NCBI RefSeq assembly: GCF_001880325.1
Contig: NZ_CP016312.1
Location: forward strand, 1,922,001 to 1,986,000
From: Thermus brockianus
Lineage (GTDB): Bacteria; Deinococcota; Deinococci; Deinococcales; Thermaceae
DNA length: 64,000 nucleotides
Direction: 5' to 3'
In this document: in pieces, positions 1 through 64,000 of the stretch
Layout of the letters: every line of letters starts with the position of its first letter
Numbering within the stretch: position 1 is the stretch's first letter
Program-made: the position numbers and the translations under genes
Notes under the pieces: generated by a model
What the model was told of the DNA's origin: nothing
Database searches by the model: none
Seen by the model: the letters and a program-made list of their open reading frames with translations, nothing else

Positions 1-168
1 ACCCTGGCCGAGGCCCTCAGGCTCCTGGAGGAGCGCCGCCGGGCCCTGGAGGCCCTGGAAGCCCGCCACCGGGCGCTGGAGGCCCGCTTCCGCCAGCTGG
101 ACGAGGCCCGGGGCCGGGCCCTCCTCCTGCTCCTGGAGGCCCACAGCCTGCTCAGGAGGCAAGCATGA
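1..168 (+). CDS. C-terminal end of a coiled-coil phage protein (partial)
   Basis: Frame 1 is open from the window edge to a TGA at 166-168. The 55 visible residues are dominated by Leu, Glu, Arg and Ala with heptad-like spacing (TLAEALRLLEERRRALEALE and onward), which indicates a long coiled coil. The stop overlaps the ATG of the next gene in an ATGA, so the two are translationally coupled. The N-terminus is outside the window and no function can be assigned. Confidence 0.7.
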   Translation, partial: TLAEALRLLEERRRALEALEARHRALEARFRQLDEARGRALLLLLEAHSLLRRQA

Positions 169-1007
169 GGAACCTTTTGCTTTTCCTGCTGATCCTGGCC
201 TATCTCAGCACCCTGGCCATGAGCACCGGACATTTGGCCCAGTGGTACGCCCTCACCCTGGGGGGGCTTCCCCCCTGGCTGGCCTGGGGCCTGGCCGCCA
301 GCCTGGAGTTCACCGCCTTCCTCCTCTCCCTCCTCTCCAACTCCCTCCTTCGGGGCTCGGCGTGGGCGGGGGGTGGGGCCCTGGCCGCCCTGGGGCTGGT
401 CTGGATGGGCAACGCCCTCTCCATGCACCGGGGGGCCCCGGGGGTGCCCCTCTGGGAGACCCTGGCCATGAGCCTCTTTGTGCCCGTGGGCACCTACGTG
501 GTGGGGAAAGTGGTGGGGGAGATGCTGCGGTACCGCGGGGGTGCCGGGGGGTACCGTGAGGACACGGGGGGTGTGCCGCAGGGTGTACCGCGGGTGGGCT
601 TGCCGGTGGCCCGGGTGTACCGCAAGGCGGCACCCCCTTCCGGCACCCTGGCACCCCAGGGGTCCCACTTCGCAGGGGTGGAGGACCGCTTGGTGGCACC
701 GGGCGGCACCCTTGTTGGCACCGGTACCGGTACCCCGGTGCCGGGGGAAACCTCCCAAACGGACGGGCGTACCACCTTGAAGCTCACGGAGTCCCGCACC
801 CTGGAGTGGACCGTGGAGGGCAAGGGGGCCGAGCTATTGGAGGCCCTGGCCCGGTACCGCGGTCCCGTGACCCTCGGCACCCTGGTCCGGGACCTGGGGT
901 GGCCCAAGACCACGGTCCGCCGCTGGCTGGACCGCTTGGAGGACCAGGGGCTGGTCCACCGGACTGGGGAAGGATGGACCCTGAAGGAGGAGGGCCGCTA
1001 TGCATGA
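165..1007 (+). CDS. Membrane protein with C-terminal winged-helix DNA-binding domain
   Basis: The 280-residue protein starts with a hydrophobic segment (residues 1-20) and has about three further membrane segments up to residue 118. A Gly/Pro/Thr-rich linker of about 90 residues follows. The C-terminal 60 residues read as a winged helix-turn-helix (LLEALARYRGPVTLGTLVRD, then KTTVRRWLDRLEDQGLV). It would therefore hold a DNA-binding domain at the inner membrane face. The position in the early/middle phage region suggests a regulator or a DNA-membrane tether, but neither is shown. The linker-coding DNA is packed with GGTACC/GGCACC motifs. Confidence 0.75.
   Translation: MRNLLLFLLILAYLSTLAMSTGHLAQWYALTLGGLPPWLAWGLAASLEFTAFLLSLLSNSLLRGSAWAGGGALAALGLVWMGNALSMHRGAPGVPLWETLAMSLFVPVGTYVVGKVVGEMLRYRGGAGGYREDTGGVPQGVPRVGLPVARVYRKAAPPSGTLAPQGSHFAGVEDRLVAPGGTLVGTGTGTPVPGETSQTDGRTTLKLTESRTLEWTVEGKGAELLEALARYRGPVTLGTLVRDLGWPKTTVRRWLDRLEDQGLVHRTGEGWTLKEEGRYA
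529..735. repeat. Cluster of iterated GGTACC / GGCACC / GGTGCC motifs
   Basis: Within the linker-coding part of the preceding gene the hexamers GGTACC, GGCACC and GGTGCC recur about every 15-20 bases, for example at 529-534, 540-545, 550-555 and around 719-735, where several run head to tail. Further copies occur near 850-885. This could be a by-product of a low-complexity Gly-Thr-Pro linker or a set of protein-binding sites. Confidence 0.5.
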
Positions 1008-1446
1008 ACCCCTGGACCTCTGGCGGGCGGCCTGGGTGGCCCTGGCCCTCTGGCGGGTGGAACACGGGGAGGCCCGCTGGGTCCCGGTCCACCCCCAGGA
1101 CCCCAGGCCCGGGGCCTTCGGGGGCCGCGCCGACCTCCACGCCCGCCCCCCCGAGGCCCCGGCCTTCCTGCCCATTTACGTCCCCCCGGTCCCGCCCCTG
1201 GGCATAGAGGCCCACAACCTGCGCCTGTGGCGGCACGACGCCCGGGCCTTCGTCCGGGGGCTGGGATACGGGGAACGGCAGCTCATGGAAGCCTACCTGG
1301 GCAAGGGGAAGCCCAGTACCCTGGTGAGCTACAACCCCTCGGCCGGTCGGCTTCAGACCCACGCCCCCCTGGACCTCCTGGACCTCTTCGTGCGCCTCGC
1401 CCGCCGGGCCGAGGTAGACACCCCCCCACCCCCCGGGGTAGAATAG
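1000..1446 (+). CDS. Hypothetical phage protein
   Basis: This 148-residue protein starts at an ATG overlapping the previous stop by 8 bases, so it is coupled to the membrane/winged-helix gene. It is rich in Leu, Ala, Arg and Pro and has no membrane segment or motif that I recognise. A short region near residues 70-100 (NLRLWRHDARAFVRGLGYGE) could fold as helices. The last codons overlap the promoter-like element beginning at 1419. Function unknown. Confidence 0.65.
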   Translation: MHEPLDLWRAAWVALALWRVEHGEARWVPVHPQDPRPGAFGGRADLHARPPEAPAFLPIYVPPVPPLGIEAHNLRLWRHDARAFVRGLGYGERQLMEAYLGKGKPSTLVSYNPSAGRLQTHAPLDLLDLFVRLARRAEVDTPPPPGVE

Positions 1447-1490
1447 ACCTAAGGTGGGAAACCTGCCCCCGGAGGAAGCTCCGGGGGCCA
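1419..1490 (+). promoter_or_regulatory. Promoter-terminator element, copy A
   Basis: The element has a C-rich block (1421-1434), a -10-like TAGAAT at 1439-1444, the leader CTAAGGTGGGA and then a perfect 10-bp hairpin (1465-1474 pairing with 1479-1488, GAAG loop) followed by CAAGCTTTT. It matches copy B at 9409-9487 without gaps through the -10 and leader, and the hairpin loops and outer pairs vary. A promoter aimed directly at a terminator suggests attenuation or antitermination. It precedes the packaging operon. Confidence 0.65.
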
Positions 1491-1506
1491 AGCTTTTGGG
1501 GGTGCC

Positions 1507-1755
1507 GTGGATGAACGCGATCTGGAGCTGGAGCTCTGGCAGGAGGCCCTCGCCCTCCTCGCCCGCCTGGGGGCCTCAGAGGCGGACCTTCGCCCTCTCA
1601 GGGAGCGCCTTTGGGCCCTCCGCCTCTACCGCATGATGCCCAAGCCCCAGGCCCCTTCCCTCTGGAGCCGCCCCCTCTTCTGGACGGTCCTGGCCCTCCT
1701 CCTCGGCATCGTGGCCAGCCTCCTGGGCCTTCCCGTCCACAAGCTCTTCCCGTGA
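1507..1755 (+). CDS. Small single-pass membrane protein (phage)
   Basis: This 82-residue protein starts at GTG 1507, just after the hairpin of element A. Residues 1-50 are charged and helical (ERDLELELWQEALALLARLG) and residues 54-75 form one transmembrane segment (FWTVLALLLGIVASLLGLPV). In Mu-like genomes this position, upstream of the gp25-gp27 block, holds lysis or small membrane proteins, so a holin-like role is possible but unsupported by a specific motif. An in-frame ATG is not available nearby. Function unknown. Confidence 0.6.
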   Translation: MDERDLELELWQEALALLARLGASEADLRPLRERLWALRLYRMMPKPQAPSLWSRPLFWTVLALLLGIVASLLGLPVHKLFP

Positions 1756-1765
1756 AAGGAGCGCC

Positions 1766-2095
1766 ATGTTCAGGGATCCAAACCGCCAGCGCTTGATCCG
1801 AGGCACGATCCTCCAGGCCCTGTACCTGAACGCCTTCGGGGTGGACGCCCCCGTCAACATCCACGACCCCTACGCCATGCCGAGAGGCGTCCTGGCCCGG
1901 GTCATGGAACTCTCCCACGTCCTCCCCGCCCGCTCCGAGATGAACGCCGCCGTGCGCTACCTGCAGCAGAAGGGCTACGTGGAGGCGGTTTGGGACGAGG
2001 ACGGGGAGTTCACCCTGGTCCGCCTCACCACCCAGGGCATGGACCTGGTGGAGGGGAACCTGAAGGACCCCGGGGTCCTCCTGCCCAGGAGGTAG
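1766..2095 (+). CDS. Winged-helix-like phage protein (Mu gp26-position)
   Basis: The 109-residue protein begins at ATG 1766 after a good ribosome-binding site (AAAGGAG). Residues 8-60 are helical, and residues 55-95 (MNAAVRYLQQKGYVEAVWDE, then FTLVRLTTQGMDLVEG) resemble a winged helix in which a helix-turn-helix is followed by a beta wing. It sits three genes upstream of terminase, where Mu encodes small proteins of unknown role. A DNA-binding function is inferred from fold appearance only. Confidence 0.6.
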   Translation: MFRDPNRQRLIRGTILQALYLNAFGVDAPVNIHDPYAMPRGVLARVMELSHVLPARSEMNAAVRYLQQKGYVEAVWDEDGEFTLVRLTTQGMDLVEGNLKDPGVLLPRR

Positions 2096-2097
2096 CC

Positions 2098-2280
2098 GTG
2101 GAGCTCAGGGAGGAGATCCACGCCCTCGCCGTGGCCTTCCGCCGCCACCACGAGGAGATCCTCGCCGAGCTCCGCCTCCTCCGGGAGGAGTTGGAGAGGG
2201 AGCGCCGGGCCCGGTTCTGGGAGCGGGGACTCCTGGCCCTGGCCCTGGTGGCGGCCCTGGTGGGCTGGGTGCGGCCGTGA
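2098..2280 (+). CDS. Coiled-coil plus membrane anchor protein (phage)
   Basis: This 60-residue protein starts at GTG 2098, two bases after the previous stop. Residues 1-40 form an Arg/Glu-rich amphipathic helix (ILAELRLLREELERERRARF) and the C-terminus is one membrane segment (LLALALVAALVGWV). The layout resembles Mu gp25-type small membrane proteins encoded just before gp26/gp27. The stop overlaps the next start in GTGA. Function is unknown; a spanin- or holin-accessory role is one possibility. Confidence 0.6.
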   Translation: MELREEIHALAVAFRRHHEEILAELRLLREELERERRARFWERGLLALALVAALVGWVRP

Positions 2281-2810
2281 AGGGCTACAAGCGCCACCGC
2301 CTCTGCAAGGTCTGCACCCTCCCGGAGGACCTTCGCGACCGGGTGGACGCCATGCTCCTGGGGGAGGAGACGGAGGAGGACGGCAGGCCCTACAGCATGG
2401 AGGGGATCGCCCTCTGGCTCAGGGCCCAGGGGCACGAGGTGAGTCCCTCCAGCGTCCGCCGCCACGCCCGCCACCTGGCCCCTGCCTTGGATCAGGTCCT
2501 GCAGATGGAGCGCCTGGTGGAGGCGGTGGAGGAGGCCACGGGCAAGCGCCTCTCCTACGCCGCCGCCCTCGCCAACATCGTGGTGCACAAAGCTCTCCGC
2601 TACCTCCAGGACCTGGAGCTCGGGGAGGAGGTGGATCCGGAGAAGGTGGTGCGGCTCGGCCTCGAGGCCGCCCGGGTGGCCCTGAGCCTGGAGCGGCTGG
2701 ACCGCTCCCTAAGGGAGGAGGCGGCCCAGAAGGTGGAGGAGAGCCTCCGCGCCCGGCAGATTGAGCCCGAGGTCATAGAGGCCATCAAGCGGGACATCTA
2801 TGGACTCTGA
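2277..2810 (+). CDS. Mu gp27-like protein, probable small terminase subunit
   Basis: The 177-residue protein resembles the DUF3486/Mu gp27 family. An N-terminal recognition domain (residues 1-65: YKRHRLCKVCTLPEDLRDRV, then YSMEGIALWLRAQGHEVSPS with SSVRRHARHL) looks like a helix-turn-helix, and a long helical C-terminus follows. Proteins in this position act as the DNA-recognising partner of the terminase ATPase. It overlaps the terminase gene by 11 bases. The start is GTG 2277, coupled to the gene before. Confidence 0.75.
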   Translation: MKGYKRHRLCKVCTLPEDLRDRVDAMLLGEETEEDGRPYSMEGIALWLRAQGHEVSPSSVRRHARHLAPALDQVLQMERLVEAVEEATGKRLSYAAALANIVVHKALRYLQDLELGEEVDPEKVVRLGLEAARVALSLERLDRSLREEAAQKVEESLRARQIEPEVIEAIKRDIYGL

Positions 2811-4083
2811 GCGCCTCCTCCTCCCGTACCAGCGGCGCTGGGTGTGGGACCAATCCCGCTTCAAGATCGGCCTCTGGGCGAGGCAGACGGGGAAGAGCTT
2901 CGCCGGGACGCTGGAGGTGGTCCTGGACGCGGTGGAGCGCCCCGGCACCCTCTGGGTCCTCCTCTCCGCCGGCGAGCGGCAGAGCCGGGAGCTCGCGGAG
3001 AAGGCCAAGCGCCACCTCGCGGCCCTGAAGCAGGCGGCGGAGACCCTGGAGAGCCGCTTCTTTGAGGCGGGGGAGGAGGTGACCCAGCTGGAGATCCGCT
3101 TGCCCAACACGTCCAGGCTCATCTTCCTCCCCGCCAACCCCCGCACCGCCCGCGGCTACACCGGGAACGTCTTCCTGGACGAGTTCGCCTTCCACCAGGA
3201 CTCCGAGGCCATCTGGGCCGCCATGTTCCCCATCATCACGCGGAGGCCCGATCTCAAGATCAGGATCATGAGCACCCCCAACGGCCCCCGGGGCAAGTTC
3301 TACGAGCTCTGGGAGAAGGGGGGAGAGGTCTGGAGCCGGCACCGGGTCACCCTCCTGGACGCGGTGGCCGAGGGCCTGCCCATAGACCCCGAGGAGCTCC
3401 GGGCGGGCCTCGCCGACGACTTCATCTGGCAGCAGGAGTACCTCTGCGAGTTCGTCTCCGAGGAGGAGGCCTTCCTGCCCTGGACCCTCATCCTGCAGAA
3501 CGAGGCCCAGGAGGACCCCCGGGGGGAGTGGGACCCCGAGCGGGCCTACCTGGGGATGGACGTGGGGCGGCACCGGGACCTCACGGTCCTGGTGGTGCTG
3601 GAGCGGGTGGGGGACGTGTACTGGGCGCGCCTCGTGGAGGCCCTCCACCGGGCCCCCTTCGCCGAGCAGGAGGCCCGCCTCCACGCCCTCCTGCCCCGGG
3701 TGCGCCGGGCCTGCCTGGACGCCACCGGCCTGGGGGAGATGCTGGCGGAGAACGCCCGCCGCGCCTTCGGCTACAAGGTGGAGCCGGTGAAGTTCACCCC
3801 CGAGGTGAAGGCGGATCTGGCCCAGCGCCTCCGCCTCTTCTTTGAGGACCGCCGGATCCGCATCCCCGAGGACCGGGCCCTCCGGGAGGACCTCCACGCC
3901 GTGCGGCGGATCATCACCCCTTCCGGGAACGTCCGCTACGACGCGGAGAGGAGCGAGCGCGGCCACGCCGACCGCTTCTGGGCCCTGGCCCTGGCCCTGC
4001 ACGCCGCCGAAACCCGGAGGGGCCCCGTGGAGTACCGCAGCGTGGCCCGGCGGCTCTTCGCCGGCTGGAAAGGAGCCTTCTGA
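2800..4083 (+). CDS. Phage terminase large subunit (Mu gp28-like)
   Basis: This 427-residue protein is the DNA-packaging motor. The ATPase half carries a Walker A variant ARQTGKS (residues 27-33) and Walker B VFLDEF (about 125-130), followed by the coupling segment MSTPNG near residue 157. The RNase H-like nuclease half begins with the Asp-containing strand LGMDVGRHRD near residue 250, and further acidic residues occur at LDATGLGE and HADRFWALALA. Length and order fit a complete terminase. The gene overlaps its neighbours on both sides. Confidence 0.92.
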   Translation: MDSERLLLPYQRRWVWDQSRFKIGLWARQTGKSFAGTLEVVLDAVERPGTLWVLLSAGERQSRELAEKAKRHLAALKQAAETLESRFFEAGEEVTQLEIRLPNTSRLIFLPANPRTARGYTGNVFLDEFAFHQDSEAIWAAMFPIITRRPDLKIRIMSTPNGPRGKFYELWEKGGEVWSRHRVTLLDAVAEGLPIDPEELRAGLADDFIWQQEYLCEFVSEEEAFLPWTLILQNEAQEDPRGEWDPERAYLGMDVGRHRDLTVLVVLERVGDVYWARLVEALHRAPFAEQEARLHALLPRVRRACLDATGLGEMLAENARRAFGYKVEPVKFTPEVKADLAQRLRLFFEDRRIRIPEDRALREDLHAVRRIITPSGNVRYDAERSERGHADRFWALALALHAAETRRGPVEYRSVARRLFAGWKGAF

Positions 4084-5594
4084 TGCCCATCCTGGACCAG
4101 TACGGGAACCCCATCCCCAAGGAGCCCCCGGGGCAGGCCCGGGGCTTCCTCCCCCTGAACGACCCCTACCGGGTCTACCCCGCCCGGGGCCTCACCCCCG
4201 AGCGCCTGGCCCGCATTCTGCGCCAGGCGGATGAGGGGGACCTCGCCCTCCAGGCGGAGCTCTTTGAGGAGATGGAGGAGCGGGACGCCCTCCTCTTCTC
4301 CCTCCTCCAGACCCGGAAGCTGGCGGTGGTGGGGCTGGACTGGCGCTTGGAGCCCGCTGGGGAGGGCCGGGACGCCCGGCGCGTCCTGCGGGCGGTGGAG
4401 GAGGTCTTCTGGGACCTCCCCCTGGAGGACCTCATGACCGACCTCCTTTCCGCCATTCCGCAGGGGGTGAGCGTGGTGGCGGTGGCCTGGGAGTGGGATG
4501 GCCTTTTGTGGCGCCCCAAGGCCTTCCGCTGGGTCCACCCGGGCCTCTTGGTCTACCGCGCTGGAGAGGACCGCTTTTACCTGGCGGCGGGGCCCGGTCG
4601 GGAGGAGGCCTTCCCCTACGGCGGGGCTATAGAGCACCGCTACCGCGCCCGTTCGGGCCTGCCCACCCGCGCCGGGCTCATGCGGAGCCTGGCCTGGCTG
4701 TACGTCTTTAAGCACTACGCCCTGAAGGACTGGGTGATCTTCGCCGAGGTTTACGGCCAGCCGTACCGCATCGGCAAGTACGATCCCGCCGCCGGCGAGG
4801 AGGAGCGCCGCCGGCTGGAGGAGGCGGTGCGGAGCCTGGGGGCGGACGCCGCCGGGGTGATCTCCAAGGACACCGAGATAGAGATCCTCGAGGCCGCCAA
4901 GGGCCAGGGGCCCGAGGTCTACGAGCGCCTCATTCGCCTGGCCAACCGGGAGATGACCCAGGCGGTGCTGGGACAGACCCTCACCTCCTCGGAGGGGGAA
5001 GGGGGGAGCTACGCCCTGGCCAAGGTGCACGAGCGGGTGCGGATAGACCTCCTAAAGGCGGACGCCCGGGCCCTGGCCCGCACCTTGCGGGAGGGGCTTC
5101 TCAAGCCCTTCGTGGCCTTCAACTTCGGCCCCGAGCTCCTGGACCTCGCCCCCCTCGTGGTGCCCGAGGTGGAGGAGGAGAAGGATCTGGAGAGCCGGGC
5201 CCGGGTGCTCCAGACCCTCCTGGGCATGGGCCTCTCCATCCCCGAGGCCTGGCTCCGGGAGGAGTTCGGCGTCCCCGCCCCCGACCCCCAGGGCCCCGTC
5301 CTCACCCCCCTCCTCGCCCCCCAGGAGAGAAAAGAGCGGGGCCTGGTGGCGGGCCAGGCCTTCGTGGACGGCCTGGGGGATAGGCTCCTAGAAAAGGCCC
5401 CTATGCCCGGGCTTCCCGCCCTCCTCCAGGCCATCGGGGAGGCCGAGGGGTACGAGGACCTGAGGCGGCGCCTCCTCGCTCTCTTCCCCGGGATCTCCTT
5501 CGCCGAGCTCGCCCAGCTCCTGGAGGCCGCCCTCACCCTCTCCGAGCTCGCGGGGAGATGGGCCCAGCGGCAGGACAGTGGCCTGGACGGTTGA
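4083..5594 (+). CDS. Phage portal protein (Mu gp29-like, DUF935)
   Basis: The 503-residue protein matches the DUF935/Mu gp29 portal family in position, length and sequence style. Typical elements include LLQTRKLAVVGLDWRLEPAG near residues 75-95, FRWVHPGLLVYRAGEDRFYL near 150, and the helical segment FKHYALKDWVIFAEVYGQPY near 210-230. Portals form the dodecameric ring through which terminase drives DNA. The start ATG overlaps the terminase stop. The gene appears intact. Confidence 0.88.
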   Translation: MPILDQYGNPIPKEPPGQARGFLPLNDPYRVYPARGLTPERLARILRQADEGDLALQAELFEEMEERDALLFSLLQTRKLAVVGLDWRLEPAGEGRDARRVLRAVEEVFWDLPLEDLMTDLLSAIPQGVSVVAVAWEWDGLLWRPKAFRWVHPGLLVYRAGEDRFYLAAGPGREEAFPYGGAIEHRYRARSGLPTRAGLMRSLAWLYVFKHYALKDWVIFAEVYGQPYRIGKYDPAAGEEERRRLEEAVRSLGADAAGVISKDTEIEILEAAKGQGPEVYERLIRLANREMTQAVLGQTLTSSEGEGGSYALAKVHERVRIDLLKADARALARTLREGLLKPFVAFNFGPELLDLAPLVVPEVEEEKDLESRARVLQTLLGMGLSIPEAWLREEFGVPAPDPQGPVLTPLLAPQERKERGLVAGQAFVDGLGDRLLEKAPMPGLPALLQAIGEAEGYEDLRRRLLALFPGISFAELAQLLEAALTLSELAGRWAQRQDSGLDG

Positions 5595-6768
5595 GCCCGA
5601 CCCCCTGCGGCCCGAGGAGGCCCTCCGCTGGTTCCGGGCCCGCCTTCCCCTCCCCGATCCCGAGTTCCGCGCCCTGGGGGAGGAGGCGAGGCGCCGGGCC
5701 TTCTTCGTGGCGGGCCTCGCCGCGCTGGACATGGTGCAGGAGACGATGGACGCCCTCGCCCGGGCCCTGGAAGAGGGGAGGCCCTTTGAGGACTTCCAAA
5801 GGGAGCTTTCCGACCGGGTCAAGAACGCCTGGGGCGAGGGGAGCCGCCACCGCCTGGAGACCGTCTTCCGCACCAACCTCCAGCTGGCCTACGGGGCGGG
5901 GCGGTGGAAGGAGGCGGTCTCCGCCCGGGAGCTCAGGCCCTACTGGGGCCTCTCCGTGGTCCTGGACGGGCGCACCTCAAAGATCTGCCGGCCCCTCGCG
6001 GGGATCGTCCTCCCCGCCGACCACCCGTTCTGGCGCACCCACGTCCCGCCCCTCCACCACAACTGCCGCACCGCCCTGGTCACCTACACCCGGGAGGAAG
6101 GGGAGAGGCGGGCCTGGAAGGAGCCCCCTCCCCACGAGCCCCAGGCGGGCTTCGGCCGCCCCCCCACGGCGGAGGAGTGGAGCCCCGACCCCCGGGACTA
6201 CCACCCTGAGCTCTGGCGGGCCTTCCTGCGGGCCCTCGCCGCCCTCCCCGAGGCCCGGGCCCACCTCAGGGGCCTGGCGGAGAGCCGGGGCCAGGGGAGG
6301 CCCGCCCCTCGGGACTGGCTCTTCGCCGCCGGGGAGATGGTGCGGGCCCCCTTCAACCGCCGGGGGCGCTCCGTTCCCGAGGAGCTGAGGCCCCTTCTCG
6401 GCCGGGAGCGGGCCACCAGCCTGGAGCTCCACGTGGCCCAGCGGGTCATGGACGGGCACCTGGCCCCGGGCACCCCTCCCGAGGTCTACGAGGGCCTGTG
6501 CCGCGAGGCCCCGGCCCACCCCGAGGCCGCCCTCTTCGCCTACGCCCGGGACCAGGGCCCGGTGCTGGCCGCCCTGGCCCCCGCCTCCTTCATCCCCGAG
6601 GAGGCCCGGGGGCCCAGGCTCAAGGCCCTCTGGTTCGTGGTATACTCCTTCCACAGCGGGACGCTGGCCACCGGCTACAGCGTGCGGGACCTGAGCGAGC
6701 TGGACGTCCCTTGGGACAAGGTGGTATGGCTCAAAAGACCTCCCTGGCTTACGCCCCCCTCGCCCTAG
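5578..6768 (+). CDS. Mu F-like minor head protein (SPP1 gp7 family)
   Basis: This 396-residue protein has the phage Mu protein F / SPP1 gp7 core between residues 88 and 172: RHRLETVFRTNLQLAYGAGR, then LDGRTSKICRPLAG, then VPPLHHNCRTALV. The conserved Asp-Arg-Thr and Cys/His residues of that family are present. Members are minor head proteins acting in capsid assembly or DNA ejection. Residues 180-396 are a C-terminal extension that I do not recognise. In Mu the next genes encode G, protease, scaffold and capsid; here only one small gene follows. Confidence 0.85.
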   Translation: MAWTVEPDPLRPEEALRWFRARLPLPDPEFRALGEEARRRAFFVAGLAALDMVQETMDALARALEEGRPFEDFQRELSDRVKNAWGEGSRHRLETVFRTNLQLAYGAGRWKEAVSARELRPYWGLSVVLDGRTSKICRPLAGIVLPADHPFWRTHVPPLHHNCRTALVTYTREEGERRAWKEPPPHEPQAGFGRPPTAEEWSPDPRDYHPELWRAFLRALAALPEARAHLRGLAESRGQGRPAPRDWLFAAGEMVRAPFNRRGRSVPEELRPLLGRERATSLELHVAQRVMDGHLAPGTPPEVYEGLCREAPAHPEAALFAYARDQGPVLAALAPASFIPEEARGPRLKALWFVVYSFHSGTLATGYSVRDLSELDVPWDKVVWLKRPPWLTPPSP

Positions 6769-7022
6769 CCCGGGCCTACGTGGCCTGGGTGAGGGAGCTC
6801 CTGGACCGGGGGGAGGAGGCCGACCCGGACGAGCTCCTGGACGCTGTGGAGGAGTGGACCCCCTTCCGGGGGTACCTGAGGGACGCCGCGCGGGAGGACC
6901 GGGAGGCCGCCCTCGCCCTGGCCCGGGAGGTCTTCGCTGAAGGGCCCAGGCTTCGGGCCCACGGCTTCCCCCTTCCCGAGACCTGGGAGGCCTTCCTCGC
7001 CCGGGTGGGACTGGAGCCCTGA
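6726..7022 (+). CDS. Small helical phage protein after the F homologue
   Basis: The 98-residue protein starts at ATG 6726, overlapping the F-like gene by 43 bases. It is acidic and helical (WVRELLDRGEEADPDELLDA and onward) with no membrane segment. The position corresponds to Mu G (gp31), but no similarity can be claimed. It is the last gene of the packaging operon and is followed within 20 bases by a strong terminator hairpin. Confidence 0.65.
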   Translation: MAQKTSLAYAPLALARAYVAWVRELLDRGEEADPDELLDAVEEWTPFRGYLRDAAREDREAALALAREVFAEGPRLRAHGFPLPETWEAFLARVGLEP

Positions 7023-7036
7023 GGGCGGCAGGCCCA

Positions 7037-7070
7037 GGGGGGCCGGGGGTCCTCCCCGGCCCCCCTTCTT
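7037..7070 (+). terminator. Rho-independent terminator of the packaging operon
   Basis: A perfect 12-bp GC stem (7037-7048 with 7054-7065) with a GTCCT loop is followed by TTCTT. It closes the packaging operon and isolates the rnpB cassette from upstream transcription. Confidence 0.85.
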
Positions 7071-7296
7071 CCGCCATCCCCGATTTGAAAGCGCTTACAC
7101 GGCCCTGTAACCCCCCTGGAAGGCCCGGGAAGGGGGTGGCCTGGCCTTCCCCCTTAGCCCCGGCCTCCCCCCGCCTTTTTGGGCCTTTCAGGCCGGGTTT
7201 CCTCCCTCCTGTGCACAGCGTCTTTCCCTCTCCGGGAGGGCGCTCAGGCGGGTTTCTGTCCTGGAGCGTGAGCGATTTCCTCAATGCTTTCGCCTG
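7071..7296. other. Non-coding stretch between packaging operon and rnpB
   Basis: About 225 bases without a convincing gene. A possible ORF reading into rnpB has no ribosome-binding site and poor composition. The stretch holds several short GC inverted repeats around 7115-7200 and ends in the rnpB promoter. In related Mu-like phages the capsid, protease, sheath and tube genes would begin here. Confidence 0.6.
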
Positions 7297-7310
7297 TGGT
7301 AGAATAGGGG
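7277..7310 (+). promoter_or_regulatory. Promoter of the prophage rnpB
   Basis: An extended -10 motif TGGTAGAAT occupies 7297-7305, and the mature 5' end of the RNA lies about 6 bases downstream. The -35 region is weak. It differs from the promoter of the broken chromosomal rnpB (-10 TAAACT), so the prophage gene did not simply bring along the same promoter. Confidence 0.65.
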
Positions 7311-7687
7311 TGCCCCGGGACGGGGGCGCGGTCGCGCCCGGGGGCCAACCCCCTTGGGTGAGGAAAGTCCGGGCACCATAGGGCAGGGTGCCAGCTAACG
7401 GCTGGGCGGGGTAACCCGACGGAAAGTGCCACAGAGAAAAGACCGCCAGCGGCCGGGCCTAACGGTCCGGTGCGGGCAAGGGTGAAACGGTGGGGTAAGA
7501 GCCCACCGCCTGGCCTGGCAACAGGCTGGGGCACGGCAAACCCCACCCGGTGCAAGGCCCAGTAGGCAGGAAGGGCTTGCCCGGCCCGCCAGAACCTGCG
7601 GGATGGGCCGCTTGAGGCCACGGGCGACCGTGGTCCCAGAGAGATGACCGCGGAAAACAGAACCCGGCTTACGCCCCGTCCCGGGGT
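7311..7687 (+). ncRNA. rnpB: RNase P RNA, complete, carried by the prophage
   Basis: All landmarks of bacterial type A RNase P RNA are present. A 13-bp P1 helix forms between 7313-7325 and 7674-7686. The universal 5' core GAGGAAAGTCCGGGC begins at about 7361 and pairs in P4 with the 3' core ACAGAACCCGGCTTA near 7657. The L15 region carries a GGCAA-type motif, and the long Thermus-type GC helices are intact. The sequence differs at about a dozen positions from the truncated chromosomal copy at 20169-20365, so it is not a recent duplicate of it. RNase P with this RNA would mature the 5' ends of tRNAs. No terminator separates it from the methyltransferase gene 20 bases downstream, so they probably share a transcript. 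Confidence 0.95.
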
Positions 7688-7707
7688 CCCCTTTGGGGGG
7701 AGGTTCT

Positions 7708-9396
7708 ATGGAGAAGCGGCTTTATTTCGGAGACAACCTCGAGGTCCTGCGGAAGCACATCCCCGACGAAAGTGTGGACCTCATCTACTTGGACCCTCCC
7801 TTCAACTCCAAGGCGGACTACAACGTCATTTTCCGCGAGCATACGGGCAAGGGCCCCGGGGCCCAGATCAAGGCCTTTGAGGACACCTGGAGCTGGGGGA
7901 TGGAGAGCGAGCAGGCCCTCCAGGAGGTGGTGGCTAAGCACGGGAGACTTGGGGAGTTCTTGGACTTCCTGGTGCGCTTCCTCGGGAAGAATGACCTCTC
8001 CGCCTATCTGGTGATGATGGCGGTGCGCCTTTTGGAGCTTCACCGGGTGCTCAAGCCCACGGGGAGCCTCTACCTCCACTGCGACCCCACTGCGAGCCAC
8101 TACCTGAAGGTCATCCTGGACCAGATATTCGGGCCCAAGAACTTTCGCAACGAGGTTGTTTGGAAGCGCACGAGTGCCCATAGCTCTGCCAAGAGGTGGG
8201 GGCCGGTGCACGATACGCTCCTGTTTTATACCAAGGGAGAGGAGTACACCTGGAATGTCGTCTACGAAAACTATGAAGAACGGTACATGGAAGACGAATA
8301 CGACTATCAAGACGCCAAGGGTAGATATGCCCTTAAGGATTTGACGGGGGCAGGAGCCAGCAAGGGCGACTCGGGGAAGCCCTGGCGGGGGATAGATCCT
8401 GGGGTAAAAAATCGTCACTGGGCTGTGCCCTCCAAGGATAAGCTCCCTTCGTGGCTTACCCCCCCGGATGACTGGGACGACCTTCCCGTGCAGGAGCGGT
8501 TAGACTTCCTGGACCGGGAGGGGTTGATTTACTGGCCTTCGCGTGGGGTCATGCCCCGCTTCAAGAAGTACCTGGACACCGCCAAGGGGGTTCCCATTCG
8601 GGATGTCGTCACCGACATCCCCCCCTTGGGCCACCACTCCAAGGAACGTCTTGGCTACCCCACCCAGAAGCCCCTCGTTCTCCTGGAGCGTATCATCCAG
8701 GCCAGTTCCAACCCCGGGGACGTGGTCTTGGATCCCTTCTGCGGGTGCGGCACAGCCCTCGCCGCCGCCGAGAAGCTGGGGCGCAGATGGATAGGCATAG
8801 ACATCACCCACCTGGCCATTACCCTCATCCAGGCGCGGCTGAGGCGGGACTTCGGCCTGGAGCCGGGGAGGGACTACGAGGTTCTTGGGACGCCCAAGGA
8901 CGTGGAGAGCGCCCGTTTTCTCTTTGAGAAAGACCCCCACCAATTTCAGCTCTGGGCTCTGGGCCTGATCGGGGCTCAGCCGTACGGGGACCCGCAAAAG
9001 GGAAAGAAGGGCAAGGACACGGGCATAGACGGCTTCCTCTACTTCCGCACCCCGGACGGGGGTAGGCTGGAGAAGGTCGTGGTCCAGGTCAAGGGGGGGA
9101 AGCGCCTGGGGCCCAGCGTGGTGAGGGACCTGCGGGGCGTGATGGAGCGGGAGAAGGCGGCCTTCGGGGTTCTCATCGTCCTGGAGGCCCCCACGCAAGG
9201 CATGCGGGAGGAGGCCGCGAAGGCGGGTGTCTATTCCTGGGGGAGCCAGTCCTACCCCAGGCTCCAGATCCTTACCGTGGAAGAGCTCCTCGCCGGAAAG
9301 CGCCCTGAGTTTCCCGCGGGAAGCCTCAACGTGAGCTACGAGCGCAAGGAAGTGCGGACGGCACGGCCAAAGGGGGGGATGGAGCCTTTGCTTTAG
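7708..9396 (+). CDS. DNA methyltransferase with C-terminal nuclease-like domain
   Basis: This 562-residue protein starts at ATG 7708 after GGGGGGAGG. The methyltransferase part has the catalytic motif DPPF (residues 29-32, in DLIYLDPPFNS) and the AdoMet motif DPFCGCGTALAA near residue 341 followed by GRRWIGIDIT. This order, catalytic motif first, is the beta group typical of type III Mod enzymes. Residues 410-545 add a restriction-endonuclease-like domain with GIDGFLYF and a QVKGGK strand, a PD-(D/E)XK/Mrr pattern. The middle (8200-8350) is richer in A/T than its surroundings, which suggests foreign origin. It lies in the rnpB cassette and may protect phage DNA or act as a fused restriction-modification enzyme. 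Confidence 0.85.
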   Translation: MEKRLYFGDNLEVLRKHIPDESVDLIYLDPPFNSKADYNVIFREHTGKGPGAQIKAFEDTWSWGMESEQALQEVVAKHGRLGEFLDFLVRFLGKNDLSAYLVMMAVRLLELHRVLKPTGSLYLHCDPTASHYLKVILDQIFGPKNFRNEVVWKRTSAHSSAKRWGPVHDTLLFYTKGEEYTWNVVYENYEERYMEDEYDYQDAKGRYALKDLTGAGASKGDSGKPWRGIDPGVKNRHWAVPSKDKLPSWLTPPDDWDDLPVQERLDFLDREGLIYWPSRGVMPRFKKYLDTAKGVPIRDVVTDIPPLGHHSKERLGYPTQKPLVLLERIIQASSNPGDVVLDPFCGCGTALAAAEKLGRRWIGIDITHLAITLIQARLRRDFGLEPGRDYEVLGTPKDVESARFLFEKDPHQFQLWALGLIGAQPYGDPQKGKKGKDTGIDGFLYFRTPDGGRLEKVVVQVKGGKRLGPSVVRDLRGVMEREKAAFGVLIVLEAPTQGMREEAAKAGVYSWGSQSYPRLQILTVEELLAGKRPEFPAGSLNVSYERKEVRTARPKGGMEPLL

Positions 9397-9408
9397 CCGC
9401 CTTCTTGC

Positions 9409-9487
9409 CACCCCCCCACCCTCCGGGGTAAGATAGGGCTAAGGTGGGATAACTGCCCCCGGGGAAACCCGGGGGCAGCCTGATTTT
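9409..9487 (+). promoter_or_regulatory. Promoter-terminator element, copy B
   Basis: The C-rich block (9411-9424), -10-like TAAGAT (9429-9434) and leader CTAAGGTGGGA match copy A at 1419-1490 without gaps. A perfect 11-bp hairpin with a GAAA tetraloop follows (9453-9463 with 9468-9478), then CCTGATTTT. It sits just ahead of the tail operon, as copy A sits ahead of the packaging operon, so it likely controls that operon by attenuation or antitermination. Confidence 0.7.
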
Positions 9488-9495
9488 ACCCCTCC

Positions 9496-10128
9496 ATGCG
9501 CGTCCTCTGGCCTTTGCCCCCATCTCCCGAAAAGAACCGCGTGGACGCGGGCTTTTTGGACCCGCGCTACCCCGAGTGGCGGAAGGCCCAGGGCCTCGCC
9601 CCTCACCAGCACCCCGGGGTGGACCTTAACCTCTCCGGCTCCTCCGGGGACGCCGACCTGGGCTACCCCGTGGTGGCCGTGGCTGAGGGGCGGGTGGTCC
9701 ACAGCGCCTTCCACCGGGTTTGGGGCAACGTGGTCCTGCTGGAGCACGACCTCCCCGGCCTCGGGCGCTTCTGGACCCAGTACGCCCACCTCCTCTTCCG
9801 GGTGGCCCGGGAGGGGGACTACCTCTTCGCGGGCGAGCCCGTGGGGGCCATCGGCAAGGGGGACCCGGCCAGGCCGTACCTCGCCCACCTCCACTTTGAG
9901 GTGCGGCGGGCGCCCCTGGAGGCCGACTTCTGGCCCGGGAGCAACGTGGACCTCATCCGGGAGAAGTACCTGGACCCCGAGGCCTTCCTAAAGGCTCACT
10001 ACGCCCCCGCCCGCCGCTTCTACCGGGTGCGGGGGGTCTTCTGGACCCCGGCCCGGCAGGAGGTGGAGGGCGTGGTCGTGAACCTGGAGGAACCCGACCG
10101 GGTTCAGGTGGCGGTGAGGAAGCTGTGA
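9496..10128 (+). CDS. M23-family metallopeptidase (phage)
   Basis: The 210-residue protein contains the LytM/M23 zinc site: H39 and D43 in HPGVD, and HLH near residues 131-133. The beta-rich stretch between them contains GYPVVAVAEGRVVHSAFH. These enzymes cut peptide cross-bridges of peptidoglycan. There is no signal peptide. It opens the tail operon and overlaps the tape-measure gene by 4 bases, so a tail-associated lysin that opens the wall during infection is more likely than a lysis endolysin. The last 45 residues are unrecognised. Confidence 0.85.
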   Translation: MRVLWPLPPSPEKNRVDAGFLDPRYPEWRKAQGLAPHQHPGVDLNLSGSSGDADLGYPVVAVAEGRVVHSAFHRVWGNVVLLEHDLPGLGRFWTQYAHLLFRVAREGDYLFAGEPVGAIGKGDPARPYLAHLHFEVRRAPLEADFWPGSNVDLIREKYLDPEAFLKAHYAPARRFYRVRGVFWTPARQEVEGVVVNLEEPDRVQVAVRKL

Positions 10129-12941
10129 ACGCCCTGTTCAGGTTGCAACTGCTGTTGGACTTGACGGACCGCGTCTCCAACCCCCTGGGCCGGGTGGGGG
10201 AGGGGCTGCGCCGGGTGGAGGAGCTTTCCCGCCGGGCGGACCTCGCCCTGCAACGCTTGGGGGCGGGCCTTTCCGTGGCCGGGGCCGGGGCGGCCCTCGC
10301 CGCGCCCCTGGTCCTCGCCACCCGGGCGGCGATGGACTTTGAGGACGCCTTCGCCGACGTGCGCAAGGTGGTGGACGCCCCCGCCCCCGCCCTCATGGCC
10401 CTCCAGCGGGAGCTTTTGGGCCTCACCCGGGTCATCCCCATGACCGCCAGGGAGCTCACGGAGATCGCCGCCGCCGCGGGCCAGGCGGGCATCCCCATGC
10501 AGGAGCTGGTCCGCTTTACCCAGGACGCGGCCCGGGTGGGGGTGGCCTTCGGCATCTCCGCGGGCCAGGCGGGAGACGCCCTGGCCAAGCTCCGCAACGT
10601 CCTGGAGCTCAGCCAGGAGGGGGTCATGCGCTTGGCGGACGCCGTGAACCACCTCTCCAACAACATGGCGGCCACCGCCCCGGAGATCCTGGAGGTCCTC
10701 CGCCGGGTAGGGGGGACGGGGAAGCTCCTGGGCCTCACCGGGCAGCAGGTGGCGGCCTTCTCCGCGAGCCTCCTCGCCCTCGGCACCGCCCCCGAGGTGG
10801 CCGCCACCGGCCTCAACGCCCTCTTCCAGCGCCTGGCCACCGCTCACGTCCAGCCCAAGGCTTTTCAGGAAGCCTTGGCCCGCCTGGGGCTCACGGCCAC
10901 GGGCCTCCAGCAGGCCCTGAGGCGGGACGCCGCCGGGGCCATCATGGACTTCCTACGCCGCCTCAGGGCGGTGCCCGACCAGCTCACCGTGCTTTCCGAC
11001 CTCTTCGGTATGGAGTACGCCGACGACATCGCCAAGCTGGTGGGCTCCTTGGGCACCCTGGAGAAGGCCTTCAGCCTGGTGCGAAGTCCGGCCGCCTACA
11101 CGGGGAGCGTCCTCGCCGAGTTCCAGAACCGCTCCGCCACCCTGAGGAACCAGCTCATCCTGCTCCGGAACGCCCTGGAGCGCATCTGGATCACCCTCGG
11201 CAACGCCCTCCTGCCCGTGGTGACCCCGGTGGTGGCCCGCCTCGCCGACCTCCTGAACCGCGTCTCCGACCTCCTGGACCGCTTCCCCCTCCTCCGGGGG
11301 GCCCTCGTGGCCGTCACGGCCACCCTCGGGGGGCTTCTGGTAGTGGGCGGCTTCCTGGTCACGGGGCTCGCCGCCCTGGGCTTCGCCGCCACTCAGGCCC
11401 GGCTGGGCCTCCTCGCCCTCCAAAGCGGCCTCGCCGGCGCCCTCAGGCAGGCGCGCCTCCTCTCCCTGGGCCTCGCCCTCCTGCGGGGGGAGATGGCCCG
11501 GCTGGGGGCGGTGGGGCTCCTCCGGGGGGCCTTCGGCCTCCTCGCCCAGGGGGCCTTCCGGGCCGGGCAGGCGGTGCTCTTCCTGGGGCGGGCCCTCCTC
11601 CTCAACCCGGTGGGGCTGGTCCTCGGCGCCCTCGCCGGGCTCGTCTACCTCTTCCGCCAGGCCTGGGGGGCGAGCGAGAGCTTCCGCAAGAGCGTTCTCG
11701 GCACCCTCCAGGCGGTGCGGAGCGCCTTCGCCCCGGTCCTCGCCGAGTTCCGGGGCCTGGGGGAGGCTCTGGCCGGGCTCTTCCGCCCCCTCGGGGGGGC
11801 CATCCAGGCCTCCCTGGCCTCCGCCCAGGCCGCCTGGGACCGCTTCGGCTACGCCCTGGGGTATGGCATCGGCTTCCTCTTCGGCCTCCTGGAAGCCCTC
11901 GTCGTCCGCCTCGCCCCCATCTTCGCCGACGGCCTCGCGGGCCTCATCCGCATCCTGCGGGGCTTCGTGGACCTGGTGGTGGGCCTCTTCACCCTGGACC
12001 TGGACCGGGCCCGCCAGGGGGCCTTGCGGGTGTGGGAGGGGCTCCGGGCTGTCCTCTCCGTGCCCATCCGGGTGGGGGGCGTTCTGGTGGATACCGCCCT
12101 CAACGCCCTGGCCCGCCTCTGGCAGGTGGCCAGCGAGCGCTTTCCCGCCCTGGCCCGGCTGGGAGAGGGGTTGGGGGCCGCTTGGCGGGGCCTGGTGACG
12201 GGGGCCGAGGCGGTCTTCCGGCTCCTCCAGACCGTGGTCCTCTCCGGCATCGGGGCCCTGCGGGCCCTCCTCCAGGGGGATTTCCGCCTGGCCCTGGCCT
12301 TTGCCGAGAGGGGGTGGCAGGCTCTCAAGGCCCTGCTCTCCTTGCCCCTGCGCCTGGGGGGCGTGGTCTGGGACGCCCTAAAGGCGGCCTTGGGCCAGGC
12401 CCTGGCCTTCGTGCGGGGGCTGGTGGGCTCCTTCCTGGAGGCGGGCAAGGCCATCGTCCAGGGGCTCACCCAAGGCATCCTCAGCCTGGCGGCGGCCCCG
12501 GTGAATGCCGTCAGGGATCTGGGGGGGAAGGCAATTACCACGCTCCGGAACCTTCTGGGGATGCGCTCCCCCAGCCGGGTCTTCGCCGAGATCGGTGCCA
12601 TGACCGCCCTGGGGATGGCCGTGGGCCTGCAGGGGGCGGCCCCCGAGGTGGCCCGGGCGGTGCAGGCCCTGGTGCCCCCGGTACCGCAGTTGCTGGAGCT
12701 TCCCGTCTTGCGCCCTGCGGTGGAGATGCCGGAGCTGCCGCCTTTGGGGGCCCTGGTGCCCCCTTCCCCTGTGGCCCCCGTGCCCGGCCAGGCTCAGGGC
12801 AGGGGAGAGGGCCGCAAAGCGGAGGGCAGGGTGGTCCAGGTGGTGCGCATCGAGCGCCTGGAACTCCCCTCCGTGCGGGATGCGGACGAGTTCCTCGGGG
12901 CCCTGAAGCGCCTCATGCTGCCCTATCTGGAGGAGGTCTGA
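10125..12941 (+). CDS. Tail tape measure protein
   Basis: This 938-residue protein is the longest of the prophage and begins at GTG 10125. Residues 70-300 correspond to the TP901-type tape measure core (FEDAFADVRKVVDA, then MTARELTEIAAAAGQAGIPM and VGGTGKLLGLTGQQVAAFSA). Hydrophobic stretches lie around 385-420 and 475-505, and an alpha-helical Ala/Leu/Arg-rich region runs to about 800. The C-terminus is Pro-rich and ends in a conserved basic/hydrophobic tail. The length sets tail length, so a tail of roughly 140 nm would be expected from the usual ~1.5 A per residue. Confidence 0.9.
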   Translation: MNALFRLQLLLDLTDRVSNPLGRVGEGLRRVEELSRRADLALQRLGAGLSVAGAGAALAAPLVLATRAAMDFEDAFADVRKVVDAPAPALMALQRELLGLTRVIPMTARELTEIAAAAGQAGIPMQELVRFTQDAARVGVAFGISAGQAGDALAKLRNVLELSQEGVMRLADAVNHLSNNMAATAPEILEVLRRVGGTGKLLGLTGQQVAAFSASLLALGTAPEVAATGLNALFQRLATAHVQPKAFQEALARLGLTATGLQQALRRDAAGAIMDFLRRLRAVPDQLTVLSDLFGMEYADDIAKLVGSLGTLEKAFSLVRSPAAYTGSVLAEFQNRSATLRNQLILLRNALERIWITLGNALLPVVTPVVARLADLLNRVSDLLDRFPLLRGALVAVTATLGGLLVVGGFLVTGLAALGFAATQARLGLLALQSGLAGALRQARLLSLGLALLRGEMARLGAVGLLRGAFGLLAQGAFRAGQAVLFLGRALLLNPVGLVLGALAGLVYLFRQAWGASESFRKSVLGTLQAVRSAFAPVLAEFRGLGEALAGLFRPLGGAIQASLASAQAAWDRFGYALGYGIGFLFGLLEALVVRLAPIFADGLAGLIRILRGFVDLVVGLFTLDLDRARQGALRVWEGLRAVLSVPIRVGGVLVDTALNALARLWQVASERFPALARLGEGLGAAWRGLVTGAEAVFRLLQTVVLSGIGALRALLQGDFRLALAFAERGWQALKALLSLPLRLGGVVWDALKAALGQALAFVRGLVGSFLEAGKAIVQGLTQGILSLAAAPVNAVRDLGGKAITTLRNLLGMRSPSRVFAEIGAMTALGMAVGLQGAAPEVARAVQALVPPVPQLLELPVLRPAVEMPELPPLGALVPPSPVAPVPGQAQGRGEGRKAEGRVVQVVRIERLELPSVRDADEFLGALKRLMLPYLEEV

Positions 12942-13534
12942 TGCCCTACCTGCGCTTCGCCACCGGAGACCGCCTGCGGCTGGACGGGGAGGAGATGCCC
13001 GGGGTGGTGGTGGCCGTGGAGGTGGAGGGGGAGAACTCCGTGGAGAGCCTTCCCCGGGAGGGCCGCACCGGGGACGTGCACGTCCTCAGGGGCTACCGGG
13101 ACTTCCGGGTGCGCATCACCCTTCGCCTGGCGGGGAAGGACCCCCTGGCGGAGGCCAGGCGGCTTCACGCCAAGTTCGCCAAGAGCAAGACCGAGCCCCT
13201 GCGGGTGGTCCACCCCCACCTGGCGGCCCGGGGGATAGAGAAGGCCCTCTTCGCCCGGCTCACCACCCGGGAAGAGGGCGGGGAGGACGGGCTCACGGCC
13301 GTGCTGGAGCTCACCCAGGTGGAGCCCCGGGAGGCCCTGGCCGAGGCCAACGCCCGGGAGGCCCAGGCCCTGGCCGCGGCCCCCGGCCCCCAGGCGGGCC
13401 CCCCGCCGGGGAGCGCCCAGCAGAGGCGGAACGAGGGGAAGGGGGGGCAGGCCCCGCCCAAGCCCCCGGCGATGCTACAGGGCTTCCTGGACGGGCGGCA
13501 GAGCGCCCATAGCCTCGTGGGAGGGTCCAGATGA
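12941..13534 (+). CDS. Tail/baseplate protein after the tape measure
   Basis: The 197-residue protein starts at ATG 12941, overlapping the tape-measure stop. Residues 1-135 are beta-rich and look like a tail-tube/LysM-adjacent adaptor (RLDGEEMPGVVVAVEVEGEN, then DVHVLRGYRDFRVRITLRLA). Residues 135-175 form an Ala/Pro linker. In Mu-like phages this slot holds the N (gp43) DNA-circulation protein, but here the protein is much shorter, so equivalence is only positional. Confidence 0.7.
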   Translation: MPYLRFATGDRLRLDGEEMPGVVVAVEVEGENSVESLPREGRTGDVHVLRGYRDFRVRITLRLAGKDPLAEARRLHAKFAKSKTEPLRVVHPHLAARGIEKALFARLTTREEGGEDGLTAVLELTQVEPREALAEANAREAQALAAAPGPQAGPPPGSAQQRRNEGKGGQAPPKPPAMLQGFLDGRQSAHSLVGGSR

Positions 13535-14268
13535 ACCTCGTCCACGTTCCCAAACCCGAGACCCAGAAGGGCACCCCCGCGGGCCTCGTCTTCCACGAGA
13601 GCCTGCACGTCCCCTGGCGCACCCTGCACCTCCAGGGGCAGGTCTACCTCGAGGGCACGGCCCGCCCCTCCGACGAGACCACTAAACCCTTCCAGCCTGG
13701 GGAGGCGGTGCGGCTCACCCTCGAGGGCCCCCTCTTCCGGGGCGCCCTTCAGGGCCTCCTCTCGGCCACGGAGGGGGTGGCCTGGGGCCTCCCCGAGTGG
13801 CGGCGGGAGGTGGGCCCCCAGGGCTTCCAGGACGCGAAGGCCGAGGAGGTGGCCGAGTGGGTCAAAGGCCAGGTGGGGGGGAAGGCCCTCTGGGGCTTCC
13901 AGACCGAGCCCAAGCGCCACTACGCCCTCCCCCGCGTGCGGGCCTGGGAGGGGGTCCTCATGGTCCTCAAGGCCTGGGGGGTGGAGGCGGTGATGCACGA
14001 GCTGGACGGGGGAGTCCTCTACGCCGGGCCCGAGGGGAAGAGCCCCCACTACGGGGTGGTCCACCGGGTGGGGGAGGAGGTGGCCTGGGTGCGCCCCTTG
14101 TCCCCGGGCCGCTACGGGCTTCGCATGGCCCCTCTCCCCGCCCTTAGGGTCCTCCACCTGCTGCGGGTGGACCACCCTGCCTACCGGGGGGGGCTCAGGG
14201 TGGAGGAGCACCGCCTGGTCCTCTCTCCCAAGGAGGCCTACCACGAGGTGATCGGCCGTGAGGAGTGA
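13531..14268 (+). CDS. Baseplate hub protein (Mu P-like position)
   Basis: This 245-residue protein overlaps its neighbour by 4 bases. Its beta-rich content, with GDxx-like strands (LHLQGQVYLEGTARPSDETT), and its position between the tail adaptor and the spike fit the hub proteins of contractile tails (Mu P/gp44, P2 D). I cannot see a family-defining motif, so the name rests mainly on gene order. Confidence 0.65.
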   Translation: MNLVHVPKPETQKGTPAGLVFHESLHVPWRTLHLQGQVYLEGTARPSDETTKPFQPGEAVRLTLEGPLFRGALQGLLSATEGVAWGLPEWRREVGPQGFQDAKAEEVAEWVKGQVGGKALWGFQTEPKRHYALPRVRAWEGVLMVLKAWGVEAVMHELDGGVLYAGPEGKSPHYGVVHRVGEEVAWVRPLSPGRYGLRMAPLPALRVLHLLRVDHPAYRGGLRVEEHRLVLSPKEAYHEVIGREE

Positions 14269-14905
14269 TGCCCTGAAGACCGCCCTCCGCAGGCTCGTGG
14301 AGGCCCTCTGGCCCGAGCTCGCCCACCGCACCCACCTCCCCCACAAGGCCCGGGTGGTGGCGGTGAGGTCCGAGCCCGGGGTGGCGGGGCCTCCCGGGAG
14401 CCCGCGCTACAGCGTGGACCTGGAGCCCCTCACCGTGGACGGCCAGCCCGACCCGAGCCGCCCCCTCCTCCGGGACGTCCCCCTGGACGTGCCCTGGATC
14501 GGCGGGGGCCGCGGGGTCTACGCCCTTCCCGAGGTGGGGGCCATCGTGCGGGTGGCCTACTACGAGGGGAACCCCGCCTATCCCTACGTGGACGGGGTCC
14601 TCTCCGAGGGGAAGGCCGTGGTCCCGGTGGAGCCCGGGGAGTACCTGGTGCAGAAGGACGCCGACACCTGGGTGCGCCTCAAGCCCGACGGGGAGATTGA
14701 AGTCCAGGCCGCCCCCGGGGTGGTCCTCCGCCTGAAGCCGGACGGGACCGTGGAGCTCTTGGGCACCGCGGTGGTGCGGGTGGACGCCCCCCGGGTGGAG
14801 CTCGCGGGCGGTGGCCCCCCTGTGGCCCGGGTGGGGGACCCGGTGCAGGTGGGGGCGGCCATCGGGGTAATCATCGGCGGCAGTTCCAAAGTCTTTTCGG
14901 GGTGA
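14258..14905 (+). CDS. Baseplate spike protein (Mu gp45 / P2 V-like)
   Basis: The 215-residue protein has an N-terminal OB-like region (residues 25-120, with DVPWIGGGRGVYALPEVGAI, typical of gpV/VgrG spikes). A repetitive beta-helix-like region follows (VRLKPDGEIEVQAAPGVVLR, then LRLKPDGTVELLGTAVVRVD). This is the trimeric membrane-piercing tip of contractile tails. The C-terminus carries a short Gly-rich tail without the HxH iron-binding motif. The gene overlaps the hub gene by 11 bases. Confidence 0.85.
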   Translation: MRSDALKTALRRLVEALWPELAHRTHLPHKARVVAVRSEPGVAGPPGSPRYSVDLEPLTVDGQPDPSRPLLRDVPLDVPWIGGGRGVYALPEVGAIVRVAYYEGNPAYPYVDGVLSEGKAVVPVEPGEYLVQKDADTWVRLKPDGEIEVQAAPGVVLRLKPDGTVELLGTAVVRVDAPRVELAGGGPPVARVGDPVQVGAAIGVIIGGSSKVFSG

Positions 14906-14908
14906 GCC

Positions 14909-15271
14909 GTGTACCGGGACTGGCTTTTTGAGGACGGTGACTTCCGCTTCACCCCCAGGGGGGATGCGGCCCTGGTGGAGGGCCTCCAGGTGGTGCGTCA
15001 GGACCTCCTCGCCCGCCTCGTCTCCCCCCGGGGGAGCCACTGGGCCTTCCCCCATGAGGGAAGCGCCCTCCCCGACTACGTGCAGGCGGCCCTGGACGAG
15101 CTCACCCGAGTGGAGGTCCTGCAGGAAGCGGAGCGGACCTGCCTCGAGGACGCCCGGGTGGAGGAGGCCCGGGGGGAGTGGACGGAAGGAGGCCTCCGCC
15201 TCGCCTTGCGCCTCTCGGGGGAGGCCCTTAGGCTCCTCCTCCCCTGGCCCTTGGAGGTGAAGGGTGCCTGA
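14909..15271 (+). CDS. Baseplate wedge protein (gp25 / W-like)
   Basis: This 120-residue protein starts at GTG 14909. The opening YRDWLFEDGDFRFTPRGDAA, followed by VVRQDLLARLVSPRGSHWAF, matches the style of T4 gp25/P2 W/Mu gp46 proteins, which initiate the baseplate wedge. It lies between spike and J genes as in other contractile-tailed phages and overlaps the J gene by 8 bases. Confidence 0.82.
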   Translation: MYRDWLFEDGDFRFTPRGDAALVEGLQVVRQDLLARLVSPRGSHWAFPHEGSALPDYVQAALDELTRVEVLQEAERTCLEDARVEEARGEWTEGGLRLALRLSGEALRLLLPWPLEVKGA

Positions 15272-16298
15272 GCTTCCCCCTCTCCCCACCCTGGAGGAGG
15301 AGACCCAGAGGCTCCTCGGCTTCCTCCCCGAGGGCTTCCCCGTGCGGAACCCCGACAGTTTCAGCGCCTTCGGCACCTACCTGCGCCTCGCGGCCCAAGC
15401 GGCCCTCGAGGCCCGCGCCTTCACCCGGGAGCTCGTCCCCCAGCTCTTTGTGATCACCGCCACCGGCGCCTGGCTGGATGAGCACGCCAAGGGCCTGGGC
15501 CTCGCCCGCAAGGAGGCCCGGGGGGCCAGGCTCCGCTGCCGCGTCCTCGCCTCCGCTCCCGGCACCTTCCCCCCCGGGGCCCTCCTGGGGGTGGGGGAAC
15601 TCCGCTACCGGGCCGAGGGTCCCTTCGCCCCGGACGCCCTCGTGGAGGTCTGGAGCGAGGGCGTGGGGAGCCGCTACAACCTCCCCCCGGGGACCCGCCT
15701 CCTCCCCGTTACCGTGGTGGGGGGCCTCGAGGCCCTGGAGGTGGAGGAGGTCCTGGAGCCCGGCTTGGACCGGGAGACGGACGAGGAGCTCCGGGCCCGC
15801 CTCATTCTCGCCTGGCCCGCCCTGGGCCGGGGGAGCACCTACCACGCCTACATGAGCTGGGCCCTGGAGGACCCCGAGGTGCGGAAGGTCCAGGTCATAG
15901 ACGACCACCCCCGGGGCCAGGGCACCGTGGACGTGGTCATAGCCCCCGCCCGGGGCCTCCCTTCCCCCGAGCTCCTCGCCCGGGTCCAGAGGGTGGTGGA
16001 CGAGCGGCGGCCCCTCACCGTGAACGCCCTGGTGCGCTCCCCCAGCCCCCGGCCCCTGGACCTCGCCCTGCGCCTGCACCGCCTCCCGGGAAGCCCCTCC
16101 CTCGAGGCCTGGCGGGGCTTCGCCCTGGATTTCCTGAACGGGCTAAACATCGGGGAGACCTTCTGGCCCTCCCGCCTCATGGACCACCTGCACGACCGGG
16201 GAGGCCTCGAGGCGGTGGAGGTCCTGGCCCCCGCGGGACCTGTGGCCGTGGCCCGGGACGAGCTCATCGTCCCCGGGGAGGTGACGGTCTATGAGTGA
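15264..16298 (+). CDS. Baseplate J-like protein
   Basis: The 344-residue protein has the hallmarks of the baseplate J family (Mu gp47, P2 J). These include RELVPQLFVITATGAWLDEH followed by KGLGLAR near residues 55-85, GSRYNLPPGTRL near 140, and the core EVLEPGLDRETDEELRARLI near 160-180. It builds the periphery of the baseplate that triggers sheath contraction. It overlaps both neighbours. Confidence 0.9.
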   Translation: MPELPPLPTLEEETQRLLGFLPEGFPVRNPDSFSAFGTYLRLAAQAALEARAFTRELVPQLFVITATGAWLDEHAKGLGLARKEARGARLRCRVLASAPGTFPPGALLGVGELRYRAEGPFAPDALVEVWSEGVGSRYNLPPGTRLLPVTVVGGLEALEVEEVLEPGLDRETDEELRARLILAWPALGRGSTYHAYMSWALEDPEVRKVQVIDDHPRGQGTVDVVIAPARGLPSPELLARVQRVVDERRPLTVNALVRSPSPRPLDLALRLHRLPGSPSLEAWRGFALDFLNGLNIGETFWPSRLMDHLHDRGGLEAVEVLAPAGPVAVARDELIVPGEVTVYE

Positions 16299-17049
16299 GC
16301 TCGCCGAGGCCCTCTACCGCCACCTCCTCTCCCTCCTCCCCCCGGGCCGCTACCCCCGGGCGGGAAGGGCGGCGGACGGGATGGTGCGGGCCCTGGCCCA
16401 GGAGGAGGCCGACCTCATCCGGGAGGCCCTGGAGGCCTTCCCCCAGGCCTTCCCCCAGTACGCGGAAGGGGAGGCCCTCTCCCGGCTGGGCGAAGGCCGC
16501 GCCCTCCGCCGCTTCCCCCCCGACGAGCCGGACGCCTCCTACCGGGAGCGCGTCCGGCACGCCTGGGACTGGTGGCTCCGGGCGGGGACGAAGCCCGGCA
16601 TGGAGGCCGAGCTCGCCCGCCTTGGTTTTGTGGCCAAGGTGGTGGAAGGGCCCTTCGAGAACGCCTTTGACGGCACGTGGCACTTTGGGGACTACGAGGG
16701 CGCTTTCACGGGCCCTGCCTGGGCGGAGTTCATTTTGGAGGTCAGTCCAGCGGGGCCCTGGACCGCGCGGGAGCGGGCCTACCTGCGCCACGCGGTCCGG
16801 GAGCTCAAGCCCGCCCACGCGGTCCTGCGGGGGGTGGAGCTCTACGCCCAGGACCGCCGCGTCTTCCGCCTGCGGCCGCAGGCGGCGGTGGTCCTCCTGG
16901 ACCTTGGAGCTTTCGGGGACTTCCTCTTTGGCGACACCCGGCGGGTAGCGCTGGCGGGCGGGATGAGCCTCGCCGCCTGGGCCGAGGGCAGGATGGCCCA
17001 AGCCCAAGTGTTTGACGGAAGCTGGCGTTTTGGGGAGGTGGGATTTTGA
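16291..17049 (+). CDS. Tail protein I / Mu gp48-like
   Basis: This 252-residue protein follows J as tail protein I does. The helical N-terminus (LAEALYRHLLSLLPPGRYPR, then DGMVRALAQEEADLIREALE) is typical of the gp48/DUF2313 family. Residues 125-160 repeat the motif TWHFGDYEGAF, which recurs near the C-terminus as SWRFGEVGF and as LGAFGDFLFGD. These W/F-F-G repeats may connect the baseplate to the fibres. Confidence 0.75.
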   Translation: MSELAEALYRHLLSLLPPGRYPRAGRAADGMVRALAQEEADLIREALEAFPQAFPQYAEGEALSRLGEGRALRRFPPDEPDASYRERVRHAWDWWLRAGTKPGMEAELARLGFVAKVVEGPFENAFDGTWHFGDYEGAFTGPAWAEFILEVSPAGPWTARERAYLRHAVRELKPAHAVLRGVELYAQDRRVFRLRPQAAVVLLDLGAFGDFLFGDTRRVALAGGMSLAAWAEGRMAQAQVFDGSWRFGEVGF

Positions 17050-17300
17050 CGGCACCGGTGGCTAGGCGCACGTGGGGACCCATCCCCTCCCGCCCCAGGT
17101 GGCGGGGCGAGGGTAGGGGAGAGGGGCGGGCAGGGCTGGTGGGGGGTCTGACCCACCGCAGGGTCTACGCCCTGCCCCTGGACGGTTGGCCGTTTGAAGC
17201 TGGGGAGCGAGACGTGGCGTATCCCCGCCTGGCCCTGCTGAGCGAGGGAGGTGAGCGGTGGCGGGACTACGCGCCGCCGTTCGGGGAGGTGAGCTTCTGA
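17046..17300 (+). CDS. Small hypothetical protein between baseplate and fibre genes
   Basis: The frame gives 84 residues from a TTG that overlaps the previous stop. The first 40 residues are Arg/Gly-rich low-complexity sequence, and residues 38-84 (RRVYALPLDGWPFEAGERDV and onward) are better formed. No ATG or GTG start gives a longer sensible product. Spacing between two real genes argues that something is encoded here, but the N-terminus is uncertain. Confidence 0.45.
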   Translation: MTAPVARRTWGPIPSRPRWRGEGRGEGRAGLVGGLTHRRVYALPLDGWPFEAGERDVAYPRLALLSEGGERWRDYAPPFGEVSF

Positions 17301-17639
17301 ATGTTCACAACGTACGCCAGAGAGCAGTTGCTACGCAGGCTCATGGAGATGGTGGTGGAAGCGGGCTGGGGCACCTCGGGGGCGGCCAACGCCAGCGCCC
17401 TCACCAACCCGGTCTACACCACCCTCATCTCCAAGCGTCTGGAGGGGGGGCGGGCCATCTTCGAGTACGCCCTGGCCTGGGAGGGCCTAGGGGTGCGCAC
17501 CCTGCGGGAGATCGCCCTCTTTGGCCGGGACGCCAACGGCAACCGGGTCATGCTCTACCGCCGCACCCGGGACCCGGTGGACCTGGAGGTGGGGCTGACC
17601 CTCATCGACCGGCTGGAGGTCAGCCTGGAGAGCGTGTAG
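17301..17639 (+). CDS. Tail-fibre-associated protein
   Basis: This 112-residue protein starts at ATG 17301, right after the previous stop. It is a compact alpha/beta sequence (QLLRRLMEMVVEAGWGTSGA, then SKRLEGGRAIFEYALAWEGL and TLREIALFGRDANGNRVMLY). Such small proteins between tail protein I and the fibre often form fibre attachment collars; this is inferred from position only. Confidence 0.7.
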   Translation: MFTTYAREQLLRRLMEMVVEAGWGTSGAANASALTNPVYTTLISKRLEGGRAIFEYALAWEGLGVRTLREIALFGRDANGNRVMLYRRTRDPVDLEVGLTLIDRLEVSLESV

Positions 17640-17650
17640 GGAGGTGAAGC

Positions 17651-18514
17651 GTGCCCACAGTAGAGGACATCCTAGAGTTTCTGGCTAGTCAAGGGCTTGC
17701 CGACGACTGGCAGCCCGCGGAGACCATCGAGTCGGGCGGGGGGACAATCCCCAAAACTTCATCCAAGGGGTTGGTCCGGAGCGCCACCAACGACATCCTG
17801 GAGGTTGGCCCCTTCGCCCGGATTATGGCCCAGTACGCCATGCGGGACCGGGCGGCCATGCGGGCGGCGGCGGTGCTGGGCTCCGCCGCCCTCAGTCTGG
17901 CCAAGGGGGCTTGGGACGGGCTCCAGGACCTCCGCTACCGGGCCATCCAGACGGGGCGGGTGTACATTCCCCGCAAGTATGTGGTTTCCGGGCTCCAGGT
18001 GAGCGCGGGAACGGGGCGCTCCCTCTCCATCGCCGCGGGGGTGGCGGTCCAAGGGGGGATGCGGCGCAGCTACCCCGCGCGGCCCAACGCCATTGCCGTG
18101 CCCACCAACCCGGGTAGCGCGGCCAAGACCTACACCCTCTACCTCACCAACGACGGCGCCCCTTATTTGGTGGAGGGCGCCCAGGCGCCCGAGGGGGGAA
18201 TGCCGTTAGCCCAGGTGAGCGTCCCCGCTGGGGACACGGGCCCCACCTTCGCCGGCACCATCACGGACGCGCGGGTGGTGGCCTCCCCGTCCACGTGGTT
18301 CCCCCCCGTGCTCCCCGCCTATACGGTGTCCCTGGCCTACCCTATGCCAAACACCAACTACAACGTCTACCTGCGCGTGGAAGGCGCCTCGGACCTGGGG
18401 AGGGTGGCGCTTGCGGTGGCGAACAAGGCCCGCAACGCCTTCACGATAGAAAACCGCGGCACCGCGGATGACCTCGTGGTCTGGTGGATGGCGGTGCACC
18501 AAAACTGGAGGTGA
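17651..18514 (+). CDS. Tail fibre protein with C-terminal receptor-like domain
   Basis: The 287-residue protein starts at GTG 17651 after GGAGGTG. Residues 60-95 are an Ala-rich helix, and residues 100-190 (GRVYIPRKYVVSGLQVSAGT and onward) have the beta-sandwich repeats seen at fibre attachment regions. The C-terminal 75 residues (YTVSLAYPMPNTNYNVYLRV, then FTIENRGTADDLVVWWMAVH) resemble H-type-lectin-like tips that bind surface sugars. The base composition is less GC-rich than in the upstream structural genes. Confidence 0.75.
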   Translation: MPTVEDILEFLASQGLADDWQPAETIESGGGTIPKTSSKGLVRSATNDILEVGPFARIMAQYAMRDRAAMRAAAVLGSAALSLAKGAWDGLQDLRYRAIQTGRVYIPRKYVVSGLQVSAGTGRSLSIAAGVAVQGGMRRSYPARPNAIAVPTNPGSAAKTYTLYLTNDGAPYLVEGAQAPEGGMPLAQVSVPAGDTGPTFAGTITDARVVASPSTWFPPVLPAYTVSLAYPMPNTNYNVYLRVEGASDLGRVALAVANKARNAFTIENRGTADDLVVWWMAVHQNWR

Positions 18515-18517
18515 GGT

Positions 18518-18901
18518 GTGACGGTGGAGCGCGTTGGAGACGGGCGGCACTGGGAGGCGCGGCTGGAAGGGGGCGTCCTCTATGTGGACGGGGTGGCGCT
18601 GGACCTCGAGGCCCTCTCCGGCCCAGAGCCCCAGCGGGTCTACGTCTACGCCACCCCCCAGGGCGGTCCCACCCTGGACCCCACCGACTGGCTGGGGGCG
18701 GAGGTCCTTCTGCCGGCTCGGCCGTTGGAGCAGGTGGAGGTGGGGGAGATGGTCTACCAGCTGGAGGACGGCGGCGAAGTGGTGGAGCGCCGGGAGCCCG
18801 TGTACGAGTGGCGCCCCACCCCGCTGCGGGCGGATTTGGTGCGGGTGCGGCTCTTCGCCCTGCCCATTTTGGACGCTTTGGAGGTGAGGCATGATCTTTA
18901 G
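18518..18901 (+). CDS. Fibre-linked small protein
   Basis: This 127-residue protein begins at GTG 18518, three bases after the fibre stop, and overlaps the next gene by 11 bases. It is acidic with alternating strands and turns (RVYVYATPQGGPTLDPTDWL, then VEVGEMVYQLEDGGEVVERR). Wedged between the fibre and the lectin-fold protein, it may link the variable protein to the tail. No family is recognised. Confidence 0.65.
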   Translation: MTVERVGDGRHWEARLEGGVLYVDGVALDLEALSGPEPQRVYVYATPQGGPTLDPTDWLGAEVLLPARPLEQVEVGEMVYQLEDGGEVVERREPVYEWRPTPLRADLVRVRLFALPILDALEVRHDL

Positions 18902-19997
18902 CGTGAAGGATAGTCTGCGGCAAGCGGTAGAGGCGGCGTCAGGAGGTCTGTGCACGGTGATGTACACCAAAAAGGGGCAGCCGCTCTTCATGCGGCGCAT
19001 CCCCCGCTTCAACCTGGAGCAGCTCGGGCCCCAGTTCGGCTCCGGCCCCCACCCGGCGTTTGTGGTGAACGGGGAGACCAAAAGCGAGATTTGGGTCTCC
19101 ATGTACCGCGCCGTGCTCTCCAATGGCGAGCTCGTGAGCGTCCCCGGCCAGAATGCGTCATTGCTCACCTACGATCAGGCCGTGGCCTACGCCGCGGCCA
19201 ACGGCCCCGGCTTCCACCTCATGACCCGGGCGGAGTTCATGGCCGTGGTCCTCCCCGAGTGGCTCAAGGCGGGCAAGACTGACCCCCCCATCCGGGGCAA
19301 CACGCAGTGGGGGCGCTCGCACGAAGCGCCCTACGAGTGGGGGGTGCGGGTGGATGGGCAGGCTCCGGGCACGACGACGGGAGACAACGCTACCCTTGCT
19401 GGGTCTGGGCCTCTAGCATGGCGGCATGACGGCACGCCATTCGGCGTGGCCGACATTTTTGGCAGCCGTTTTCTCTGGTTTGGGGGGCTCCGCGTCAACT
19501 ACGGGCGCATAGAGATCATCCCCGATGCGAGCCTGGATCTATCCCTAGCTTCCCCCAACTGGATGGCCATCCGGGCGTCGGACGGGGCGCCCGTCACGCC
19601 CCAGTCGGGGCAGACCGGGGTCCTGTATTACAAAAAGGACCCCACGAAGAGCTTCACGGACGACGGCGTGAGTCAAAACGTCGGCCCCGCCATCCTGGGC
19701 ACGAGCCCAGACACATTCCCCAGCGGGTGGGACGAAAACACGACTACACAGGATTACGTGACCAACTCGAGCATGAGCCTCGCTTACGAGTCGGGGCTCA
19801 CCCCCCCCACCATCGCCTACGCGTTGGGCCTCGTGCCCATCCCCGGGGTGACGAAGGGGGCGTTCCTCGATTATGTCCAGTTGGCCGGCAAGAACCCAGC
19901 CCAAAACCGGGCCCGGCCAGATTGGTCGAGCAATGTAGTTTTCGGGTTAGGCTTTTCTCATAGTCCCTCTAACGCCTTCGTAGTCTGGGCGTTGTGA
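18891..19997 (+). CDS. DGR-type variable protein with FGE/C-type-lectin fold
   Basis: The 368-residue protein is the last phage gene. Residues 90-130 (LLTYDQAVAYAAANGPGFHL followed by MTRAEFMAVVLPEW) and 160-215 (GSGPLAWRHDGTPFGVADIF, then LWFGGLRVNYGRIEIIP) match the formylglycine-generating-enzyme-like C-type lectin fold used by DGR variable proteins. A homologue, TaqVP, is known from Thermus aquaticus. The C-terminus (RPDWSSNVVFGLGFSHSPSN, then AFVVWAL) is where DGR variable regions lie. Its codons are far less GC-rich at third positions than the rest. It would be the receptor-binding tip. No reverse transcriptase or template repeat was found in the window. Confidence 0.8.
   Translation: MIFSVKDSLRQAVEAASGGLCTVMYTKKGQPLFMRRIPRFNLEQLGPQFGSGPHPAFVVNGETKSEIWVSMYRAVLSNGELVSVPGQNASLLTYDQAVAYAAANGPGFHLMTRAEFMAVVLPEWLKAGKTDPPIRGNTQWGRSHEAPYEWGVRVDGQAPGTTTGDNATLAGSGPLAWRHDGTPFGVADIFGSRFLWFGGLRVNYGRIEIIPDASLDLSLASPNWMAIRASDGAPVTPQSGQTGVLYYKKDPTKSFTDDGVSQNVGPAILGTSPDTFPSGWDENTTTQDYVTNSSMSLAYESGLTPPTIAYALGLVPIPGVTKGAFLDYVQLAGKNPAQNRARPDWSSNVVFGLGFSHSPSNAFVVWAL
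19914..19994 (+). other. Probable DGR variable region (VR)
   Basis: The last 27 sense codons of the lectin-fold gene include 12 ending in A or T (for example GTA, TTA, TCT, AGT, CAT), whereas neighbouring genes use almost only G/C there. Adenine-directed mutagenesis during DGR retrohoming gives exactly such odd codons. The boundaries are approximate because the template repeat is not visible here. Confidence 0.55.
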
Positions 19998-20011
19998 CGG
20001 CGGGGCTAGCT

Positions 20012-20038
20012 AGGGTCGGGGCATGGAGCCCCGGCCCT
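20012..20038 (+). terminator. GC hairpin after the variable protein gene
   Basis: An 11-bp stem (20012-20022 with 20028-20038, one T-G pair) has an ATGGA loop and lies 15 bases after the stop codon. It is followed only by CTACTTTA, a poor U-tract. It may be the late-operon terminator or the stem-loop that DGRs place just downstream of the variable region. Confidence 0.6.
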
Positions 20039-20041
20039 GCT

Positions 20042-20168
20042 ACTTTACATGATAACGCTCATGTTCCGTGCGCATAAACGCTCACCTTACGAACCTCAAA
20101 ATGACCGAACTCAGTCAAACTGCACTAAAAAGATGACTGAAATTGACCTCGAAGCGTGACGCGTGACA
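20042..20168. mobile_element. Prophage right end (attR-type terminus)
   Basis: This A/T-richer non-coding end finishes with CA at 20167-20168; read inward it starts TGTCACGCGTCACGC, the TG...CA style of Mu-family transposons. It contains direct repeats suitable as transposase sites: AACGCTCA at 20054 and 20077, ATGACCGAA at 20101 and ATGACTGAA at 20133, and a tandem GCGTGAC at 20154-20167. The junction with rnpB follows immediately. Confidence 0.8.
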
Positions 20169-20365
20169 GTGGGCTCTTACCCCACCGTTTCACCCTTACC
20201 CGCACCGGGCCTTGGGCCCGGCCGCTGGCGGTCTCTTTTCTGTGGCACTTTCCGTCGGGTTACCCCGCCCAGCCGTTAGCTGGCACCCTGCCCTATGGTG
20301 CCCGGACTTTCCTCACCCAAGGGGGTTTGGCCCCTTGAGCGCGACCGCACCCCTGTCCCGGGGCA
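20169..20365 (-). pseudogene. rnpB: Chromosomal RNase P RNA gene, 5' half only, cut by the prophage
   Basis: On the minus strand the RNA starts near 20365 and contains the P1 5' strand, the core GAGGAAAGTCCGGGC and the helices up to GGTAAGAGCCCAC. Phage DNA replaces the rest after 20169. It lines up with the first ~200 nt of the prophage copy with about a dozen differences and a 1-2 base indel. Without the 3' half (P1 and P4 partner strands, P15-P17) it cannot form an active ribozyme. Its promoter is intact. Confidence 0.95.
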
Positions 20366-20403
20366 TCCTTTAGTTTAGCCGTTTTTTCTGCTAGGGTGAA
20401 GGG
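20366..20403 (-). promoter_or_regulatory. Promoter of the broken chromosomal rnpB
   Basis: Reading leftward, a -10 hexamer TAAACT lies at 20377-20372, about 7 bases ahead of the RNA 5' end. Transcripts from it now run into the prophage right end, antisense to the tail-tip gene. Confidence 0.6.
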
Positions 20404-20592
20404 GTGGGCCTGCGTCTACCCTGGTACGTGCCCTTCGTGCTCCTCCTTCTAAGCCTCGTGGGCCTTGGGGTCTTGGCTACCCTTTGGTTCGTGGGGGTGC
20501 TGGCCCTGCTTTTGGGCGCCGCTTTTTGGGCCCTTAAGGGGCTACGGCGGCGATGGGGTCCCCGCTGGCGCCGGTTGCCCCCGCCCCGCTAG
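20404..20592 (+). CDS. Small two-segment membrane protein
   Basis: This 62-residue protein starts at GTG 20404. Residues 5-22 and 24-43 form two closely spaced membrane helices (VPFVLLLLSLVGLGVLATLW, then FVGVLALLLGAAFWALKGL), followed by a basic tail (RRRWGPRWRRLPPPR) expected to stay in the cytoplasm. It lies between rnpB and rpmE on the chromosome. No family or function is recognised. Confidence 0.6.
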   Translation: MGLRLPWYVPFVLLLLSLVGLGVLATLWFVGVLALLLGAAFWALKGLRRRWGPRWRRLPPPR

Positions 20593-20670
20593 GCCTTGCT
20601 TTAAGGGCGGGCGGGCCCTAAACTAGGAAGCGGTTTTCGCACGGCCAAGACCGTGCGGGAGGAGGCGAGC

Positions 20671-20886
20671 GTGAAAGAGGGCATTCATCCCAAGCTGGTT
20701 CCCGCCCGCATCATCTGCGGGTGCGGCAACGTGATCCACACCTACTCCACCAAACCCGAGATCCACGTGGAAGTGTGCAGCAAGTGCCACCCCTTCTACA
20801 CGGGCCAGCAGCGCTTCGTGGACACCGAGGGGCGGGTGGAGCGCTTCCAACGGCGCTTTGGCGATTCCTACCGCAAGGGGCGTTAG
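20671..20886 (+). CDS. rpmE: Ribosomal protein bL31
   Basis: The 71-residue product ([20 protein letters not shown] and onward) is the zinc-binding type of bL31, with Cys residues in CGC and CSKCH. The protein bridges the ribosomal subunits. The start is GTG 20671, preceded by GGAGGAGG; an upstream in-frame GTG would add residues not found in the family. A terminator follows directly, so the gene is monocistronic. Confidence 0.97.
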
Positions 20887-20901
20887 AGGTACGGGGCCGG
20901 A

Positions 20902-20930
20902 CCGGGGGCCTAAGCCCCCGGTTCTTCTTA
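20902..20930 (+). terminator. Terminator after rpmE
   Basis: An 8-bp stem CCGGGGGC/GCCCCCGG (20902-20909 with 20914-20921, CTAA loop) is followed by TTCTTCTT. Confidence 0.9.
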
Positions 20931-20951
20931 AAATAGCCCCTGGAGGAAAGG

Positions 20952-21530
20952 ATGCCCCCCGTACTGCACCGCCAAGGGTGGATTGAGGTCATCGCCGGAC
21001 CCATGTTCTCCGGAAAGAGCGAGGAGCTCATCCGGAGGGTGCGGCGGGCGCTTATCGCCCGGCAGAGGGTTCTGGTTTTCAAGCCAAGGCTGGACCACCG
21101 CTACCACGCAAGCCACGTGGTGAGCCATGACGGGGAGAAGGTGGAAGCCATTCCTGTGGACCGCGCGGAGGAGATGGAAGCCCACCTTGCCCCCTTACCC
21201 CAGGTGGTGGCGGTGGACGAGGTGCAGTTCCTGGACCGGGGCTTCCTGGACCTGGCGGAGAGGCTGGCCCAAGCGGGGGTGCGGGTCATCGCCGCTGGGC
21301 TAGACCTGGACTTCCGGGGAGAGCCTTTTGGCATCATGCCCGAGCTTCTGGCCCGGGCGGAGTTCGTGGAGAAGCTAACCGCCATCTGCCCCCGTTGCGG
21401 GGCTCCCGCTACCCGGACCCAGCGCCTGGTGGACGGGAGGCCCGCCCGTTACAGCGACCCTGTCATCCTGGTGGGGGCTAAGGAGCACTACGAGCCCCGG
21501 TGCCGGGCCTGCCACGAGGTGGCTTACTGA
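20952..21530 (+). CDS. tdk: Thymidine kinase (type II)
   Basis: This 192-residue enzyme phosphorylates thymidine to dTMP in the salvage pathway. It has the P-loop GPMFSGKS (residues 14-21), Walker B-like [11 protein letters not shown] (about 79-89), the lid region, and a four-Cys zinc site (CPRCG near 144 and CRAC near 184). Length and motifs are complete. It starts at ATG 20952 after GGAGG. Its 3' end overlaps the convergent Hsp20 gene by 7 bases. Confidence 0.96.
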
Positions 21531-21931
21531 GCCAAGGGCAGGGGCGTGCCCTTCTTTTTCCTGAAGCGCACCTCCAGCACCCCCTGGCGGAGGCTGGCTT
21601 GGGCGGTTCCTTCCTCAATGGGGCCGGGGAGGTCCAGGGTGCGGCGGAAGGTCCCCATGGGCCTTTCCTCCAGCAGGTAGGTGCCGGGAAGGGGGTGGCG
21701 GACCCCAGCCAAGGTGATGCGGCTTCCCTCTTCCAAAAGCTCCAGGTCCTCGGGGCGCACCCCGGGGAGGTCCACCAGGAGGACGTAATGGTCCTCGTCC
21801 TCCAGGAGGTCCACCCGGGGGGTCCAGGCGGCGGGCTCCTCGCCGGTGAGCTGGTAGGCGAGCTCGGCGATGCGCTCTTGCAGCTCTTTTAGCTTGCGTA
21901 GGGTTTCCAGGCGGTCCAGGCGCTCCAGCAT
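21524..21931 (-). CDS. Hsp20/alpha-crystallin family small heat-shock protein
   Basis: The 135-residue protein has an N-terminal helix ([20 protein letters not shown]) and then an alpha-crystallin domain ([40 protein letters not shown] and a final beta strand [11 protein letters not shown]). Such proteins hold unfolding proteins in ATP-independent oligomers. The start is ATG 21931; longer upstream reading is not credible. It is divergent from miaA, with only 18 bases between starts, so promoters must overlap. Confidence 0.9.
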
Positions 21932-21949
21932 GCCCTTAGCATAAGGGAT

Positions 21950-22857
21950 GTGGAAGCGGTGCCGGTGCTGGCAGGCCCCACGGGAAGCGGCAAGACCCTC
22001 CTCGCCTTGCGCCTGGGGGAGGAGTGGCCCGTGGAGGTCATTTCTGCGGACGCCACCATGGTGTACCGGGGCCTGGACATCGGGACGGACAAGCCGAGCC
22101 CGGAGGAGAGGCAAAGGGTGCCCCACCACCTGGTGGACGTGCTGGAACCTTCCGAGGCCATGAGCGTGGCCCGCTTCCTGGAGATGGCGGAGGCGGCCAT
22201 CGCGGAGGTGCTTGCCCGGGGCCGCCTGCCCCTGGTGGTGGGGGGAACGGGGTACTACATCCGGGCCCTTTCCGAGGGCCTATACGACCTTCCCCCACCT
22301 GAGCCTGCGGTCCAGGCCGCCCTTTGGCAAGAGCTTGGGGAGCGGGGGTTTGCGCCCCTGTGGGCGGAGCTCTATCGGGCGAGTCCTTTGGATGCGGCGC
22401 GGGTGGGGAAAAACCCCAGGCGGCTTGTGCGGGCCCTGGAGGTCCTGCGCCGCACCGGTACGCCCCCCGCCCGCTTTCCCAAGCGCCCGCCCCGCTTCCC
22501 CTACAAGAAGCTCGTGCTCTGGCCCGAACGGGCCTGGCTTTGGCCAAGGCTGGAGGAGAGGGCGCGCTCCCAGTTCGCCCGCGGGCTTGTGGAGGAGGTG
22601 CAAGGCCTCCTCGCCCGCTATCCCGAGATCCCCACCGCCCTGCAGGCCATCGGCTACAAGGAGGTGGTGGGCTACTTAAGGGGCGAGTATTCCTTGGAAG
22701 AGGCCCTTTTGCGGGACATCCAGGCGGTGAAGGCCTACGCCAGAAGGCAGTACACCTGGTTCCGCCACGAGCCGGGGGACGTCACCTACCTGCCCCGCGG
22801 GGGGAGGCGGCCTACGTGGGCTTTCGCGACTGGCTTCGCCTCCACTTCGGGCTATAG
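21950..22857 (+). CDS. miaA: tRNA dimethylallyltransferase, frame broken near the 3' end
   Basis: MiaA adds the dimethylallyl group to A37 of tRNAs reading U-starting codons. The P-loop GPTGSGKT (residues 9-16), [20 protein letters not shown] and [10 protein letters not shown] are present. The family-type C-terminus ([16 protein letters not shown], stop at 22855-22857) is reached only if one G is added to, or two removed from, the six-G run at 22799-22804. As written, the frame instead runs on without a stop into gatA, giving a nominal 776-residue MiaA-GatA polypeptide. A sequencing indel or slippage is more likely than a true fusion. Confidence 0.88.
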
Positions 22858-22864
22858 TGGGGGC

Positions 22865-24280
22865 ATGTTGGCCCACGAGATCCGCGCCCGGGTGGCCCGG
22901 GGGGAGCTTACCCCAAAGGAGGTGGTCCAGGCGTACTGGGAACGGGTCCAGCGGCTTGACCCTAGCCTGGGCGCTTTTCTCACCCTAAACGAGGCGGTTT
23001 GGGAGGAGGCCGCGAGGCTGGATCCGGCCCTTCCCCTCGCCGGGGTGGTGGTGGCGGTGAAGGACAACATCGCCACCAAGGGCCTGCGCACCACGGCGGG
23101 GAGCCGGCTTTTGGAAAACTTTGTCCCGCCCTACGAGGCCACGGCGGTGGCCCGGCTGCAGGCGCGGGGCGCCCTGATCCTGGGCAAGACCAACCTGGAC
23201 GAGTTCGGCATGGGTTCCTCCACGGAGCACTCCGCCTTCTTCCCCACCAAGAACCCCTTTGACCCGGACCGGGTGCCGGGAGGGTCCAGCGGGGGAAGCG
23301 CTGCGGCGGTGGCGGCGGACCTGGCCCCCGTGGCCCTGGGTTCGGACACGGGGGGAAGCGTGCGCCAGCCTGCGGCCTTCTCTGGCGTGTATGGCCTGAA
23401 GCCCACCTACGGCCGGGTGAGCCGGTATGGCCTCATCGCCTACGCCTCGAGCCTGGACCAGATCGGCCCCCTGGCCCGCTCCGTGCGGGATCTGGCCCTC
23501 CTCATGGATGCCATGGCGGGCCCGGATCCCTTGGACGCCACCAGCCTGGACCTCCCCCCCCGCTTTCAGGAGGCCCTGGCCGAGCCCTTGCCCCCTTTGC
23601 GCCTCGGGGTGGTGCGGGAGGGGCTAGCGGGCAATAGCCCGGGGGTGGAAAGGGCTTTGGAGGGGGCCCTTAAGGTCTTCCGAGGGCTTTGCCTGGAGGT
23701 GGCGGAGGTGTCCTGGCCCTCCTTGCCCTTGGCCCTCAACGCCTATTACATCCTGGCCCCGGCGGAGGCCAGCTCCAACCTGGCCCGCTACGACGGGACC
23801 CTCTACGGCCACCGGGCGGAGGGGGAGGAGCTTTGGCCCGTGGTGGAGGCCACCCGGGCCCGGTTTGGCCTCGAGGTCAAGCGCCGCATCCTGGTGGGCA
23901 CCTTTGTCCTCCAAAGCGGCTACTACGAGGCCTACTACGGCCGGGCCCAGGCTTTCCGGAGGAGGCTTAAGGCGGAGGCCAAGGCGCTTTTCCAGGAGGT
24001 GGACCTCCTCCTCCTCCCCACCACCCCCCACCCCGCCTTCCCCCTGGGGGGGCGGCAGGACCCCCTCGCCATGTACCGGGAGGACCTCTACACCGTGGGG
24101 GCGAGCCTTGCGGGGCTACCCGCCCTTTCCTTCCCCGCTGGGTTTGAGGGGAACCTCCCCGTGGGGCTACAGCTCCTCGCCCCTTGGGGCCAGGACGAGC
24201 GCCTTCTGCGGGTGGCCTTGGCCTTTGAAGAGGCCACGGACCGGGCCTTCCTCAAGACGCCTTTAGGGGAGGCGCTTTAG
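22865..24280 (+). CDS. gatA: Asp-tRNA(Asn)/Glu-tRNA(Gln) amidotransferase subunit A
   Basis: The 471-residue protein is the glutaminase/amidase subunit of GatCAB. It carries the amidase signature [14 protein letters not shown] and the Ser-cisSer-Lys triad: Lys in VAVKDN, with Ser residues in GGSSGGS and [12 protein letters not shown]. Family length is about 470-490 residues. I place the start at ATG 22865 ([20 protein letters not shown]), 8 bases after the expected miaA stop, although the sequence as given also reads through from miaA. Confidence 0.94.
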
Positions 24281-24284
24281 CCCC

Positions 24285-25031
24285 ATGGAGGATGCCTTCC
24301 TCCGCTACCGCCTGGCCACGCGCCTGGCCCGCACCCTGAGGGAAGCGGCAAGGCCTTTGCCCCTTCCCGCTTTGGGCGAGGCCTTGGGCCTCCGGGGGCC
24401 GGTGGAGCGGGTGGTGCGGCCCCTGTTGGACGGGCGCTTTGTCCTGGAGAGGGAGGTGGGGCTATGGGAGTGGCGCTATCCCTTTCCCCACAAGGGGGAG
24501 GCGGTGGTGGTCCTGGACCTGGAAACCACGGGCCTGGCCCCCGGCTTGAACGAGATCATTGAGGTGGCCCTGGTGCGTCTGGAAGGGGAAAAGCGCATCC
24601 CCTTCCAGAGCCTGGTCCGGCCCGAGCGCCCGCCAAGCCCCTTCATTGAGCGCCTCACGGGCATCCGGGCGGGGATGCTGGAGGAGGCCCCTCTCCTGGA
24701 GGCGGTTCTAGAGCAGGCTTATCCCCTCCTCTCCGGGGCCACCTTGGTCGTTCACAACGCCGCCTTTGACCTTTCCTTCCTGCGCCCGGCCCTGGAGGGC
24801 ATGGGTTACCGGTTGGAAAACCCCGTGGTGGACTCGGTGCGCCTGGCGCGCCGGGCTTTCAGGGGGCTAAAGCGCTACGGCCTGGACGCCCTTTCCGAGG
24901 TGCTGGAGTTCCCCAAGCGGGAGGTGCACCGGGCCCTTGACGATGTGGAGCGGACCCTTGCCGTGGTGTACGAGGTGTATTATATGCTCACTTCAGGGAG
25001 CCCCCGTCCCCTCGAGGACCTTGGGAGGTGA
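24285..25031 (+). CDS. DnaQ-family 3'-5' exonuclease
   Basis: This 248-residue protein has an N-terminal winged-helix-like segment (residues 1-60) and then a DEDDh exonuclease domain: VVLDLETTGLAPG (Exo I, Asp and Glu), VVHNAAFDLSFL (Exo II, Asp), and REVHRALDDVERTLAV (Exo III, His and Asp). It may serve as the proofreading exonuclease of DNA polymerase III or as a standalone repair nuclease. It starts 4 bases after gatA and is probably in the same operon. Confidence 0.88.
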   Translation: MEDAFLRYRLATRLARTLREAARPLPLPALGEALGLRGPVERVVRPLLDGRFVLEREVGLWEWRYPFPHKGEAVVVLDLETTGLAPGLNEIIEVALVRLEGEKRIPFQSLVRPERPPSPFIERLTGIRAGMLEEAPLLEAVLEQAYPLLSGATLVVHNAAFDLSFLRPALEGMGYRLENPVVDSVRLARRAFRGLKRYGLDALSEVLEFPKREVHRALDDVERTLAVVYEVYYMLTSGSPRPLEDLGR

Positions 25032-25032
25032 T

Positions 25033-26085
25033 ATGACCGCACGCTATGTCCTTACCAGTGCGTGTATTCAAACGGGCACCATGGCCCTCACCGTTTCCTT
25101 GCGCCAGCGGCTTCTGGGCAAGGAGCGGGTGCGCTTCGTGGACGAGGATGGCGAGGTGTACGAAGGGGAGGTGGACTGGAAGGCGGGGGTGGTCCGGGGG
25201 CTCGGCCCTTATTACGCCAAGCGGCGTTTGGCGGTGAACGAGACCATCCTGCTCCACTTCCGGGGGGAGGAGGTGGAGCTCAAAGCGGCCCCAAGGAGCC
25301 AGGGGCGGGCTCCTGCCCCCGAGCCTTCCCGCCCCGAGCGGGAGGAGCCCCGGCTGGAAAAGCGCCGGGTGCGGGTTGCGCCGTACCCCAAGGAGGTGCT
25401 TTTCCCCCACGAGCCCCAGGTGTTGGAACCCCCGGGCGTTACCGAAGACCTAAGGCGGCTCGGCTTCGTGTTGGAGGGCGGGCTTCCTTGGGTTTACAAG
25501 GCCCCCTTGGGGCGGCGGCAGGTGGTGCTGGCCCTCTTGCGCTTAGGGGAAGGGGAGCCGGCCCTGCTCAAGCCTTACCGCCGGGAAGGGAGCTACCCCG
25601 CTTACCTGGCGCCCGAGTCCCACAAGGCCCAGGTGCCCGAGGGCTTCGGCCACGTTTCCCCCGAGGCCATCGGCCGCTTGGTCCGCCTCAAGGCCCGTTT
25701 CCCCGTTTCCGCCTTGGATCTGGAGGACCTCCTGCGCCAGGGACGGGTGGACCTCGAGGCGGTGGAGGCCCTGGAGGACCGCCTGGTGGCGGAGCTCTCG
25801 GAAAGGGGGGCCTTTGCCGCCTTGCTCCTCCTTCTCGCCAAGAAGCCTTTGGGGCAGGTCTTCCTGCTTTCGGACCTCGAGGCCGAGGCCCTGGAGGAAG
25901 GCCTCATCCCCGAGGTGGTGCGCAAGGGGGTGGAGCTTTTGGCAAGCCCGCCTTTCCTCGTTCTAAAGAGGCTTTCCCCTGGGGAGTTCCTCCTAAGGCA
26001 GGAGGTGGAGGAAGCTTTAAGCGACCTCCAGGCCTTCGCCGAGGGGCTTAAGGCCAGGCTTAACCGCGTCCGTGAGGGCGCTTGA
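25033..26085 (+). CDS. Conserved hypothetical protein
   Basis: The 350-residue protein starts at ATG 25033 after GGGAGGTG. Residues 1-80 are beta-rich (RVRFVDEDGEVYEGEVDWKA and GVVRGLGPYYAKRRLAVNET), residues 85-120 are a Pro/Glu/Arg linker, and the rest is helical, with ALLLLLAKKPLGQVFLLSDL near residue 265. No catalytic motif is evident. It follows the exonuclease gene and overlaps the convergent csaB gene by 26 bases. I do not recognise the family. Confidence 0.7.
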   Translation: MTARYVLTSACIQTGTMALTVSLRQRLLGKERVRFVDEDGEVYEGEVDWKAGVVRGLGPYYAKRRLAVNETILLHFRGEEVELKAAPRSQGRAPAPEPSRPEREEPRLEKRRVRVAPYPKEVLFPHEPQVLEPPGVTEDLRRLGFVLEGGLPWVYKAPLGRRQVVLALLRLGEGEPALLKPYRREGSYPAYLAPESHKAQVPEGFGHVSPEAIGRLVRLKARFPVSALDLEDLLRQGRVDLEAVEALEDRLVAELSERGAFAALLLLLAKKPLGQVFLLSDLEAEALEEGLIPEVVRKGVELLASPPFLVLKRLSPGEFLLRQEVEEALSDLQAFAEGLKARLNRVREGA

Positions 26086-27036
26086 CCAAAGCGGCTTCCC
26101 CGAGGGCCAGGTCAAAGCTTTGCCTCGCCCGCTCCTTCAGGGCCGCCACCTTCTCCCAGTCGGGGCTGCGGCCGTAGAGGGCCGCCTTGGCTAGGGTGGT
26201 GGGGTCCCCGGGGAGGTCTTGGTAGTAGGCCCCGGTTTCCTTGGCGAAGGCGGCCACCTTGGGGTCGTAAGCTACCCCGGCGAAGGGGGTTCCCGCCGCC
26301 GCCGCTAGGATGAGCCCGTGGAGGCGCATGGAGATCACATACCCCGCCTGGGCCGTTAGGTAAAGGAGGCGGCGCGGGTCGGAGGTCTTTTCAATCCGGT
26401 GGAGGTAGAAGACGCTCGCCACCTCGTCGTCGTAGCCGGGCTGGAGGAGGAGGACGATCACCTGTTTCCCCTCGTGGAAGAGATGGTTGGCGGTGATGTA
26501 GAGGTTCTTCAGGGCCTCCGGGTCTACCCCGGCCCGGGGGATGACCAGGACCAGGTCCCCTTCCCGCTTCACCGGGGGAGGGGTGAGGAGGAGGGCGGGG
26601 TCGGCGCCCAAAAGGGGGTTTAGGCCCAGCTCCCAGGCGTAGGCGTGGGAGTCCTGGTCCCGGACGATGAGGGGTACCCCCTGGAGGGCCCGGCGCACCT
26701 GGGCCTCGCCCCAAGGGGAGAGGGGGCCCAGGGACTGGTTGAAGACCACCACCTTTTTGCGGAAAAGCCGGGCTAGGCGCAACACGGAAAGGTAGTAGAG
26801 AAGGCTTAGGGAGCTGGTGGCGTCCTGCAAAAGCCCGCCCCCTCCCAAAAGCCAAAGGTCCGCCTTGAGGAGGGCCAAGGGGTTTAGGCGGTGGTAGGCG
26901 CGGATGCCGTGTTCCTCCCGGGTGCGCTTGGGATCCCCCGAAAGGGCCACCACCTCGTGGCCTCTAGCCTTCAGTTCGCGGACGATGGCCTCGAGGATGG
27001 CCTCGTCCCCCGTGTTCTTGAAGCCGTAGTACCCCG

Positions 27037-27052
<16 letters not shown>
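26060..27052 (-). CDS. csaB: Polysaccharide pyruvyl transferase
   Basis: This 330-residue enzyme transfers pyruvate from PEP to a cell-wall polysaccharide; in Thermus this polymer anchors SLH-domain S-layer proteins. The N-terminus GVAGYYGFKNTGDEAILEAI, then LWLLGGGGLLQDATS, and the C-terminal GYVISMRLHGLILAAAAGTP are CsaB family hallmarks. It overlaps the upstream membrane-protein gene by 16 bases, so the two are co-translated. Confidence 0.9.
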
Positions 27053-30553
<3,501 letters not shown>

Positions 30554-30685
30554 CCTAACCTCCTTGGCCCCGCGCTTTGAGCCCTTTGGCCCATCGGGGG
30601 TTCGCCGCCATTTTAGCAGGCCTTTCACAGGGGCAAGGTAAAGAGGGATCGTGGCGCCAGCCACAAGGGATTAATGGAGGTGCCT

Positions 30686-31060
30686 ATGCTGCAAGGGTTT
30701 AAGAACTTCCTCATGCGGGGCAATGTGGTGGATTTGGCGGTGGCGGTCGTCATCGGCGGCGCCTTTGGCCAGGTGGTGAACTCCTTGGTGGCGGACGTCC
30801 TCACCCCCCTGGTCGGGGCTTTGGGGGGTGTGCCGGACTTCTCCGCCCTCAAGCTTGGCCCCATCGCCCTCGGCAAGTTTATCAACGCCCTCTTGAACTT
30901 CGTGGTGGTGGCGGCGGCCATCTACTTCGTGGTGGTGGTGCCCATGCAGGCGGTGCAAAGGCGCCTGAAGAAGGAGGAAGCGCCGGCGGCCCCGCCCGAG
31001 CCCCCGGAGGAGGTCAGGCTTCTTCGGGAGATTTTGGAGGAGTTGCGGAAGAAGGCCTAA
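30686..31060 (+). CDS. mscL: Large-conductance mechanosensitive channel
   Basis: This 124-residue channel protein releases solutes on hypo-osmotic shock. It has the N-terminal helix [20 protein letters not shown] with the Gly-rich pore TM1, TM2 ([20 protein letters not shown]) and a C-terminal helical bundle. I chose the second ATG (30686) because GGAGGTG precedes it; ATG 30674 would add four residues. Its end overlaps the convergent gene by 47 bases. Confidence 0.96.
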
Positions 31061-31889
31061 GCCGGTTCCAGAAAAATAGGGCCAGGTACCCGAGGCCGAG
31101 CTCCGGCCTTGGGTTAAGGCTTACGGAAAGGGCGAAGGCGTGGAAGAGGAGGCTTTCTAGGGCGTGGCGGGGGCTTCGGCGGAGGAGGTCCTTGAGGGCG
31201 GGGCCCTGCCGGAAGGCCAAAAGGGCGAGGTAGGGGAGGTAGGGCCAGGGCCCCGTGGGGAGGCCCAAGGCGGAAAGCCCCAAGGAGGCGAAGGCCAAGG
31301 CCCTTAAGGGGGGCAAGGGGTCGGGCCTTAGGGCGCGGAGCTCTTGCCAAAGGAGGCTTTCCTCCCCGGGCCAGGGAGCTTTGAGGAGGAGAAGGCGCTT
31401 TCCCTCGTGCCCTCCCAGGTAGACCCCCGGGTCGGGGACCACGCCCAAGGGGAGGAGGTGGGCGGGGTTTTCCCGGAGGGTTTGGTGGAGGAGGGGGTCC
31501 AATGGGGCGCCGTCCACCAGGAACCAGGTGTGGGGCCTTCCCGAAAGGAGGAAGCCCAAGGCCCTTTCCACCTTGTGCCCCCGGTGGGCCAGAATCCCCG
31601 GCCAGGCCTCCGGGGGTTCTTGGAGGAGGGCCCTGCGCCAAGGGGGGGTTTCCCGCACGGGGTAGGACTTGAGCCGGAACCTCAGCTCCAGGGCCTCCCC
31701 CTCCCTCAGGGCGAAGCGGGCCCAGAGGGTGCCCCGGGCCTCGTAGGCCTCGAGGGGCTTTTGCGAGAGGAAGACCCCGGCCACCTCCTGCCCGGGAAGG
31801 CTTTGGGGGAGGGGCAGGAGGTACTCGCCCGGGGCGTGGGGGAGGAAGCGGAGGGCCAGGTCCACGGGTCTACGATACACTTTTCCCAT
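31014..31889 (-). CDS. Hypothetical protein, possible membrane segments
   Basis: From ATG 31889 the product has about 291 residues; GTG 31880 or 31865 are alternative starts and may be better because the ATG lies within the divergent gene's start. Residues 10-110 look like a DUF58-type beta domain ([20 protein letters not shown], then [20 protein letters not shown]). The C-terminus has hydrophobic stretches ([20 protein letters not shown]). No motif identifies an activity. Confidence 0.6.
31871..31881 (+). promoter_or_regulatory. Leaderless promoter for the class V aminotransferase
   Basis: A -10-like TACACT (31876-31881) lies 6 bases before the ATG at 31888, so the mRNA would start at or next to the start codon. 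The same TACACT-to-ATG arrangement occurs before metH. Confidence 0.5.
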
Positions 31890-32946
31890 GGAGTGGCTCC
31901 TGACCCCTGGTCCCGTGCGGCTCCACCCCAAGGCCCTGGAGGCCCTATCCCGGCCCCAGCTCCACCACCGCACCGAGCCCGCCCGGGCCCTCTTTTTGGA
32001 GGCCCGTTCCCTTCTCAAGCGGGCTTTCGGCACGGAAGGGGAGGTCCTCCTCCTCACGGGAAGCGGCACCCTGGCCATGGAGGCCTTGGCGCAGAACCTC
32101 TTCGCCCCCGGGGAGCGGGTCTTGGTCCCCGTTTACGGCAAGTTCTCCGAGCGCTTTTACGAGATCGCCCTGGCGGCGGGGCTTAGGGCGGAGCGCTTGG
32201 ACCTTCCCTATGGCCGGGTGCCCCGCCCCGAGGACGTGGCCCAAAGGGGGTTTCAAGGGCTTCTCCTCGTCCACTCCGAGACCTCCACCGGGGCCTTGGT
32301 GGACCTTCCCGCCCTGGCCCGGGCCTTTAAGGAGGCGAACCCCGAGGGCCTGGTGGGGGCGGACATGGTGACGAGCCTGCTCGTGCGGGAGGTGGCCCTG
32401 GAGGCTTACGGGGTGGACGCCGCCGTTTCGGGAAGCCAAAAGGGCCTCATGTGCCCCCCGGGCCTCGGCTTCGTGGCCCTCTCCCCAAGGGCCCTGGAGC
32501 GTCTAAAGCCTAGGTGTTACTACCTAGACCTCGCCCGGGAGCTCAAGGCCCAGCGGGAAGGGGAAAGCGCTTGGACCCCGGCCATCAACCTGGTGGGGGC
32601 GGTCAAGGCGGTGCTGGAGGCGGTGATGCCCCACCTGGAAGCGCACCTCGCCTTGAAGGCGTGGCAAAACGCCCTCCTCTACCAGGTGGGGGAGGCGCTT
32701 GGGCTAAGGCCCGTCCCCGAGGTGAAAAGCCCCGCCGTGGCCGCCTTCTACCTGCCCGAGGGGGTGTCCTACGGGGCGGTGAAGGAGGCCTTCGCCCGGC
32801 GGAACGCGGTGATCGCCGGGGGGCAGGGGCCCCTAAAGGGCAGGATCTTCCGCCTCTCCCTCATGGGGGCCTACGACCGGTACGAGGCCTTGGGGGTGGC
32901 GGCCCTCTTCAGGGAAGCCTTGGCCGATATTCTTCCACCCTCTTGA
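31888..32946 (+). CDS. Class V aminotransferase (alanine-glyoxylate type)
   Basis: This 352-residue PLP enzyme opens with WLLTPGPVRLHPKALEALSR, has HRTEPARALF in the substrate region, LVHSETSTGALVDL near residue 130, and the PLP-lysine in SGSQKGLMCPPGLGF near 190. The sequence is of the small-subgroup type (serine-glyoxylate, alanine-glyoxylate or phosphoserine aminotransferases). The substrate cannot be decided from sequence. Its 3' end overlaps the convergent DUF436 gene by 38 bases. Confidence 0.88.
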   Translation: MEWLLTPGPVRLHPKALEALSRPQLHHRTEPARALFLEARSLLKRAFGTEGEVLLLTGSGTLAMEALAQNLFAPGERVLVPVYGKFSERFYEIALAAGLRAERLDLPYGRVPRPEDVAQRGFQGLLLVHSETSTGALVDLPALARAFKEANPEGLVGADMVTSLLVREVALEAYGVDAAVSGSQKGLMCPPGLGFVALSPRALERLKPRCYYLDLARELKAQREGESAWTPAINLVGAVKAVLEAVMPHLEAHLALKAWQNALLYQVGEALGLRPVPEVKSPAVAAFYLPEGVSYGAVKEAFARRNAVIAGGQGPLKGRIFRLSLMGAYDRYEALGVAALFREALADILPPS

Positions 32947-33499
32947 GCATCTCTTCCCGGGTGTAGACCGCCCGGGCGCCCCCGATGAGCTTGGGCCGGG
33001 TCTTGGCGGCGATGAGGACCGCCTCGCCCAGCTTGCGCACGGAAAGGCGCAGGGGCACGGCCACGGGCCTTAGGTGCATGCCGATGAGCACCCCGCCGAT
33101 GTCCATCCCCCCGTGGGCCTGGGCCTTGAGGGACTCCACCATCACCGGGTCTTGGAAGCGGAGGAAGGCCGCCGTGGCCAAGGCCCCCCCGGCCTTGGGA
33201 TGGGGGAAGACGGTGACCTCCTCCAGGCCGTAGGCCCGGGCCGTTTCCTTTTCCACCACCAGGGCGCGGTTCAGGTGCTCGCACCCCTGGACGGCCACGT
33301 GAACGCCCCGCTCCAAGAGGGGCGGCAGAAGCCCCTCCAGGATGGCCTCGGCGGCCTCGAGGCTCGGCCTTGTGCCCACCCTTTCCCCCAAGACCTCGCT
33401 GGTGGACCCCCCGAGGACGAAGAGGCTTCCCCTAGGCATGGGGAAAAGCTCCAAAAATTCCCGGATGGCCGCCTCCGCCTGCCGCTTCAGGCCTTCCAT
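32909..33499 (-). CDS. DUF436 / YwlG-like protein
   Basis: The 196-residue protein shows the TIGR01440/YwlG family features: LFVLGGSTSEVLGERVGTRP, then HVAVQGCEHLNRALVVEKET, and GGMDIGGVLIGMHLRPVAVP. The structure in other bacteria resembles a thioredoxin-unrelated alpha/beta fold, with no known activity. It lies downstream of the prenyltransferase gene with 9 bases between, so they are probably in one operon. Confidence 0.85.
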   Translation of the reverse strand: MEGLKRQAEAAIREFLELFPMPRGSLFVLGGSTSEVLGERVGTRPSLEAAEAILEGLLPPLLERGVHVAVQGCEHLNRALVVEKETARAYGLEEVTVFPHPKAGGALATAAFLRFQDPVMVESLKAQAHGGMDIGGVLIGMHLRPVAVPLRLSVRKLGEAVLIAAKTRPKLIGGARAVYTREEMLKRVEEYRPRLP

Positions 33500-33508
33500 G
33501 CCTTAAGC

Positions 33509-34363
33509 CTAGCCTAGCGTGAGGAGGTCCAGGAGGATGAAGAGGAACATTCCCAGGCTCACCCCCACGTTGGCCTGGAAGAAGGCCACCTCCACCCGGG
33601 AAAGGTCCTTGGGGGTTACCAGGCGGTGCTCCCAAAGGAGGAGCCCCCCCACCAGGAGAAGCCCCAGGTGGTAGGCCCACCCCGCCCCGTAGCTAAGCCC
33701 CGCCATCAGGAAGGCGAGCCAGGCGAGGAGGTGGGTGGCCCGGGCCACGAGGAGGGCCTTGGGGATGCCGAAGCGGGCCGGGATGCTCTTCACCCCATGG
33801 GCCCGGTCAAAGGCGTAGTCCTGGGTGGCGTAGAGGATGTCAAAGCCGGCGATCCAAAGCCCCACCCCTGCCCAAAGCCAGTAGGCGGTGGGGGCGAAGC
33901 TCCCCGTGACGGCGATCCACCCCCCAGGGGCGGCGGCCCCGATGGTGAGGCCGAGGACGTAGTGGCAGAGCCAGGTGAAGCGCTTGGTGTAGCTGTAGGC
34001 GGTGAGGAAGAAGACGGCCACGGGCAGGAGCCTGGCCGTGAGGGGGTTCAAGGCGAGCCCGGCGTAGACCAAAAGGGCGAGGCCCACCAGGGCGAGGACG
34101 AGGGTTTCCCAAGGCTTGACGAGCCCCTTGGGCAGGTGGCGGTTCTGCGTGCGGGGGTTTAGGGCGTCGATCCGCCAGTCTATGAGCCGGTTGAGGGCCA
34201 TGGCCATGGTCCTCGCCCCCACCATGGCCAGGGTGACGAGGAGGAAGGTGCGCCAACCCGGCCAGCCCCCCGCCGCCAGGAGCATCCCGGCGTAGGCGAA
34301 GGGGAGGGCGAACAGGGTGTGCTCAAAGCGCACCAGCTCCAGGTAGAGCCTGAGGCGGTTCAC
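33509..34363 (-). CDS. UbiA-family prenyltransferase, probably MqnP
   Basis: This 284-residue membrane enzyme has about eight membrane helices and the two Asp-rich motifs of UbiA enzymes: [20 protein letters not shown] (first, NxxxDxxxD) and [20 protein letters not shown] (second). Thermus makes menaquinone through the futalosine route, so a role as MqnP is inferred. It overlaps panD by 4 bases. Confidence 0.88.
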
Positions 34364-34722
34364 CCCTTCCGAACCTCCAGGATGCGGTTTTGCCCATCCA
34401 CCAGGACCACCGTGGGCTTGAGGCTCCGGGCCTCCTCCTCGTCAAAGATCCCGTAGGCCACGAGGATTACCAGGTCGCCGGGCTTCACCAGGTGGGCGGC
34501 GGCCCCGTTGATCTGGACCACCCCCGAGCCCCTTGGGCCCGGCAGGGCATAGGTGGTAAGGCGGGCCCCGTTGGTGATGTCGTAGATGTCCACCTGCTCG
34601 TAGGGCAGGATGCCGGCGGCGTCCAGGAGGTCTTGGTCCACGGTCACCGAGCCCACGTAGTGGAGGTCGGCCTGGGTCACGGTGGCCCGGTGGATTTTGG
34701 CGTGGAACATCACCCTCTTCAC
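34360..34722 (-). CDS. panD: Aspartate 1-decarboxylase
   Basis: The 120-residue proenzyme makes beta-alanine for pantothenate. It self-cleaves between Gly24 and Ser25 in [10 protein letters not shown] to form the pyruvoyl cofactor. [24 protein letters not shown] and [14 protein letters not shown] are canonical. It starts at ATG 34722, is 11 bases downstream of rqcH, and overlaps the prenyltransferase gene. Confidence 0.97.
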
Positions 34723-34733
34723 GGGGTCTAAGT

Positions 34734-36281
34734 TTATCCCGCCTCGAGGCCCTCGGGAAGCGCCCCCTCCACGAAAAGGGTCTTGGCCTGGGTGTAGAGC
34801 ACCTGGCCGGGAGGGGCTTTGCGGGGCCGCCAGACGTGCTTCTTGCGGGTGTAGTCCACGGGCACCTGCCGTTCGCCCCGGGCCTTGGAGTGGTAGGCGG
34901 CAAGCCTAGCGGCGAAGAGGAGGTCCTCCAGGGGTGGGTTTTTCCCTTCTACCTTGAGGATCACGTGGCTTCCCGGTACCCCTTGGGCGTGGAACCAGAG
35001 GTCCTCGGAGTGGGCCGTGCGGGTGAGGAGGTCGTTTTCCTTGGCGTTCCGCCCCACGAGGACGGGAAAGCCCGAAGGGGAGGTGTAGCGGAGGCCAAGC
35101 CTGGGGCCCTTTTCCCCCTTGGGCTTCCGGGTGAGGGCGAGGAGTTCCGTTAGGTCCGCCTGGGCGATGCGGGCCATCTCCCCTTCCAGCTCCGCTATCC
35201 GGGCCTCCGTCTTGGGGATGAGGTCCAAAGCCCTTTCCGCCAGCTCCTCCAGGCGCCGGGCCCTTTCATAGAGCTTCTTGGCGTTTTCCTGGGGGGGAGG
35301 GCAGGGTCTAGGGGGATTTCCACGGGGTGGCCGTCAAACCCCTTTAGGACCACCTTGGCTTGCCCCTTGGGTACCTCCTTGAGGCGGGCGAGGAGGAGGT
35401 CGGCCTTTTGCCGAAGGGCCTCGGCCTCCTCCAGGCGGGCGAGGGCCTTTTCGTAGTCGGCGAGCCGGGCCCTGAGGGTGCGCACCTCCCGGGCCAGGGC
35501 ATCGAGAAGGGGCTTCCTCAGGGCCTCCTTCTCCTCCTCCTGCCACCTGGCCCGGAGCTCCTCAGAAAGCGCCGTGCGCAGGGAGGGGTCCTCCACAAGG
35601 CCCTTGAGGGCCCGGTGGAGGAGGGCGAGCCCGGCCTCCCCTAGGGGGCTTTCCGGCGTGAGGCCCGCCCGGCGGGCCAGCTCCCGCATAAGCTCCAGGC
35701 CCACCCCATCCACGTGGCGCACCACCTCCTTGAGGGGCTTCCCCAGGAGGACCCTTAGGTCTTCCTCCGTGAGGGTTCTCGGGTCCAGCTTGGCGTAGGG
35801 GGTGGGGGGTGTAGGGGAGGCCGGGCTTGAGTTCCCGGTAGCGGTTCACCTCCTGGGTGATGACCCGGTCCACCCCCAGGAGGATGCCCTTCTCGTCCAG
35901 AAGGAGGAGGTTGGCGTTCCGCCCCGTGGCCTCAAAGACCAGGACGGAGGGCGGGGTGTCCACGAAGCCCTTTTCCCCGGCGAAGTGCAGGAAGACCACC
36001 CGGTCCAGCTTCAGCTGCTCCGCTGCCACCAAAGGCCCCTTGACCCGGGCGGATAGCTGCCGCTGGAAGGGGGTCTTGGGCTCCCCCAGGAGGGTCCCTT
36101 CCTCCAGGACCAGGCTGGGGTTTGGGGGGCGGTAGTGGAGGACCAGGTTGAAAATCCGTCCCGACTGGCCCTTCAGGAGCACGGCCAGGGTGCCCTCGTT
36201 GGGGAAGGCGAGGCCCAGGTTCAGGGCGGGAAGCTCCGGGAGAAGCCCCCGCAAAAGGGCGTGGATCAGGAGGCCTTCCAT
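34734..36281 (-). CDS. rqcH: RqcH/NFACT-family protein, frame interrupted twice
   Basis: RqcH binds stalled 50S subunits and adds C-terminal Ala tails to nascent chains. The gene spans 515 codons in total: NFACT-N (from ATG 36281, [20 protein letters not shown]), a coiled middle, and NFACT-R ([20 protein letters not shown]). Two single-base shifts break it: one extra C around 35804-35819 in the run pair following YTP, and one missing C in the C7 run near 35293-35299. They cancel. Both are homopolymer sites, so sequencing error is the simplest cause. Otherwise it is a pseudogene. Confidence 0.8.
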
Positions 36282-37030
36282 CTGCGAAACGCCACCAAAA
36301 AGGCGGTGTGCCCCACCTGCTGGAAGCGGGGATGGGCCACGGGAAGCCGGATTTCCCACTCCCGCCAGCCCACCTCCAAGACCCTCTCCAACCGCAGGGG
36401 AAGCCCCTCCGCCGCCCGCACGGTTTCCAGGACCTGGGTGATGTTGGGGAGGTAGGCCACCAAAAACCGGTCCGGCATCAGGGCTTCCGCCGCCTTAGGG
36501 AGGACCTTCCAGGGCTCCATGAGGTCCAGGGCCACCCCGTGGAAGCTTTCCGGGGCAAGCGCGGCCTCCTCCAAGCCCTGGGCGTGGAAGCGCACGTTTT
36601 CCACCTGCCAGAAGGCCCTAACGTTTTCCTCCGCCTGTTTTAGGTGGTGGGGGCGCTTCTCGTAGCTTTCCACCAGGCCCTCCTTGCCCACCGCCCGGGC
36701 CAGGAAAAGGGTGAGGCCCCCCGAGCCCGTGCCCGCCTCGAGGACCCGCATCCCCGGGGCCAGGTCCAGGAGGGCCACCATGGCGCTGGCGTCCTTGGGG
36801 TAGGTGGGGGTGGCGCTCCGCCGCATGTGGAGGACGTACTCCTCCAGGGTGGGCCGGTGGACGGAGAGGGGTTCCCCCAGGTGGGTTTCCACCACCCCCC
36901 CAGGCCCCGCCCGGAGGATGGCCTCGTGGGAGACGCTTCCCTTATGGTGGTGGAACACCCCCCCAGGCCTCAGGCGCACCAGGAAGGCGCGGCCCTTGGA
37001 GTCTTTGAGGAGAAAAAGCTCGCCTTCCAC
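36266..37030 (-). CDS. trmI: tRNA (adenine-58-N1)-methyltransferase
   Basis: This enzyme of about 254 residues makes m1A58 in tRNA, needed for growth of T. thermophilus at high temperature. The AdoMet motif VLEAGTGSGGLTLFLARAVG, then LDLMEPWKVL and the tail LPVAHPRFQQVGHTAFLVAF closely resemble Thermus TrmI. I place the start at GTG 37030 (EGELFLLKDSKGRAF); GTG 37039 is an alternative. It overlaps rqcH by 16 bases. Confidence 0.94.
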   Translation of the reverse strand: MEGELFLLKDSKGRAFLVRLRPGGVFHHHKGSVSHEAILRAGPGGVVETHLGEPLSVHRPTLEEYVLHMRRSATPTYPKDASAMVALLDLAPGMRVLEAGTGSGGLTLFLARAVGKEGLVESYEKRPHHLKQAEENVRAFWQVENVRFHAQGLEEAALAPESFHGVALDLMEPWKVLPKAAEALMPDRFLVAYLPNITQVLETVRAAEGLPLRLERVLEVGWREWEIRLPVAHPRFQQVGHTAFLVAFRRWKAS

Positions 37031-37040
37031 CCCGCCCACT

Positions 37041-37707
37041 TTAGCGGGCGAGTTCCAGGTAGTCCAGTACCTGGGTGAGGTCAAAGGGGTTGGGCACCAG
37101 GTAGGGTCCGGCCAGGACCGTGGTCGCTGGCTAGGGCGGCGGGCAGGGCCTCGGGGTGGATTTCCGTGAGGGGGAAGTGGCGGTAGCTTATCCGAAGTTC
37201 CCCCTGCGCCGCCCGGGCCTTGAGAGAGGGTAGCACCTCCCGGGCCAGGCGCTGGCAGTAGGGGCACTGGAAGTCGGAGAAGATCCGCAACATCGGCCCC
37301 TTTTCCCCCAGGACGAGGCGGTCTTGGTTCAAGGCGAGGGCTTCCACCCTCCTGGGGGCGAGCCGGGCGCGGAAGGGCTCCGAAAAGGCCAGTTCCAAGA
37401 GGAAGGCCCCTTCCAGGTTCAGGGTAAGGGTGCGCCCCTTAAGGCCGGGGGCGTTTTCCTTGTACCAGGTGAGGAAGGCTTCCGAGAAGGGAAGGCCTGT
37501 GGCCCGGTCCAGAAGCCGTCCCAGGAAGGCGGCGTTTTCGGGACCCTGGTAGCGCACGGCGAGGAGGCGGTTGTTTTGGGTTTCCACCTCTACCTGGGCG
37601 CCCGGGGGAAGGGGGCCCAGGGCCTTTGGAAAGCCTTCCGGGGGCCTGGCGATCTGGGCTAGAGCCAAGCCCCCAAGGAGGCCAAGGAGGGCCCCAAGCC
37701 TCCTCAT
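37041..37707 (-). pseudogene. DsbA-like thioredoxin-fold protein with internal deletion
   Basis: From ATG 37707 the protein has a signal peptide (RRLGALLGLLGGLALA), an N-terminal domain, and the redox motif FSDFQCPYCQRLAREVLPSL. After HFPLTEIHPEALPAALAS (near 37127) the frame shifts and stops at 37081. The expected C-terminus VLAGPYLVPNPFDLTQVLDY (then LELAR, stop 37041-37043) is present in another frame immediately downstream. About 60-70 residues, including the helical insert and cis-Pro loop, are absent, so this is a deletion rather than a simple indel. Confidence 0.85.
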
Positions 37708-38033
37708 ACCTTGAAGAAGCCTTCCACCGGCAGGACGAAGACCACAGCCCCTCCCACCTGCACCTCCACGGGCTGGGCGAGGAAGGGGTCGGGGGCCTCG
37801 GAGAGGGGAAGCCCCCGGGTTACCAGCCGGGTGCGGGTGCGGCACTTCTCCCGGATGAGGTCCAAGACCTCCTCCACCCGCCCGTCCTCCACCCCGATCA
37901 AGAGGGTGGTGTTCCCCTCCCGCAGGAAGCCTCCCGTGGAGGCCAGCTTGGTGGACTGGAGGCCCCGCTCCAACAGGGCCTTGGTGAGGCCGGGGGCGTC
38001 CGTGTCCTGCACGATGGCGATGATGAGCTTCAT
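37704..38033 (-). CDS. DarA/PstA-like PII-type signalling protein
   Basis: The 109-residue protein matches the DUF970/cyclic-di-AMP receptor family: KLIIAIVQDTDAPGLTKALL, then KLASTGGFLREGNTTLLIGV and the final VVFVLPVEGFFKV. Family members form PII-like trimers that bind c-di-AMP in Firmicutes. Whether the Thermus protein binds this nucleotide is not shown. The stop overlaps the dsbA-like start (ATGA). Confidence 0.88.
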   Translation of the reverse strand: MKLIIAIVQDTDAPGLTKALLERGLQSTKLASTGGFLREGNTTLLIGVEDGRVEEVLDLIREKCRTRTRLVTRGLPLSEAPDPFLAQPVEVQVGGAVVFVLPVEGFFKV

Positions 38034-38039
38034 TGCCGC

Positions 38040-41000
38040 CTATTGTACACCCACCCTTAGGTGGCCGTGCCACTCCTGGAGGCTTTTCACCTCTAGGGCC
38101 TTCTCCCGGGCCTTGAGGATGGCCTTGAGGCTCCACCAGGCCCCTTCCAGGGTGGTGATGAAGGGAAGCCCCTTTTCCACGGCGCGCCTCAGCTCGGGGT
38201 GGGGAACGGGGCTGATGAGGAGATCGTATTCCCCATCGCTCAGGCTAAACCCCGCCTCCTGGTAGGCCTTTTGGAGGGCTTCCAGGCGTTCCCGCGCCTC
38301 CGGCCGGAGCCCTTCGCCGATGAAGCGGACCCGGCCCTCCAGGGGCAGCCTCTGCCCGGCGCCCAGTTCCGCCTTGTAGTAGGCCAGGTAGGGGTCCTCG
38401 TCAATCCCCATGCTTTCCCCCGTGGAGCGCATTTCCGGTCCCAGGACAGGGATGACCCCGGGGAACTTGAGCCAGGGGATCACCACCTCCTTCACGGCGT
38501 AGTAGGGGGGCACGGGTTCCGGGTCCTTGACCCCAAGCTCCTTCAGGGTCTTCCCCACAGCGATGAGGGCGGCGAGCTTGGCCAGGGGAACGCCGATGGC
38601 CTTGGAGACGAAGGGCACGGTGCGGCTCGCCCGGGGGTTGGCCTCGAGGACGTACACCTCCTCCCCCAAGACGGCGTACTGGACATTCAATAGCCCCTTC
38701 ACCCCCAGGGCCAAGGCCAGGCGGCGGGTGTAGTCCTTTACCTTGGCCAAGGCCTCGGGGGAGAGGTGCACGGGGGGGAGGACCGTGGCCGAGTCCCCCG
38801 AGTGGACCCCGGCCCGTTCCACGTGCTCCATCACCCCGGCGATCATCACCGCCTCCCCGTCGGAAAGGGCGTCCACGTCCAGCTCCAAGGCCCCTTCCAG
38901 GTAGCGGTCCAGGAGGATGGAGGGTTTTTCCTCCAGGGGCGCATAGACCTCCTCCAGGTAGCGGTGGAGTTCCTCCTCGCTCCAAAGGACCCGCATGGCC
39001 CGCCCCCCCAGGACGTAGCTGGGCCGGGCGAGGAGGGGGAAGCCGAGCTCCTGGGCAAGCCTTAAGGCCTCCTCCGGGGTGGCCGCCACCCGTCCCTCGG
39101 GCTGGGGGATGCCCAAGGCCTGGCAGAGGGCGTGGAACGCCTCCCGGTCCTCCGCCTTGTGGATGGCGGCGTAGGGGGTGCCGAGGAGCCTCACCCCGTG
39201 GGCCTCCAGGCCCTGGGCGAGCTTAAGGGGCGTCTGCCCCCCCAGGGTGGCGATGACCCCGAGGGGCTTTTCGTGCTCCACCAGGTTGAGGACGTCCTCG
39301 AGGGTCAAGGGCTCAAAGTAGAGGCGGTCTGCGGTGTCGTAGTCCGTGGAGACCGTCTCCGGGTTGGAGTTCACCATGAGGGTCTCGTACCCCGCCTCCC
39401 TTAGGGCCCAGACGGCGTGCACCGTGGCGTAGTCAAACTCCACCCCTTGCCCGATGCGGATGGGCCCCGAGCCCAGGATCACCACCTTGGGCTTCGCTGA
39501 GGGCCAGACCTCGTCCTCCTCCTCATAGGTGGAGTAGTGGTAGGGGGTGTAGGCCTCAAACTCGGCGGCGCAGGTGTCCACGGTCTTGTAGACGGGAACC
39601 ACGCCCTGGGCCTTGCGCTCGGCGCGCACCTCCGCCTCCCCCTTGCCCAGAAGCTCCCCTATGCGCCGGTCGGGGAGGCCTAGGGCCTTGTAGAAGCGCC
39701 AGTCCTCCCGGTCCTTGGGGGGATGCTCCTTAAGCCAGGCCTCCGCCTGGGCGATCTCCTTCATCTGGTGGAGGAACCAGGGGTCAATCTTGGTGGCCTC
39801 GTAGAGCTCCTCCACGGGCATGCCCCGCCTCAAAAGCTCCAGCACGGCGTAGATGCGGTCGGGGTTGGGATAGAGCTTCTTCTCCAGGTCCTCCGTGCGC
39901 ACCCCCGCCAAGGCCCGCACGTCCCGCTCCAGCCCCCGGAGGGCCTTAAGAAGCGCCTCCTTGAAGGTGCGGCCCATGGCCATCACCTCCCCCACGGACT
40001 TCATCTGCGTGCCGAGCTCGTCCTTAAGCCCCCCCAGGGTGTTGGGGAGGTCCTGGAACTTCTCAAAGGCGAAGCGGGGAATCTTCACCACCACGTAGTC
40101 AATGGTGGGCTCAAAGGAGGCGGGGGTTTTGCGGGTGATGTCGTTGGGAAGCTCGTCCAGGCGGTAGCCCACCGCCAGAAGGGCGGCGATCTTGGCGATG
40201 GGGAAGCCCGTGGCCTTGGAGGCCAGGGCCGAGGAGCGGGAGACCCGGGGGTTCATCTCAATGACCACCTGGCGGCCCGTCTTGGGGTCCACGGCGAACT
40301 GGATGTTGGACCCCCCCGTGTCCACCCCGATCTCCCTTATCACCGCCTTGGCGGCGTCCCGCATCCTCTGGTACTCGGCGTCGGAGAGGGTTTGGGCCGG
40401 GGCCACGGTGATGGAGTCCCCCGTGTGGACCCCCATGGGGTCCAGGTTCTCGATGCTGGTGATGATGACCACGGTGTCGGCGTGGTCCCGCATCACCTCC
40501 AGCTCAAACTCCTTCCACCCCAAGACCGACTCCTCCACCAAGGCGGTGTGCACGGGGGAGAGGGTGAGGCCCCGCCCCAGGACCTCCACGAGCTCCTTCT
40601 CGTTCCTGGCGATGCCGCCCCCCGTACCCCCCAGGGTGAAGGAGGGGCGCACCACCACGGGGTAGCCCACCTCCCGGGCGAAGTGGAGCCCTTCCTCCAC
40701 GCTCCCCACCATGAGGCCCCGGGGCACCTCGAGGCCGATCTTCCGCATGGCCTTCTGGAACTCCTCCCGGTCCTCCCCCTTCTTAATGGCCTCCGCCTTG
40801 GCCCCGATGAGTTCCACCCCGTAGCGCTCCAGGATGCCCTCTTCATATAGGGCCATGGAGAGGTTCAAGGCGGTCTGGCCCCCCAGGGTGGGGAGGAGGG
40901 CATCGGGGCGCTCCTTGGCCAGAACCCTTTCCAGATACTCCAGGGTTAGGGGCTCCACGTAGGTGCGCTCGGCCAGCTCGGGATCGGTCATGATGGTGGC

Positions 41001-41153
41001 GGGGTTGGAGTTCACCAGGATGGCCTCGTACCCCGCCCCCCTTAAGGCCTTCACCGCTTGGGTGCCGGAGTAGTCAAACTCGGCGGCCTGTCCGATGGTG
41101 ATGGGTCCCGAACCGATGATGAGGATTTTCTTGAGGTCTCTTCTCGGCGGCAT
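38040..41153 (-). CDS. carB: Carbamoyl-phosphate synthase large subunit
   Basis: This 1037-residue enzyme makes carbamoyl phosphate for pyrimidines and arginine. Two homologous ATP-grasp halves are visible: [20 protein letters not shown] with [20 protein letters not shown] in the first, and [20 protein letters not shown] with [20 protein letters not shown] in the second. A C-terminal MGS-like allosteric domain of about 130 residues follows. The start is ATG 41153. It is the first gene of the minus-strand run to 37704, with 6 bases to the DarA-like gene. Confidence 0.97.
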
Positions 41154-41209
41154 CGCGTACCCGGTGGAAGAGCTTACCACAGGCCGGGGATTTGGCCAAG
41201 GGTTGGTGC

Positions 41210-41250
41210 TAAGTCTATGCAAAAGGAGCGGGTCTAAATGCATAGACTTA
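41210..41250. promoter_or_regulatory. Perfect inverted repeat between carB and the rhodanese gene
   Basis: TAAGTCTATGC (41210-41220) and GCATAGACTTA (41240-41250) form a perfect 11-bp inverted repeat with a 19-base spacer. The repeat is A/T-rich against very GC-rich surroundings and lies between divergent genes, so it is a candidate operator for carB, possibly pyrimidine- or arginine-responsive. Confidence 0.5.
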
Positions 41251-41290
41251 CCACCAGGCCCTCGGCGCCCCCGCCCGCTATACTCAAGCC

Positions 41291-41575
41291 ATGCGCAAGG
41301 TGCGCCCCGAGGAGCTCAAAGCCCTCCTGGCCCAGGGGGTCAAGGTGGTGGACGTGCGCCCCGCTGACCGGAGGACCACCCCCTTGCCCTTCCCCGCCGA
41401 GTGGGTGCCCCTAGAGAAAATCCAAAAGGGAGAGCATAGCCTCCCCAAAGTCCCCCTCCTTTTGGTGTGCGAGAAGGGGCTATTGAGCCAGGTGGCGGCC
41501 CTTTACCTGGAGGCGGAGGGGTACGAGGCCATGAGCCTGGAGGGCGGGCTTCAGGCCTTGACGGAGCCCAAATAG
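41291..41575 (+). CDS. Rhodanese-like domain protein
   Basis: The 94-residue single-domain protein ([20 protein letters not shown], then [20 protein letters not shown] and [14 protein letters not shown]) has the rhodanese active-site loop beginning with Cys in CEKGLLS. It may carry sulfur for tRNA thiolation or cofactor synthesis. It is upstream of the two tRNA genes and divergent from carB. Confidence 0.88.
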
Positions 41576-41602
41576 CCCCGTAGAATGGCGGATGCTGAGC
41601 GT

Positions 41603-41680
41603 GGTGAGCGTAGCTCAGCTGGTTAGAGCACCGGACTGTGGATCCGGGGGTCGTGGGTTCAAGTCCCATCGCTCACCCCA
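41603..41680 (+). tRNA. tRNA-His (GTG)
   Basis: A complete cloverleaf with anticodon GTG at 41638-41640, a T loop GTTCAAGTC and an encoded CCA. The extra 5' G at 41603 pairs with C73, the tRNA-His identity feature. Confidence 0.97.
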
Positions 41681-41685
41681 AAACC

Positions 41686-41710
41686 ACCACCCCGCGCGGG
41701 GTGGTATTTT
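41686..41710 (+). terminator. Hairpin between tRNA-His and tRNA-Leu
   Basis: A perfect 20-base palindrome (10-bp arms, 41686-41705) is followed by ATTTT. It would terminate the rhodanese/tRNA-His transcript. Confidence 0.75.
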
Positions 41711-41731
41711 AAAGGGGGGCCTCGCCCCCAT

Positions 41732-41816
41732 GCGAGGATGGCGGAACCGGTAGACGCGCCGGACTTAGGATCCGGTGGGGCAACCCGTGCGGGTTCAAGT
41801 CCCGCTCCTCGCACCA
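41732..41816 (+). tRNA. tRNA-Leu (TAG)
   Basis: Acceptor GCGAGGA pairs with TCCTCGC, anticodon TAG lies at 41766-41768, a long class II variable arm follows, and CCA is encoded. The length of 85 bases fits leucine tRNA. Confidence 0.97.
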
Positions 41817-41850
41817 ACCGGGCGGGGCCCCTTCTTGTGCGAGGTGTGGC

Positions 41851-43065
41851 GTGGCGGAGATCCTGGAGCGTTCCGGCTATCGGGTAAGGGTTCGGGTGGA
41901 GGTCCCGGCGGAGAAGGTGGAGGAGAGCTACCAGGCCCTCCTGAAGGACCTGGCCAAGCGGGTGAGGATCCCGGGTTTCCGTCCGGGCAAGGCCCCCCTG
42001 AAGGTGGTGGAGGCCCGTTTGGGCCGCGAGGAGCTTCTTGCCGACCTTAAGGAGCGCCTGGTGGAGGAAACCTACCCCCAGGCGGTGCGGGAGCTGGGCC
42101 TAACCCCGGTGGCCGCCCGGGTGGTGGAGGAGGAGCTTAGGGAAGGGGAGGGCTTCCGCTACGTGGCGGAGGTGGAGAACTACCCCGAGGTGAAGCTCCC
42201 CGACTGGAGGGCCTTCGCCCTGGAGGTACCCTCGCCTCAGGTCACGGAGGAGATGGTGGAAAAGGCCCTGGAGGAGCTTCGCTTCCGCTACGCCGAACTC
42301 GTTCCCGTGGACCGGGAGGCCCAGGAGGGGGACCACGTCTTCGTGCGCACGGAGGAGGGGGCGGAGTTCCCCATTGACCTCTCCAAGGCCCTGCCTCACG
42401 TAAAGGAGGCCCTTTTGGGCAAGCGGGCGGGAAATGTGGTCATGGTCCCCGTCCTGAACGAGCAGGGCGAAAAGGTGCGGGAGGTGCGCACCGAGGTCCT
42501 GGAGGTCAAGACCCTGGAGCTCCCCGAGCTGGACGAGGAGTTCGCCAAGACCCTGGAGGCGGAAAGCCTCGAGGACCTCAAGGCCAAGGTGCGGGAAAGC
42601 CTTGAGCGCCAGGCGGAAGCGGCCTACCAGGAGGCCCGGGAGCGGGCCTTTTTGGAGAAGCTCGCCGAGGGGATGGAGGCGGACATCCCGCCCTCCATGC
42701 TGGAGGCGGAGGAGCGCCACCTCTTGGAGCACCTGGCGGAGGACCTCTACCGCCAGGGGATCGCTCTAGAGGCCTACCTCAAGGCCCTGGAGGAGCGGGG
42801 CGAGCTGGAAAAGTTCAAGGAGGACCTGCGGCAGGAAGCCCTTAAGCGGGTGCGCCGCTCTTTGGCTAAGGAGCGGCTTGCCGAGGAGCTCAAGCCCGAA
42901 CTCACGGAGGAGGAGTGGCAGGCCTACCTGCAGGCGGTGGCCCGCTCCTACGGCGTCGCTGTCCAAGAACTCAAGCGGCAGTTCGGCGAGCGGGGCCTGG
43001 CCCGGCTTAGGGCCGCTTACCTCCAGGACAAGGCGGTGCGCCAGGCCCTGGCGGAACTGGCCTAA
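41851..43065 (+). CDS. tig: Trigger factor
   Basis: This 404-residue ribosome-bound chaperone has the N-terminal ribosome-docking loop [17 protein letters not shown] (residues 43-59), a peptidyl-prolyl isomerase domain reduced in size (about 150-225), and the long helical C-terminal arms. The start is GTG 41851, 35 bases after tRNA-Leu. The gene leads the tig-clpP-clpX cluster, a common arrangement. Confidence 0.95.
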
Positions 43066-43126
43066 GGGGGGCTTGGTGGCCCAGGGGGGATTTTCCCCTG
43101 GGCTTCCCCGTAGAATGGGAAACGGT

Positions 43127-43711
43127 ATGGTCATACCCTACGTCATAGAGCAGACCGCCCGCGGCGAGCGGGTCTACGACATCTACTCCCGTCTCCTCAA
43201 GGACCGGATCATCTTCCTGGGCACCCCCATAGACGCCCAGGTGGCCAACACCGTGGTGGCCCAGCTCCTCTTCCTGGATGCGCAAAACCCCAACCAGGAA
43301 ATCAAGCTCTACATCAACTCCCCTGGGGGGGAGGTGGACGCCGGGCTTGCCATCTACGACACCATGCAGTTCGTGCGGGCCCCGGTTTCCACCATCGTCA
43401 TCGGGCTTGCGGCCAGCATGGCGGCGGTGATCCTGGCCGCCGGGGAGAAGGGCCGCCGCTACGCCCTGCCCCACTCCAAGGTGATGATCCACCAGCCCTG
43501 GGGCGGGGCCCGGGGCACGGCCAGCGACATCGCCATCCAGGCCCAGGAAATCCTCAAGGCCAAGAAGCTTCTGAACGAGATCCTGGCCAAGCACACGGGC
43601 CAGCCCCTGGAAAAGGTGGAGAAGGACACGGACCGGGACTACTACCTCTCGGCGCAGGAAGCTTTGGCGTACGGCCTCATTGACCAGGTGGTGACCCGTG
43701 AGGAAGCCTAG
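43127..43711 (+). CDS. clpP: ATP-dependent Clp protease proteolytic subunit
   Basis: The 194-residue serine peptidase forms the 14-mer chamber. The catalytic Ser is in [14 protein letters not shown] (near residue 97), His in [20 protein letters not shown] (near 122) and Asp in [11 protein letters not shown] (near 171). The start is ATG 43127; a -10-like TAGAAT at 43111-43116 lies only 10 bases upstream, so the mRNA may be nearly leaderless. It overlaps clpX by 14 bases. Confidence 0.96.
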
Positions 43712-44894
43712 ACCCCACTGCAGCTTCTGCGGCCTTCGCCCTCCGGACACGGGAAGGCTTCTGGAAAGCCCCCTGGAGGACGTCTTCATCTGCGAAGACT
43801 GCGTGGCCCGGGCCCAGGAGGTCCTGCGCGGGGAAAGCCACCGGCCCAAAGGCCCAAGCCGCCTGCCCAAACCCCAGGAGATCAAGGCCCACCTGGACCA
43901 GTACGTGGTGGGCCAGGAGGCGGCGAAAAGGGCCTTAAGCGTGGCGGTTTACAACCACTACAAGCGCCTTCTCCATCCCGAGGCGGAGATCGGTAAGGCC
44001 AACATCCTCCTCATCGGCCCCACGGGCACGGGAAAAACCCTCCTGGCCGAGACCCTCGCCCGCTTCTTGGAGGTGCCCTTCGCCATCGCCGACGCCACCA
44101 CCTTGACCGAGGCGGGGTATGTGGGGGAGGACGTGGAGAACGTCATCCTCCGCCTTCTCCAGAACGCCGACTTTGACGTGGAGCGGGCGGAGATGGGCAT
44201 CGTCTACATTGACGAGATTGACAAGATCGCCCGCAAGTCGGAAAACCCCTCCCTCACCCGGGATGTCTCCGGCGAAGGGGTGCAGCAAGCCCTCTTGAAG
44301 ATTATTGAGGGCACCATCGCCAACGTGCCCCCGCAAGGGGGCAGGAAGCACCCCCACCAGGAGTTCATCCCGGTGAACACCAAGAACATCCTTTTCATCC
44401 TGGGCGGGGCCTTTGAGGGCTTGGAGAACATCGTCAAGGCCCGGGTAGGCCGCACCGCCATCGGCTTCACCGGGGACAAGGAGAAGCGGGAAGAGCCCCT
44501 GGAGGTCATCCCCGAGGACCTGGTGAAGTTCGGCATGATCCCCGAGTTCGTGGGCCGGGCTCCCCTCATCGTCCAGCTCCACCCCCTCACGGAGGAGGAC
44601 CTGGTGCGCATCCTCACCGAACCCAAGAACGCCCTGGTGCGGCAGTACCAGGAGCTTTTCCGCATGGAGGGGATAGACCTCCGCTTCACCCCTGCCGCCC
44701 TCAAGGAGGTGGCCCGTAGGGCCCTCAAGCGGGGCACGGGGGCCCGGGGGCTAAGGGCCATCCTGGAGAAGACCATGGTGGACCTGATGTTTGAGGCCCC
44801 GGGGAGCGGGGTGAAGGAGCTCGTCATAGACCTCCCCCACCTGGACAATCCCCTAAAGGCCCTGGAGGAGGCCCGGCTCCGGCAGGCTTCTTAA
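43698..44894 (+). CDS. clpX: ClpX unfoldase
   Basis: This 398-residue AAA+ protein feeds substrates to ClpP. It has the N-terminal zinc finger (CSFCG at residues 7-11 and CEDC at 33-36), Walker [17 protein letters not shown] near 109, Walker [12 protein letters not shown], the ClpP-docking IGF loop ([10 protein letters not shown]) and sensor 2. The start is GTG 43698. It is convergent with pncB, with 2 bases between stops. Confidence 0.97.
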
Positions 44895-44896
44895 GC

Positions 44897-46420
44897 CTAG
44901 CCGGAAAGCTGGGCCACCAGGGCTTCCTTGAGGGCGAAAAGCCGCTCGGTGAGCGAAACGTGGTAGATGTGGGGGTTCACCAGGCGGCGCACCCCAGGGT
45001 CCAGCCGGGCCACGTCCCTTTGCCGCCGTTCCCGTAAGGCCTCGAGGGGTACGGGCGGGAAGAGGCGCCTGCCCCGGAAGGCTTCTTCCAGGAGGGGTTC
45101 CAGGGTGAATTCCCCGGGCCTTAGGGTGCGCCTTTTGGTGGGGTCGGTGGGGTGGCGGAGGTGGAGGGGGGTGTCTTCCCGCACCTCCTCGTCAAAGGTG
45201 GCGAGGAGGTCCGCCGTGGCCAGGCCCCGCCCGTCGTAGACGCGGTAGACCTTCTTGTGCCCGGGGTTGAGCACCTTTTCCAAGGAGTCCGAGATCTTGA
45301 TGGCGGGAGCCCAGGTGCCGTTTTCCCGGATGGCCACCAGCTTGTACACCCCCCCGAGGGCTGGGTACCCCCAGGAGACCACCATGCGCGTCCCCACCCC
45401 GTAGACCAGGCGCTTCAGGAGCTTTTCCGGTTCCACCCCGTACCGGGGGGCTTCTTCCAGGATCTGGCTCTTGATCTGCCAGATGACGAGCTCGTCCAGG
45501 TCGCCGGAGAGCACGATGAGGGTGTCGGCAAAGCCCGCCTTGTCCAGTTCCTTGGCCACCTGGATGGCCAGGTAGGCCAGGTCCCCGGAGTCAATCCGCA
45601 CCCCCACGGGCCGGTGCCCCTTGCGCCTTAGCCTCTCAAAGACCTTGAGGGCGTGGGGCAGGCCGGAGTGGAGGGTGTCCACGGTGTCCAGGAGGAGGAT
45701 GGTGTCGTCGGGGAAGACCTCGGCGAAGGCCTGGAAGGCATCCTCCTCGGTGTAGCCCAGGGCCAAGAAGGCTTGGACCAGGCTATGGGCGTGGGTGCCG
45801 GAGGAGGGGAGGCCCAGGAGGTGGGAGAGGCTTACGGCGCTGGAGCGGTTGGCCCCGCCGATGAGGCTTGCCCGGGTGGCGCTTTCCCCTCCCTTGCCCG
45901 GGGCCCGGCGTAGGCCGAACTCCAGGACCACCGCCTCCTCCCCCGCCGCCTCCCGCACCCGGCTCGCCTTGGTGGCGATGAGGGTTTCGTAGTTGATGCG
46001 GTTGAGGAGGGCGGTTTCCAAAAGTTGCGCCTGGAGGAGGGGGCCTTCCACGCTGAGGAGGGGCACCTGGGGGTGGGCCACCCGGCCCTCGGGGAGCGCC
46101 CGCACCGTGAGGCCGGAGAAGCCGCCCACGTCCTTTAGGTAGCGGAGGTAGTCCTCGGCGAAAAGGGGCTTGCCCGAACGGCCCTTGAGGGCTCCGAGGG
46201 CCTCCAGCTCCTCGTTCCCGAAGCGGGCGGTTTCCATCCAGGAAAGGAGGGGGTCCAGGCCGGCGAAGACGGTGTAGCCCGCCTGGTGGGCCCCGTAGTC
46301 CGGGTTTTTCCGGTAGAAGGCCTCAAAGAGGGCCTCCCTTTCGTGAAGCCCCAGGCGGAAGTAGACCTGGCCCATGGTGAGCTGGTAGAGGTCGGTGTAG
46401 AGGATGCCGAAGGGGTCCAT
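44897..46420 (-). CDS. pncB: Nicotinate phosphoribosyltransferase
   Basis: The 507-residue enzyme makes nicotinate mononucleotide in NAD salvage. Family features include [20 protein letters not shown] at the start, [20 protein letters not shown] near residue 180, and [20 protein letters not shown] near 290. It is longer than the E. coli enzyme, as in other Thermus/Bacillus-type proteins. The start is ATG 46420, divergent from metH with only 42 bases between. Confidence 0.94.
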
Positions 46421-46448
46421 GGGCCTAGCATAGCCCCTCCATTTTGGC

Positions 46449-46462
46449 TACACTAGCGGGAT
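46449..46462 (+). promoter_or_regulatory. Leaderless-type promoter of metH
   Basis: A -10-like TACACT (46449-46454) precedes ATG 46463 by 8 bases. This supports the long metH start and an mRNA with almost no leader. Confidence 0.5.
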
Positions 46463-49400
46463 ATGGTGGAGGTCCACGCCTGCAGTCCTGGTTGCCGCCA
46501 CCACCTGGGGGGGGCAGGGTGGGGGGATGCGCCCTTGGTGCGCCTGGGCTACAACAAGGAGGCCCGGGCCAAGAAGTTCCCCTACCTAAGGGCCCTCCTG
46601 GAGCGCCCCGTGGTCTTTGACGGGGCCATGGGCACCGAGCTGCAAAAGAGGGACCTCGCCCCCGAGGACTACGGGGGGGAGGCCTACTTCGGCTGCCCCG
46701 AGGTGCTCAACCGCACCCGGCCCGAGGTGGTGCGGGAAATCCACCGGTCCTACCTCGAGGCCGGGGCCGAGGTGATTGAAACCAACACTTTTGGCGCCTT
46801 GCGGCACGTGCTGGCGGAGTACGGGCTAGGGGAGGAGGCGGAGGCGCTCGCCTACCTGGGGGCTAGGCTTGCCAAGGAGGTGGCGGAGCCCTGTGGGGCC
46901 TTTGTGGCGGGGGCCCTGGGCCCGGGGACCAAGCTCATCTCCTTGGGCCAGATCTCCTGGGACGAGCTCTTCGCCGCCTACAAGGAAGCGGTGCGGGGGT
47001 TGCTTCGGGGCGGGGTGGACCTGATTCTTTTGGAAACGGCCCAGGACATCCTCCAGGTGCGCTGCGCCGTTTTGGCGGCGCGGGAGGCCATGGCCGAGCT
47101 GCGCCGGGAGGTGCCCTTGCAGGTCCAGGTGACCTTTGAGGCCACGGGGACCCTCCTCGTGGGCACGGACGAGCAGGCGGCCTTGGCCGCTTTGGAGAGC
47201 CTGCCCGTGGACGTGGTGGGCATGAACTGCGCCACGGGCCCCGACCTCATGGACAGCAAGGTGCGCTACTTCGCGGAGCACAGTACCCGGTTCGTGGCCT
47301 GCCTGCCCAACGCCGGCCTGCCGCGGAACGAGGGGGGGAAGGTGGCCTACGACCTCACCCCCGAGGAGCTTGCCCGCTGGCACCGCAAGTTCGTCCTGGA
47401 GTACGGGGTGAACGCCGTGGGGGGGTGTTGCGGCACGGGGCCCGAGCACATCCGCAAGGTGGCGGAGGCGGTCAAGGGGTTCCCCGTTAGGGAGCGGCCC
47501 AAGGCCTTCCCGCCCCAGGTGGCTTCCCTCTACCAAGCGGTGCCTCTTCGGCAGGAGACGAGCCTTTTCCTGGTGGGCGAGAGGCTGAACGCCACGGGGA
47601 GCAAGCGCTTCCGGGAGATGCTCTTTGCGAAGGACCTCGAGGGCATCCTGGCCCTGGCGCAGGAGCAGGTGGCGGAGGGGGCCCACGCCCTGGACCTCTC
47701 CGTGGCCTGGACGGGCCGGGACGAGCTTGAGGACCTAAAGTGGCTCCTCCCCGGCCTCGCCACCGCCGCCACCGTGCCCGTTATGGTGGACTCCACCTCC
47801 CCCGAGGCCATGGAGCTTGCCCTCAAGTACCTGCCGGGCCGGGTCCTCCTGAACTCCGCCAACCTGGAGGACGGCCTGGAGCGGTTTGACCGGGTGGCCT
47901 CCTTGGCCAAGGCCCACGGGGCGGCCCTGGTGGTCCTGGCCATTGATGAGAAGGGCATGGCCAAGACCCGGGAGGAGAAGGTCCGGGTGGCCTTGCGCAT
48001 GTACGAGCGGCTCACGGAGCACCACGGCCTCCGCCCGGAGGACCTCCTCTTTGACCTCCTCACCTTCCCCATCACCCAAGGGGACGAGGAAAGCCGCCCT
48101 TTGGCCAAGGAAACCCTTCTGGCCCTGGAAGAGCTACGGGAGAGGCTTCCCGGCGTGGGGTTCATCCTGGGCGTGTCCAACGTCTCCTTCGGCTTGAAGC
48201 CCAGGGCCCGGCGGGTCCTCAACTCCGTCTTCCTGGACGAGGCCAGGAAGCGGGGCCTCACCGCCGCCATCGTGGATGCGGGGAAGATCCTCCCCATCGC
48301 CCAGATCCCCGAGGAGGCCTACGCCTTGGCCCTGGACCTCATCCATGACCGCAGGCGGGAAGGCTATGACCCCCTCATGGCCTTCATCGCCTATTTTGAG
48401 GCCCACCAAGAGGACCTGGCCCAAAAGGAGGACGCTTTCCAGGCCCTGCCCCTCCTGGAGAGGCTCAAGCGGCGGGTGGTGGAGGGGAGGAAGGTGGGCC
48501 TCGAGGCGGACCTGGAGGAGGCCCTGAGGGAGGGGCATAAGCCCCTAGACCTCATCAACGGCCCCCTCCTTGCGGGCATGAAGGAGGTGGGGGAGCTCTT
48601 TGGGGCGGGGAAGATGCAGCTTCCCTTTGTCCTCCAGGCCGCCGAGGTGATGAAAAGGGCCGTGGCCCACCTGGAACCCCACATGGAAAAGCGGGGTGCG
48701 GGCAAGGGCCGGATGATCCTGGCCACGGTGAAGGGGGACGTGCACGACATCGGCAAGAACCTGGTGGACATCATCCTCACCAACAACGGCTACCAGGTGA
48801 TCAACCTGGGCATCAAGGTGCCCATTGAGGAGATCCTAAGGGCGGTGGAGGAGCACAAGCCCCACGCCGTGGGCATGTCGGGTCTTTTGGTAAAGAGCAC
48901 CCAGGTGATGAAGGAGAACCTGGAGTACATGCGGGACAGGGGCTACACCCTCCCCGTCATCCTGGGCGGGGCGGCCCTCACCCGGAGCTTCGTGGAGGAG
49001 GAGCTTCGGGCCATCTACCCCAAGGTCTACTACGCCGAGGACGCCTTTGAAGGCCTAAGGCTCATGGAGGAGCTCACGGGCCACGCCTCTCCAGAGCTCA
49101 CCCGGAAGGCGCCTACCCGGCCCAAGCGGGAGGCGCCCCGGGTGGAGGCCCGCCCCAAGCCCGTGGGCGACCCCCCTGCCATCCCCCGCCCCCCCTTCTT
49201 CGGCGTGCGGGTGGAGGAGAACCTGGACCTGGCCACCATCGCCCACTACGTGAACAAGCTCGCCCTTTACCGGGGGCAGTGGGGGTATAGCCGCAAGGGC
49301 ATGGGCCGGGAGGAGTGGCAGGCCCTGGTGGAGCGGGAGGCGGAGCCCGTCTTCCGCCGCCTCCTCAAGGAGGCGAGGGAGGAGGGGTGGCTTCGGCCCC

Positions 49401-50017
49401 GTGTCCTCTATGGCTTCTTCCCCGTGGCCCGCGAGGGGGAGGAGCTTTGGGTCTATTCGCCCGAGACGGGGGAGGTCCTGGAGCGCTTCCGCTTTCCCCG
49501 GCAACGGGGTGGGGGGCTGAGCCTAGTGGACTACTTCCGCCCCCGCCATGCCCCACCTTTAGGCGACGAGGAGGCGTGGCTTCCCGCTTTTGAGGAAGGG
49601 GCCCGGGATGTGCTTGGGGTGCAGCTCGTGACCATGGGGGAGGAGCCGGGGAAGAAGGCGCGGGCCCTCTTTGAGAGCGGGGCGTACCAGGACTACCTCT
49701 TCGTCCACGGCTTCGCCGTGGAGATGACGGAGGCCTTGGCGGAGTACTGGCACAAGCGCATGCGGCAGATGTGGGGTATCGCCGGCCAGGACGCCACGGA
49801 GATCCCCAAGCTCTTCCAACAGGGCTACCAGGGGGCCCGCTACTCCTTCGGCTACCCTGCCTGCCCCGACCTTGCGGACCAGGCCAAGCTGGACCGGCTC
49901 ATGGGCTTTGCCCGCATCGGCGTGCAGCTTACGGAGAACTTCCAACTGGACCCCGAGCACGCCACCAGCGCCCTGGTGGTCCACCACCCCGAGGCCCGCT
50001 ACTTCAGCGTGGACTGA
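46463..50017 (+). CDS. metH: Cobalamin-dependent methionine synthase
   Basis: This 1184-residue enzyme moves a methyl group from methyltetrahydrofolate to homocysteine. The homocysteine domain spans about 35-330 (VVFDGAMGTELQKRDLAPED and the zinc-binding GGCCG near 318). The folate domain spans about 350-640, the cap and B12 domains 650-900 (DVHDIGKNLVDIILTNNGYQ with the cobalt-ligand His), and the reactivation domain 920-1184. About 30 N-terminal residues before the first domain are unusual. No cobalamin riboswitch is visible in front. Confidence 0.95.
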   Translation: MVEVHACSPGCRHHLGGAGWGDAPLVRLGYNKEARAKKFPYLRALLERPVVFDGAMGTELQKRDLAPEDYGGEAYFGCPEVLNRTRPEVVREIHRSYLEAGAEVIETNTFGALRHVLAEYGLGEEAEALAYLGARLAKEVAEPCGAFVAGALGPGTKLISLGQISWDELFAAYKEAVRGLLRGGVDLILLETAQDILQVRCAVLAAREAMAELRREVPLQVQVTFEATGTLLVGTDEQAALAALESLPVDVVGMNCATGPDLMDSKVRYFAEHSTRFVACLPNAGLPRNEGGKVAYDLTPEELARWHRKFVLEYGVNAVGGCCGTGPEHIRKVAEAVKGFPVRERPKAFPPQVASLYQAVPLRQETSLFLVGERLNATGSKRFREMLFAKDLEGILALAQEQVAEGAHALDLSVAWTGRDELEDLKWLLPGLATAATVPVMVDSTSPEAMELALKYLPGRVLLNSANLEDGLERFDRVASLAKAHGAALVVLAIDEKGMAKTREEKVRVALRMYERLTEHHGLRPEDLLFDLLTFPITQGDEESRPLAKETLLALEELRERLPGVGFILGVSNVSFGLKPRARRVLNSVFLDEARKRGLTAAIVDAGKILPIAQIPEEAYALALDLIHDRRREGYDPLMAFIAYFEAHQEDLAQKEDAFQALPLLERLKRRVVEGRKVGLEADLEEALREGHKPLDLINGPLLAGMKEVGELFGAGKMQLPFVLQAAEVMKRAVAHLEPHMEKRGAGKGRMILATVKGDVHDIGKNLVDIILTNNGYQVINLGIKVPIEEILRAVEEHKPHAVGMSGLLVKSTQVMKENLEYMRDRGYTLPVILGGAALTRSFVEEELRAIYPKVYYAEDAFEGLRLMEELTGHASPELTRKAPTRPKREAPRVEARPKPVGDPPAIPRPPFFGVRVEENLDLATIAHYVNKLALYRGQWGYSRKGMGREEWQALVEREAEPVFRRLLKEAREEGWLRPRVLYGFFPVAREGEELWVYSPETGEVLERFRFPRQRGGGLSLVDYFRPRHAPPLGDEEAWLPAFEEGARDVLGVQLVTMGEEPGKKARALFESGAYQDYLFVHGFAVEMTEALAEYWHKRMRQMWGIAGQDATEIPKLFQQGYQGARYSFGYPACPDLADQAKLDRLMGFARIGVQLTENFQLDPEHATSALVVHHPEARYFSVD

Positions 50018-50020
50018 AAG

Positions 50021-50042
50021 GGCCCCGGGGTACCCCGGGGCC
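50021..50042. terminator. Bidirectional terminator between metH and sulfurtransferase
   Basis: A fully palindromic 22-base GC hairpin lies between the two convergent stops and is followed by CTCCCTTT on one side and AAAG on the other. Confidence 0.75.
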
Positions 50043-50047
50043 TCCCT

Positions 50048-50905
50048 TTACTCCTCGCCCTTGGCGATGGGCACCCCCACCAGGTTGCCCCACTCTGTCC
50101 AGGAGCCGTCGTAGTTCCGCACACGGGGGTAGCCCAGAAGGTACTTGAGAACAAACCAGGAGTGGCTGGAGCGCTCGGCGATGCGGCAGTAGACCACCAC
50201 GTCCTTATCCTTGCTTACGCCCAAGGGCTCGTAGAGGGCCCTTAGCTCCTCGGCGCTCTTAAAGGTGCCGTCAGGGTTCACCGCCTTGGCCCAGGGGATG
50301 TTCTTGGCCCCGGGGATATGCCCGGCGCGCAGGGCGCCCTCCTGCGGGTAGTTGGGCATGTGGGTGAGCTCCCCCCGGTACTCCTCCGGGCTCCGCACGT
50401 CCACCAATGCCCCCTTCCCCTCCTTGACCTTGAGGATATGCTCCAGCACGTCGTCCCGGTAGGCGCGGATAGACTCGTCCCGGTAGGGCACCTCGTAGCG
50501 GCCCGGGGGGAAGCTCGGCACCTCGGTGGTGAGGGGCCGGCCCTCCTCCACCCACTTCTGCCGCCCCCCGTTCATGAGGCGCACGTCCTTGTGCCCGTTG
50601 TACTTGAAAAACCAGAAGGCGTAGGCGGCCCACCAGTTGTTCTTGTCGCCGTAGAGGACCACGGTGGTGTCGTTGGAGATGCCGAGCCGCTCCATGAGCC
50701 GGGCGAACGCCTCCTCGCCGATGAAGTCCCGCACCACCGGGTCCCAGAAGTCCCTTTGCCAGTCAATCTTCTGCGCCCCCGGGATGTGGCCCGTGTCGTA
50801 GAGGAGGATGTCCTCGTCCACCTCGAGGATCCGCACGTTAGGGTCTTCCAGGTGCGCCTGCACCCATTCGGTGCTGACCAGAACTTCCGGATGCGCGTAT
50901 CCCAT
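50048..50905 (-). CDS. Thiosulfate sulfurtransferase (rhodanese)
   Basis: The 285-residue protein has two rhodanese domains. The inactive N-terminal one includes [20 protein letters not shown]. The C-terminal one has [20 protein letters not shown] and the active-site loop [12 protein letters not shown], with catalytic Cys near residue 237. It transfers sulfane sulfur from thiosulfate to acceptors such as cyanide. The start is ATG 50905. Its promoter region faces the riboswitch-controlled operon. Confidence 0.93.
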
Positions 50906-50979
50906 AGGCACCTCCCGCCCCCAATATACCCTTGAGCGTCTGAAGGTAAAGAACGGGGGACACAATTTCCGCAATCTCC

Positions 50980-51008
50980 TTGTTTCCCGAGGCGGGGTTT
51001 GGTATAAA
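50980..51008 (+). promoter_or_regulatory. Promoter of the riboswitch transcript
   Basis: A -35 TTGTTT (50980-50985), a 17-base spacer, and the extended -10 TGGTATAAA (-10 hexamer 51003-51008) form one of the best sigma-A promoters in the window. Confidence 0.8.
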
Positions 51009-51009
51009 G

Positions 51010-51137
51010 GTACCTGCGGGGAGTAGCCGCCCCTAGTCGGGGGCCAGCCGGTCGTCAGTACGGGAGGTTTCCCCGGTCGGCTGGGGCGCTTTGGGCGCAT
51101 GGCGAGACCACCTAAAAGGTGGCCTCGGTTTTTGCTA
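51010..51137 (+). promoter_or_regulatory. yybP-ykoY (manganese) riboswitch with terminator
   Basis: The two conserved loops of this class are present: GGGGAGTAGC (51018-51027) and GGCGAGACC (51101-51109). The internal GTCGTCAGTACG segment (51051-51062) and the paired arms between them are also visible. The 3' strand ACCACCT can either close the aptamer P1 helix with the upstream AGGT or pair with AGGTGG to form a terminator (51104-51127) ending in GGTTTTTG. Mn2+ binding should therefore switch the downstream genes on. Confidence 0.88.
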
Positions 51138-51158
51138 CACCCCGCAAGGAGGTAAGGC

Positions 51159-51839
51159 ATGGACCTACTGGCAATCGCGCTCATGGCGTTGGTCTTCGTG
51201 GCTAGCTTAGCCATTCAAGGGGGCTTGCAGGCCACCTTTGCCCGTTTTGCCCGGGTGGCCAACAGCCGGGGGCTGACCGGGGCCCAGGTGGCCCGGGCCA
51301 TCCTGGATGCCCACGGGCTCACCCACGTGCGGGTGGAGCCCGTGCCCGGGGCCTTGACGGACCACTATGACCCCCGTGCCAAGGCGGTGCGGCTGTCCGA
51401 GCCCAACTACGCTTCCCCAAGCCTTGCTGCCCTGGCGGTGGCGGCCCACGAGGTGGGGCATGCGGTGCAGGACGCCCAGGGCTACGCCTGGCTCAGGGTG
51501 CGGGCGAGCCTCTGGCCGGCGGCGAGCCTGGGGAGCAACCTGGGGCCCATCCTGGTGGTGCTCGGCCTCATGGTGGGGGCCCTAGGCTTGGCCAAGCTTG
51601 GGCTTTACCTCTACCTGGCGGTGGCCCTCTTCCAGCTCATCACCCTGCCCGTGGAGTTTGATGCGTCCCGGAGGGCCCTGGACTTCCTAAGGCGCATGGG
51701 GTTCCTGGACGCCCGGGAGATGGGCCCGGCGCGGCAGGTGCTCACCTGGGCGGCCCTGACCTACGTGGCGGCCTTGGCCAGCTCCTTGGCCACCATCCTC
51801 TACTACGCCAGCCTCCTCATGGGGCGGAGGGAGGAGTAG
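51159..51839 (+). CDS. YugP-like membrane zinc metallopeptidase
   Basis: This 226-residue protein has an N-terminal membrane segment, the metallopeptidase motif HEVGH (residues 97-101, in [20 protein letters not shown]), and three or four further membrane helices. The family (YugP, zinc-dependent neutral peptidase 2) has no settled physiological role. It starts at ATG 51159 after AAGGAGG and is controlled by the manganese riboswitch just upstream, which links it to metal stress or membrane protein quality control. Confidence 0.9.
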
Positions 51840-52088
51840 ATGCCCCTTCTCCTCTGCCCCCAGTGCGGCGTGGGCATGAAGGAGGTGGAGCGCCGGGGGG
51901 TGCTCATAGACGTCTGCCCCCAGTGCGGGGGGGTGTGGCTGGACCGGGGGGAGCTGGAGAAGCTCCTCGCCGAGGCCCGGGCGGTGGAGAGGGCCTACGA
52001 GGAGGAGCGGGAGGCCTACTACCGCAAGGAAGGGAAGCCCTACAAAAAGAAGAAGGGTTTCCTGGAGTTCTTTGACCTCTTTGACTAG
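51840..52088 (+). CDS. TFIIB-type zinc-ribbon protein
   Basis: The 82-residue protein contains two CPQCG knuckles (residues 6-10 and 26-30) of the zf-TFIIB/DUF family and a charged C-terminal tail (EEEREAYYRKEGKPYKKKKG). It starts immediately after the metallopeptidase stop, so it is in the same riboswitch-controlled operon. A metal-binding or nucleic-acid-binding role is possible. Function is unknown. Confidence 0.85.
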   Translation: MPLLLCPQCGVGMKEVERRGVLIDVCPQCGGVWLDRGELEKLLAEARAVERAYEEEREAYYRKEGKPYKKKKGFLEFFDLFD

Positions 52089-52096
52089 GGAGAAGC

Positions 52097-52126
52097 CCCC
52101 TGGGAAGGTGCATGCCCAGGGGTTTT
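52097..52126 (+). terminator. Terminator after the zinc-ribbon gene
   Basis: An 8-bp stem CCCCTGGG/CCCAGGGG (52097-52104 with 52115-52122) is followed by TTTT. Confidence 0.8.
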
Positions 52127-52368
52127 CCCTTTTCTCCGCCCCGCAGGTACGGTGGGGGGTGGCGTGCGCATCCCTTGGGGCCTCCTCCGCCCTTAGCTCG
52201 CAGCGGGTGGCGAGGGGGTTGAAGAGGCCAGGCTTACCCAGATGCCCAGGGGTGTCGGGGTGCACGCAAAGGGTAGCGGAAGAGGCCCACCTCCTTCCCT
52301 TTGAGGGTCGGAAAGCCGGGGTGGCCCCCGAGGGGGCTTGGGGAACCCTTGGGCTGGAGGGGTTTTCC
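52127..52368. other. Non-coding gap
   Basis: About 240 bases between the zinc-ribbon gene and the MazG-like gene. The ORFs present have no ribosome-binding sites and Arg/Pro/Gly-rich composition. I see no RNA family or repeat beyond short GC inverted repeats, including one ending in GGGGTTTTCCC near 52360-52371. Confidence 0.5.
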
Positions 52369-52695
52369 CTAGCGGTTATCCCCTGACCCGGAAAGCTTCC
52401 CCCGCGCCTGGCGGGAGCGGAGTTTTTCCAGGTTGGCCTGGGCCACCGCCTCGAGGCTCACCCCCAGGTCCGTGGCCACCTGGGCCACGTACCAGAGCAC
52501 GTCCCCAAGTTCCTGTAGGAGGGCTTCCCGGGTCTCTGGGGTAAGGGTTCCCCCGTGGTCGCGGAGGACCTTTTTCACCTTGTTGGCCAGTTCCCCCGCC
52601 TCCCCCGCCAGGCCCAGGGTGGGGTAGAGGAGGCGGTAGGCCTCGGGGTAGAGGGCGGTCTTCTTGGCCTCTTCCTGGTAGGCGTCAAGGGTCAT
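52369..52695 (-). CDS. MazG-like nucleotide pyrophosphohydrolase
   Basis: The 108-residue all-alpha protein has the MazG metal-binding pattern: GLAGEAGELANKVKKVLRDH (EAGEL) and ALLQELGDVLWYVAQVATDL (ELGD). Such enzymes hydrolyse (d)NTPs or damaged nucleotides to monophosphates. The start is ATG 52695, overlapping the smc stop by 11 bases. Confidence 0.9.
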   Translation of the reverse strand: MTLDAYQEEAKKTALYPEAYRLLYPTLGLAGEAGELANKVKKVLRDHGGTLTPETREALLQELGDVLWYVAQVATDLGVSLEAVAQANLEKLRSRQARGKLSGSGDNR

Positions 52696-55600
52696 GGGCC
52701 ACCTCCTTGCGGATGGCGTACACCCGGCTCACGCCCCTCTCGGCAGTGACGCCGTAGAGGGCGTGGCAGGCCTCCATGGTGCGCTTTTGGTGGGTGACGA
52801 GGATGAACTGGCGCCCCGAGGCCAAAAACCGGGCGAAGCGGAGCAGGTTGGCCTCGTCCAGGGCAGCGTCCACCTCGTCCAGCACCGCCAGGGGAAGCCC
52901 CCCTTGGAGCTCCCCTAGGGCGAAGAGAAAGGCTAGGGCGCCTAGGGTCTTCTCCCCCAGGGAAAGGAGGCGGAGGTCCTGGGTGCGCTTGCCCTGGGGC
53001 ACCAGGAGGAGCCTTAGCCCCCGCCCTTCCCGCCTCACCTCCGTCTGGGCCCCCAGGAGGGCCAGGGCCTGGGTGCGGAAGGCCTCCTGGAAGCGGAGGA
53101 AGCTTTCCTTTAGGCGCTCGGCGTAGGCCTTTTCCACCGCCCTTGTTTCCCCCTCTAGGCGCAAGAGGGCTTCCTTGGCCTCCACCACCTCCCGTTCGCG
53201 GCGGGCGAGCTCCTCCCTAAGGGGCGCTAGCTCCCGCTCGGCCAGCGCGTTCACGGGACCCAGGCTTTCCCGCTCCCTTAGGACCTGGGCCAGGCGGGCC
53301 TGGAGCGCTCTTGGGGAGCCCGGTATCCTCTCCGCTTCCGGCAGGGCGGCGAGTTCCCGGGCGAGCTCCTCCAGGGTGGCCTCCCGCCTGGCGAGGAGGA
53401 GGCGGAGGTTTTCCCGTTCGGCCAGGAGGCGGTTGGCCTGGGTGAGGGTGCGGGCCTCCTTTTCCTGAAGGGCTTGGTGCTCCTGCCTGAGCTTGGCCCG
53501 TTGAGCTTCCAGGGCCTTGGCTTCCTCCAAGAGGGGCAGGGTGGCCTGAAGGCGCCCCTTTAGCTCGGCGAGGCGTTCTCTGACCCGGGCTGCCTCCGCC
53601 GCCGCCTTCTGCCATGCGGCGTGGGCCTCGGCCAGGAGGCGCCAGCGCTCGTGGGCTTCCGCCTGGGCCAGGAGCCCCTCCAGGGCCTGCCGCTCCTCTG
53701 CCAGGGCCTTGAGCCTCCCCTCGTCCCAGGTGGCCTCGGGGGGGTGGGGGGCTTGGGGGCGGGGGGAAGGGGGGCCTTGAGCCTTGCCTGGAGGGCCGCC
53801 ACCCTGGCCTGGGCTTCGGCGAGGGCCTGGCCGGAGGGAAGGGGCTTCAGGGCCTCCTCCAGGGCGTTTATGCGCTCCCGGAGCCGGGTCTCCTCCTCGG
53901 CCAGGTCCTCGAGGCGGCGGCGCAAGAGGAGGGTTTCCCCACCTCCCTTGACCCGCCCCCCGGTGAGGGCTCCCAGGCGCTCCAGCACCTCGCCCTCCCG
54001 CGTCACGAGCCGCTCCCGGCCCCCGGCGCGGCGGTAGGCCAAAGCGGCCTCCAGGTCGGCGAAGACCAGGGTATCCCCCAGAAGGGCGAGGAGGATGGCC
54101 TCGGCGGGAAGCCCAGGGGCGCGCAAGGAGGCCAGGCGGTAGGCGGGGCCGAGGAGCCCGGGGACGGGCTTGGGGTTGGGGGCGGGGGGTGGGTTGAGGA
54201 GGGTAAGGGGCAGGAAGGTGGCCCTACCCCCTTCCCGCTTGAGGAGGGCGATGGCCGCTTTGGCCGCCTCCTCGTCCTGGGCCAAGACCCACTGGAGCCT
54301 CGGACCTAGGGCCACCTCCAAGGCCACTTCCAGCCCGGGCTCGGGCCGCACCAGGTCCGCCACCACCCCAAGGATTCCCCTTAGCCCCCGCACCCGCTTG
54401 GGGCCCTCGTGCAGGTCCACCCCCGCTTCCAGGAGGCGGCTTAGGCGTTCCCGCTCCCGGGAGGCGGCCCGGAGCTGGGCCTTGGCCTCCTCCAACTGGG
54501 CCTCCAGCGCCCTACGCTTTTCCCAGGCTTCCTTTAGCTGGGCCAGGGCTTCCTCCCTTTCCGCAAGCTCCGCTTGGAGCCGCTCCCGCTCCGCCAGGGC
54601 TTCCTGGTGTTGCCGTAGGCGCTCCTCATAGCGGGCGGCCTCGGCCTCGTGGCGGCGCCAAGCCTCCTCTAAGCGGCGTTTTTCCCCTAAGAGCCGCTCC
54701 TCCTCCGCCTTGAGGCGGGCCAGGCGGGCCCGGACCTCCTTGGCGCTTAGGGGCGGGGCGGGCACGGGGGGGCCAGGGTCTTCCGGGGGCGGCCGGTCCA
54801 GGGCCTTGAGGATCCGGGAAAGCTCCCGTTCTTCCGCCTGAAGCCCCTCCCGCTCCTTGAGGAGGAGGCGTACCTCCTCAAGCCGGCGCCGTAAGGCCTC
54901 CTCCTCGGCGTGGACGGCTTCTTGGCGTTCCTTAAGCCCTCTTTGCGCCTCCTTCAGGAGGGCTTCCTCCTTCGCCAGCTCCTCCAGGCGGGCCTCGGCC
55001 TTGGCCATCTCCGCCCTGGCCTCCTCCATGCGGGCCAGGAGGACGCTGCGCCGAAGCCTCAGGGCCTCCAGGTCCAAGGCGCGGGCCCGGGCCGCCCGCT
55101 CCGCTTCCCCTTGGAGCCGGCTTACCTCCGCTTTTAGGCGCTCCAAGCCTGCCTCCCGCTCTTCCAGGAGGGCCGAGGCCTCCTTAAGCCGCTCCTCCGC
55201 CGCCTTGGCCGCCTCGGCCACGGGCTTAAGCCCGGCGGCCTCCTCCAGGTGGGCGAGGAGCACCTCCTCGGGGGCTTCCAACAGCGCCCCGATCTCCCCT
55301 TGGCCCACGATGGCGTACCCGCCCCGGCCTAGGCCGGTGCCCGCGAGGGCGAGGGCCAAGGCCTTGGCGCTGGCCGGGCGGCCGTTCACCTTGAGGAAGG
55401 TGCGGTCGCCTTCCAAGCGCCTTTCCACCACCAGCCGCTCCTTCCCCCGGGAAAGCTCCAGCCGCACCTCGGCAAACCCCAAAGGCGGGCGGCCCTCCGC
55501 CCCGTGGAAGAGGAAAGCGGCGAGCTCCTGGCCCCTGAGCTCCTGGGCCCGGGCTCCGGTGACGAAGCGCAGGGCTTCCACCAGGTTGCTTTTGCCCGAG

Positions 55601-55713
55601 CCGTTGGGGCCGATGATGCCCGTGACGGGGTCGGGGAAGTCCAGGGTAGTGCGCTCGGCGAAGGACTTAAACCCTTGGAGGGTCAAGCGGTCTATGCGCC
55701 AGGCTTCGGTCAT
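52685..55713 (-). CDS. smc: SMC chromosome-segregation ATPase, frame interrupted once
   Basis: Together the pieces give about 1009 codons, a normal SMC length. The N-terminal ATPase half has Walker A GPNGSGKSNLVEAL (residues 35-48), then coiled coil, a Gly-rich hinge near 54,000-54,450, coiled coil, and the C-terminal half with signature LLSLGEKTLGALAFLFALGE and Walker B LAVLDEVDAALDEANLLRF. The reading frame breaks at the G7-T-G6 tract (53738-53751). One extra base restores the continuous frame that resumes with PEATWDEGRLKALAEERQAL. The rest is intact, so a homopolymer sequencing error is likely. Confidence 0.9.
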
Positions 55714-56213
55714 GGCAGGCGGATGGGCTTTTGCAGGTCCAGGTGGGCCAGGCCGGGGGTGGGCTTCCCCTCCACCAGGAAGCGCACCTCTTCCGCCTCG
55801 GGGAAGGTGGCGAGAAGGGTGTAGGCCAGGCTGTAGAGCCGGAAAACCTCCCCGGTGGCGTCTAGCCCTTGGGCAAAATTGCCGGGCAGGTCCACCACCA
55901 ACGCCTGGCCTAAGCGGAAGAGGGCCCTCGGCCTAGGGGACTGGGTAGCCTCGGCCCAGGCGGCGAGGGCCCGGCCTTCCGGGCTTTCCCCGGGGGCGAG
56001 GCTGAGCGTTTCCGCTTCCTTCACGAAGCCTTGGGGTGGGTCGGGGCGGTGGAGGACCAGGGTAAGGGTGTTGGCCCTTGCCTCGCTTTCCGAGGGCAGG
56101 GGCAAGGCCCCCGTGGTCTCTTTCCCGGTGCTTTTCCAGTAAACGAAGGCCCCCAGGGAGAAGGCGAGGAGCCCGAGCACGTTCCAGAAGGTCAAGAACC
56201 CACGCACGCTCAC
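55710..56213 (-). CDS. GerMN-domain exported protein
   Basis: This 167-residue protein has a membrane anchor near the N-terminus (LTFWNVLGLLAFSLGAFVYW) followed by a GerMN domain (ANTLTLVLHRPDPPQGFVKE, then DATGEVFRLYSLAYTLLATF and EVRFLVEGKP). GerMN domains occur in exported proteins linked to cell-wall remodelling in many non-spore-formers. It overlaps the amidase gene by 4 bases, supporting a peptidoglycan role. Confidence 0.85.
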   Translation of the reverse strand: MSVRGFLTFWNVLGLLAFSLGAFVYWKSTGKETTGALPLPSESEARANTLTLVLHRPDPPQGFVKEAETLSLAPGESPEGRALAAWAEATQSPRPRALFRLGQALVVDLPGNFAQGLDATGEVFRLYSLAYTLLATFPEAEEVRFLVEGKPTPGLAHLDLQKPIRLP

Positions 56214-57358
56214 TCCTCCAGGTAGGCTTGGATGCCCCGGGCGATGGCCTCGGCCAGGGCCTCACGGTCTTGCGGGTTTTTGAGGCGGTCTACGCCGACT
56301 TCCAAGAGGACCGCTGCCCCCGGTAGGTCCGTGAGGGCATAGGGCCCTTCCGCCCGCGCCAGGACCAGGCCTAGGCTGGAAAAGGCGCTTTCCAGGGCCC
56401 GGGTGAGGCGGCGGGGATCACCGGCAAAGGCCTTTAGCAGGAAGGCTTGCTCCGTGGGGGCGGTGGCCAGGAGGTGCTCGGCGTTTTGCGCCACGGGTAG
56501 GGTGCGGTCCTTGGGGAGGTAAAGGTTTAAAACGTTTCCCCGGGTGGCGTGAAGGGAGACGAGCACGGCGGCGCCCTGGGCCTGGGCTAGGCGGGCCTGG
56601 AGGGGAAGGGTCTCGTCTTTGGTGCGGGTCAGGCGGCTACCCGGGAGCCGGGCGGCCACACGGCGGGCCAGGTCCAGGGTGAGGTCCTTTTCCCAGAGCC
56701 CTCCGAGGTCCACCCCTCGGTCCTCGCCCCCGTGCCCGGGGTCCAGGAGGACCAGGGGCTTGGCCTTGGGTAAGGGGCCCCACTCCAGGGCCACCTGGCC
56801 TCCCCCGGGGTAGTAGAGGCGGCCAGGGGGGGTGTCCAGGGGGAGGAAGAGGCCCAAGGCCTCTTGGCGCAGGCCCCCCGAAGCGCCTCTCGCCCAGAGG
56901 AAGAGCACCCCGCCCTCCCGCCTTAGGGCGTTCACCTCCCGGGAGAAGCGGAGGATGAGCCGGCTATTCTCCCGCTCCACGCCCAGGAGGTCCGCCCAGG
57001 GAAGTTCCAGGAGAATGCCCTCCTGGGCCCGGTAGGTGAGGCCGAGGGCCTCGGCCAGGGGGCGGAGGGGCACGTAGACCTCCCTTCCCCGCCGCCAGGC
57101 GGCCATCCGGGAAGCGGCCTGGGCCTCCTGGTCCAGGATGGGGAAGGTCTTCTGCCGGCTTCCGAGGCCTAAGGCCAGGCGGCCCTCCCCTTGCCAAAGG
57201 GCAAGCCCTAGGCCCTGGGCCACCAGGCGGGCGGGGCCGTAGGCCACCCCCCGCCCCCCGGGGTAAAGGGCCTCCCCCGTGAGGCTTCCCGCCTTGAGGG
57301 GCTTGGGCGCCTGGGCGAAGGCCAAGGCGGCGAAGAGGGCCAAGGCCCAAAGCCTCAT
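56210..57358 (-). CDS. N-acetylmuramoyl-L-alanine amidase (AmiC-type)
   Basis: The 382-residue protein has a signal peptide (RLWALALFAALAFAQA), copper-amine-oxidase/AMIN-like repeats (residues 25-170), and an Amidase_3 catalytic domain. The zinc ligands are in VLLDPGHGGEDRGVDLGGLW and VLVSLHATRG, and the catalytic Glu in VLLEVGVDRLKN. It cleaves peptidoglycan stem peptides during cell separation. It overlaps smpB by 4 bases. Confidence 0.92.
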   Translation of the reverse strand: MRLWALALFAALAFAQAPKPLKAGSLTGEALYPGGRGVAYGPARLVAQGLGLALWQGEGRLALGLGSRQKTFPILDQEAQAASRMAAWRRGREVYVPLRPLAEALGLTYRAQEGILLELPWADLLGVERENSRLILRFSREVNALRREGGVLFLWARGASGGLRQEALGLFLPLDTPPGRLYYPGGGQVALEWGPLPKAKPLVLLDPGHGGEDRGVDLGGLWEKDLTLDLARRVAARLPGSRLTRTKDETLPLQARLAQAQGAAVLVSLHATRGNVLNLYLPKDRTLPVAQNAEHLLATAPTEQAFLLKAFAGDPRRLTRALESAFSSLGLVLARAEGPYALTDLPGAAVLLEVGVDRLKNPQDREALAEAIARGIQAYLEE

Positions 57359-57780
57359 AGCTCCTCCAAGGCGCGGCGCACCGCCTTCTTTTTGTCGTCT
57401 TCCTTCTTCTGGTAGGCCTTCTTGCCCCGGGCGAGGCCCAGGAGAACCTTGGCGTAGCCCCGCTCGTTGAAGTAGATCTTCAGGGGAACCAGGGTAAGCC
57501 CCTTCTGCTCCACCTTGCCCCGCAGGCGGTTGAGCTCGTGGCGGTGGAGGAGGAGCTTGCGCTTGCGGCGGGGATCCACGTTGGTGTAGGAGCCCTTTTC
57601 GTAGGGAGCGATGTAGAGGTTTTCCAGGTAAAGCTCCCCATCCTCAAACTTGGCAAAGCTCCCGGTGAAGTCCACCTTTCCCGCCCTTAGGGACTTCACC
57701 TCCGTTCCCTTGAGGACCAGGCCCGCCTCGTAGGTCTCCAGGATCTCGTAGTCGTGCCGCGCCCGGCGGTTCTCCAGCAC
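57355..57780 (-). CDS. smpB: SsrA-binding protein
   Basis: This 141-residue partner of tmRNA in trans-translation has RRARHDYEILETYEAGLVLK, GTEVKSLRAGKVDFTGSFAK and the basic tail KKAYQKKEDDKKKAVRRALE. The only standard start near the conserved N-terminus is GTG 57780 (LENRRARH). The codon three positions upstream, where the T. thermophilus protein as I recall it begins, is ATA here. Confidence 0.95.
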   Translation of the reverse strand: MLENRRARHDYEILETYEAGLVLKGTEVKSLRAGKVDFTGSFAKFEDGELYLENLYIAPYEKGSYTNVDPRRKRKLLLHRHELNRLRGKVEQKGLTLVPLKIYFNERGYAKVLLGLARGKKAYQKKEDDKKKAVRRALEEL

Positions 57781-57790
57781 AGGGGCTATC

Positions 57791-58498
57791 TTACCAGAGG
57801 CGGTAGGCCCCTTCCCGGCGGTGCCTGAGGAGGGGATAGCGGGCCCGGTAGGCCTCGAGGAAACCCCAATCGGGCTCGGCGAGGAGGAGGCCTTCCTCCT
57901 CCCTCCGCCCGAGGACCCGGCCGTCGGGGCCCACGAAGAGGCTTGGGCTTCCCGTGTCCGCCCGGCTCGCCAAGAAGAGGTAGGCCTGGTTCTCCGCCGC
58001 CCGGGCCCGGGCCAGGACCTCCATGAGGTCGGCGTAGGCCCCGGGCCAGGCAGCCCCCACCAGAAAGGCCTGGGCGCCCCCGAGGGCGTAGGCCCGGAAG
58101 AGTTCGGGGAAGTCCAGATCGTAGCAGAGGGCGAGGCCGAAGGCGCGCCCCTCGTGCGCCAGGGGCACGGGACCATCCCCTGGGCGGAGCCCCTCGTCCC
58201 CCTCCTCCTCCGGCGTCAGGTAGAGGTGGACCTTGGCGTAAGCGGGGCCTTGGGGGAAGACCTGGAGGCGGTTTTGCCCTTCTAGGAGGAGGCCTACCGC
58301 CACCCTTAGGCCCACCTCCCCCGCCAGGTCCTCGAGGGCTTGGGGGAGCCCGGGCGCTTCCCGCTTGCCCAGGATGAGCTCGGGAAGGAGCAAAAGCCCC
58401 GCCCCCTCGGCCCGCGCCTCCCGGGCCAGGGGGTGGAGGGCCTTAAGGAGCTCCTTCGGGCTATCCCGCTTGGAAAGGTGGGCCAGGGCGAGGCGCAT
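57791..58498 (-). CDS. Carbon-nitrogen hydrolase (nitrilase superfamily)
   Basis: The 235-residue enzyme has the Glu-Lys-Cys triad: Glu in LLLLPELILGKR (near residue 43), Lys in YAKVHLYLTPEE (near 93), and Cys in LALCYDLDFPELFRAYALGG (near 125). Family members hydrolyse amides such as omega-amides or deaminated glutathione. Overall identity is too low to name the substrate. It abuts bioY. Confidence 0.88.
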   Translation of the reverse strand: MRLALAHLSKRDSPKELLKALHPLAREARAEGAGLLLLPELILGKREAPGLPQALEDLAGEVGLRVAVGLLLEGQNRLQVFPQGPAYAKVHLYLTPEEEGDEGLRPGDGPVPLAHEGRAFGLALCYDLDFPELFRAYALGGAQAFLVGAAWPGAYADLMEVLARARAAENQAYLFLASRADTGSPSLFVGPDGRVLGRREEEGLLLAEPDWGFLEAYRARYPLLRHRREGAYRLW

Positions 58499-59104
58499 CT
58501 ACCGCCGGCCCAGGAAGCGCCAGGCTGTGGGCAGGAGCAGGGCGGCGAGCACTGCCTTCACCAGGTCGCCGGGGATGAAGGGGAAAAGCCCCATGGCCAA
58601 GACCCCTCCCAACCCCGTGAACTTGCCCGCGCCCAGAAGCCAGGCGCCAAGCCAGGGAAGGCCCACCAGGTAGAGGAGGGCATTGCCCGCGAGCATGGCG
58701 AGAAGGGTGCCGAGGAAGCTCCGGTCCAGGCCGAACCGCTCCACCAAAAGCCCCACAAGACCCGCCGCCAGGGGGAAGGCGAGAAGGAACCCTCCCGTGG
58801 GCCCGAGGATTCGGGCGAGCCCCCCCGTACCCCCGGCGAAGACGGGAAGCCCCATGGCCCCCTCCAGGAGGTAGGCCAAGAGGGCCAGGAAGCCGAGCCG
58901 GCTCCCCAGGGTTGCCCCCACCAGGAGGATGCCCAGGGTCTGGAGGGTGAGGGGCACCGGGGTGAAGGGGAGGGGGATGGCCACCTGGGCGGTGAGGGCC
59001 ACGAAGAGGCTTCCCGCCAGGACCAGGCTTAGGTCGCGGGCCAGGGTGCGCTTGGGCCAGAGGGTTTTGGCCAGAGGGGTGTAGCTTAGGGCTTCCGTCT
59101 TCAT
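58499..59104 (-). CDS. bioY: Biotin transporter substrate-binding protein BioY
   Basis: This 201-residue S component of an ECF biotin transporter has six membrane helices and the family signature around TPVPLTLQTLGILLVGATLG, with GGTGGLARILGPTGGFLLAF. The start is ATG 59104, only about 5 bases from the predicted transcription start, so the mRNA would be nearly leaderless. A BirA-type operator overlaps its promoter. Confidence 0.94.
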   Translation of the reverse strand: MKTEALSYTPLAKTLWPKRTLARDLSLVLAGSLFVALTAQVAIPLPFTPVPLTLQTLGILLVGATLGSRLGFLALLAYLLEGAMGLPVFAGGTGGLARILGPTGGFLLAFPLAAGLVGLLVERFGLDRSFLGTLLAMLAGNALLYLVGLPWLGAWLLGAGKFTGLGGVLAMGLFPFIPGDLVKAVLAALLLPTAWRFLGRR

Positions 59105-59108
59105 AGTC

Positions 59109-59144
59109 GTCAACCAAACTACGCTCCCGTGGTTTACATGTCAA
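59109..59144 (-). promoter_or_regulatory. bioY promoter with BirA-type operator
   Basis: Read on the minus strand, a -35 TTGACA (59144-59139), a 17-base spacer and -10 TAGTTT (59121-59116) form the promoter. The half-sites GTAAACC and GGTTGAC, 15 bases apart (59131-59137 and 59109-59115 on the plus strand), match the biotin operator pattern and cover the promoter. Biotin-loaded BirA should repress bioY. Confidence 0.75.
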
Positions 59145-59185
59145 GGCCTTAAAGGTGCGGGCCGGGAGGCTTAAGGATCTAGGGG

Positions 59186-59191
59186 TATACT
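59186..59191 (+). promoter_or_regulatory. -10 element of the gap-pgk operon
   Basis: TATACT (59186-59191), preceded by GGGG, lies about 87 bases before the gap start. No clear -35 is visible. The leader between contains a short GC inverted repeat near 59228-59245. Confidence 0.45.
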
Positions 59192-59274
59192 GGAGCCGTG
59201 CCTTCTTCCCCTTGGCCTCCCACGCCGCTTGCGGTGGGGTGGTGAGGGTGGAAGGGCTTCCATATAGGAGGTGA

Positions 59275-60273
<999 letters not shown>

Positions 60274-61443
60274 ATGCGCACCCTGCGCCAGTTGGACCCC
60301 AAGGGGAAGCGGGTCTTGGTGCGGGTGGACTACAACGTGCCCATCGAAAACGGGGTGGTCCAGGACGAAACCCGCATCCAAGAAAGCCTCCCCACCCTGC
60401 GCCACCTCCTCGCAGGGGGGGCTTCCTTGGTCCTCCTCTCCCACCTGGGCCGGCCCAAGGGGCCTGACCCCAAGTACTCCCTGGCCCCGGTGGCCGAGGC
60501 CCTGGCCCGCCACCTCCCGGGGGCGCGCTTCGTGCCCCATAGCCCGGGCTCGGAGGAGGCCTACCAGGCGGTGCGGTCCTTGGGGCCAGGGGAAGTGGCC
60601 CTCCTGGAAAACGTCCGCTTTGAGCCGGGGGAGGAGAAGAACGACCCTGAGCTCGCCGCCCGCTACGCCCGGCTTGGGGACGCCTTTGTCCTGGACGCCT
60701 TCGGGAGCGCCCACCGGGCCCACGCCAGCGTGGTGGGGGTGGCGCGGCTTCTGCCCGCCTACGCCGGCTTCCTCATGGAGAAGGAGGTGCGGGCCCTCTC
60801 CCGCCTCCTCCACGAGCCCGAGCGGCCCTACGCCGTGGTCTTGGGCGGGGCCAAGGTTTCCGACAAGATCGGGGTCATTGAAAGCCTCCTTCCCCGCATT
60901 GACCGGCTTCTCATCGGTGGGGCCATGGCCTTTACCTTTCTCAAGGCCTTAGGGGGCGAGGTGGGGAAGAGCCTGGTGGAGGAGGACCGGCTGGACCTGG
61001 CCCGCGACCTCCTCAAGCGGGCGGAGGGCTTGGGCGTCCGGGTTTACCTTCCCCAGGACGTGGTGGCGGCCACGGAGATAGCGGCCGGGGTGGAGACCCG
61101 GGTTTTCCCTGCGGACGCCATCCCCGTGCCCTACATGGGCTTGGACATCGGCCCCAAGACCCAGGAGGCCTTCGCCGAGGCCCTAAAGGGGATGCGCACA
61201 GTCTTCTGGAACGGGCCCATGGGGGTCTTTGAGGTGCCCCCCTTTGACCAGGGGACCTTGGGCGTGGGCCGGGCCATCGCCGCCCTCGAGGGCGCCTTCA
61301 CCGTGGTGGGCGGGGGCGACTCCGTGGCGGCGGTGAACCGCTTGGGCCTTAAGGAGCGGTTTGGCCACGTGTCCACCGGGGGCGGGGCCAGCCTGGAGTA
61401 CTTGGAAAAGGGCACGCTCCCCGGGATTGAGGTCCTGGAGTAG
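60274..61443 (+). CDS. pgk: Phosphoglycerate kinase
   Basis: This 389-residue enzyme makes ATP from 1,3-bisphosphoglycerate. [20 protein letters not shown] (N-terminal signature), [40 protein letters not shown] and [20 protein letters not shown] are canonical. It starts at the base after the gap stop and ends at a strong terminator. Confidence 0.98.
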
Positions 61444-61454
61444 GTTGGCCACCA

Positions 61455-61484
61455 CCCCGCCCCCTCTAAAGGGGGCGGGGTTTT
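61455..61484 (+). terminator. Terminator of the gap-pgk operon
   Basis: A 10-bp stem CCCCGCCCCC/GGGGGCGGGG (61455-61464 with 61471-61480, TCTAAA loop) is followed by TTTT. Confidence 0.92.
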
Positions 61485-61487
61485 CGT

Positions 61488-61493
61488 TATGAT
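61488..61493 (+). promoter_or_regulatory. -10 element of tpiA (leaderless start)
   Basis: TATGAT at 61488-61493 is separated by six bases from ATG 61500, so transcription should begin on the start codon. It overlaps the tail of the upstream terminator. Confidence 0.55.
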
Positions 61494-61499
61494 GGCCCC

Positions 61500-62252
61500 A
61501 TGCGCCGGGTACTGGTGGCGGGCAACTGGAAGATGCACAAGGTCCCTTCGGAGGCCCGGGTATGGTTCGCCGAGCTCAAGCGGCTCCTTCCCCCCTTGCA
61601 GTCGGAGGTAGCCCTCCTCCCCGCCTACCCCATGCTCCCCGCCGCCAAGGAGGTCTTTTCGGGGAGCCAGGTGGCCTACGGGGCCCAGGACGTTTCCGCC
61701 CACCGGGAGGGGGCTTACACGGGGGAGGTCTCGGCCCGGATGCTCGCCGATCTGGGGTGCCGCTACGCCATCGTGGGCCACTCGGAAAGGCGGCGCTACC
61801 ACGGGGAGACGGACGCCCTGGTGGCGGAAAAGGCGAGGAGGCTTTTGGAGGAAGGCCTCACCCCCATCCTCTGCGTGGGGGAGCCTCTGGCGGTGCGGGA
61901 AAAGGGGGAGGCGGTGCCCTATACCCTGGCCCAGCTCCAGGGAAGCCTGGAAGGGGTGGAACCCCCTTCCCCAGACGCCCTGGTCATCGCCTATGAGCCC
62001 GTCTGGGCCATCGGCACCGGGAAGAACGCCACCCCCGAGGACGCCGAGGCCATGCACCGGGCCATCCGCCAGGCCCTGGCGGAGCGCTACGGGGAAGGGT
62101 TCGCCATGCGGGTGCGCATCCTCTACGGGGGGAGCGTGAACCCCACGAACTTCGCCCAGCTCCTCTCCATGCCCAACGTGGACGGGGGGTTGGTGGGCGG
62201 GGCGAGCCTGGAGTTGGAGAGTTTCCTCGCCCTCCTGCGCCTGGCGGGCTAA
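61500..62252 (+). CDS. tpiA: Triosephosphate isomerase
   Basis: The 250-residue TIM barrel has the catalytic Lys in VAGNWKMHK, His in [13 protein letters not shown], Glu in [20 protein letters not shown] and the phosphate-gripping loop after it. It interconverts the triose phosphates and follows gap-pgk but has its own leaderless promoter. Confidence 0.98.
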
Positions 62253-62262
62253 ACTCATATTT

Positions 62263-63387
62263 ATGCGGCTCCACCCCCGGACCCAAGCGGCCAAGGAGAG
62301 CATCTTCCCCAAGATGAGCGCCCTGGCGAGGGAGCTCGGGGCGGTGAACCTAGGACAAGGCTTCCCCACCAACCCCCCGCCCCCCTTCCTCCTCGAGGCG
62401 GTGGGGCGGGCCTTGGGGCGGTACGACCAGTACGCCCCCCCGGCGGGGTTTCCCCCTTTGCGGGAGGCCTTGGCGGAGGAGTTTGGGGTGGTGCCGGAGG
62501 CGGTGGTGGTGACCTCGGGGGCCACGGAGGCCCTCTATGTCCTCCTCCAAAGCCTGGTGGGGCCTGGGGAGGAGGTGGTGGTCCTGGAGCCCTTTTTTGA
62601 CGTCTACCTGCCCGACGCCTTCCTGGCGGGGGGCGAGGCGCGGCTCGTGCGCCTCCACCTCACCCCGGAGGGCTTCCGTTTGGACCTCGCCGCCCTGGAA
62701 AGGGCCCTTACCCCAAGGACCCGGGCCCTCCTCCTCAACGCCCCCATGAACCCCACGGGCCTGGTTTTCCGGGAGGAGGAGCTCAGGGCGGTGGCGGAAC
62801 TGGCCCGGAGGCACGGGCTCTTCCTCATCTCCGACGAGGTCTACGACGAGCTCTACTTCGGGGAGCGGCCCAGGCGGCTTAGGGAGTTTGCCCCCGAGCG
62901 CACCTTCACCGTGGGAAGTGCGGGGAAGCGCCTCGAGGCCACGGGCTACCGGGTGGGCTGGATTGTGGGGCCGCCCGAGTTCATGCCCACCCTGGCGGGA
63001 ATGCGCCAGTGGACGAGCTTTTCCGCCCCCACCCCCTTGCAGGCGGGGGTGGCGGAGGCCTTGAGGGTGGCCCGGGGGGAGGGGTACTACGAGGCCTTGC
63101 GGCAAAGTTATAAAAGGCGGCGGGACCTCTTGGCGGAGGGCCTCAAGGCCTTGGGGCTTAGGGTTTTCCTCCCCGAGGGGACCTATTTCCTCATGGCCGA
63201 GCTTCCCGGTCTGGACGCTTTCTGGCTCGTGCGGGAGGCACGGGTGGCCCTTATCCCCGCCGCCGCCTTCTACCTCCAGGACCCCCCCAAGGACCTCTTC
63301 CGCTTCGCCTTCTGCAAGACGGAAGAGGAGCTTTCCCTGGCCCTGGACCGCCTTTCCCGTGTGGTAAACTCCCCCCGTGAAACTTAA
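62263..63387 (+). CDS. Class I/II PLP aminotransferase
   Basis: This 374-residue enzyme has NLGQGFPTNPPPPFLLEAVG, the cofactor-binding NAPMNPTGLVFREEEL, SDEVYDELYF and the PLP-lysine in VGSAGKRLEATGYRVGW (near residue 224). The pattern fits the methionine/kynurenine aminotransferase group (YbdL-like). The exact substrate is undecided. It begins 11 bases after tpiA and overlaps the next gene by 11 bases. Confidence 0.9.
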   Translation: MRLHPRTQAAKESIFPKMSALARELGAVNLGQGFPTNPPPPFLLEAVGRALGRYDQYAPPAGFPPLREALAEEFGVVPEAVVVTSGATEALYVLLQSLVGPGEEVVVLEPFFDVYLPDAFLAGGEARLVRLHLTPEGFRLDLAALERALTPRTRALLLNAPMNPTGLVFREEELRAVAELARRHGLFLISDEVYDELYFGERPRRLREFAPERTFTVGSAGKRLEATGYRVGWIVGPPEFMPTLAGMRQWTSFSAPTPLQAGVAEALRVARGEGYYEALRQSYKRRRDLLAEGLKALGLRVFLPEGTYFLMAELPGLDAFWLVREARVALIPAAAFYLQDPPKDLFRFAFCKTEEELSLALDRLSRVVNSPRET

Positions 63388-64000
63388 AGTGGTCCAGTAC
63401 CTGGAGAAGGGGGAGTTCCCCGTGGGGGCGGAGGAGGCCCTCGCCCTCTACCGGGCCATGCGGCGGGCCCGGTTTTTTGACGAGAAGGCCCTAACTCTGC
63501 AACGCCAGGGGCGGCTTGGGGTCTACCCTCCCTTCATGGGGCAGGAGGCGGCCCAGGTGGGGGTGGGCTTGGCCCTGGGGGAGGGGGACTGGGTGGTGCC
63601 CAGTTACCGGGAAAGCGCCCTGCTCCTCACCCGGGGGCTTCCCATCCACACCCTCATCCTCTACTGGCGGGCGCACCCCGCCGGTTGGCGTTTCCCTGAA
63701 GGGGTGCGGGCGGTGAACCCCTACATCCCCATCGCCACCCAGATCCCGCAGGCGGTGGGCCTCGCCCTGGCGGGCCGCTACCGGGGGGAGAACTGGGTGG
63801 TGGCCACGAGCATCGGGGACGGGGGGACGAGCGAGGGGGACTTCCACGAGGGGCTCAACTTCGCCGCCGTCTTCCGGGCCCCGGTGGTCTTCCTGGTGCA
63901 GAACAACGGCTACGCCATCAGCGTCCCTAAAGCCCGCCAGATGCGGGTGGAGTACATCGCCCAAAGGGCCGAGGGCTACGGGATGCCCGGGGTGGTGGTG
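63377..64000 (+). CDS. 2-oxo acid dehydrogenase E1 alpha subunit (partial)
   Basis: The 208 visible residues start at GTG 63377 (KLKVVQYLEKGEFPVGAEEA) and run off the window end. QGRLGVYPPFMGQEAAQVGV, VPSYRESALLLTRG and the ThDP-magnesium motif GDGGTSEGDFHEGLNFAAVF with VQNNGYAISVP identify the E1 alpha of the pyruvate (or branched-chain) dehydrogenase complex. Pyruvate is favoured by VNPYIPIATQIPQAVGLALA but not proven. The beta subunit is expected downstream. Confidence 0.93.
   Translation, partial: MKLKVVQYLEKGEFPVGAEEALALYRAMRRARFFDEKALTLQRQGRLGVYPPFMGQEAAQVGVGLALGEGDWVVPSYRESALLLTRGLPIHTLILYWRAHPAGWRFPEGVRAVNPYIPIATQIPQAVGLALAGRYRGENWVVATSIGDGGTSEGDFHEGLNFAAVFRAPVVFLVQNNGYAISVPKARQMRVEYIAQRAEGYGMPGVVV

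Follow-up and report, generated by a model that had tools for sequence, protein, structure and literature searches.

The Mu-like prophage whose right-hand part lies in the window (the whole stretch of Thermus brockianus DNA analysed here, 64,000 nucleotides) very probably carries a lectin that was once a DGR target and from which both the retroelement cassette and the variable region (VR) have gone; the same phage splits the host RNase P RNA gene, rnpB, near mraZ and carries a copy of its own. The lectin gene is a plain example of a DGR target that has no retroelement, beside relatives that still have one, and the rnpB-splitting phage is the more surprising part of the two. The first-pass annotation of this DNA, made from the letters alone, was right in its overall observation on the lectin, the insertion in rnpB having escaped it.

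The Mu-like prophage and its last tail gene

The prophage occupies 34,522 bp (G000:C1:1907647-1942168), with TGT...ACA ends, and is flanked by the host genes mraZ and rpmE. The genes for MuA, MuB, the S24 repressor and gpT lie to the left of the window. The following features are referred to below, by window position and strand.

1-20168, +, in-window part of the Mu-like prophage
2800-4083, +, terminase large subunit
4083-5594, +, Mu-type portal protein
5578-6768, +, Mu F-like minor head protein, followed by the phage rnpB
7316-7687, +, complete RNase P RNA gene inside the phage (class A, RF00010, 272 bits (272.2), positions 1-367)
7708-9396, +, DNA methyltransferase with an Mrr-like nuclease domain, immediately downstream of phage rnpB
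10125-12941, +, tape measure protein
15264-16298, +, baseplate J protein
16291-17049, +, Tail_P2_I tail protein
18891-19997, +, TaqVP-type C-type-lectin protein (368 aa), closing the tail module of the phage
19881-19994, +, codons 331-368 of the lectin, a C-terminus at the place of the VR with no detectable VR similarity and pLDDT mostly <50
19998-20168, +, right phage end, 171 bp, terminus ...GCGTGACGCGTGACA
20169-20173, no strand, target-site duplication GTGGG, 5 bp, the other copy lying by the left end (G000:C1:1907642-1907646)
20169-20360, -, host rnpB 5' fragment (1-191 of 372, by alignment), cut by the phage
20671-20886, +, host rpmE (L31), flanking the insertion on the right

The Mu-like nature of this element is indicated by a transposase and its ATPase, by defined termini with a 5-bp duplication and by Mu head genes; target duplications of 5 bp are also those made by Mu. 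The transposase and the MuB-type ATPase were recognized by an rve match of 31.8 bits, just under the Pfam cut-off of 32.6, and by phrog_310 (1.4e-44) and phrog_296 (6.3e-40), and the head genes by Portal_Mu, Phage_Mu_F, Mu-like_gpT and the protease model Mu-like_Pro. Near-random insertion, another Mu-like trait, is not displayed by this phage lineage. The methyltransferase-Mrr fusion gene, whose third positions are richer in A/T than those of most other genes of the phage, is likely a recent cargo.

The description of the final tail gene as a DGR-type C-type lectin resembling TaqVP was borne out at the levels of sequence and fold. With phmmer, the 368-aa protein gives a match of 2.7e-112 to TaqVP, a DGR variable protein of T. 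aquaticus with a crystal structure (PDB 5VF4), its reading frame matches phrog_2889 at 1e-75, and the 5VF4 chains are the sole strong PDB matches of its AlphaFold model with Foldseek (1.2e-45). The body of the lectin is homologous in both respects to the TaqVP-type variable proteins (phrog_2889, FGE-type C-lectin), and its product is presumably the receptor-binding tip protein of the tail.

The missing DGR cassette and the 3' end of the lectin gene

The DGR machinery to be expected beside such a gene can be described from its relatives, in which the order is variable protein (VP), Avd, template repeat (TR) and reverse transcriptase (RT). A set of 84 VP loci was collected, one record being counted twice (L017, L020); most of it was obtained by scanning with patterns of TaqVP, one of which lay inside the VR, so that the set leans to intact VRs. 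The 42 of these 84 loci with at least 2.5 kb of downstream sequence were taken into the RT count, made by tblastn with two DGR RTs; an RT was found in 33 and Avd in 34 of them. In the Thermus relative L017, the differences between TR and VR fall at TR adenines in 10 cases out of 10. In T. aquaticus prophage 2, according to excerpts of PMC4605624, the TR and the RT are located between the VP and the L31-side phage boundary, whereas the interval between the VP and the phage end measures only 171 bp in the present phage. The position of this end, placed by the first-pass annotation 171 bases past the lectin, is exact (20168).

None of this machinery was found. The genome (2.39 Mb in 3 contigs, 99.8% complete) gave no match in a whole-genome search with the RVT_1 profile, a model that does detect the DGR RTs accompanying the same VP family. 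No match was obtained either with a DGR RT protein as query against the genome, an empty answer which alone is weak proof. DNA resembling a template repeat of 19640-19997 is absent from the genome beyond chance-level matches. Within an 81-kb region of the genome, no template repeat was found when only adenine mismatches were forgiven, and nothing above noise was obtained for Avd. The absence of Avd, template repeat and RT after the lectin, reported from the window, therefore extends to the whole genome for the RT and the TR and to 81 kb for Avd. Three explanations had been offered for it: a diversification acting in trans, one acting from the left part of the prophage, or one that has ceased. 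Since the genome yielded neither RT nor TR, and the 81 kb no Avd, the first two fall, a DGR in the left part of the prophage being rejected on these grounds, and the third stands. DGR diversification of the lectin has ceased, and the place where synteny would put the cassette does not contain it; such a cassette would once have been present in this phage lineage.

Among the genomes compared, RVT_1 matches in G008 and G022 (L018, L019) correspond to a 588-aa protein and were rejected as DGR RT. This RT is probably CRISPR-associated, because a Cas1-like frame, recognized by eye from its motifs, lies beside it in G008.

The lectin has also lost its C-terminal VR. The framework RGGxW...GxR.AF, kept in 77 of the 84 VP homologues (the seven exceptions are L014, the twin of the window, and six records that are truncated or broken), is absent from the window lectin; it is not restored in any other frame, and a frameshifted normal VR is rejected accordingly. 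Scored against a profile of the C-termini of 76 relatives, the last 42 residues reach -0.1 bits, a value equalled or bettered by 296 of 939 scored shuffles, and the sibling prophage of G022, itself among the 76, scores 39.3 with the same profile. The GC-rich, IMH-like 3' end of the VR visible in L015-L017 was not seen in the window lectin on inspection by eye, and a search of IMG/VR with the 75 C-terminal residues gave no relatives. With one and the same 37-sequence set, AlphaFold gives a pLDDT of 28-55 across the final ~45 lectin residues and of 88-96 for the VR of TaqVP taken as a control. Modelling, suggested by the first-pass annotation, thus upholds the TaqVP-like fold found by Foldseek and gives no such support to the C-terminal tip.

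The unusual codon ends on which a mutagenised 3' end had been proposed do exist. A/T occupies the third position in 12 of the 27 terminal codons, exactly as counted at first, the mean over the 52 genes called in the prophage being 8.5%, and the excess has P ~0.001-0.002 given the gene's own composition. It is nevertheless not peculiar to the lectin 3' end, because the lectin gene has a second A/T-rich block, with 11 of 27 at codons 163-189, and the count is as high as 13 of 27 in the methyltransferase gene. Odd codon ends by themselves are no proof of a variable region, and the reading of this 3' end as one is contradicted by the last ~40 residues, which have no detectable similarity to the VR of the relatives.

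A comparison between strains can be made with the prophage of T. tenuipuniceus YIM 76954 (L014/G023), whose lectin 3' end is identical to that of the window. The tail halves of the two prophages have ~5 differences in 15 kb, and their lectin genes 2 differences in 1107 bp, at codons 319 and 330, with none in the last 38 codons. The excess of A-site variation that continuing diversification had been expected to leave between strains is absent from the lectin 3' end in this one pair of strains; as a single pair of near copies, it argues against recent diversification only. Both differences (window positions 19846 and 19879) are A/G, change a residue and lie 33 bases apart, just upstream of the former VR.

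In T. aquaticus, the record L015, taken as prophage 1, has a VP that does not differ from TaqVP and whose VR is intact, and no RT in its 32 kb. It is a possible candidate for diversification in trans by prophage 2 of the same strain, in which the RT and the TR are present (PMC4605624, in the excerpts used). This precedent is what could be invoked for a window lectin still diversified in trans by a DGR belonging to another phage, co-resident or incoming. Such a situation is extremely improbable here: the RT and the TR were not found in this genome, the lectin 3' end has neither the VR nor the GC-rich motif of L015-L017, and it recurs unchanged in another species.

A different possibility is that the C-terminus is a pseudogene tail, its tip unfolded and the protein in the course of being lost. 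The low predicted confidence over the last ~45 residues would agree with this, as would the 75 terminal residues without relatives in IMG/VR and the unusual codon ends. Low pLDDT in a sequence without relatives is weak evidence, however, the frame is fully open, the body of the protein is highly conserved and only 2 differences in 1107 bp separate it from the T. tenuipuniceus copy, so that we regard this possibility as somewhat doubtful. The preferred reading is that of a one-time DGR variable protein, the variable C-terminus of which would have been swapped out or eroded past recognition. The lectin is now a fixed tail-tip protein, or a partly decayed one, outside any DGR system.

Host rnpB split by the phage, and the probable replacement by a phage-borne copy

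The host rnpB is split by the prophage with a target duplication, a further copy of the gene is carried by the phage, and this situation recurs in other Thermus genomes. Three RNase P RNA matches were obtained with Rfam in the T. brockianus genome, one complete and two partial. Alignment identifies the two partial matches as pieces of one host gene with the 34,522-bp element between them: the fragment abutting the right phage end faces another, covering positions 187-369, at G000:C1:1907646-1907465, 34.5 kb away and left of the window. The complete gene is that of the phage. Its full-length match exceeds the gathering score and is host-like, the 21 uninfected Thermus genomes scoring 261-286, and it is the sole intact RNase P RNA gene found in this genome. 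On this basis, the phage copy is likely to be functional and essential to the lysogen, and the cell appears to be kept alive by the phage's own rnpB. The truncated host gene retains its 5' end (minus strand, window 20360 down to 20168 onward); a transcript started at its promoter would therefore continue into the end of the phage, in antisense orientation relative to the lectin gene.

In Thermus, the transposase (MuA) is present in 6 of 27 genomes. All six have a broken host rnpB, a complete phage copy and more than one RNase P RNA match, and one intact rnpB is found in each of the 21 transposase-free genomes. The phage rnpB comes after the Mu F gene in all six prophages. The break points lie at ~191, 203, 285 and 325, and at 231 for the right end common to G010 and G011; that of the metagenomic contig L144 lies at ~313. 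An internal rnpB is also carried by metagenomic phage contigs, and the scan of viral records for RNase P RNA gave 1 positive among 26 scanned.

The phage rnpB could be thought of as functionless passenger DNA picked up by accident, and the rnpB tree, in which phage and host copies are interleaved, could be read in that sense. This tree is poorly resolved and no single capture can be shown from it. Completeness and host-like scores in 6 of 6 Thermus prophages, each time after the Mu F gene, the rnpB of metagenomic phage contigs, and the lack of any other intact RNase P RNA match in those six genomes, where the host copies are partial, make this reading very unlikely.

Two arrangements deserve mention separately. 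The prophages of G010 (L136, L137) and G011 (L168, L138) have a common right junction (rnpB 231), different left junctions and diverged transposases, which looks as if resident and incoming phages had exchanged their left halves. In the viral contig L149 (4-1888), the Mu F gene, a complete rnpB and rpmE stand one after another in a single direction and the rnpB groups with a host copy; this is either a rearrangement or an assembly artefact.

The other genera of Thermaceae contain a related transposase in 9 of 23 genomes, each with one intact rnpB. Phage genes adjoin rnpB on its mraZ side in 8 of these 9, a placement pieced together from separate contigs for G057, G059 and G072. The exception is G053, the only one of the 15 MuA-positive genomes in which the phage lies elsewhere than at rnpB/mraZ. 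Among the Thermaceae phages examined, rnpB is carried by those of Thermus only.

Insertion upstream of mraZ and comparison with known systems

In all 10 mapped prophages the left end is found 178-369 bp upstream of mraZ, counted from its start, and the orientation is the same. The flanking 5-mers match in six of them (G000, G022, G023, G024, G069 and G074). Matching duplications are absent in G010, G011, G061 and G070; because their flanking 5-mers disagree, the ends of these four do not come from one simple insertion, and they presumably result from two insertions, or from deletions. The spacer between rnpB and mraZ measures 184-195 bp in 19 of the 21 uninfected Thermus genomes; the two that remain have 593 and 773 bp. 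In the 10 genomes of other genera where both genes were found, it measures 213-499 bp in seven and 770-1294 bp in three. Because the Thermus spacer is short (~187 bp), the 178-369-bp window falls mostly inside rnpB in Thermus only. The Mu-like lineage would then insert upstream of mraZ in a fixed orientation and cut rnpB where this host genus is concerned, the choice of target being anchored at mraZ and the spare ribozyme being its consequence.

Insertion might instead occur anywhere, the prophages at rnpB and upstream of mraZ being retained since the loss of a phage holding the only rnpB is lethal. A phage copy that has become the sole intact rnpB would indeed be expected to make a prophage hard to lose, and the Mu-like phages of Pseudomonas insert mostly randomly, with hotspots, according to excerpts of PMC5977238. 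Selective retention nevertheless seems unlikely. In other genera the phage is found at the same place although rnpB is intact and no second copy was found, one orientation is seen in 10 of 10 mapped prophages, and none of the Thermus insertions lies elsewhere. We infer directed transposition in preference to a filter by selection, that is, a site-directed Mu-like transposition accompanied by a rescue ribozyme.

CCCAC repeats, which we take to be MraZ binding sites, are present at ~97-150 bp upstream of mraZ. An MraZ-like protein is encoded near MuB in four non-Thermus phages, as follows.

L177:18594-19073 (G070), MraZ-like protein
G059:C89:36831-37205, MraZ-like protein
G057:C18:16394-16768, MraZ-like protein
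G072:C85:5647-6030, MraZ-like protein

This protein is possibly a target selector or a regulator. None was found by the same model in the Thermus phages; a phage MraZ is therefore not the whole answer, and the host MraZ could serve. MraZ bound to its repeats, or the MraZ-like protein of the phage, may act as a beacon for the MuA/MuB machinery, and where the target window overlaps rnpB, as in Thermus, the phage would bring a spare ribozyme and the lysogen would rely on it for tRNA maturation. The complete scheme, in which integration is directed by a host or phage MraZ and a spare ribozyme makes the lysogens dependent on their phage, is put forward as a tentative proposal, quite possible in our opinion.

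A literature search, with most subscription journals outside its reach, gave no report of a prophage in rnpB, of a phage RNase P RNA, or of a site-directed Mu-like transposition combined with a rescue ribozyme. Two prophages flanked by mraZ and L31 are noted in the excerpts used of PMC4605624, an article in which the terms 'RNase P' and 'rnpB' have 0 occurrences; RNase P is likewise unmentioned in the excerpts used of PMC6328139.

Among the closest known systems is the DGR of T. aquaticus Y51MC23 with TaqVP (5VF4), as described in excerpts of PMC6328139 and PMC4605624: the variable protein is homologous, and mraZ and the L31 gene are likewise the neighbours of prophage 2. That system has Avd, TR, RT and a VR that is intact, whereas the phage of the window has none of the four. 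Mtd of the Bordetella phage BPP-1 shares with the window lectin an FGE-type C-lectin fold, with a C-terminal VR (PMC6328139, in part), but the window lectin has no active VR and the type of phage differs. The Pseudomonas saltoviruses, as far as the excerpts of PMC5977238 go, resemble this prophage by their DDE transposase, MuB-type ATPase and Mu head genes; their insertion is mostly random with hotspots, in contrast to the Thermaceae phages, which share one orientation at a place upstream of mraZ. These phages would also make the choice of target by MuB-type proteins testable in a heat-stable system.

Tn7-type elements possess a dedicated target selector. They share with the present element a single preferred chromosomal site, an ATPase with an rve transposase, and 5-bp duplications. 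The present element differs from them in being a phage and in the spread of its insertion position over ~190 bp, and no TnsD/TniQ was recognized in the 9 small phage genes scanned, a subset of the small genes. Prophages inserted in tRNA or tmRNA genes also have an essential RNA gene as target, as rnpB is here, and they restore the 3' end of that gene. No such restoration takes place at the rnpB junction; a whole second gene is carried instead in the phage interior. If this is confirmed, the combination of a fixed target and a replacement RNase P RNA in one transposable phage would represent a new way to survive insertion in an essential RNA gene, one in which the replacement RNA binds the host to its prophage.

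Follow-up and report, generated by a model that had tools for sequence, protein, structure and literature searches.

A Mu-like prophage of Thermus brockianus lies within rnpB, carries an intact rnpB, and shares an oriented address upstream of mraZ with its Meiothermus relatives

The window analyzed here, a stretch of 64,000 nucleotides of the Thermus brockianus genome (G000:C1:1922001-1986000; genome of 2.39 Mb in three contigs), opens inside a Mu-like prophage of 34,522 bp (G000:C1:1907647-1942168), both junctions of which were read and whose ends are TG...CA. The right 20.2 kb of the element occupies positions 1 to 20168 on the forward strand, as assigned from both junctions, the TG...CA ends, the target duplication, and a Mu-like gene set; the left 14.35 kb lies outside the window. 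At the right junction, which reads GCGTGACA|GTGGGCTCTTACC, the phage DNA ends with GTGACA (20163 to 20168, forward strand; the GACA end recurs in relatives), and rnpB, the chromosomal gene for RNase P RNA, continues from 20169 on the minus strand. Only the promoter-proximal ~197 nt of this gene are present there (20169 to 20365, minus strand); they are 93.9% identical to a phage-borne rnpB over 198 alignment columns, and the alignment stops at the junction. The gene for ribosomal protein L31, the divergent chromosomal neighbor of rnpB, follows at 20653 to 20886 on the forward strand (from the open reading frame listing; L31 is a flank of related prophages in PMC4605624). At the left boundary, the order is rnpB terminator, rnpB 3′ half, GGCGGTGGG, and then TGTAATAGAGCG, with the junction reading GGCGGTGGG|TGTAATAGAGCG. 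The 5-bp target duplication GTGGG is found at 20169 to 20173 and again at C1:1907642-1907646, and when the element and one GTGGG copy were removed in silico, the flanks joined as a continuous rnpB with its terminator. A sequence-only reading of the window had placed the right junction at this position, had recognized the truncated rnpB, and had predicted both the 3′ half of the gene in minus orientation and the GTGGG copy at the left end, all of which were found. An assembly artifact was rejected, as rnpB insertions with differing junctions are present in six Thermus genomes and in two IMG/VR contigs (G055 and G061, whose left junctions adjoin the 3′ part of the chromosomal gene).

The element has the appearance of a complete Mu-like phage, encoding a CI/S24-type repressor, MuA and MuB homologues, Mu gp27, terminase, a Mu-type portal (Portal_Mu), Mu F, a protease, and major head, sheath, tape measure, and baseplate J proteins. 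The MuA-type transposase (phrog_310, E = 1.4e-44) gives an rve domain match just under the cutoff and an integrase-core fold match, and its invariant residues D237, D313, and E349 are present; the MuB-type ATPase matches phrog_296 (E = 6.3e-40). On the forward strand of the window lie the genes for the Mu gp27-like terminase small subunit (2277 to 2810; PF11985, phrog_426), the terminase large subunit (2800 to 4083; PF03237, PF17289), the portal protein (4083 to 5594; PF06074, E = 9.4e-101), the Mu F-like head protein (5578 to 6768; PF04233), a DNA methyltransferase with an Mrr-type domain, carried as cargo beside rnpB (7708 to 9396; PF01555, PF04471), the tail tape measure protein (10125 to 12941; phrog_28, PF10145), and the baseplate J-like protein (15264 to 16298; PF04865). 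The phage-borne rnpB sits between the Mu F and methyltransferase genes, in a cargo slot of the late region that varies among relatives (a methyltransferase, a pair matching PDC-M19A/B, or an L31 gene), with rnpB as its constant member. The pair matching the candidate defense models PDC-M19A (DUF488) and PDC-M19B stands behind rnpB in several relatives (G010, L043 13800-15132 region; L049; L055). In the IMG/VR Thermus phage G050 (L114, reverse complement; L115), the L31 gene directly follows rnpB; since L31 is the chromosomal neighbor of rnpB, the phages apparently acquire genes from either flank of the landing site.

Three matches to the bacterial RNase P RNA class A model (RF00010; gathering score, 100) were found in the whole genome, two of them halves of the chromosomal gene and one the intact copy in the prophage. 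The intact copy, which the sequence-only reading had put at 7311 to 7687, matches the model over its full length (positions 1 to 367) at 7316 to 7687 on the forward strand with 272.2 bits; it is the only full-length RNase P RNA gene of the genome and lies 12.5 kb inside the element from the broken chromosomal copy. The 3′ fragment of the latter matches at C1:1907513-1907595 (minus strand) and was extended at the sequence level to C1:1907465-1907646, where it abuts the left end of the element. The match to the 5′ remnant (20013 to 20360, 114.9 bits) overstates what is left of the gene, as the 3′ half of the model is aligned to unrelated phage DNA. No second intact chromosomal rnpB was found, and the genome encodes an RNase P protein. 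A protein-only RNase P was considered as a bypass and rejected: the best match in the genome, the sole one, was partial and below the cutoff at 19.8 bits. Given the RNase P protein, the lack of a detected protein-only enzyme, and a single intact rnpB that lies in the prophage, the phage copy very probably sustains the lysogen, which would be expected to die if it lost the prophage.

The phage rnpB is presumably expressed and functional in the lysogen. A likely −10 element, TAGAAT (7300 to 7305, forward strand), is conserved ahead of almost every phage-borne rnpB, where the host gene has its −10 element; a strict consensus promoter scan of this upstream region found no promoter, so that the assignment rests on conservation. 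Full-model scores of the phage copies (254.6 to 274.1 bits) overlap those of intact copies from uninserted Thermus genomes (261.4 to 286.1 bits). When 11 phage copies were aligned with 5 host copies, 20 of the 116 predicted pairs showed compensatory double changes, three of them in one helix whose changes are confined to the phage lineage of G000 and G022; only the phage copy of the G000 type has the helix CCACGG/CCGTGG. Among the phage copies, at least five lineages can be distinguished, which lie close to different hosts (the G010 phage copy is 98.1% identical to the chromosomal rnpB of G000, that of G050 97.6% to G013, and that of G054 96.5% to G005), which indicates that rnpB has passed more than once between hosts and phages, by capture or by swapping. 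The repeat CTGTCCTGGAGCGTGA, of the type found at the phage ends, also occurs inside the element at 7256 to 7271 (forward strand), ~45 bp ahead of the phage rnpB; its motif is that of the repeats which stand at element positions 127 and 267 in the left end. This internal copy is kept before most phage rnpB copies and is perhaps regulatory, or perhaps the leftover of an earlier right end.

The same MuA was present in 6 of 27 Thermus genomes, and these six (among them T. tenuipuniceus [G023], Thermus sp. 2.9 [G024], and a T. brockianus genome [G010]) are the ones with a broken chromosomal rnpB and one intact, phage-borne rnpB. All six prophages have identical orientation. Every Thermus insertion parts the conserved 5′ stretch GAGGAAAGTCC of rnpB from the 3′ stretch ACAGAACCCGG, which we take to be the two sides of the P4 core of RNase P RNA; their positions are as seen here. 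Perfect 5-bp duplications were found in four Thermus genomes, and since all four differ (GTGGG, TCCAG, GTTAT, and TCTGG) and lie at four positions, the insertions are to be read as independent. In the other two (G010 and G011), the ends of the element do not match each other and these elements look rearranged; the chromosomal rnpB of G010 lacks its 3′ part. The elements of G000 and G023 are 99.0% identical over 33.35 kb and occupy different sites, in hosts whose flanks are only 78.9% identical, which indicates that the phage moves between Thermus species. Seven IMG/VR records carry the phage rnpB at the same place in the element (one is cut off by the contig end), and in one further IMG/VR phage (G056) the slot is present without rnpB while part of the rnpB upstream region remains. 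Ten records of the phage collection showed similarity to rnpB; the three that were inspected (H1, H4, and H6) consist of bacterial chromosomal DNA at that place. MW495066.1, MT835553.1, and CAKLQF020000022.1 are filed as phages, and their rnpB-bearing stretches are bacterial chromosomal DNA.

Relatives of the phage (MuA 41 to 47% identical) lie between rnpB and mraZ in Meiothermus and a sister genus, in the same orientation. In the Meiothermus lysogens, rnpB is single and intact, and a search for a phage-borne rnpB in the Meiothermus phages found none. Phages inside rnpB thus bring their own rnpB, and those beside it are without a copy of their own. From the left end of the element to the mraZ ATG, the distances are 369, 358, 283, 236, 224, and 178 bp in Thermus, 324, 255, 250, 214, 210, 183, and 181 bp in the Meiothermus group, and 396 bp in G028, a landing zone of 178 to 396 bp upstream of mraZ that spreads over ~220 bp and is used in one orientation. 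In the one genome without an rnpB match (G045), the contig starts in the left end of a phage 183 bp from mraZ. The right end lies 98 to 164 bp beyond the rnpB 3′ end in Meiothermus and 544 bp beyond it in G028, but inside rnpB in Thermus. In uninserted Thermus genomes, rnpB ends 182 to 189 bp from mraZ (14 of 15 measured genomes), so that its 3′ half falls in the landing zone; in Meiothermus, rnpB is further away. A GTGGGA-type repeat array, which resembles the MraZ boxes of other bacteria, lies ~91 to 151 bp from the mraZ ATG in all; insertions begin 29 bp outside the array and none lies within it. TG...CA ends and a 5-bp duplication were found in G000, G022, G023, G024, G027, G028, G043, and G048. 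All but one of the prophages with readable context lie in rnpB or between rnpB and mraZ in the single orientation. The exception, a relative in G027 with the duplication TTGCG, sits in a gene resembling a nitroreductase (named from its translation only), and targeting is therefore not absolute.

Phage Mu and the Mu-like phages (saltoviruses) insert almost anywhere and serve as the standard example of near-random insertion. The elements described here resemble them in the MuA with its D, D, and E residues, the MuB-type ATPase, the TG...CA ends, the 5-bp duplication, Mu gp27, the portal, and Mu F, but differ in using one address and one orientation and in bringing a complete essential host gene as cargo; near-random insertion in both orientations, a trait of Mu-like phages, was not observed. 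MuB-type ATPases choose the targets in Mu and in Tn7-like systems. Tn7 itself, with a transposase and an AAA+ ATPase, inserts downstream of glmS at the fixed point attTn7 in one orientation, makes a 5-bp duplication, and spares the gene. The Thermus phage likewise has one address, one orientation, a 5-bp duplication, and a transposase with an AAA+ ATPase; unlike Tn7, the phages spread over ~220 bp and destroy rnpB in Thermus. A search for TniQ gave no match in G000 and none in the control genomes either. Integrase-type prophages in tRNA genes or icd also compensate damage to a host gene, but they rebuild it at the junction through att-site homology, whereas the Thermus element holds a whole second gene 12.5 kb within.

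We consider it quite probable, taking the account as a whole, that a temperate Mu-like phage is aimed in fixed orientation at an address upstream of mraZ and that the phage rnpB replaces the gene which is thereby broken in Thermus. Lysogenic insertion would be directed to the DNA just upstream of the MraZ-box-like array; at this address in Thermus lies the 3′ half of rnpB, so that insertion would destroy an essential gene, and the late region of the phage would supply a complete rnpB with its own promoter and hence RNase P RNA for the lysogen. A MuB-type ATPase recruited near mraZ would give a one-sided insertion zone with one orientation. The target appears to be the region upstream of mraZ, since the Meiothermus phages share address and orientation but leave rnpB alone, and no rnpB of their own was detected. 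Location and orientation would then follow from target choice and not only from selection; the breaking of rnpB would be a side effect in Thermus, compensated by the phage, and the resulting lock-in a by-product. The rescue or addiction strategy proposed by the sequence-only reading holds in part. Rescue is well supported by the comparison, the only chromosomal rnpB being broken, the only intact copy lying in the same element, and five further Thermus genomes being alike; addiction aimed at rnpB is disfavored by the Meiothermus phages. We counted against the main account the G027 site, the G056 phage without rnpB, the mismatched ends of G010 and G011, and the outcome of the strict promoter scan.

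Host MraZ bound to its boxes is a candidate recruiter, because one clade of Meiothermus phages (G031, G033, G044, G046, and IMG/VR G063 and G065) encodes an MraZ homologue after MuB; the link is weak, as the Thermus phages lack such a homologue. Tn7-like targeting of this kind, in which host MraZ on the mraZ boxes recruits the transposition complex in one orientation, one Meiothermus clade encodes its own MraZ, and the Thermus phages captured the rnpB of the landing zone so that a lysogen of any Thermus species could survive the insertion, is a speculative extension that we regard as rather doubtful. The phage MraZ homologue (PF02381, 99.4 bits; L078, reverse complement 12222-12641) is ~48 to 50% identical to the adjoining host MraZ.

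Other explanations account for parts of these data. Insertion might be random, with only insertions in rnpB persisting because loss of the prophage is lethal; the broken chromosomal gene and sole intact phage copy in all six Thermus lysogens fit such a strong form of addiction, but it accounts neither for Meiothermus phages at the same address with rnpB intact nor for the single orientation, and the near-identical elements of G000 and G023 are too recent for slow loss to have emptied other sites, which makes it very unlikely. Alternatively, rnpB itself, as DNA or RNA, might be the target, for example if a protein, or the rnpB transcript of the phage itself, guided the homing. All Thermus insertions do lie in rnpB or its terminator, and the Thermus phages carry a homologous rnpB; nevertheless, the distance to mraZ is similar in all lysogens while that to the rnpB 3′ end is not, and the search of the Meiothermus phages turned up no rnpB. 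The distances measured in Meiothermus and G028 thus disfavor rnpB as the anchor, and we hold this reading to be improbable.

Selection after near-random insertion could also be invoked if the gap upstream of mraZ, in this orientation, were one of few tolerated places, and insertions do avoid the MraZ-box array and the mraZ start. We think this equally improbable: a 2-Mb chromosome offers many tolerated sites, the G027 lysogen is viable with its prophage elsewhere while nearly all others fall within ~220 bp, and the place is no safe gap in Thermus, as an essential gene is hit there. A passenger role for the phage rnpB, with RNase P RNA provided in trans by the two chromosomal halves (both present in G000), is scarcely credible, as the 3′ half has no promoter, this part of the gene is missing from G010, and the phage copies keep a full-length structure with compensatory changes.

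In the open literature, most subscription papers being outside the coverage, no paper on rnpB as a phage insertion site was found, and on rnpB or mraZ as phage targets only PMC4605624 was relevant. It reports that prophages of T. aquaticus Y51MC23 and Thermus sp. 2.9 (the G024 genome) share the identical flanks mraZ and L31; its text mentions neither rnpB nor RNase P, and the broken gene and phage copy went unnoticed. For the Pseudomonas Mu-like phage Ab30, a motif 55 to 61 bp away makes hotspots, which take 5% of events without orientation bias (PMC5977238). What is new here is that the phages share an oriented address upstream of mraZ: a clade of transposable phages uses one address and orientation and brings a complete replacement where an essential RNA gene overlaps it. 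The finding opens target choice by MuA/MuB-type machines to testing, provides a clean natural comparison between insertion inside rnpB with a phage copy and beside it without one, and presents a case in which the only RNase P RNA of a bacterium appears to be viral.

Further observations concern the landing zone and the element ends. Meiothermus hypogaeus (G033) carries two different relatives on contigs G033:C68 and G033:C89 (L071 to L074); rnpB is the flank on one contig and mraZ on the other, and one address thus seems to be hit repeatedly. In one Thermus genome (L020), the gap between rnpB and mraZ is 771 bp instead of the usual ~185 bp and has GTGG motifs ~61 bp apart, perhaps a repeat array. 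Short tandem duplications were seen at the left terminus of several elements: TGTAATGGAGCGCGCTTGT occurs twice in G010 (L042 near 11857) and TGTAAGCGAGCATGC... twice in G055 (L123 near 115), and the left end of G011 (L046) has one as well.
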